DNA from: a virus
Direction: 5' to 3' (one strand)
Virus record (IMG/VR): IMGVR_UViG_3300005747_000205
Span: 1 to 24,993 of that record
Length of the DNA: 24,993 bases
Part shown: positions 1 to 24,993 of the stretch, one piece after another
How the letters are laid out: every line of letters begins with the position of its first letter
How positions within the stretch are numbered: position 1 is the stretch's first letter
Notes under the pieces: model-generated
Told to the model about the DNA's origin: nothing
Database searches by the model: none
Seen by the model: the letters and a program-made list of their open reading frames with translations, nothing else
Made by a program: the position numbers and the translations under genes

Positions 1-103
1 TTGTGTGACAAGTTAGGACAAGTCATACATACTTACACATTATACACCGTATTTGCTCGGTATATTGGTATAAAGCGATAAATACATTCGTATACATATA
101 AAT

Positions 104-109
104 TATAAT
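104..109 (+). promoter_or_regulatory. Candidate -10 box upstream of the portal gene
   Basis: The 132 bases before the portal gene are very AT-rich and contain a perfect TATAAT at 104-109. No good -35 lies at the right distance (AATACA at 81-86 matches TTGACA at only three positions), so this could be chance in AT-rich DNA. If real, it would start a transcript just upstream of the head operon. Confidence 0.3.
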
Positions 110-132
110 ATTATAAACCCTCTTGGAGATTC

Positions 133-1800
133 ATGGATAAGAACTTATCAGAATACAGTGCATTTATAACTGATATTCATACCTTATATTCACGTTACTT
201 TGATACTTGGGATCTAGCTTGGCGTTCTTACGTTGGTAGCGAAGAATACAAGCAAGGTAGATACCTTAAGATGTTCGAGTCCGATCGTCAAACCGGTTCA
301 GAAGTAATCAGCACATACTCAGTAGATGAGTTTGGTAACACCACAGGCAAGCACAAAGCAAAAGTAAATTATACTGATGGCTTTAACAGAGCGGCAGCCG
401 TAAGCGGCGAAGATGATAGTGGTAGTTACTACAATGAAAAAATAAACAATGTGAGTTTTTACAACTATGTAAAACTAATTGTAAACGAATACAACTCAAT
501 CTTATTTAAAAACCCAGCACATAGACTATTAGCAGAAACAGATCAAATGGAATCATTTACTGAGAACGTAGATGGTCGCAACAATAGTATTGCAGAATTT
601 TTCAGTGAAGTAGATACACTTGTAAGTATATTTGGTGTCAGCTGGTTAAGTGTTGTTAAGCCAAGTGGTTCAGACACACCTCGTTTTAGTATACACAAAC
701 CATTAGACGTTACAAATTGGGAATTTGGATTTGATGTTAATGGTGACCAAGTACTTAAGAAGTTAGTAATCAAAGTGGCAGAAGATGAAAACCAAGTTGT
801 GTTCAGATACTTTACTCCTGAAACAATTGAAACAGTGTTTACATCAGATGTAGAAGACTACTTACCACCTGAACTAGAAGGCATGATTGAAGAAGACGAA
901 GGTGTTTACAGAGTAGTACAAGAAAATGAATTAGGATACATTCCTGTATTTCCAATTTATCAAGGTATACAAATATTCCCAGGAGTAGGTAGCTCACCTA
1001 TTCTAGATGCTAGTATTATCCAAAAAGAAATATACAACTTGAACAGCGAAATATATTCAAGTGTAAACTACAGCATCCATCCTACACTAGTAGTTGATGA
1101 GCAAACAGATGAATTAAACAATGGCGAGATATCAGCTGAAGCTGGTGGCATTGTGAGAGTTAGTAGTGGTCTTCAAGGAGAACAAAACTACACATACGAA
1201 TTCAGACAACCACAAACAGATCCAATCAGTGAAATTAAAGACTTAATTGACAACAAGATAGAAAAAATGCTAGAGACTTGCATGATTAGAAGTGATGACT
1301 TGATTAAGTCAAGTTCAAGTGCGGCAATGGTAGAAGTGTTAGACACTAAACTACAAGCATTTGTGAGAAAGAAAGCAATACAAATGGAAAACGCTGAAAA
1401 ACGTGCATTTGATATCTATCATGATTGGACAAACCAAATTAATGAAAGTGCTGTTAGTTATAGCAGACAGTACAACAATCGTGCTATGGAGCATGAACTA
1501 AAAGAATTGAGTATGTTAATGGACTTAGCCGACAGAGTAAGTGCTGAACAACCATTAGCAGAACTAGAACTATACGATACTCGTGAACAAGCAGAAGCAG
1601 TTGCAGTAGCAATGGGTGGAAGCGGAGCACACGAGCACATCACAGACGATGGCACTGTACAATATATGCCATTCACAACACATGACGAGTATGAAAAATT
1701 AATGAGAGCTGGTGACAGCGATCAACAAACTATGCGTGACAAACTTCGCGATAGGCTAGAGCAATTATTGGATACGTCCACTACAAGCAATAGTCAATAA
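133..1800 (+). CDS. Portal protein
   Basis: This 555-residue protein is the likely portal, the dodecameric ring at one capsid vertex through which DNA enters and leaves and on which the terminase docks. The call rests on length, on position directly before a scaffold-like and a capsid-like gene, and on its texture: an acidic, charged N-terminal half, a middle part with the alternating strands usual in portals, and a long helical, acidic C-terminal part (about residues 380-555) ending in a low-complexity TSTTSNSQ tail. The start is supported by GGAG at 125-128, four bases before the ATG. The large terminase gene is near the other end of the window, which fits a circular or permuted map where packaging genes lead into the portal. 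I see no catalytic motif, so the name depends on context and general resemblance. Confidence 0.82.
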   Translation: MDKNLSEYSAFITDIHTLYSRYFDTWDLAWRSYVGSEEYKQGRYLKMFESDRQTGSEVISTYSVDEFGNTTGKHKAKVNYTDGFNRAAAVSGEDDSGSYYNEKINNVSFYNYVKLIVNEYNSILFKNPAHRLLAETDQMESFTENVDGRNNSIAEFFSEVDTLVSIFGVSWLSVVKPSGSDTPRFSIHKPLDVTNWEFGFDVNGDQVLKKLVIKVAEDENQVVFRYFTPETIETVFTSDVEDYLPPELEGMIEEDEGVYRVVQENELGYIPVFPIYQGIQIFPGVGSSPILDASIIQKEIYNLNSEIYSSVNYSIHPTLVVDEQTDELNNGEISAEAGGIVRVSSGLQGEQNYTYEFRQPQTDPISEIKDLIDNKIEKMLETCMIRSDDLIKSSSSAAMVEVLDTKLQAFVRKKAIQMENAEKRAFDIYHDWTNQINESAVSYSRQYNNRAMEHELKELSMLMDLADRVSAEQPLAELELYDTREQAEAVAVAMGGSGAHEHITDDGTVQYMPFTTHDEYEKLMRAGDSDQQTMRDKLRDRLEQLLDTSTTSNSQ

Positions 1801-1848
1801 AAAGATTGGTTAACGATACTTCGTCGTATAATAGAAGGAGAGAGGATT

Positions 1849-2676
1849 ATGTCGGAAGACAATACAAACACAGTAGTTGACACTGGTGAAAGTCAAACAG
1901 TTCCAGAGACTGTAACGCAATCGGAAGAAAGTATCTCTGTTAGCAGTAATGCACCTCAAGTAGAGGAGCGTGATGGTAAATTCTATTTGAATGGACAAAG
2001 AATGTTCACTAAAGCAGAAAAAGATGCCATTGCTAAAACAACAACTAGGGAAGTAGAGCAACGTTTAATTAATGAATTAGGTGTTGACAGTTTAAGTAGT
2101 GTAAAGCAGGTTGTGAAGGAACTTCAAACCGCGAATATTACAGAAGGCGAAAGTAGTTTAGATATCACAGCATTGAAAAATACTGTTGCGAAGAAAGAAC
2201 AAACTGTAGCTGAACTTAAAGCAGAACTAGAGGGTGTAAAAAGCCAGTATGTTTTAGATGCTCATGTAGGAAAACTGAAGGACGCTATGCCTAGTGCATG
2301 GACTCCAGAACAAAGGAATTCAGTAGTCAAATTAATGAATGCTGATAACATGTTCAAAGTTGAAGGACAAAGTTTCCATATTGCAAATGGAGATGATTTC
2401 TTTACAACTGATGAAGGACAACCTAATTACACAGCCGCTGTTGAAAAAGTGGGTAAGGATTTAGGATTGCAGTTTTCCAAGAAAGGAGTTGCAACTGTAG
2501 ATGCACAAACAACGCCAGCATCAACGAGCAGGAAAGAACTTGACCAAGCAAGGTTAAAGACTGATGCTCAATATAGAGATGCTTACGTTAATTTGCGTAG
2601 CACAAACATTGGTCTGGGCCAGAGCACAATAACTAATAAAATGGTTGAAGCTCATATGGCAAAGATCAGAAGATAG
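1849..2676 (+). CDS. Capsid scaffolding protein
   Basis: This 275-residue protein is probably the internal scaffold that guides capsid assembly and is then lost. It has the expected layout: an acidic, low-complexity N-terminus (residues 1-40), a predicted coiled coil around residues 105-135 with repeated KKEQTVAELKAELEGV-type heptads, and a basic C-terminal end that would bind the coat protein. It sits between portal and major capsid genes, the usual place for scaffolds. AGGAG at 1836-1840 lies eight bases before the ATG. A TATAAT at 1827-1832 just upstream could be a -10 box but has only a poor -35 (TTGGTT, 15-base spacer). No protease motif is visible, so if a maturation protease exists it is not in this window. 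Confidence 0.75.
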   Translation: MSEDNTNTVVDTGESQTVPETVTQSEESISVSSNAPQVEERDGKFYLNGQRMFTKAEKDAIAKTTTREVEQRLINELGVDSLSSVKQVVKELQTANITEGESSLDITALKNTVAKKEQTVAELKAELEGVKSQYVLDAHVGKLKDAMPSAWTPEQRNSVVKLMNADNMFKVEGQSFHIANGDDFFTTDEGQPNYTAAVEKVGKDLGLQFSKKGVATVDAQTTPASTSRKELDQARLKTDAQYRDAYVNLRSTNIGLGQSTITNKMVEAHMAKIRR

Positions 2677-2727
2677 AAATATCTTTGAGAACTTTAAAAC
2701 AAACTAAATTATATATAGGAGTCAACA

Positions 2728-3702
2728 ATGACAACATCAGCAGGAATAAGTGATCTATATAATGCAGTAATTACCGATTTGGTACCATTCTATGATTCAG
2801 CGGTACTACTTCCAAACAGTGCATTGATCCCAAATTCATTAAACATATCAGAAGGTTCTGGCGACACAGTTCAGTTCCCTCTACAAGACAGTTTTTCAAT
2901 TGCAACATCCGGCTTGGCAGAAAATGCTAACGTGGTTGGTGCAGGAAACGACTTTACAACATCAGCATCTTCAATCACAGCAGTTAAGCGTGGTTCAGGT
3001 ACTTTTGTAACAGAAGAATCACTAGAAGACGGCCAATTTGACACAGTCAGAAACGCTGTAGTTTCTCAGCTATCAAGATCAGTAGCTCAAGCAACTGACC
3101 AAGCAGGTTTCAAAACTATGCTTAACAACACTGAAACAGTTCCAACAGACGGTTCTGATTTAGACGGTGCAAACAGTGATATCGAATTAATCAACCAAGC
3201 AACAATCAACGGTGCGGCTACTGGCAACATCGATGTTAACGTTGTATTTTCTCCACAAGCTATGGGTTACATGGCTAAAAGAGACATCACAGCTAAAATG
3301 GAAGAAGATGTACAATTCGACAGATACATTATGACTGGTACAGTTAGAAATGGATTTGGACAATTAAGACCAGACTTCATGAAAGCAGTAGCTTCTTTGG
3401 CAGGTTCATTAGTTGCCACTAACAACGTAGACTTAGCAGATTTTGCTCAGTCAGTAGCTTTACTAAGAGCGGCAAACGCTCCAGCTGACGCTTCAGGCTT
3501 CTACTATGCGGCAATTACTCCACAAGTAGAATACTTACTGTCCAGCGAACTTAACGGTGTAGGCGGAACAGGTGCTTCAAGCATTGGTTCATTAAGCGAC
3601 ATTGGTAATAGAGCTCTTTTAGACGCAGTTATTTCAGAAGCAATTGGTATCAGATGGTTAAGATCTAACAACTTAGTAACAAACATTACTAACACTATCT
3701 AA
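2728..3702 (+). CDS. Major capsid protein (HK97-fold expected)
   Basis: This 324-residue protein is the likely coat protein of the icosahedral head. Evidence: position directly after the scaffold gene, size typical of HK97-fold coat proteins, a very strong ribosome site (AGGAG at 2717-2721, six bases before the ATG), and a smooth composition rich in A, S, T, N and Q with no Cys, usual for abundant structural proteins. The N-terminal 45 residues look like an N-arm and the stretch after residue 75 (SSITAVKRGSGTFVTEESLE) resembles the region running into the spine helix of this fold. The short gap before it holds TTGAGA and TATATA with a 19-base spacer, a weak possible promoter. No delta-domain or protease site is obvious, in keeping with a separate scaffold. 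Confidence 0.83.
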   Translation: MTTSAGISDLYNAVITDLVPFYDSAVLLPNSALIPNSLNISEGSGDTVQFPLQDSFSIATSGLAENANVVGAGNDFTTSASSITAVKRGSGTFVTEESLEDGQFDTVRNAVVSQLSRSVAQATDQAGFKTMLNNTETVPTDGSDLDGANSDIELINQATINGAATGNIDVNVVFSPQAMGYMAKRDITAKMEEDVQFDRYIMTGTVRNGFGQLRPDFMKAVASLAGSLVATNNVDLADFAQSVALLRAANAPADASGFYYAAITPQVEYLLSSELNGVGGTGASSIGSLSDIGNRALLDAVISEAIGIRWLRSNNLVTNITNTI

Positions 3703-3717
3703 ATCAGGAGATAACCA

Positions 3718-4278
3718 ATGGCATTTCAAAGAGACGGCAGTAACAACGTAATCGCTTTTGCAGAAGCAGAAGATATTTTCAACTTGGATCAAAGATTATT
3801 TGAAGCCAATGAGATATCATTTGCAGATGCGGGCACCGGCGCTTTGACTCAAGATGAATACTTCGACATATTATGCCAACGTGCAACAGATAGAATCACA
3901 ACTAGGATGCAGGCTTCACCCGAGTGGAGCGTGTATACTAGTGCTAAGAATCTAACTGATGACAACAGTATTTTACCACCAGTCAACAAAAACTTGATTC
4001 TAGGTAATTTACAAGATTGGACTGATATATGTGTGAGTTATGTTTTCAAAGAATATTTGCTACCAAAAGTGGCTGACTTTGGAAATCCAGAAAGTTCAGA
4101 AGTGAACAAGATTAACTTTTATGAAACTAAATTCAATGAATTGTTTTCTGAGAAGTTAGCAGTAATTAATTGGTATGATGCAGATGCTGATTCCAATATT
4201 ACAAGCACAGATGAACTGGTCAACTTTAGGAAAAATCGTAGGACTCGTGGCAAGAGTTATATTACAAGGGTTAGATAA
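3718..4278 (+). CDS. Head-tail adaptor / connector protein
   Basis: This 186-residue protein follows the capsid gene at the place where siphophages encode the adaptor that sits under the portal (HK97 gp6 or SPP1 gp15 type). It is mostly helical in appearance, with acidic residues early and a basic end (FRKNRRTRGKSYITRVR) that could contact DNA or the portal. An AGGAG ribosome site lies just upstream. The stop overlaps the next start by one base (TAATG at 4276-4280), so the two are probably translated together. The function is inferred mainly from gene order; I do not recognise a diagnostic motif. Confidence 0.6.
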   Translation: MAFQRDGSNNVIAFAEAEDIFNLDQRLFEANEISFADAGTGALTQDEYFDILCQRATDRITTRMQASPEWSVYTSAKNLTDDNSILPPVNKNLILGNLQDWTDICVSYVFKEYLLPKVADFGNPESSEVNKINFYETKFNELFSEKLAVINWYDADADSNITSTDELVNFRKNRRTRGKSYITRVR

Positions 4279-4676
4279 TGAGTGCAATTAGAGATAGTTT
4301 AATAACACAGCTTACTACAAACCTAGCAAACACTTCGGTGTCTGTTAGGAGTGAGCTACCCTTCACTAGTGGAGGAGATGTGTTGTATTCTAAAAATATG
4401 AAACACTTATATGTTGATCACGAAGTTATTGAACAAGATACACTATTTGCTGTATTGGACCGCAACAACATCGAGACAAATATATCTACCGTAAATGCAT
4501 ATCTACAAGTAGATGCCAAAACTGAATTAACGGATATCAACAGTATTGTAAGCAATGTGCTTAGTGCTAAATCAGTTATTACCAACACTATGCGTAGTGA
4601 AAGTGATTATGAAACTGAGATGGAACTAGACCACACTGTTTACACTTTTGAATTCCGTTTCGAAAAAATAAACTAA
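4278..4676 (+). CDS. Tail terminator / tail completion protein (gpU-like position)
   Basis: This 132-residue protein lies between the adaptor and the tail-tube gene, the slot of the tail terminator that caps the growing tube and joins it to the head (lambda gpU type). Its predicted pattern, an N-terminal helix (RDSLITQLTTNLAN), then strands, a helix (TELTDINSIVSNVLSA) and a terminal strand pair, fits the alpha-beta fold of these proteins. The start overlaps the previous stop, so no separate ribosome site is needed. The identification is by order and fold impression only; a neck protein of the HK97 gp10 type is the alternative, but a better candidate for that is found at 6166-6453. Confidence 0.55.
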   Translation: MSAIRDSLITQLTTNLANTSVSVRSELPFTSGGDVLYSKNMKHLYVDHEVIEQDTLFAVLDRNNIETNISTVNAYLQVDAKTELTDINSIVSNVLSAKSVITNTMRSESDYETEMELDHTVYTFEFRFEKIN

Positions 4677-4698
4677 CTGTTAAACATAGGAGATAACA

Positions 4699-5175
4699 AT
4701 GGCAGTAATAAACGTATCAGCAGGTTCTGAAGCAGTTCTAGAATTAGCCGTAGTAGGCGATTTAGACACAGCCGCTAATGTTTTAACTGTTCCTCAAATG
4801 CAAGATATCACTATCAATAATAGTACTGGTGTTTTCAGATTTAAAACTCTTGATAACACAGCAGAAAGTGCCGTCACAACTCCAGCAACAAACCAATTAA
4901 GTTTGAATGTTGTTGTAGATGAGACAAGTTTCTTTGGTACAGATTCAGCTACAAACGGAAAAGTCCTTGAAAATGGATTATTCGGAGTTAGCAAAGACAA
5001 AACCAAAGTTGCTTTTAGAGCATATTTCAATGGTACTGATACTGGTTCTAAGTATTTAGAAGGCGCAGGTTTCATTAGTGGACTGAGCCCAACAGTAAAC
5101 ATGGATTCACCAGTGTGGATCTCACCTGTTACTATCGAAGTCGATGGTGACTTTACTGAAGGCGCGGTAAGTTAA
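4699..5175 (+). CDS. Major tail tube protein
   Basis: This 158-residue protein is probably the subunit of the tail tube. It is rich in beta strands, T, S, N and V, has no Cys, and starts MAVINVSAGSEAVLELAVVGDLD, a pattern common in tube proteins. AGGAG lies seven bases before the ATG. It is followed by a strong hairpin with a stable tetraloop (5195-5218), a common arrangement after highly expressed structural genes. Only one tube-like gene and no sheath-like gene is present in the region, which argues for a non-contractile tail. Confidence 0.75.
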   Translation: MAVINVSAGSEAVLELAVVGDLDTAANVLTVPQMQDITINNSTGVFRFKTLDNTAESAVTTPATNQLSLNVVVDETSFFGTDSATNGKVLENGLFGVSKDKTKVAFRAYFNGTDTGSKYLEGAGFISGLSPTVNMDSPVWISPVTIEVDGDFTEGAVS

Positions 5176-5194
5176 GAACTTAACGACAACATAG

Positions 5195-5223
5195 GTAGTT
5201 GCCCTACGGGGCAACTACACTTT
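5195..5223 (+). terminator. Hairpin with UACG tetraloop after the tail tube gene
   Basis: GTAGTTGCCC (5195-5204) pairs perfectly with GGGCAACTAC (5209-5218) across the loop TACG, closed by a C-G pair, i.e. the extra-stable C(UNCG)G tetraloop. Only a short T run (TTTT, 5221-5224 region) follows, so it may be a partial terminator, or a 3' end stabiliser that leaves more capsid and tube mRNA than downstream tail mRNA. The next gene's ribosome site begins right after it. Confidence 0.7.
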
Positions 5224-5235
5224 TAGGAGTAAAAT

Positions 5236-5469
5236 ATGAAATCACAAACAATAGATAGATTTAACAAGTGGAAACTGTCAGCCAAAAGCAGTGACAAATT
5301 TACCACTGGCGGTGAAAAGTATAGCCGTAAAGAGTTTGAAGCCCTAATTGGTCAGAAGCCAAGCAAGGTAGTAGAACCTGAAATAAATACAATAGAAGAA
5401 GATATACAGGTAGAAGAATATGCAGATATGGAAGACAAAGACTACTCCGGACATACTGAAGAGTCTTGA
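5236..5469 (+). CDS. Small hypothetical protein in the tail module
   Basis: This 77-residue protein has a basic N-terminal half (KSQTIDRFNKWKLSAKSSDKF) and a strongly acidic C-terminal half (from about residue 46). TTAGGAG is placed about seven bases before the ATG. It is in the tail operon between the tube gene and the assembly chaperone, so a structural or assembly role is likely, but I do not recognise the family. Its last 50 bases overlap the next gene in another frame. Confidence 0.6.
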   Translation: MKSQTIDRFNKWKLSAKSSDKFTTGGEKYSRKEFEALIGQKPSKVVEPEINTIEEDIQVEEYADMEDKDYSGHTEES

Positions 5470-5611
5470 AGCCGAATTAGCCAAAGCCTCACGTGAACTA
5501 AAGTGTGCAATGGCAGATGTTGAAAAAACATCAAACAGAGTGAGATTTTGCCTCAGTGCAATCCACGAATTAACGGATCGACAAGATCCAGCAGATATGA
5601 AAACACATTAA
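5420..5611 (+). CDS. Small helical hypothetical protein overlapping the previous gene
   Basis: A 63-residue reading frame starts inside the previous gene, in the +1 frame, and ends 14 bases before the chaperone gene. From residue 11 to 55 it looks like one long amphipathic helix or coiled coil (ILKSLEAELAKASREL, then MADVEKTSNRV). The frame is closed by a stop at 5411-5413, so translation must start at or after 5414. The ATG at 5420 has only AGAAG upstream, so translation likely depends on coupling to the previous gene. It fills the space up to the next gene, which supports it being real; function unknown. Confidence 0.5.
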   Translation: MQIWKTKTTPDILKSLEAELAKASRELKCAMADVEKTSNRVRFCLSAIHELTDRQDPADMKTH

Positions 5612-5625
5612 AAGGATATATAGAT

Positions 5626-5922
5626 ATGAAATTAGCAGAATTAGCCGCAGAACCAAAATTAATCCCAATTACACTTGACAGTGAGAAGATCGTCGAATTA
5701 TACGGCGAAGCACTAGAGTTTTGGATTATGGATAGACAACCAATTGACACATACTTGTCAATGGCAAGAATGAAAGAAGATAATATGTCAGACATCGTAG
5801 AATTAGTTAACGAAATGATTTTGGATGAAGAGGGCAAAAAAGTAATAACAGATAACAAAATGCTCCCAACCACAGTGTTGATGGAGGCATTTACAAAAGT
5901 TGTGGAAACGCTGGGAAAGTAA
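5626..5922 (+). CDS. Tail assembly chaperone, short form (lambda gpG-like)
   Basis: This 98-residue protein is the short tail assembly chaperone. In lambda-like siphophages gpG and the longer gpGT coat the tape measure and recruit tube subunits; neither stays in the virion. Evidence here: position between tube and tape measure genes, acidic helical composition, and the slippery heptamer GGGAAAG at 5913-5919 directly before its TAA stop, the same heptamer as in lambda G-T. I chose the ATG at 5626 (ribosome site AAAAGGA at 5609-5615); an in-frame ATG at 5548 would overlap the previous gene and add a less plausible 26 residues. Confidence 0.8.
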   Translation: MKLAELAAEPKLIPITLDSEKIVELYGEALEFWIMDRQPIDTYLSMARMKEDNMSDIVELVNEMILDEEGKKVITDNKMLPTTVLMEAFTKVVETLGK

Positions 5923-6173
5923 CAAACTTATCTTTCGATGAGAATGATAGGGAACTCAACTTAATTATATTAGTTGATGCAATGTGCGAGAGATATCACA
6001 CACTACCCACACAGATACTCTCACAAGCAACAACATTGGACATGGTGATATTTGATGTGGCAATGACGTACAGACATCATGTTAGAAACAGTAAAGATCC
6101 GAAAGTACCGCCACAAATACCACAGGATCAACTAGAAGAATTAATGCGTAAGCACAAAGAGAAATATGAATAA
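5626..6173 (+). CDS. Tail assembly chaperone, long form made by -1 frameshift (gpGT-like)
   Basis: Ribosomes that slip back one base on G GGA AAG (5913-5919) bypass the TAA at 5920-5922 and continue with GTA ACA AAC to the stop at 6171-6173. The product would be 98 residues of the short form plus 84 residues, 182 in all (join 5626..5919, 5919..6173). The downstream frame is open from 5856 and has no ribosome site at its first ATG (5982), so the frameshift is the sensible way to express it. The T part is basic near its end (MRKHKEKYE) and in lambda binds the tube subunit. The frameshift direction, heptamer and gene order all match the family. Confidence 0.8.
5913..5919 (+). promoter_or_regulatory. 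Programmed -1 frameshift site GGGAAAG
   Basis: The heptamer fits X XXY YYZ in the frame of the short chaperone (codons GGA AAG) and is followed at once by TAA, which would hold the ribosome on the site. It matches the lambda G-T slippery sequence exactly. I see no strong downstream stem; only short complementary pieces (TTATC and GATAG) lie within 30 bases. Confidence 0.85.
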
Positions 6174-6453
6174 ATTCGACGCCAAAGCAGTAGAGAAAAT
6201 GTTTAAAAATTTAGAAAACATTGGACCCGATGTGATGAAAGAAAGCGGAGAGTTTTTCAAAAAGACAACACCAATAAGAAGCGGAAATGCTAGATCAAAC
6301 ACACGAACTGTTAAGACTAGAATTGAAGCAAGATACGGTTACGCAGGAAGACTAGACGATGGGTGGAGCCAACAAGCACCGAAAGGTATGAGTGAACCCA
6401 CAGAAAAAGATATTGACAAACAAGTTGATCAATACTTAAGAAAATATACATAG
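6166..6453 (+). CDS. HK97 gp10-like neck / tail completion protein
   Basis: This 95-residue protein has the features of the HK97-gp10 family of neck or tail completion proteins: an N-terminal helix with FDAKAVEKMFKNLENIG, the TPIRSGNARSNT segment (residues 35-46, the usual 'T P x x T G x L R' element), and a YAGRLDDGWSQQAPKGM segment (59-75) matching the common 'Y A x x L E x G W S x Q A P x G M' pattern. It overlaps the chaperone frame by eight bases and has only a weak AAAGAGA ribosome site, so it is probably coupled. Its place after the chaperone pair is unusual; normally this gene precedes the tube gene. Confidence 0.55.
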   Translation: MNKFDAKAVEKMFKNLENIGPDVMKESGEFFKKTTPIRSGNARSNTRTVKTRIEARYGYAGRLDDGWSQQAPKGMSEPTEKDIDKQVDQYLRKYT

Positions 6454-6464
6454 GGTAGTAGGCA

Positions 6465-8756
6465 ATGGCTAAGAAAATTGAAGTAATACTAGAGTTAGAT
6501 GACAAACAGTTTAAGCGAGGCATAAGTCAAGCTGACGCATCTGTTGGAAAGCTAGGTGCAACCACTAAAAAATCAAACTTTGGTGCACCATTTAAAGGTG
6601 CAGGTCCAGCCATTGCAGGTTTTGCCGTTGCATTAGCAGGTGCCGCCGCTGTAGTCAAAACATTCCAAGTAGCAATGGACAACGTTGGTGCTAGTATAAA
6701 AGCTGGTGCAATGATTGAAAACTTAGCAATTCAATTTAAAACACTGACTGGTAGTGCTGAAGCAGGTGCAGAAGCATTTGAAACAGTAAGAAAAGCCGCT
6801 AGTGAATTACCATTAAGTCTAGAAGAAATAGCACAAGGATCACCAGCACTTACACTGATTGCAGACAAAGTAGGTGGACTTGACAATGCTATTAAATTAG
6901 CCGCTGGTGCGGCAACAAGTTTCGGAATAGATTTCCAAACATCAGCAAGTCAGTTACAAAGAGCACTAACAAGTGGTGCCGCAAGTGCTGACACATTTAG
7001 AGAACGAGGCGTTAATGCATTCGTAGGATTAGAAGCAGGAGCAACATACACTGCTGAAGAGACTGCCGCGGCATTCATGAATAGTTTTGATAGTATAACA
7101 GCTGGTATTAGTGAAGCCGCAGAGACATTTGATGGTAAAATGTCAATGATAGGCGATAGTGTATTCCAAGTAAGAGCGGCATTTGGTGCAACATTTAATG
7201 AATCACTAAAAGGCGTACTTGACTTTTTAAGAGAAAGTTTTGCAGAAAACGAAGAAGCCATCATGGGCTTCGCCAAAGCGGCTGCCAATAACTTAGTAGA
7301 AGGATTACTAACTGCTGGTAGAGGCTTGGCATTCATGATTGATCAGATGACCGAGATAGCTCGAACAATTAAAATGATATTTGGTCCAGCATTTAATTTT
7401 GCAAAAGACGTTGTGGTCTTCTTTGCAGATATTTCAGTAAAAGCACTGGGTTACTTGTTGGATATGGTATTCTCATTAGGCGAAGCGTTCACGAACTTCT
7501 TAGAGTTTATCGGTGTTCTGGATCAAGATAATAAAATGGTCCAATTCTTTAGGAATGGACAAGAAGCGGCAGACAATTTAAAAGATGGCATTTCAGGTAT
7601 ACCTGGATACATTGACGAAATCGGTGAAAGCACAGGCAGAGTTACAACAGCACAAGACGCCTTTGCTAAACTAGAAAAGTCAGTTAGAGATGCACAAGAC
7701 GCCGCTAAAGATGCCGCAGATAGTACTGACGATTTAGCTGACTCAACTAACAATGTAACAACAGCAATAAACAATCAAGCTGGTGCAACTCAGAAGCTGA
7801 CTAAAGAACAAGAGAAGCAACAAAAAGAACAAGCAAAACTTATGCGTCAAGCAGATAAGATATTGATGCAGACAAAAGGTAAGTTAGCCAAAGACAAAGA
7901 AGCAATCAGAAATGAAATTGAATTACTTGATTATTACGGCGAAGAAAGAAGAGTAAAAGAACAACTTAATAAGATTGACGAAGATCGTGCTCAAGCATTA
8001 GCAAAAATAGAATCATTAAATATTGATGAAGCCGAAAAGGCACGTAGACTAAAAGAAATTAACCGTCTCTATGACGAACAAGCAATAGCAGTTGAAAAGT
8101 TAAGCAGAGAGTTATATGAGGCAAGTAGAAGTTTTGAACAAGGCTTTAAAGAAGCATACAACACGTTTAAAGAGGACAGCACTAATGCCGCAACATTGGC
8201 TAGTGACTTGTTTACAACAGCCGCAGACGACTGGCGTAATGCTTGGGTTGAAGCCGCTGAAACAGGTGACCTAAGTTTTGGAACACTTATTGACAATATG
8301 AAGAAACGTATTGTGATGTTCTTAGCAGATGCGGCATTTATTAAATTAACTGAAGCATTAGCAGGTGCATTTGGCATTGACCTAGGCGGCAAAACAGCAG
8401 GCAGTGGCGGTAGTACTAAATCAAGTAGCAGTAGCAGTGGCTCTAGTGGCGGTGGCAGTATCATTGATAAAGGTATTGACTGGGTTAAAGGACTATTTGG
8501 ATTTGCAGAAGGCGGATACGTTGCTGGTAACAGAAGTGTGATCGTGGGCGAAAAGGGCCCCGAGATCTACACACCGGCTGGTAGTGGTAGTATTATACCT
8601 AACTTTGCAGGAGCAGGCGGAGGCACAACTCAAGTTACATACAACATAAATGCAGTAGATTCTGCCAGCTTTGTTGATATGTTATCGGAGCAGCCGGAAA
8701 TTATACACAGTCTTGTGATGGATCAAGACACAAGAATGTTTAGCAGGAGATTATAA
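6465..8756 (+). CDS. Tail tape measure protein
   Basis: This 763-residue protein sets tail length and is carried in the tube lumen. The N-terminus (IEVILELDDKQFKRGISQAD) is the standard opening of tape measure proteins, followed by a hydrophobic Gly/Ala segment (about residues 45-70), Ala-rich helices, hydrophobic helices near 280-350, and a charged coiled coil around residues 455-560. The C-terminus has a Ser/Gly linker and then FAEGGYVAGNRSVIVGEKGP with IIPN, a frequent C-terminal signature of this family. At about 0.15 nm per residue the tail would be near 115 nm. It follows the chaperones and its stop overlaps the next start (TAATG at 8754-8758). Alanine pairs are written gccgcc, gccgct or gcggca, part of the GCWGC avoidance described in the findings. 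Confidence 0.9.
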   Translation: MAKKIEVILELDDKQFKRGISQADASVGKLGATTKKSNFGAPFKGAGPAIAGFAVALAGAAAVVKTFQVAMDNVGASIKAGAMIENLAIQFKTLTGSAEAGAEAFETVRKAASELPLSLEEIAQGSPALTLIADKVGGLDNAIKLAAGAATSFGIDFQTSASQLQRALTSGAASADTFRERGVNAFVGLEAGATYTAEETAAAFMNSFDSITAGISEAAETFDGKMSMIGDSVFQVRAAFGATFNESLKGVLDFLRESFAENEEAIMGFAKAAANNLVEGLLTAGRGLAFMIDQMTEIARTIKMIFGPAFNFAKDVVVFFADISVKALGYLLDMVFSLGEAFTNFLEFIGVLDQDNKMVQFFRNGQEAADNLKDGISGIPGYIDEIGESTGRVTTAQDAFAKLEKSVRDAQDAAKDAADSTDDLADSTNNVTTAINNQAGATQKLTKEQEKQQKEQAKLMRQADKILMQTKGKLAKDKEAIRNEIELLDYYGEERRVKEQLNKIDEDRAQALAKIESLNIDEAEKARRLKEINRLYDEQAIAVEKLSRELYEASRSFEQGFKEAYNTFKEDSTNAATLASDLFTTAADDWRNAWVEAAETGDLSFGTLIDNMKKRIVMFLADAAFIKLTEALAGAFGIDLGGKTAGSGGSTKSSSSSSGSSGGGSIIDKGIDWVKGLFGFAEGGYVAGNRSVIVGEKGPEIYTPAGSGSIIPNFAGAGGGTTQVTYNINAVDSASFVDMLSEQPEIIHSLVMDQDTRMFSRRL

Positions 8757-9424
8757 TGGCAGTTATACAAACTTTATTAAATGGCGCCACTCGATTAACA
8801 ATCGATAAAAGAAAACCAACTGCCGTAAGTATCAGTAGAGGACAACACTTAAAAACACAAAGCAGAGCACCTATGGTGTATAAGTTTGTGGTAAGTTTAA
8901 ATCCAGGACTAAGATATGACCTAGACGGCAACAGAGGGTTATTAGAAGAATACGATGACACAGGCAGAACAACTGAAGAAGAAATTAGTTTAAGCAATGT
9001 AAGTGGTAGTGCATACTTAATGGATTATCAAGGTAGTCTTACAATAAGTGACCGAAATGCTTTATCAATGACTGCCGCTACTGTAGTGGGTAGTACAGAC
9101 ATTGTGATAGATGCATCGGGCACAACAACAGCAACAGCAACTTCAATAGTAGTAAAAAAAGGTGATTATATTCAGCCCACAGGTAGCCGTTATCCTTATC
9201 AAGCAACAGCACAAGTATTGCGTGGGTCAGGCTCAACTGTAACAATACCAGTTAGTAGAGCAATTATTAATGAAACAGGATATGGCTACACAGGCAATGC
9301 TGTAGTTTTTGGTAACAACTGTACATTTAGAGTTAAGATGGTAGAACAACCAACATATGGAATTATCCCAGGACGTTATGTTGCATGGAACGGCGACATG
9401 GCATTGATGGAGGTGCTTACATAA
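8756..9424 (+). CDS. Minor tail protein (distal tail region)
   Basis: This 222-residue protein follows the tape measure, where siphophages encode the distal tail and tip proteins. It is mostly beta strand by appearance, rich in T, S, G and V, with a region of small residues (GTTTATATSIVVKKGDYIQP) that looks like a beta domain insert. No motif gives an exact name; a distal tail protein or a lambda gpM-like tip protein are the likely choices. Start and stop overlap the neighbouring genes by one base each (TAATG, ATAATG), so the tail genes are probably translated in a coupled series. Confidence 0.55.
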   Translation: MAVIQTLLNGATRLTIDKRKPTAVSISRGQHLKTQSRAPMVYKFVVSLNPGLRYDLDGNRGLLEEYDDTGRTTEEEISLSNVSGSAYLMDYQGSLTISDRNALSMTAATVVGSTDIVIDASGTTTATATSIVVKKGDYIQPTGSRYPYQATAQVLRGSGSTVTIPVSRAIINETGYGYTGNAVVFGNNCTFRVKMVEQPTYGIIPGRYVAWNGDMALMEVLT

Positions 9425-10023
9425 TGACTTTAGCCACAGACACTAGTGGTGATAATCTATTTCACGCATATTTAATCGATATCGAAATAGCAGGCACCAC
9501 ATACTATATAAGTGATATCTTCACACCTTACACCTACGAAAGCAATGTGTATCAACCATTAGGTGAATTGATGGGTGTGGGACAAATTACAGGGGACATA
9601 AATCCAGGAGAGAATGTTACCAGTATAGTTGTAAGTGGCATAAGCGGAGAAAGAGATTTTAAAACATTGGCGCTTTCACCAAAAGCAAAAGGTGGCAATG
9701 TTGTGATTAGAAGAGGACTTAGTCCAACAAGCAGTGAAGATATTGTAGACAATGATAAAGTATACACAGTGTATAAAGGCTATGTGAGAAACATAAACTT
9801 TGCAGAAAGTTTCCCTCAAGTGGGTGTAACACATGATGACACAGTTATATTTGAATGCAGTAACTTGTTTGGTCTCAAAAAGAACACACCTAAATCAAGG
9901 AGAACCAATCCTGATGATTGGAATGACTACACTAGATTTGCACAAGGTTACAACTATGATAAAGCAATGAATGATGTAGCCGCATTGAACGGCAAAAAAT
10001 TTGCATTTGGTAGGACAGGTTAA
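9424..10023 (+). CDS. Minor tail / tip assembly protein (lambda gpL-like position)
   Basis: I chose the ATG at 9424 that overlaps the previous stop; the longer form from 9385 would add 13 residues inside the previous gene with no ribosome site. The 199-residue product has HAYLIDIEIAGTTYYISDIF near its start, a strand-rich core and the NPDDWNDYTRF...YNYDKAM segment near the end, which recalls the conserved 'R R T N D x x Q x x F P G D x G F' end of tail-hub-associated proteins in siphophages. It lies directly before the large hub protein, the place of lambda gpL. It has a single Cys, so it cannot bind an iron-sulphur cluster as lambda gpL does; the equivalence is therefore positional. Confidence 0.5.
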   Translation: MTLATDTSGDNLFHAYLIDIEIAGTTYYISDIFTPYTYESNVYQPLGELMGVGQITGDINPGENVTSIVVSGISGERDFKTLALSPKAKGGNVVIRRGLSPTSSEDIVDNDKVYTVYKGYVRNINFAESFPQVGVTHDDTVIFECSNLFGLKKNTPKSRRTNPDDWNDYTRFAQGYNYDKAMNDVAALNGKKFAFGRTG

Positions 10024-13000
10024 TGAGTGATAAATTATTTAAAACGTTGGCATACGTAGGTGGTGCCGCCGCAATATACAGCGGAATGAAGAAGAAAAAG
10101 AAAGCTGAACGTAACAGAGTTATTGCCCAGCAAGCCGCCCTTAGAGCTCAACAGCAGGCATTTAGCAGTACATCTAACAATACACAGCAAGGACCTAATC
10201 AAACAAGTAATTCGAACCCTAGTCAAGGCGCAGGTAGCCAAACAGGCGCAAGTGTAAACAGCACAATAACAGGCACAGGCAGTTATCAAATGACTGCTGA
10301 CACAAATGCCAGTTTGCCAATACTGTATGGACAATGTCAAGTAAGAGGTGCAGTAGTAGGCTCAGAATTAGACGGTGCTGGTAACAGCATACTAAGAACA
10401 GCATTAGTTGTTGCAGAAACAACAGGTGAGTATCCTACAGTAGGTGATTACAAATTAAACAAAGTATTTTGGAATGATGCTGAACTAACAGTTATGGGCA
10501 ACGGTGCCGTAAGAGGTGCTACACTAAGTGATGGCACTGCTACAACCAAATATGATGATAAAATATCCATATTCATGTATCAAGGCGATTTTTACACACC
10601 ATTTTCTAACATAATGGGCAATAGTGTAGATTATTCTTCAGCTATAAAACCAGGCATTCCTAAATGGAACACCAATTCTGCAGATTATTTTGGTAGAGGT
10701 GCCATATGGGCATTTGTTGATCAAACATATGATGCTGACGCTGGTATACAAGGATTAGGCACATTTACATTTGATATCACAAACTTGGAATACTCAAACC
10801 CAGCAAACGTGGTATACGATTATTTAACAACGGGAAGATATGGCCATGGTTATCCAACCAGCAGTGTTGATACAAGCTCATTCTTTGGTGGTGACAACAG
10901 TTTAAGAAACATCAGTGACCAATTAAGATTCTTTTCAAGTGAAGATGTTAACGATAATGCTAACGTAGATATCAGTAACAGCACACTAGCACCGCAGTTT
11001 GTTATAACTGGCAACAGTGATGCTAATTACACTATAGGCACTAGTGATGTGGTTGGTACTTACTATACAGATGTTGCTAAATACCCAGGCCAAACAGATA
11101 GTGCTAGTGATATTCCTGTGGTTGGTGGCCACTACAACAGATTAAAAATACTTTGGGGTAAAAGCGGTAATGCAACGTCAACTGGTTCAGGCAATATTGC
11201 TAACTGTAATGTTAACTTATCTTCAAATAACACAATTGTTGCATTCCTAGACATTGCTAGACTAGTTCCAGATGGTGTAGGGCACACAGAAACTGGTGCT
11301 GAAACTGCCGTGGTGAATGGAGAAATACTTCCGGGAGTTACTTACGACTATGGCGACTCAACTGGCACAGTTACAATTGCAGGCACTGTGGGTAATTCTA
11401 CTCCCGTATATGGAATTTTCCAAGAAGGTGATAAAATTAGACCAGAAGGCTCACCTTACATTTACACAGTAGCAGAAACTGTGGATGTACTAAACCCGGG
11501 ATATGAAACATTTGAAATTCCTGTAAAAGAAAGAATAGCACAACTAGATATTGCTAACACCACATTGTCTGATTTAACTGTGAACACTCCAGGTGCTAAC
11601 AGCGGTGTGTATAGCACACTAACAAGCGGCCCAGACATCAAAGGCATATATCAGTTTGCCACTTTCCCATATGAGGGTGCAACTAGCCCATACATGATAC
11701 CAGATATGTTATTTTCAAATGTGTTGGTGGGTAATGCTGTGATGAGTAGTCCACAAGAAGACACAATTTATTTAGGACAAGAAAAGAAAGCCAGCATCAA
11801 CGGACTGTTAAGCACAGAAGGTGATGTACAATCTAATTTAAAAACATTATTACAACACAGTGATGCTACATTAACATGGGCACTACCAGACGGCGAATGG
11901 AAAGCGATTCCTAATGCAAACGTTGATACATCAAGTGCATTCGTGTTTGACGATGATAACATTATTGGTGAGATAAGAGTAACCACAGCAGACATAGGCA
12001 ACTTTTATAACAGTGCTAGAGCAAGTTATGTTGAAAAAACACATAACAGTGTAAAAGAAGAAGCAATTATATACACTCCAATAAGTCAACAAGCCGCAAA
12101 TGAAACACGCCACATGTTGGAAATGAATTATCCATTGTGTAGTAGTGGTATGGAAGCAACAAGAAAAATAGAACAAGAACTTATCCAAAACAGATTGGAT
12201 ATGACAGTAGAATTTACTGCAGATTACAGTGCAATAATTGTAGAGCCAGGTGACGTTGTTAAAGTAACAAACGCTGACTATGGCTTTGATAACAAACTGT
12301 TCAGAGTGTTAAGAAAAATACAAGACATGGATGGCGATATATTAGTCAACAAGTTTTCATTATTAGAATGGGACTTGGCTATATTCAAAGAAAGAATACC
12401 ATTCAAGAAACCAGCACTAGATGATATTGAATTTGATCCAGAACAATACGAAGATGTCACAGATGGTGGCAACTTGTCAGATGGCACTGTTCCAGGTGAT
12501 GCATTGGCAAATGGTGCTGTCACTGGTGACAAAATAGACACTGATAGTATTACTGGCGATAATATAACTTCTAATACTGTTACAAGTATAAATTTAACTA
12601 CCACAGGCATAACGGCAGGAACATATGGTAATGCTACTACTGTTCCACAAATAATAGTTGATGCCGCGGGCAGAGTAACTAGTGCATTAGGTGTGACAAT
12701 ACCGGGCGCGGTCCGAGTTATAGCAGGAGCAAACAGAGCGGTGTCTGTGTCAAGCAGTCAAACTTTAACCACAATAATAAATGATACATGGGATATAACA
12801 CAGGCAGATATTGGCGATCATCTCGTCACAGTACTTGCTCGTTATGGTGGGCTTTGGACTGTAGGCGCTGATTACCTCCTCACAGCGGGATTACAACAAG
12901 GTGCCGAATATACATTAACTTTAAGATACAAAGACAATCAACAACAGATAAGCCAAGATTTTATCGATAATTCACGAGGCGATAATCTTTTAAATAGAAT

Positions 13001-13175
13001 AGACGTATTCGGTGAGCCGGCTCCATACCCATTGCAGTACACAGTGTCATCAGGTCTTACTTGGAGCCGCGGCGTTGAAATAGTGATCCTTCTAGAAGGG
13101 TTCTCATATTACGGTGGGACATCGAGCTCATTGAAAATAGGAATGCAGTATCAGGATAGCGGTCCTATAGGATAA
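10023..13175 (+). CDS. Central tail hub / tip attachment protein (gpJ-like)
   Basis: This 1050-residue protein is the likely central hub at the tail tip. The N-terminus has an Ala/Gly helix followed by a run of five lysines and a Gln/Ser/Asn-rich linker (residues 1-80). The core contains the hub elements DYLTTGRYGHGYP (about 265-280), a segment on loading of a test residue set (SINGLLSTEGDVQSNLKTLL, about 590-610), and the ARASYVEKTHN and EPGDVVKVTNADYGFD stretches (about 665-755) common in gpJ and related tip proteins. After residue 810 come fibre-like repeats (GTVPGDALANGAVTGDKI, then TYGNATTVPQIIVDAAGRVT) and a separate C-terminal domain. It overlaps the previous stop by one base. The C-terminal part probably contacts the fibre or host. 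Confidence 0.75.
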   Translation: MSDKLFKTLAYVGGAAAIYSGMKKKKKAERNRVIAQQAALRAQQQAFSSTSNNTQQGPNQTSNSNPSQGAGSQTGASVNSTITGTGSYQMTADTNASLPILYGQCQVRGAVVGSELDGAGNSILRTALVVAETTGEYPTVGDYKLNKVFWNDAELTVMGNGAVRGATLSDGTATTKYDDKISIFMYQGDFYTPFSNIMGNSVDYSSAIKPGIPKWNTNSADYFGRGAIWAFVDQTYDADAGIQGLGTFTFDITNLEYSNPANVVYDYLTTGRYGHGYPTSSVDTSSFFGGDNSLRNISDQLRFFSSEDVNDNANVDISNSTLAPQFVITGNSDANYTIGTSDVVGTYYTDVAKYPGQTDSASDIPVVGGHYNRLKILWGKSGNATSTGSGNIANCNVNLSSNNTIVAFLDIARLVPDGVGHTETGAETAVVNGEILPGVTYDYGDSTGTVTIAGTVGNSTPVYGIFQEGDKIRPEGSPYIYTVAETVDVLNPGYETFEIPVKERIAQLDIANTTLSDLTVNTPGANSGVYSTLTSGPDIKGIYQFATFPYEGATSPYMIPDMLFSNVLVGNAVMSSPQEDTIYLGQEKKASINGLLSTEGDVQSNLKTLLQHSDATLTWALPDGEWKAIPNANVDTSSAFVFDDDNIIGEIRVTTADIGNFYNSARASYVEKTHNSVKEEAIIYTPISQQAANETRHMLEMNYPLCSSGMEATRKIEQELIQNRLDMTVEFTADYSAIIVEPGDVVKVTNADYGFDNKLFRVLRKIQDMDGDILVNKFSLLEWDLAIFKERIPFKKPALDDIEFDPEQYEDVTDGGNLSDGTVPGDALANGAVTGDKIDTDSITGDNITSNTVTSINLTTTGITAGTYGNATTVPQIIVDAAGRVTSALGVTIPGAVRVIAGANRAVSVSSSQTLTTIINDTWDITQADIGDHLVTVLARYGGLWTVGADYLLTAGLQQGAEYTLTLRYKDNQQQISQDFIDNSRGDNLLNRIDVFGEPAPYPLQYTVSSGLTWSRGVEIVILLEGFSYYGGTSSSLKIGMQYQDSGPIG

Positions 13176-13249
13176 CATACTACACATAGCTAATAACCGT
13201 GTATAGCACAGATATTACAATATGCAGATAAATATAACAAACAATAAAA

Positions 13250-13281
13250 AGCCTATTTGAGAATACTCGCTAGGCTATTTC
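13250..13281 (+). terminator. Weak hairpin between hub and fibre-region genes
   Basis: AGCCTA (13250-13255) can pair with TAGGCT (13271-13276); the loop contains GAG-AATA-CTC, which may form a small inner stem, and flanking A and T runs extend the pairing after a mismatch. The following sequence ATTTCC has few T residues, so this would be a weak terminator or a processing site. Confidence 0.35.
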
Positions 13282-13296
13282 CAATAGGAGAGCAAT

Positions 13297-13815
13297 ATGT
13301 CGGGCAGAGTCCTCACTTTCAAACAATATTTGTCCGGGTCGGACAACGTTCAGATGATAGAAATGTTACCTGAACACCAAAGAACATTCACGTATAATTA
13401 CGGCACAGATATATCAAACTATAATTTTAGTGCGAATTATTCCAGTATTGTGGTTGATTCATTGACTTACAATGTTAACACAGGCGAGCCTAACTTTGCA
13501 ACTTCAACAGTACTTGGATACGTTGGTGCAACTTCTACAGCAGTTCCAGGTGGCAATATAAACAAAACTAATGCCGCGGCAGGTATAGTTGAACTTACAA
13601 TCCCCCAAAACAGATACACTGGCCCTTTGATACCAGATGCTAGAACAAACGTGGTTATTACAGTTTTGGAGTTTACTTGGGAAAACACTAATCCAACAGT
13701 TAGCACATTTGACAGCCATAGGTGGGCAATTATAGAAAGATACAGTGCAGACGTAACAGCAGGTAATCCTACTGCCGATGCAAGTTTCGTAGCAATAACA
13801 ACATCGGGAGTATAG
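13297..13815 (+). CDS. Putative tail tip / fibre-associated structural protein
   Basis: This 172-residue protein lies between the hub and the long fibre. It is strand-rich (S, T, V, N), starts with a short SGRVLTFKQYLSGSDNVQMIEMLPEHQRTF segment that resembles an anchoring peptide, and then an apparent beta-sandwich to the end. A TAGGAG ribosome site precedes the ATG. One base separates its stop from the next start, so it is in the same unit as the fibre. I suspect a baseplate-type or fibre-anchoring protein, but I do not recognise a family. Confidence 0.5.
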   Translation: MSGRVLTFKQYLSGSDNVQMIEMLPEHQRTFTYNYGTDISNYNFSANYSSIVVDSLTYNVNTGEPNFATSTVLGYVGATSTAVPGGNINKTNAAAGIVELTIPQNRYTGPLIPDARTNVVITVLEFTWENTNPTVSTFDSHRWAIIERYSADVTAGNPTADASFVAITTSGV

Positions 13816-13816
13816 C

Positions 13817-16800
13817 ATGTCTAATGTAACTGTAACAGTCAATCAGGCTAATATCACGGTCGATGAGGCCAACAGTAACGTTGCTGTAACCACAACGCAA
13901 AGCAACATAACAGTTGCTGAAATACCTATTATTAGTGATGCTATTATTAGAGCCGCATTAAGTGTAACAGACACTGGTGGTGATGGTAGTCTAACATATT
14001 CAAACATATCAGGTGTATTCACATACACTGGTCCGGATCAAACAGAAGCAAATGCAAGAATCACTGGTGCACCACTGCAAGTAAGACAGCATGTGAGTGC
14101 AACTAATACAGGTGGTGATGGCAGTTTGAGTTATTCGAACACAACAGGTGTATTCACATACACTGGTCCTGATCAAACAGAAGCAAATGCAAGAATAGCC
14201 GCCGCACCATTACAGGTAAGGGCACATCTAAATGACGGTGATGGTATATTTTATAACAGTACAACTGGTGTTATTAGTGCTGACATAAGTGCAATATTAG
14301 GAAATTTAACAACAACTGATATCACAGAAGGCACTAATTTATACTATACAACAGACAGAGCAAATACTGCCATAACAGACTTTGACGGTGCACTAACACC
14401 AAGCAGTTTAACAACAACAGGCAATGTAGAATCAGATGACCATGTTGTGGGTAGAAAAATTATTTCAGGTGTAAGAACAAGTGCTACAACTGTTACAGCA
14501 AATGGTAACATAGAAGCAGGTAATATTGCACTGAGTGGCACAGGTAAACTTGAATTAGGCGGCAACGTAGAAGGTGGTTCATCTACACAATTTATTGGTG
14601 GTAGTCTAGACATTGGTAGTACTATACCCTCAGATATTGCAGGTTGGGAGTTTGATGGTGGCACTAATAGATTGGGAGCACCAATTACAGGTAGTCCAGG
14701 TGCTCAATCACAATATTATGTTGATTTAGGTGGAGCCGCAACACAATTTCCAAACTTTACATGGGTAAATGACAGCAACAGTGATTTACAAAAATGGGAA
14801 GTTGGTTATGGTGTATTAGGCAGTAATAATTTAATAGGCGGTGGTTATACATGGTATAGAGGCAACAACACTTTACAAGCAAATACATTAGAAGCAAATA
14901 CAATAGAAACAACAGGTAACATTAACAGTGGACCATTATATGTAACAGGTGATTCAACTATTGTGGGTAACTTACAAGTGAATGGAAACATTGACTATGT
15001 AAACGTCGAAGACCTCCTAGTAACAGACAACACAATAACTCTTAACTACGGCAATGCCGCGGCAAGAGATGCCTTTATATATGTAGACAGAAGTGGCACA
15101 GGTGGTGGAACAAATGCACACATCAAATGGAATGAAACATCTGATGGTTGGGAGTTTTACGATGCTACAGACACTGTTGCAATTAATGATTTGTTACAAA
15201 ATGTTGTGGAAGACACAACACCACAATTAGGTGGTGATTTAGACCTAAACGGCAAAACAATACAAGCCGGAAATGCAAATTCAACTTTAGCGGCAATAGA
15301 ATTTGGAAGTGGATATGGTGTTGGCACTGGCGGAAGACTGTATGGAGATACTACAGAGATTGCCATAGACAGTGGCGCTGAATTAAATTTCCTTTCACAA
15401 GGCAACACAGAGATACGATATAACGAACAAAATGCCGCAACTGACGTTTTTAGATTAAGAAATGCTGTAAACACAGTATTAGAAGCAGGATATTCAGTTG
15501 GACCAGACTTAAAATTAGGTAGATCTAATGCTTTAGAAATAGACGGAGCATCACTAACACTAAATGGTGAATTAAATTATGCAAACGCAACTGTTGTAGG
15601 TGCTTTAAGTTCAAATGCTAACATCACAACAACAGCAAACGTAAGTGGTGCTTACATACTAGGTGATGGTAGTGCATTAACAAGCTCATTAACAAATTAT
15701 ACTACATCAGACCTAACTGAAGGCACTAATTTATATTACACTGATGGTAGATTTGACACTAGACTTGCAACCAAGTCAACAACAGATTTAGCAGAAGGTA
15801 CTAATTTATATTACACAAATGCAAGAGCAAACGCCGCATTTGTAGACAGTTTAGATAACATCACAACTGCTATTGTATCAGACAGCAACATCACAACAAC
15901 TGCTAACATAAGTGCAGACAATGTGTTAACTGATGTTGTAGAAAGTGCAACCAGCGTTACACTTTATGGTAAAGGCACTGGTGTTGAATTAGACAAAGCA
16001 ATTGATAGCACAGACGTAAGCACCATTGTAAACTTAGACACAACTGGTTACAGTTTAGCAGATGCTACAACTCCAGCAGACTTTACTGTTGGTGACCATA
16101 CTCCAAGTTTAATAGTGTCGCTTACAACTGTTGCAGGTTCACCAACTGCATTCGTAGGTGATTTATATGGCGGAGCACTTGGCAGTGTAGATGCCGCGAT
16201 GCTCAGAGGACCTGGATTTAGTTCTGGGTTTACATCAGGTAATCCTGATTTAGTATTAACACCAGAATATTCCGCAGTGCCTGGAACGGCTAATATTGAG
16301 GCCGCATTTAACACCACAGGCTCGACATTTGCGTTTATACCAGCAAACGGACTTAACAACTCAAGTGCAGGATTATATGGATCAGGTGGTAAGGGCTGGA
16401 GTGTGTTTAACACTACAACTCAAAGTGCTGAAGACGTTTTCCCGCTAAATGCATACTCAACTGGTGTTCTTAATAACACAATTACATTCAGTGAAAACGC
16501 ACTAGTTAGTGCTACAACTACACTGTTGTTGCTACCAGGTATGGCACAAACATCCGGTTCCAACGTTATACTGAAATACTATGCTAAAAATAACACAAAC
16601 GCAGGCGGTAACGCAGAACCTACTGGACTATATGGTAGATTAAGCACATTTGATCAACCAGAGACACTTTCAAACGTAACGTTTGATGCACTAAGTTATG
16701 GTAATGTTAGCTCAGTAACAATGAGCTCAGTGAACACTAAAAACATTGCTGACTTTGAAGGTCAAGCAGAAAGTGCCGCAAGATTCCCTAGAGGACTACT

Positions 16801-17917
16801 AATTGGACCAAGCACTACACCAGATGCATTCAGTGGTAGAACAGGTCTTAATGATTCAAGTGCATTGGGTGTTATTTTAGAAAATGACGGTGAGACTTAC
16901 ACAGGTAATAATGCTCCTGCGGCTAAGTTCTTGATTAACAGTTACAGTGGTAATTTAGATGACTTAACTTACTATCCTAACTGGGCCTCACAGGGTGCAA
17001 CTGGTAACATAACTCTTGATTTACCGCAACTTAAAGCACCGCAATTACAGTTAAAATCATTTAGAGGTGCTAAGAGCACAGCAAATGCTTCAAGTTACTT
17101 ACTGGAAGCAGGTGACGTTGTGGGTAAAGTTGTATTCAGCCCAGGACAAACAACTGGAACAGGATTCCAAGGTGCAGATTTATTTAATCCACCTAGTGCA
17201 ATCACAGTAGATGTCGGTGATGCTAATATTACAACTGTTGCTAATGCTTACATGCATTTAACAACAACTCCTGATCCAAAGACTAACTTGGGTTACATGA
17301 GAAACAACACTGATAACACTTCAGGTGCTAATCAGCAAACTAACTTTACTACAAAAGCTGGCAATGTGACCATAGCCGCTCAAGTAGATGGTAAAATAAC
17401 ACTAGCGCCTACACCAGATTACGGTGATGCCGCTAACAGCACAGTTTGGACAAGATATCCAGGTAGCACACATGAGTATCACACTTATTTAGATGCTGGA
17501 TTCTTAGACAACGGTGCAAAGACAGGTACATTAGTAGAGATACAGCCCAAGTCAGGAACTACAACTGGTAGTGGTGGCTTAGGTTATGATTCAATAGGTG
17601 ATGCTACGCTAAGAATCAATGTGCATGAGTCAAATGGTGTGATGAAGAAAAGATGGGAAATCACTAACGAACAAAGTACTGGTAATTTATTAATCAGTGA
17701 TAACACAAGTGGCACACCAGATACATTCATACACTTAAACGGTGGCAGAGTGTTTATTGACAAATCATTACAATTACAAAACTTAACCACAGCAGAAATT
17801 AATGCATTAGCAAGTCCACAAGCAGGTGATGTGGTGTTTAACACAACACTTACATTAATATGTTTCTACAATGGAAGCACTTGGCAGAAAATAAATTCTA
17901 GTGCAATGGGGTCATAG
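13817..17917 (+). CDS. Long tail fibre / receptor-binding protein
   Basis: This 1366-residue protein is the largest in the window and probably the host-contacting fibre. It opens with a short repetitive NVTVTVNQANITVDEANSN stretch, then two 42-residue repeats (about 49-90 and 94-135), three copies of an 'EGTNLYYT..R' element (about 168, 632 and 657) typical of trimeric fibre shafts, many TTGN and ANISGN-type strand repeats, a non-repetitive globular region from about 730 to 1250, and a C-terminal module AEINALASPQAGDVVFNTT ending near residue 1360 that closes many fibre proteins. GGGAG lies upstream of the ATG. No intramolecular chaperone protease (S74) motif is visible. The small gene right after it repeats the C-terminal module. 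Confidence 0.8.
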   Translation: MSNVTVTVNQANITVDEANSNVAVTTTQSNITVAEIPIISDAIIRAALSVTDTGGDGSLTYSNISGVFTYTGPDQTEANARITGAPLQVRQHVSATNTGGDGSLSYSNTTGVFTYTGPDQTEANARIAAAPLQVRAHLNDGDGIFYNSTTGVISADISAILGNLTTTDITEGTNLYYTTDRANTAITDFDGALTPSSLTTTGNVESDDHVVGRKIISGVRTSATTVTANGNIEAGNIALSGTGKLELGGNVEGGSSTQFIGGSLDIGSTIPSDIAGWEFDGGTNRLGAPITGSPGAQSQYYVDLGGAATQFPNFTWVNDSNSDLQKWEVGYGVLGSNNLIGGGYTWYRGNNTLQANTLEANTIETTGNINSGPLYVTGDSTIVGNLQVNGNIDYVNVEDLLVTDNTITLNYGNAAARDAFIYVDRSGTGGGTNAHIKWNETSDGWEFYDATDTVAINDLLQNVVEDTTPQLGGDLDLNGKTIQAGNANSTLAAIEFGSGYGVGTGGRLYGDTTEIAIDSGAELNFLSQGNTEIRYNEQNAATDVFRLRNAVNTVLEAGYSVGPDLKLGRSNALEIDGASLTLNGELNYANATVVGALSSNANITTTANVSGAYILGDGSALTSSLTNYTTSDLTEGTNLYYTDGRFDTRLATKSTTDLAEGTNLYYTNARANAAFVDSLDNITTAIVSDSNITTTANISADNVLTDVVESATSVTLYGKGTGVELDKAIDSTDVSTIVNLDTTGYSLADATTPADFTVGDHTPSLIVSLTTVAGSPTAFVGDLYGGALGSVDAAMLRGPGFSSGFTSGNPDLVLTPEYSAVPGTANIEAAFNTTGSTFAFIPANGLNNSSAGLYGSGGKGWSVFNTTTQSAEDVFPLNAYSTGVLNNTITFSENALVSATTTLLLLPGMAQTSGSNVILKYYAKNNTNAGGNAEPTGLYGRLSTFDQPETLSNVTFDALSYGNVSSVTMSSVNTKNIADFEGQAESAARFPRGLLIGPSTTPDAFSGRTGLNDSSALGVILENDGETYTGNNAPAAKFLINSYSGNLDDLTYYPNWASQGATGNITLDLPQLKAPQLQLKSFRGAKSTANASSYLLEAGDVVGKVVFSPGQTTGTGFQGADLFNPPSAITVDVGDANITTVANAYMHLTTTPDPKTNLGYMRNNTDNTSGANQQTNFTTKAGNVTIAAQVDGKITLAPTPDYGDAANSTVWTRYPGSTHEYHTYLDAGFLDNGAKTGTLVEIQPKSGTTTGSGGLGYDSIGDATLRINVHESNGVMKKRWEITNEQSTGNLLISDNTSGTPDTFIHLNGGRVFIDKSLQLQNLTTAEINALASPQAGDVVFNTTLTLICFYNGSTWQKINSSAMGS
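13961..14221 (+). repeat. Tandem 135-bp repeat in the fibre gene
   Basis: Two copies of a 42-residue unit (13961-14086 and 14096-14221) share GGDGSL(T/S)YSN, GVFTYTGPDQTEANARI and APLQVR. The DNA is almost the same over the second half of each copy. A shorter, diverged third piece (DGDGIFYNSTTGVISADIS) follows. Confidence 0.9.
14318..15829 (+). repeat. Three dispersed 'EGTNLYYT' fibre-shaft repeats
   Basis: The element D-(I/L)-(T/A)-E-G-T-N-L-Y-Y-T occurs at about 14318-14362, 15710-15754 and 15785-15829, followed each time by R-x-(N/D)-x-x-(I/L/F). The second and third copies are 75 bases apart. Such elements are widespread in trimeric phage fibres. Confidence 0.85.
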
Positions 17918-17919
17918 TA

Positions 17920-18099
17920 ATGGGTGAAGCATATATGGTTATCTTAGATGAAAATCCAGAGCACAAAACAAGAGCGGAGATTGATGCTATTGAATCTCCT
18001 GCACAGCATGTACAATACTACGACACTACAAATGACGAATATTTGGTATACCACAAAGGCGAATGGCATGTGTGGAATAATCACCCAGGACATGCATAA
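17920..18099 (+). CDS. 59-residue protein repeating the fibre C-terminal module
   Basis: An ATG two bases after the fibre stop opens a 59-residue frame that ends overlapping the next start (TAATG). Residues 19-53 align without gaps with residues 1326-1360 of the fibre: AEI(D/N)A(I/L)xSP, then (Y/F)(D/N)TT, a Tyr seven residues on, Trp and Asn, about 11 identities in 35. It therefore looks like a stand-alone copy of the fibre tip domain, carrying several extra His and Trp residues (HKGEWHVWNNHPGH). It may cap the fibre, help it to fold, or be a spare tip. The ORF is short, but tight spacing on both sides and the similarity make it convincing. Confidence 0.7.
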   Translation: MGEAYMVILDENPEHKTRAEIDAIESPAQHVQYYDTTNDEYLVYHKGEWHVWNNHPGHA

Positions 18100-18293
18100 T
18101 GGCAAAGTATAAAGGATCACAGTGTAAAACAGATTGTAGCGGACACAAAGCAGGTGCTCGTTACACTAGAGTAGGTGGTAGGACACTTACTCGTAGCAGT
18201 AGCAGTTTTAACAATGGTATGCGTCTAGAACAAAAGTCACTAAAGAAGAAAGGCAAGAACACTAGATTAAGCATAAGAAAGAAATCAAAGTAA
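18099..18293 (+). CDS. Small basic protein with CKTDCSGH motif
   Basis: This 64-residue, strongly basic protein has a Cys pair near the start (KGSQCKTDCSGHKAGARY), a Ser-rich centre (TRSSSSFNNGMRL) and a lysine-rich tail. Its start overlaps the previous stop by one base. I recall similar small proteins with 'YKGSxCKxDCSGHxAG' and 'SSSFNxGM' near tail genes of marine phages, where the role is unknown. The C-x3-C-x2-H cluster could bind metal and the basic tail could bind nucleic acid; both are guesses. Confidence 0.65.
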   Translation: MAKYKGSQCKTDCSGHKAGARYTRVGGRTLTRSSSSFNNGMRLEQKSLKKKGKNTRLSIRKKSK

Positions 18294-18322
18294 CGAGTAG
18301 GATACAGCAACAATAATAGGAG

Positions 18323-18751
18323 ATGAAAAATGCCAATGGGAAAGAACAGAGGAACAAAGAAGAAGAAAGACAAGAAGAAAAAGAACAGAGGCACAAAGAA
18401 GTAGATTGGACTGGGTACTTTCAAAGTATCAGACCAATGTGTCCATGGAGTTTAAAGGCTTGGATGGAAAATAAAATATTACACATACAACATACACAAG
18501 GATGTGAATTAACCTGGTGTGCATGTTTCAGAGAATCAGGACATGAAGCACTGTTATTCGAATATGAGGATCTAAGTGTAGATGAGTTGTTGGTCATAGT
18601 GGATAAGATAGAAGCAAAATATCCAGACTTAGTAGCATTTTATAGTCATCCAATAGAAGCGGATAATAACACTGAAGTACCTTGCGTAATAGTACAGGAC
18701 AAACAAACCTTAACAGACTTAAGGAAAAAAATAGGATTTGAAAATGAGTGA
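18323..18751 (+). CDS. Hypothetical protein with DWTGYFQSI-type N-terminal domain
   Basis: The recognisable part runs from VDWTGYFQSI (residue 27) to the end and includes CPWSLKAWMENKI, a TWCACFRESGH stretch and a C-terminal VIVQDKQTLTDLRKKIGF. I recall 'DWTGYFxSI...CPWS' proteins from marine phage genomes, with no known role. The ATG at 18323 is directly abutted by AGGAG (18318-18322), which leaves no spacing and so cannot serve it well. Residues 1-26 are a purine-rich string of K, E, Q, R, N that overlaps the 24-residue gene in another frame. The true start could be here, or the frame may be reached by a -1 slip from the 24-residue gene. The end overlaps the following gene. Confidence 0.6.
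   Translation: MKNANGKEQRNKEEERQEEKEQRHKEVDWTGYFQSIRPMCPWSLKAWMENKILHIQHTQGCELTWCACFRESGHEALLFEYEDLSVDELLVIVDKIEAKYPDLVAFYSHPIEADNNTEVPCVIVQDKQTLTDLRKKIGFENE
18330..18404 (+). CDS. Tiny lysine-rich protein (24 residues)
   Basis: The ATG at 18330 is seven bases after AGGAG (18318-18322), the ideal distance, whereas the competing ATG at 18323 touches the same site. The product begins MPMGKNRGTKKKK and is 24 residues with about half lysine. I recall short 'MPMGKG...KKK' proteins as separate genes near similar neighbours in marine phages. It is coded in a frame different from the 142-residue frame that covers the same DNA. Function unknown; nucleic acid binding is possible. Confidence 0.5.
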   Translation: MPMGKNRGTKKKKDKKKKNRGTKK

Positions 18752-18839
18752 AGAATTAACAGCAGAACAACAAGCAGAGATCGAGCGTATACAAGCGGAA
18801 CTAGAACCTATATGTGAGGCGGCGAGACAGCATGGCTAA
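18744..18839 (+). CDS. 31-residue acidic helical protein
   Basis: The ATG at 18744 overlaps the end of the previous gene (TGA at 18749-18751) and the stop at 18837-18839 overlaps the start of the next. The product is one acidic helix (MSEELTAEQQAEIERIQAELEP, broken here only by Pro near residue 22). AGGA lies about nine bases upstream of the start. The end-to-end packing with both neighbours supports translation. Function unknown. Confidence 0.45.
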   Translation: MSEELTAEQQAEIERIQAELEPICEAARQHG

Positions 18840-19071
18840 GCAACCCACAGTAGACACAGTACAAGCTGAACTGATTCAACTTACCAAAGAGAATACCAAA
18901 GAGCATTCAGCTCTAGAAACAAAAGTAGACCATCTACAAGAACAAATAAAAGAAAACAAATCCTTCTTTACTGAACGTTTAGACCGTTTAGACAACAGAA
19001 TATGGACTATAGTTATACTAACACTGGGCAGTTTACTTGCTAGTGTGTTAAGTATAGCACTTAAAATATAG
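18832..19071 (+). CDS. XhlA/holin-like membrane protein
   Basis: I chose the ATG at 18832 (MAKQPTVDTVQAEL); the one at 18814 adds only MRRRDS within the previous gene. The 79-residue product is a coiled coil (residues 10-52, ALETKVDHLQEQIKENKSFF then TERLDRLDNRI) followed by one C-terminal transmembrane helix (about residues 54-78, IWTIVILTLGSLLASVLSIA). That layout fits XhlA-type (haemolysin XhlA) proteins that sit beside holins and endolysins in lysis cassettes. It could act as holin or spanin helper. No endolysin gene is found near it. A hairpin made by TTAAGT and ACTTAA overlaps its end. Confidence 0.5.
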   Translation: MAKQPTVDTVQAELIQLTKENTKEHSALETKVDHLQEQIKENKSFFTERLDRLDNRIWTIVILTLGSLLASVLSIALKI

Positions 19072-19113
19072 CCAAAAACTAGCCCAAAAACACCAAATAT
19101 AGATAAATATTAT

Positions 19114-19251
19114 TGTGTAAAGAGCTCGTTCATTAATTAACATTTTCATGTTAATAACTCCATGTACTTATGAGCTCCAATCATTTAGATACACTATAAA
19201 GTAATGTTTGCCAAAATATGCCTTATATCGATTATCGAGTTTCTTTACACA
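19114..19251 (+). other. Possible structured RNA or DNA element with a long-range stem
   Basis: TGTGTAAAGA (19114-19123) pairs perfectly with TCTTTACACA (19242-19251); after a short internal loop CTCG (19125-19128) pairs with CGAG (19236-19239). Inside, ATTAACAT (19136-19143) pairs with ATGTTAAT (19148-19155) over a TTTC loop. The closing stem is long for chance at this distance, but conservation cannot be tested here. Confidence 0.4.
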
Positions 19252-19259
19252 CTTATAAT

Positions 19260-19283
19260 AAAATAATTTTGCCAAATTATTTT
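19260..19283. repeat. A/T hairpin around a TGCC loop
   Basis: AAAATAATTT (19260-19269) and AAATTATTTT (19274-19283) form a perfect 10-bp inverted repeat around TGCC. Composed only of A and T, it would melt easily in RNA; as DNA it may be a protein-binding site or part of an unwinding element. A related TTTGCCAAAAT occurs at about 19207. Confidence 0.5.
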
Positions 19284-19295
19284 TATTCTCTTAAG

Positions 19296-19329
19296 ACTCC
19301 TATTGTGTGGCCATAATAGGAGTTTTTTT
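19296..19329 (+). terminator. Rho-independent terminator of the late operon
   Basis: ACTCCTATT (19296-19304) pairs perfectly with AATAGGAGT (19315-19323) over a 10-base loop and is followed by an unbroken T run (19323-19329). This is the best terminator in the window and faces the + strand; the opposite strand lacks a T run after the stem. Confidence 0.85.
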
Positions 19330-19400
19330 ATGGCCCGTGTTTTAGCCCTATATTTTAGTATTTGTATAAATAGTAGTGTAAGGTGGCAAACAAACAAAAC

Positions 19401-19429
19401 TTGACATTTAAAACTATTTCTGTTAATAT
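19401..19429 (+). promoter_or_regulatory. Sigma70-type promoter before the 373-residue gene
   Basis: A perfect TTGACA (19401-19406) is followed after exactly 17 bases by TAATAT (19424-19429), with TG one base upstream of the -10 as in extended -10 promoters. It lies between the terminator and the next gene and gives a leader of about 40 bases before the ATG at 19475. Confidence 0.7.
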
Positions 19430-19474
19430 ACAACAGTATCGGCATAGATGTAATACACTAATAAGGAGCTCATT

Positions 19475-20596
19475 ATGTATACACCAAACTTTGATAATCC
19501 CAAAGTTATCAATAGAAGTAAAACAGCACTAGGATTTTGCCTAGGTGTTTTTAGCCAAACAAAACCCAAAGAGTGGAGCACTAGGCACATTGATCAATAC
19601 TTTGGACAAAAACAAAACAATTTAAGCCAATATCTAAGAACACAATTATTGTGTGTTGATGATAATCACTACAACATGGACACTGGCAAGTGTAAAAAGT
19701 ACACACTAAATTATGAAGGTGCAAAACAGTTACACAAAAAATTATTCCCCAACATAGACTTCACACTAAAACGCAAATATGATTTAGTTACACAAAGTGC
19801 GGCTACAAAACATCATGAAGAGTTTGAAACTGGTAATTTTAAATACAATGATAAAAGCAACAGGTATTGGCACCCACTACAAAATCATAACAGTGAAGAA
19901 AGAAAACAAATGTTTGCACAATATGGCTACTGTCACATATACGACATAAAAGCATGTGCTCCAACGTTGATCACACACCTAGCAGAAGCACTAGCACCTA
20001 AGCAAACTATTACTGTTAAACGCATGAGCAAAACATTTGACTATCTGTTGTGCAATATGAATCAATTTAGAAGTGAACTTGCACATGATATTGGTATCGA
20101 CGTAACTGATGCCAAGCGAATAATAAACAGTTTGTTTGCTGGAGCCAAATTGGCTTGTAATCCAGACACTGCAATTTTTAAACTGTTAAACTGTGATTAT
20201 GATAAAATGCATTTGCTACAACAACATCCACGATTGTGTGAATTAAGATCTGCAATTACCACTGCATGGTCAATTATTGCTCGAGGTGAAATAAGCGGAG
20301 AACCTGTTATATTCAAGAGAACTAATCAACGCATAAACAGTAAACACAAATGGGCAGTGTATTTTAAATATGAAAGAGCTATCATAAGCATAGTGATTGA
20401 ATACCTAAATGCTAGACGTATCAAGTATTTTATAGAACATGATGGTTGGAGTTGTAATCAACGCATAAACCTAATAGAATTGGAGAACATAATAAGAAAG
20501 AAAACAGACATAAACAGATTAAAATTAGACTATAACTTTTGTTCTACCAGCACTGACGTGCTAGTAGAGAAAGAGTCAAGCACTGACGTGCTTTGA
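19475..20596 (+). CDS. Unknown protein with possible polymerase-palm-like motifs (putative replication protein)
   Basis: This 373-residue protein starts after AAGGAG (about 19463-19468) and has its own promoter. Residues 1-95 look like a winged-helix DNA-binding domain (WSTRHIDQYFGQKQNNLSQY). Then come three spaced elements that recall polymerase palm motifs: HIYDIKACAPTLITHL (154-169, Asp157) like motif A, DAKRIINSLFAGAKL (212-226) like the K-x3-N-x2-(Y/F)-G helix of family A polymerases, and KYFIEHDGW (317-325, His322-Asp323) like the HD of motif C. It is far shorter than known replicative polymerases and has no visible exonuclease. The match is a reading by eye and weak; a replication initiator or a protein of unrelated fold is possible. 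The last residues carry a doubled STDVL, made by a DNA repeat. Confidence 0.6.
   Translation: MYTPNFDNPKVINRSKTALGFCLGVFSQTKPKEWSTRHIDQYFGQKQNNLSQYLRTQLLCVDDNHYNMDTGKCKKYTLNYEGAKQLHKKLFPNIDFTLKRKYDLVTQSAATKHHEEFETGNFKYNDKSNRYWHPLQNHNSEERKQMFAQYGYCHIYDIKACAPTLITHLAEALAPKQTITVKRMSKTFDYLLCNMNQFRSELAHDIGIDVTDAKRIINSLFAGAKLACNPDTAIFKLLNCDYDKMHLLQQHPRLCELRSAITTAWSIIARGEISGEPVIFKRTNQRINSKHKWAVYFKYERAIISIVIEYLNARRIKYFIEHDGWSCNQRINLIELENIIRKKTDINRLKLDYNFCSTSTDVLVEKESSTDVL
20549..20592 (+). repeat. Two copies of a 14-bp self-complementary repeat at the end of a gene
   Basis: AGCACTGACGTGCT occurs at 20549-20562 and 20579-20592, 30 bases apart and in frame, giving the repeated STDVL at the protein's C-terminus. 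Each copy is itself a hairpin (AGCAC/GTGCT with TGAC loop). The second copy is the core of the terminator described next. Confidence 0.85.
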
Positions 20597-20601
20597 CTTT
20601 T
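20574..20601 (+). terminator. Hairpin overlapping the stop codon of the 373-residue gene
   Basis: AGTCAAGCAC (20574-20583) pairs with GTGCTTTGACT (20588-20598) with one bulged base, over a TGAC loop, and TTT follows. The stop codon TGA (20594-20596) lies inside the right arm. It is a plausible weak terminator. The perfect palindrome TCTAATTAGA follows at 20601-20610. Confidence 0.5.
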
Positions 20602-20621
20602 CTAATTAGAACTTTTATGAA
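20593..20621 (+). promoter_or_regulatory. Candidate promoter for the small-gene and packaging unit
   Basis: TTGACT (20593-20598, five of six matches to TTGACA) is followed after 17 bases by TATGAA (20616-20621, four of six). It overlaps the terminator hairpin and lies about 110 bases before the next gene. Confidence 0.4.
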
Positions 20622-20649
20622 AAAAGACGTTATATATTATATGTTTTAT

Positions 20650-20674
20650 ATAGTGTATTACCATAGTGTATTAC
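20650..20674. repeat. Tandem 12-bp direct repeat (possible operator)
   Basis: ATAGTGTATTAC is present twice, at 20650-20661 and 20663-20674, separated by one base (13-base period). It sits between the candidate promoter and the ATG at 20729, where a regulator could bind. Period and length would also suit iterons, but only two copies are seen. Confidence 0.6.
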
Positions 20675-20728
20675 TTCTTTTTTTATCAGTTCAGTTGAAC
20701 CTAATGCAAACACACAGAGGACAATAAA

Positions 20729-21034
20729 ATGATAACACAACAACATAAAACATGCGATACACATCCAATCAATATTGACTGGGAACTCACAAACACAAAT
20801 GGATTACCTGCTGTGGTATGTAAGCAGTGTGTAAACAAAAAAGGCAAACGTAAAGGCAAAGCCAAGTTTATTTGTTGGCTCAGTCGCAAAGACTTGTACA
20901 AGATACAATTTGGTGATGATTGGGAACACAAATACAATGAACATTTAGTGGCTAATCAACTTGCAGAACAACGTGCTCAAAGAGAAACATTTAATGGCGA
21001 TGTTCCGGGCAATTATACCGCATACACAGGATAA
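20729..21034 (+). CDS. Small putative zinc-binding protein
   Basis: This 101-residue protein has C9-x2-H12 and C31-x2-C34, spaced like a zinc ribbon or finger (TCDTHP and VCKQC), followed by a lysine-rich turn (NKKGKRKGKAKF) and a helical, charged second half. GAGGAC lies about nine bases before the ATG. It is the first gene after the 373-residue gene and may be an accessory nucleic-acid-binding protein. I do not recognise a named family. Confidence 0.55.
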   Translation: MITQQHKTCDTHPINIDWELTNTNGLPAVVCKQCVNKKGKRKGKAKFICWLSRKDLYKIQFGDDWEHKYNEHLVANQLAEQRAQRETFNGDVPGNYTAYTG

Positions 21035-21042
21035 GTAATAAT

Positions 21043-21219
21043 ATGAAATTTTCAAATAGAAAGCCTTTTGTGATAAAGGACAAACAAGACCAAAACATTG
21101 CAGACTTGCGTAAAGAGTTTGAACGTTACTTGCTAGAACGTGCAAAAGAATCAAAAGGCACTGGTGTAGATTCAGAAAAATACTTGCGTATATTACGAGG
21201 TAAACCACCTAAAAAGTAA
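21043..21219 (+). CDS. 58-residue helical hypothetical protein
   Basis: A frame starting at ATG 21043, nine bases after the previous stop, codes for 58 residues: a basic start (MKFSNRKPFVIKDKQDQ), a charged helix (ADLRKEFERYLLERAKE) and a basic C-terminal helix ending RGKPPKK. The upstream GGATAAG is a weak ribosome site. The spacing and the helix-forming composition support it; function unknown. Confidence 0.5.
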   Translation: MKFSNRKPFVIKDKQDQNIADLRKEFERYLLERAKESKGTGVDSEKYLRILRGKPPKK

Positions 21220-21240
21220 CATTGATTATAAGTACTGTTA

Positions 21241-21579
21241 ATGATACAAATAACAGACATAGACACACTTATAGACCACGCAGAAAGTTTAATCAAAAGC
21301 ACTCACAGAAACAGCAATTTCAGTAGAACTTCAAAAACACCTAATCATCTCACTTATGATATAAGACGCATAGCATCACATTATGAAACAACTGGTGAAA
21401 TTGCTTTAAAAGATATCAAATACTTAGAACACATATATAATGCCACAAATGAATACCTATTAGACCACGTGTACATACATGGTAAATGGACAACATGGCA
21501 AAGCACAAAACATCGCAATTATAATATAAAACGTGGCACACAGCCCACAAAAGTATCCGGTTTCGTCAATAGAAGATAA
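21241..21579 (+). CDS. Hypothetical protein, mostly helical
   Basis: This 112-residue protein has no family I recognise. It contains three probable helices (TDIDTLIDHAESLI, YDIRRIASHYETTG, LKDIKYLEHIYNATNEYLLDH) and a basic end with NYNIKRGTQPTKVSGFVNRR. No good ribosome site precedes the ATG at 21241, so expression may be low. It lies just upstream of the small terminase candidate. Confidence 0.5.
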   Translation: MIQITDIDTLIDHAESLIKSTHRNSNFSRTSKTPNHLTYDIRRIASHYETTGEIALKDIKYLEHIYNATNEYLLDHVYIHGKWTTWQSTKHRNYNIKRGTQPTKVSGFVNRR

Positions 21580-21632
21580 ATACTATTGCAATTACAAGCA
21601 TAAGGCTTGGACTACACGAGAGTGGATACAGT

Positions 21633-22022
21633 ATGAAACAACAACCTAACTACCAAGTAAAACAAATTAAATACGGTGAAAAAACTGTACAGGGCAGAGT
21701 AGTGGGCAGGAATAAAACTGTCATACCTGAAGAAGAATTTTACAAGTTAGCATGTCTACATTGCAGTTGGAAAGATCTTAGCGACTTTTACAACGTACCT
21801 GTGGGCACATTGCGAGACAATTTCGCAGATTTATACATAAAAGGCACACAAACCACGAAGCAGAAACTCCGTCAAAAGATGTTAGAGACTGCTATGAATG
21901 GTGATAGAGTAATGATGATATGGTTAAGTAAACAATACTTAGGCATGACTGATAGCGGAATAAATGATGGCGGCGAGGAAGACAACATGTTACCTTGGAC
22001 CGCAACAGAGGAAGATAAATGA
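21633..22022 (+). CDS. Putative small terminase subunit
   Basis: This 129-residue protein has a helix-turn-helix in residues 38-66 (KLACLHCSWKDLSDFYNVPV then TLRDNF) followed by a charged helix and a segment TTKQKLRQKMLETAMNGDRVMMIWLSKQYLG, a pattern often found in small terminases ('K..LR...Y..AL.G...M.I.LGKQ.LG'). The small subunit binds the packaging site and loads the large subunit. It has an acidic C-terminus (DGGEEDNMLPW). Three other genes now lie between it and the large subunit, which is unusual. No strong ribosome site is seen. Confidence 0.6.
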   Translation: MKQQPNYQVKQIKYGEKTVQGRVVGRNKTVIPEEEFYKLACLHCSWKDLSDFYNVPVGTLRDNFADLYIKGTQTTKQKLRQKMLETAMNGDRVMMIWLSKQYLGMTDSGINDGGEEDNMLPWTATEEDK

Positions 22023-22044
22023 TCAATCAGTTCGTGAGCGTAAA

Positions 22045-22111
22045 ACCTAACTGGTGTTAGACGTATAACAAACAGGAAAAGTTATACACACAGTCAACAC
22101 TTCAGTTAGGT
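22045..22111 (+). promoter_or_regulatory. Long imperfect stem-loop upstream of the first HNH gene
   Basis: Pairs in order: ACCTAACTG (22045-22053) with CAGTTAGGT (22103-22111); GTGTT (22054-22058) with AACAC (22096-22100); GAC (22060-22062) with GTC (22093-22095); GTATAAC (22063-22069) with GTTATAC (22081-22087). Bulges are A22059, 22088-22092 and TT 22101-22102; the 11-base loop contains AGGA. It has 24 base pairs in 67 bases. It has no T run, so it is not a simple terminator; a structured leader or a cleavage site is possible. Confidence 0.6.
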
Positions 22112-22160
22112 AGCTTCTTTAGTGTAGATATGCAGATATAAAAATTGGAGATATGAAGAT

Positions 22161-22754
22161 ATGAAAGACACACAAAAGAAACCTGGTAAAAGAGGCCAAC
22201 CACATAAACTTGAAAATGTAAGTCAGTTTTATATTGACAAGTTCAACAGCATGTTAGAAACACAACCCAACGGATGTGTATACTTTAAAGGCAATGTTCA
22301 AAACAGTGGATACTGCAATTATTGGTATAGATACACAGATAAACAAACTGGGGAACCTGTGTTAAGATTCATCACAGCACATAGATTTGCGGCACTAATC
22401 AGCGGCAAGTTTGATATTGATAAATTTAATCAGTTGTGTGTGTTACATCATTGTGATAGTAACTATGCTAACAATGATATCACATATAGACAGTGTGTAT
22501 GCGAAGATCACCTTTGGTTAGGTAGTGCTAAAGACAATATACAAGACTGTATAAAGAAAGGTAGATACATTAAGCCACCAACACATTATGGTGCAGACAA
22601 TCACAACGCTAGACTAACTGAAGAACAAGCACAATGGGTAATTGAAAATCATTACCAAATCCCACAAAGAAAAATAGCAAAAATCCTAAATGTAAATACC
22701 TCCACTATTGAAGCAATACACTCAAATAAAACTTGGTGTCACTTACCAAGATGA
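22161..22754 (+). CDS. HNH-family endonuclease with C-terminal helix-turn-helix
   Basis: This 197-residue protein matches phage HNH endonucleases: GCVYFKG (38-44), an AHRFAALISG helix (73-82), the site VLHHCD (94-99), CVCEDHLWLGSAKDN (112-126) and the trailing KKGR. The second half, NARLTEEQAQWVIENHY then QRKIAKILNVNTSTIEAIH, is a DNA-binding helix-turn-helix. In the usual form the centre reads C-x-N-P-x-H-L; here the Asn is replaced by Cys (C114), and an insertion lengthens the loop between C98 and C112. Weak activity or unusual metal binding is possible. GGAG precedes a three-codon mini-frame (ATG AAG ATA TGA, 22153-22164) overlapping the start. It is probably a freestanding homing-type endonuclease. 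Confidence 0.75.
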   Translation: MKDTQKKPGKRGQPHKLENVSQFYIDKFNSMLETQPNGCVYFKGNVQNSGYCNYWYRYTDKQTGEPVLRFITAHRFAALISGKFDIDKFNQLCVLHHCDSNYANNDITYRQCVCEDHLWLGSAKDNIQDCIKKGRYIKPPTHYGADNHNARLTEEQAQWVIENHYQIPQRKIAKILNVNTSTIEAIHSNKTWCHLPR

Positions 22755-22945
22755 GTGCGGCACGAGATATGAACGATGTCAGAGATATTATTATACAGTG
22801 GGAAAAAGGCTTTGATAGTGAAGAAGACAAAATGTTCTTTTACTTGAAACATGCTGACACACTACACTCAGAGTATTGGGACTTGTTGCCAATGGATGGG
22901 CAATTAAAAATAAAAGAACATCCATGGGATAGATATGATGACTAA
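22751..22945 (+). CDS. Small acidic hypothetical protein between HNH genes
   Basis: The ATG at 22751 overlaps the previous stop (ATGA), so I prefer it to the GTG-side extension. The 64-residue product is acidic, with DMNDVRDIIIQWEKG, SEEDKMFFYLKHADTLHSEY and a Trp-rich end (PWDRYDD). Its end overlaps the following gene by eleven bases. Tight coupling on both sides suggests it is expressed with the HNH genes. Function unknown. Confidence 0.5.
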   Translation: MSAARDMNDVRDIIIQWEKGFDSEEDKMFFYLKHADTLHSEYWDLLPMDGQLKIKEHPWDRYDD

Positions 22946-23447
22946 AAAATACACTAGAAAAATAAAACCAATAACACAAAAAGATGTGGATAGATTCTGG
23001 AGCCATGTTGATATACAGGGTGAAGATGATTGTTGGCAATGGAAGTTAACTCCCAGTGACCATGGATATGGATTATTTGCCGCTGGTGGTTTGATATTGC
23101 GAACAACACGTTTTGCATACATACACGGTGACGGCTTATACACCAAAGAGATTACTGGTAAAATGAGAATAGCCACTAGTTGCAGAAATAAAATGTGTTG
23201 CAATCCTAAACACATGAGACTGAACAGTCAACAAGAAGTGTTTGATAGAATGAGAGCCGCAGGACAAATTAGTTTTGGTTCTGATTGTAAGCAAAGCAAA
23301 CTCACAGAAGCTGATGTACTAGATATAAGAGCACGTTATGTTAAGAGAAGTTTGGTAGATGGATTAGCACCAATTGGTGCAGACTATGGTGTAACACAAG
23401 GCTGTATCAGAGATATCATTATACGCAAGACTTGGACACACGTTTGA
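22935..23447 (+). CDS. Second HNH-family protein, first catalytic His absent
   Basis: This 170-residue protein has DDCWQWKLTPSDHGYG (31-46), the C-x-N-P-x-H core (MCCNPKHM, 87-94) and a C-terminal helix-turn-helix (about 120-168, SKLTEADVLDIRARY ... YGVTQGCIRDII ending KTWTHV) found in phage HNH proteins. Where the family has the first His in 'v-x-H-x-C' this protein has T81 in IATSCRN, so the general-base His is missing. It may be a dead or regulatory paralogue of the first HNH gene, or a DNA-binding partner. ATGs at 22935 and 22938 are both possible. Its stop overlaps the likely start of the large terminase. Confidence 0.6.
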   Translation: MMTKKYTRKIKPITQKDVDRFWSHVDIQGEDDCWQWKLTPSDHGYGLFAAGGLILRTTRFAYIHGDGLYTKEITGKMRIATSCRNKMCCNPKHMRLNSQQEVFDRMRAAGQISFGSDCKQSKLTEADVLDIRARYVKRSLVDGLAPIGADYGVTQGCIRDIIIRKTWTHV

Positions 23448-24667
23448 AACTTTCAAAACCACAACAGGTAGTAAGCAACGATTCAACTCGCTTTCGCCTT
23501 CTTTGTATGGGTAGGAGAGGAGGTAAGACAATGCTTGCCATCAATGAACTTGCTAAGTTTAGTGTTAAACCTAAACAAAGAGTGTTAGCATTATACAGCA
23601 CATATGGACAAGCAAAAAATACCATATGGCTTGAACTATGTGAACGATTATATGATGTGAACTGGATAAAGAAAGTTAACCAATCAGAACTAACTATCAC
23701 ACTAAAGAACGACTCAAAGATATTTGTTAAGAGTGCTGACAACAGAGAAGCATTGCGTGGTTCACGTTATGACTTTATAGTAATGGACGAATGCGCCGAC
23801 CTACACCCAGAAATTTGGCCAGTAATTTGCAGACCTATGTTAGCAGACAGTGGCGGACATGCATTGTTTATTGGAACACCAAAAGGAAAAGGCAATTGGT
23901 TCTATGACTTGTATGTTAAAGCAGGCAGTCAACCAGATTGGAACGCACATCAATATACCACAGCAGATGGCGGTTGGGTTACTGAAGAAGAAATAGAAAG
24001 TGCCAAACAGGATATGGATGAACGTGAATTTAGGCAAGAATTCTTAGCCGAGTGGCAAGACTATAGTGGAATTATCTATACATCCTTTAGTGAGGATAAT
24101 ATACAGCCCAATGAGTTCCCAGTAGAACAACTCCGCACCCTACATATAGGTATGGACTTTAACAACAGTCCTATGAGTGCTGTGGTAGGTTATATGAACG
24201 GTAATAAACTACAAGTGATAGACTTTATTGAGATATATCAAAGCAACACTTATGAAATGGTACAAGAGATTAAAACACGTTACCCAAACAAGAATTATAT
24301 ATGCTATCCTGATGCAAGTGGATCACATCGTAGCACAAACTCAAATATATCTGACCACACAATACTAGCTAATAACGGATTCAAATTAGTTGTGGGTAAA
24401 ACAAATCCTAGTGTTATTGATAGAATAAACTCAGTAAACAGTTTGTTATGTAATGCAAAAGGTGAACGTAACTTATTAATAGATCCCAAGTGTGCTAAAA
24501 TAAGAGAGATGCTTATAAAGATGAGTTACAAAGAAGGAACTAGAATACCAGACAAAGACAACATATTAGATCACGCCGCTGACGCATTGGGTTACTTGGT
24601 GTGGCAGAACTTTGGTATAAAAAGAGAATTAGGAAAAGGATATGCACACAGCAGGAGAACACTATGA
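23444..24667 (+). CDS. terL: Large terminase subunit
   Basis: This protein is the packaging motor and nuclease. I place the start at TTG 23444, which overlaps the previous stop as TTGA and gives MKLSKPQQVV, a usual terminase opening; TTG 23432 is the alternative. No ATG exists upstream in this frame before the ATPase motif. In the 407-residue form: Walker A CMGRRGGKT (21-29), Walker B FIVMDECAD (111-119), coupling region GTPKGKGNWF (144-153) and an RNase H-like nuclease with Asp238 (GMDFNNSP), Asp290 (CYPDASG) and Asp376/380 (DHAADALGYLV). It acts at the portal to drive DNA into the capsid. The next gene overlaps its stop (ATGA). Confidence 0.92.
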   Translation: MKLSKPQQVVSNDSTRFRLLCMGRRGGKTMLAINELAKFSVKPKQRVLALYSTYGQAKNTIWLELCERLYDVNWIKKVNQSELTITLKNDSKIFVKSADNREALRGSRYDFIVMDECADLHPEIWPVICRPMLADSGGHALFIGTPKGKGNWFYDLYVKAGSQPDWNAHQYTTADGGWVTEEEIESAKQDMDEREFRQEFLAEWQDYSGIIYTSFSEDNIQPNEFPVEQLRTLHIGMDFNNSPMSAVVGYMNGNKLQVIDFIEIYQSNTYEMVQEIKTRYPNKNYICYPDASGSHRSTNSNISDHTILANNGFKLVVGKTNPSVIDRINSVNSLLCNAKGERNLLIDPKCAKIREMLIKMSYKEGTRIPDKDNILDHAADALGYLVWQNFGIKRELGKGYAHSRRTL

Positions 24668-24918
24668 GTGATGAAATAAAACAACAAGCAAAGAAAATAG
24701 TTGACAAATCACCTGGATTGAAAAGACTAAAAGACATCAGTGAAGGCGGAAGTGGTAAAGGCTTTGGCAGTACACATGGTGGCAAAGGTTCATCAAGACG
24801 CACCGGTGATGAACAAGCATACAAAGACAATTTCGATAAAATAGATTGGGGTAAGAGCAAAGTTAAACCTAAATTTAAAGTAAAAATAAATGGAGTATAC
24901 CAAGATGACAACGACTGA
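24664..24918 (+). CDS. Small basic, Gly/Lys-rich protein after the large terminase
   Basis: The ATG at 24664 overlaps the terminase stop (ATGA). The 84-residue product starts with a helix (MSDEIKQQAKKIVDKSP), then a flexible Gly/Ser/Lys stretch (SEGGSGKGFGSTHGGKGSSR), and ends in a basic part with IDWGKSKVKPKFKVKINGVY. It may be a packaging accessory protein by position; no family recognised. It overlaps the next gene by 14 bases. Confidence 0.6.
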   Translation: MSDEIKQQAKKIVDKSPGLKRLKDISEGGSGKGFGSTHGGKGSSRRTGDEQAYKDNFDKIDWGKSKVKPKFKVKINGVYQDDND

Positions 24919-24993
24919 GATAGCAAAAGGTGTACCCACACCCGCAACACAAAAAGAAAGGTTTGTGGTAAAAGTTGAAATGTATTGGCGAGA
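24905..24993 (+). CDS. Start of a further gene, cut off by the window end
   Basis: A frame opens at ATG 24905, about nine bases after GGAG, and runs without a stop for 29 codons to the end of the window (MTTTEIAKGVPTPATQKERF then VVKVEMYWR). It continues the tightly packed unit behind the terminase. Too little is present to name it. Confidence 0.5.
   Translation, partial: MTTTEIAKGVPTPATQKERFVVKVEMYWR

Follow-up and report, generated by a model that had tools for sequence, protein, structure and literature searches.

The stretch of DNA that was analysed (the window, 24,993 nucleotides) is a virus record in which the portal, the tape-measure and other tail proteins and the large terminase were recognised by annotation. 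The gene described here comes from a marine virus of bacteria, and encodes a 373-residue protein with an N-terminal winged helix (wHTH) and a polymerase-like palm. The features of the locus are listed below with their positions in the window.

19293-19326, plus strand: intrinsic terminator closing the upstream tail/holin unit, a 15-pair hairpin (-18.1 kcal/mol, z -4.4) and then a T run
19401-19429, plus strand: putative sigma-70-type promoter, TTGACA-17-TAATAT, in which TG precedes the -10, consensus match 10/12
19450-19460, minus strand: site 1, TAGTGTATTAC, exact 11-mer in what is presumably the 5' UTR, past the promoter and ahead of the ribosome-binding site
19475-20596, plus strand: wHTH-TV-Pol gene, open reading frame of 373 aa, with 68 full-length family members
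19475-19744, plus strand: N-terminal winged-helix domain, residues 1-90, H-E-H-H-E-E-H, AlphaFold pLDDT 88.9 when modelled alone
19862-19885, plus strand: R130...P134-L135-Q136-N137, counterpart of the family-A 'TGR...PNLQN', with R130 and Q136 invariant (68/68)
19940-19966, plus strand: motif A YDIKACAPT with D157 (68/68); Ala162 stands where family A has the steric-gate Glu
20111-20146, plus strand: motif B/fingers helix AKRIINSLFAGA with K214 (68/68), N218 and G223 (66/68), helix 210-221 in the model
20435-20449, plus strand: motif C EHDGW, H322-D323-G324 (each 68/68), beta-hairpin turn with strands 318-321 and 324-327
20549-20592, plus strand: palindromic hairpin of 14 nt (AGCACTGACGTGCT), present in two identical copies within the final codons of the gene, region -21.4 kcal/mol, z -4.2
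20651-20661, plus strand: site 2, TAGTGTATTAC, exact 11-mer, 55 nt past the stop codon
20664-20674, plus strand: site 3, TAGTGTATTAC, exact 11-mer, starting 13 bp after the start of site 2

The strong terminator upstream of the gene, which had been proposed in the initial annotation, was confirmed, with TTTTTTT directly 3' of its hairpin (within 19290-19335). The proposal that the gene has its own promoter was upheld in part: the sigma-70-like, extended -10 match stands, but the promoter matches in the region, this candidate included, were overall not above chance. The second AGCACTGACGTGCT hairpin may act as a terminator, and an Rfam search of the locus gave no match. An exact 16-nt direct repeat TAATCAACGCATAAAC was also observed inside the gene (20323-20338 and 20455-20470); it encodes NQRIN twice, and the two copies flank the conserved Y296/E300 helix.

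As a single query, the 373-aa protein gave no match in Pfam, PHROGs, NCBIfam, the PDB sequences, the phage collection, the plasmids or the first viral scan. Relatives were obtained by using the terminase and then TerS as hooks for sister phages, the corresponding slot of which was screened, and the family was then extended by alignment-based scans to further viral contigs and bacterial genomes; one homologue set came from a pattern search that required at least one of motifs A and C. The 67 usable homologues recovered were from uncultured phages and integrative elements, and the conservation counts refer to 68 full-length sequences (median 366 aa). Owing to the retrieval pattern, motifs A and C were partly selected, whereas K214, R130, Q136, R199, W265, Y296 and E300 were not. 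In the sister phage L113 the orthologue is 48% identical, and cellular relatives were found by alignment-based scan in Legionella, Janthinobacterium, Caballeronia and one further bacterial assembly, three of them close to an integrase or serine recombinase gene; in a search of 299 genomes around the Caballeronia copy, only that copy was found. The sister phages L005, L007 and L008 (terminase 81-83% identical) had no homologue of the protein, so that synteny alone yielded no orthologue, the second subfamily in L006 excepted. No motif-matching homologue was found in isolated pelagiphages and a Vibrio phage sharing the terminase. In the L120 gene (from 372), an in-frame stop lies between the invariant Arg and motif B and the homology runs on past it; this copy may be broken, or the stop may be an assembly error.

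The AlphaFold model of the protein (7-row alignment) had a pLDDT of 85 and a pTM of 0.76. Its top structural rows by VIA-align were family-A DNA polymerases and mitochondrial RNA polymerase (Z 10-11, residues 97-358), and T7 DNA polymerase was aligned to residues 97-358 with Z 11.2, an rmsd of 4.1 and 233 aligned residues; among the matches listed, all were family-A DNA polymerases or the related RNA polymerase, a list that leaves AEPs possible. Foldseek alone gave no match against the PDB at E ≤ 0.001, and the viral-structure matches of the model included virophage replication proteins, Zamilon's among them, and phage proteins that are uncharacterised. The comparison of a predicted structure with palm folds, as proposed in the initial annotation, thereby yielded a confident model with a family-A-type palm. 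D157 and D323, which had been named as possible metal ligands, do not vary (both 68/68), and from their places on two palm strands of the family-A-superposing model they are predicted to lie close in space. Helices 98-112 and 114-119 precede the palm and are shorter than a standard thumb (the TV-Pol thumb consists of two antiparallel helices). No hairpin was resolved in the model around R130, which is invariant and stands before LQN as in family A. Other assignments were rejected: a family-B palm has similar words (D..S.YPS, K...NS.YG), but motif C is HD here and the fold matches family A; reverse transcriptase is contradicted by the lack of YxDD and by weak Foldseek rows; and an unrelated fold carrying the motif words by chance was excluded by the confident family-A palm and the invariant Asp.

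The words YDIKACAPTLI (D157), DAKRIINSLFAGAKL (K214, N218) and IEHDGW (D323), pointed out before in this order, were found again within 19475-20596. Residues R130, Q136, Y156, D157, R199, K214, W265, Y296, E300, H322, D323 and G324 are invariant in 68/68 full-length members. The invariance suggested for D157, K214/N218 and D323 therefore holds except at position 218, which is N in 57/68 and T in 10; position 162 is Ala in 65/68 and Cys in 3. The motifs of family-A polymerases are TGR..PNLQN, DYSQIE, K..NF...YG and HDE, and the family pattern here, R-x(3)-P-L-Q-N ... YD ... K-x(8)-G ... HD, is that of family-A polymerases. Two positions set the family apart from the family-A DNA polymerases: the steric-gate Glu is replaced by Ala, and the O-helix Tyr by a residue that varies (A, C, Q, N, S).

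Profile-profile comparison (hhalign) matched the family with a TV-Pol-like set of four proteins (Polaromonas plasmids, a Desulfovibrio phage and Ma-LMM01) at E 6.3e-21 over 220 columns, and with the second subfamily (L006/L047) at E 5.6e-9. The hhalign decoy gave no match, five bacterial-genome PolA domains were not significant by hhalign, and PF00476 matched neither the window protein nor any of 7 members. When a combined profile was run on 150 kb of Ma-LMM01, the best match was gp30 (E 7e-6), which adjoins a transposase and, judging by this neighbour, is probably the TV-Pol reported for Ma-LMM01 by Iyer, Abhiman and Aravind in 2008 (PMC2579912). TV-Pols are described as a family-A core without nuclease, stand-alone or in a protein of 400-600 aa, in mobile elements and viruses, with two catalytic Asp, a beta-hairpin bearing an absolutely conserved template-contact Arg before motif A, and RxxxK in the fingers (PMC2579912). 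The present protein resembles them in its family-A palm with two conserved catalytic Asp, in its fingers Lys and an invariant Arg before motif A (R130, the putative template-contact residue), in the lack of a nuclease domain (the 373 aa are wHTH and palm only) and in its occurrence in phages and integrase-linked islands. It differs from them in the N-terminal winged helix without D5 helicase, whereas a D5 helicase or an all-helical N-domain was reported for TV-Pols, in Ala at D+5, and in the paired DNA sites built into or beside the gene. As for RxxxK, the Lys is K214 (68/68), while no Arg stands at K-4 (position 210, which varies); an invariant R199 stands at K-15, and the Polaromonas and Ma-LMM01 sequences seemingly also lack Arg at K-4.

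CCPol, a TV-Pol, is an active polymerase that primes DNA together with MP, and its neighbour in SCCmec is an initiator helicase, which binds to repeats close to the gene that encodes it (PMC7581432). It is like the present protein in having a polymerase domain only, no editing exonuclease and a replication module with repeats by the genes (PMC7581432; PMC10061031), and its catalytic Asp (D169, D324) are at positions comparable to D157 and D323. In SCCmec, however, the SSB-like MP is needed for priming and a separate helicase, Cch2, reads the repeats, whereas here the polymerase itself carries the DNA-reading domain; no SSB partner was recognised next to the gene, nor was a counterpart of Cch2, and a 101-aa neighbour is unclassified. 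The family-A polymerases T7 gp5, Klenow and Taq share the palm, the fingers, the motif order R..LQN / A / B / C and the structural match over 97-358, but the present protein has no exonuclease domains, no steric-gate Glu, only ~370 aa and no significant PolA profile match. Lambda O and the iteron-type Rep proteins are initiators with the origin in their own gene and without a polymerase domain; they too combine a DNA-binding domain with repeated sites that lie within or next to the initiator gene, one of them in the inter-domain linker, and unlike them the present protein has a polymerase domain and two (or three) sites ~0.8 kb apart. The protein has most of the TV-Pol features and is not a classical PolA, and it is best classed as a stand-alone TV-Pol that is fused to a wHTH and has a polymerase domain only and no exonuclease. 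The two options raised before, a very small polymerase and a primase or initiator with a reduced palm, merge into a TV-Pol-type primase-polymerase with a DNA-binding domain.

The second TV-Pol-like subfamily, carried by two other sister phages (L006:5939-7396 and L047:7968-9359, 463-485 aa), has the same motif order (R..QN, YDI, K..N..GA, Y..E, HD) and, in L006, an identical 166-residue Asp-Asp spacing. Its genes are preceded by repeats spaced by ~20 bp with the common core TTTGATATA, together with a common GCATATAGTATAT. Genes with the TV-Pol-like motifs GR..LQN, YD[LI]..CH and HDGF were also observed on the Polaromonas plasmids pW9NP1 and pH8NP1 (L140, L141), where one is annotated as 'hypothetical protein' and the other as 'Clp protease N-terminal domain-containing protein', a name that looks wrong. 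On pW9NP1 the gene lies directly 5' of repA.

The gene is repeatedly found in the interval from the tail/holin end to TerS-TerL, and is often followed by a ~74-aa Cys-containing protein. No match to PolA, PolB, DnaB or D5_N was obtained in any of 20 relatives' contigs (28-40 kb, maybe incomplete), while the control genomes gave matches. In L006, the terminase of which is 83% identical, the slot is filled by the second TV-Pol-like subfamily; since the slot holds other genes in sister phages, the module is swappable, comparable to the swapping of polymerases described for Caudoviricetes (PMC11348598). A conserved protein of 114-155 aa ('KHKQYV...VSE.N.....W') was seen in the slot of sister phages (L005:893-1237, L006:5185-5553, L007, L008, L003 and L012); the L006 copy had no Pfam match, and the protein could be an SSB or an SSB-like partner of the L006 polymerase. 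Two HNH endonuclease genes (22161-22754 and 22935-23447) lie between TerS and TerL in the window, and both are also present in several sister phages.

The winged-helix start noted in the initial annotation was supported by the model of residues 1-90 and by structural rows that were mostly MarR/PadR-type wHTH (Z 3.5-4.1), weak but of one kind. A ~23-bp site with the consensus TATACCCTAGTGTATTACAAGTC occurs at two preferred places of the family genes, the wHTH/polymerase linker and the 3' end; these flanking repeated sites were not part of the initial annotation and are the most informative part of the locus. The 11-mer TAGTGTATTAC has three copies in the window, all by the wHTH-TV-Pol gene (~0.03 expected), and is also found within the L120 and L121 family genes. 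Site 1 is operator-like in position, and the window gene has no copy in its linker. An exact direct repeat of at least 14 nt was found in 41/68 family genes versus 55/345 background windows; for 35 repeat pairs, the linker between wHTH and palm holds one copy and the 3' end the other. By using a position matrix (PWM) built without the own sites of the tested gene, 67 strong sites (PWM at least 18) were recorded in 68 loci, 66 by the gene (29 in the linker, 37 at the 3' end or just after the stop) and one elsewhere in ~387 kb, 255 nt upstream of the L161 gene; no site at PWM at least 12 was found in 26/68 genes, mostly more distant members. The two standard sites are ~760-870 bp apart, and in a pattern search of whole contigs CCCTA(G/T)TGTA was rarely found away from the gene. 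Since some copies are inverted or lie outside coding sequence, the site is a DNA signal and not a conserved peptide. The raw repeat count around the gene in the window was not above background, and only the aligned-site model separated the signal. The site sequence in L119 is CCCTATTGTATATGATCTC, and the reverse complement of the consensus, GACTTGTAATACACTAGGGTATA, resembles a shortened T7 promoter (TAATAC...CACTA..GGG), possibly by coincidence.

Among 38 non-redundant members, site divergence followed wHTH divergence with the palm held constant (partial Mantel r 0.36, p 0.0005) and did not follow palm divergence with the wHTH held constant (r 0.03, p 0.35), in permutations from which shared descent is not fully removed. 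Binding of the site by the wHTH is the natural reading of this co-variation, which supports it.

Other explanations were weighed against these data. It is unlikely that the protein is a minimal elongating PolA, the replicative DNA polymerase of the phage, with a winged helix that merely autoregulates the gene. The family-A fold with intact catalytic residues, the relatives' contigs in which no other polymerase was found and the operator-like position of site 1 would suit such an enzyme, but it would have no 3'-5' exonuclease and a very short thumb region, two or more 3'-end sites are unexplained by autoregulation alone, and a host polymerase can evidently serve, since L005, L007 and L008 do without a homologue despite their closely related terminase. 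Considerably less probable is a selfish cassette, in which the paired sites are recombination or homing ends that move the polymerase segment or the whole gene among phages. The palm-coding segment lies between exact direct repeats of up to 45-78 bp, the gene is missing in close relatives where other genes occupy the slot, and the cellular copies lie near recombinases; moreover, the window is closer to L150 in the wHTH (58%) than in the palm (34%) and to L113 in the palm (51%) than in the wHTH (46%), and such different nearest relatives are the pattern expected from domain shuffling or recombination at the linker. On the other hand, no recombinase was recognised beside the phage copies, the site sequence varies along with the winged helix, the distances of wHTH and palm are correlated (0.73), and in some genes both copies lie past the stop or one is inverted, so that no fixed cassette is enclosed by the sites. 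In part, the cassette idea can be reconciled with the initiator reading given below.

A small single-subunit RNA polymerase with the sites as its promoters is a very improbable reading. T7 RNA polymerase, of the same superfamily, has Gly at the steric-gate position; the family-A/T7 superfamily fold with Ala in place of the steric-gate Glu is in line with such an enzyme, as are the TAATAC, CACTA and GGG that GACTTGTAATACACTAGGGTATA shares with the T7 promoter (a resemblance only), but the sites are at the gene itself and none is ahead of other operons, and the 373 aa contain no promoter-recognition insertions. Slightly less credible still is a palm that has lost catalysis and serves only in DNA binding, as an initiator or repressor. 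Its size, wHTH and sites would fit, and there is a precedent in mobile-element palm proteins, some of which lost the catalytic Asp (PMC10061031), whereas here every metal-ligand and substrate-contact residue is invariant across members that are ~30-50% identical to the window protein.

The preferred reading, with a probability of roughly 0.58, is a compact TV-Pol-type initiator/primase-polymerase, the winged helix of which recognises repeated sites around its own gene. It is favoured by the computed palm and wHTH architecture, the invariant catalytic residues, the TV-Pol-like homology, the restriction of the sites to the own gene and the site-wHTH co-variation; site recognition is supported, while for priming we infer a role from these features. 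The winged helix would bind sites 1-3. Binding at site 1 would repress the own promoter, and sites 2-3 (in relatives, the linker and 3'-end sites) would serve in origin recognition and position the palm there. The two-metal palm (D157/D323) would then make a primer or short strand on locally opened DNA, and the host helicase and polymerase III would extend it. Catalysis, de novo priming, the function of the sites as origin or operator and the handover to the host replisome are thus putative steps. Some observations stand against the initiator reading: by analogy, CCPol primes only with MP and yet no such partner was recognised beside the gene; the spacing of ~760-870 bp between the sites does not resemble a tight iteron array, and 26/68 genes are site-less at PWM at least 12; and the window linker has no site copy and K-4 no Arg.

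Tentatively, and with more doubt than belief, it is proposed that one chain of ~370 aa fuses origin recognition with de novo strand initiation, without a separate primase, initiator helicase or SSB partner. If this is true, the gene would amount to an exchangeable replicon complete in itself, carried by many small phages and integrative elements. As far as its anatomy shows, the protein resembles a primase-polymerase initiator, and a small polymerase-like enzyme with a co-evolving flanking DNA signal suggests a one-protein kit for starting viral DNA replication. The analysis adds a new, large branch of TV-Pol-like enzymes that bear a wHTH and had no annotation; it is absent from Pfam, PHROGs and NCBIfam and has family-wide cognate sites in or around the gene. 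Many small marine and freshwater phages have no recognisable replication gene, and the family provides a candidate replication protein for dozens of them. By the site-wHTH co-variation, priming at a defined origin, long inferred for TV-Pols, becomes testable with one protein and a short DNA.
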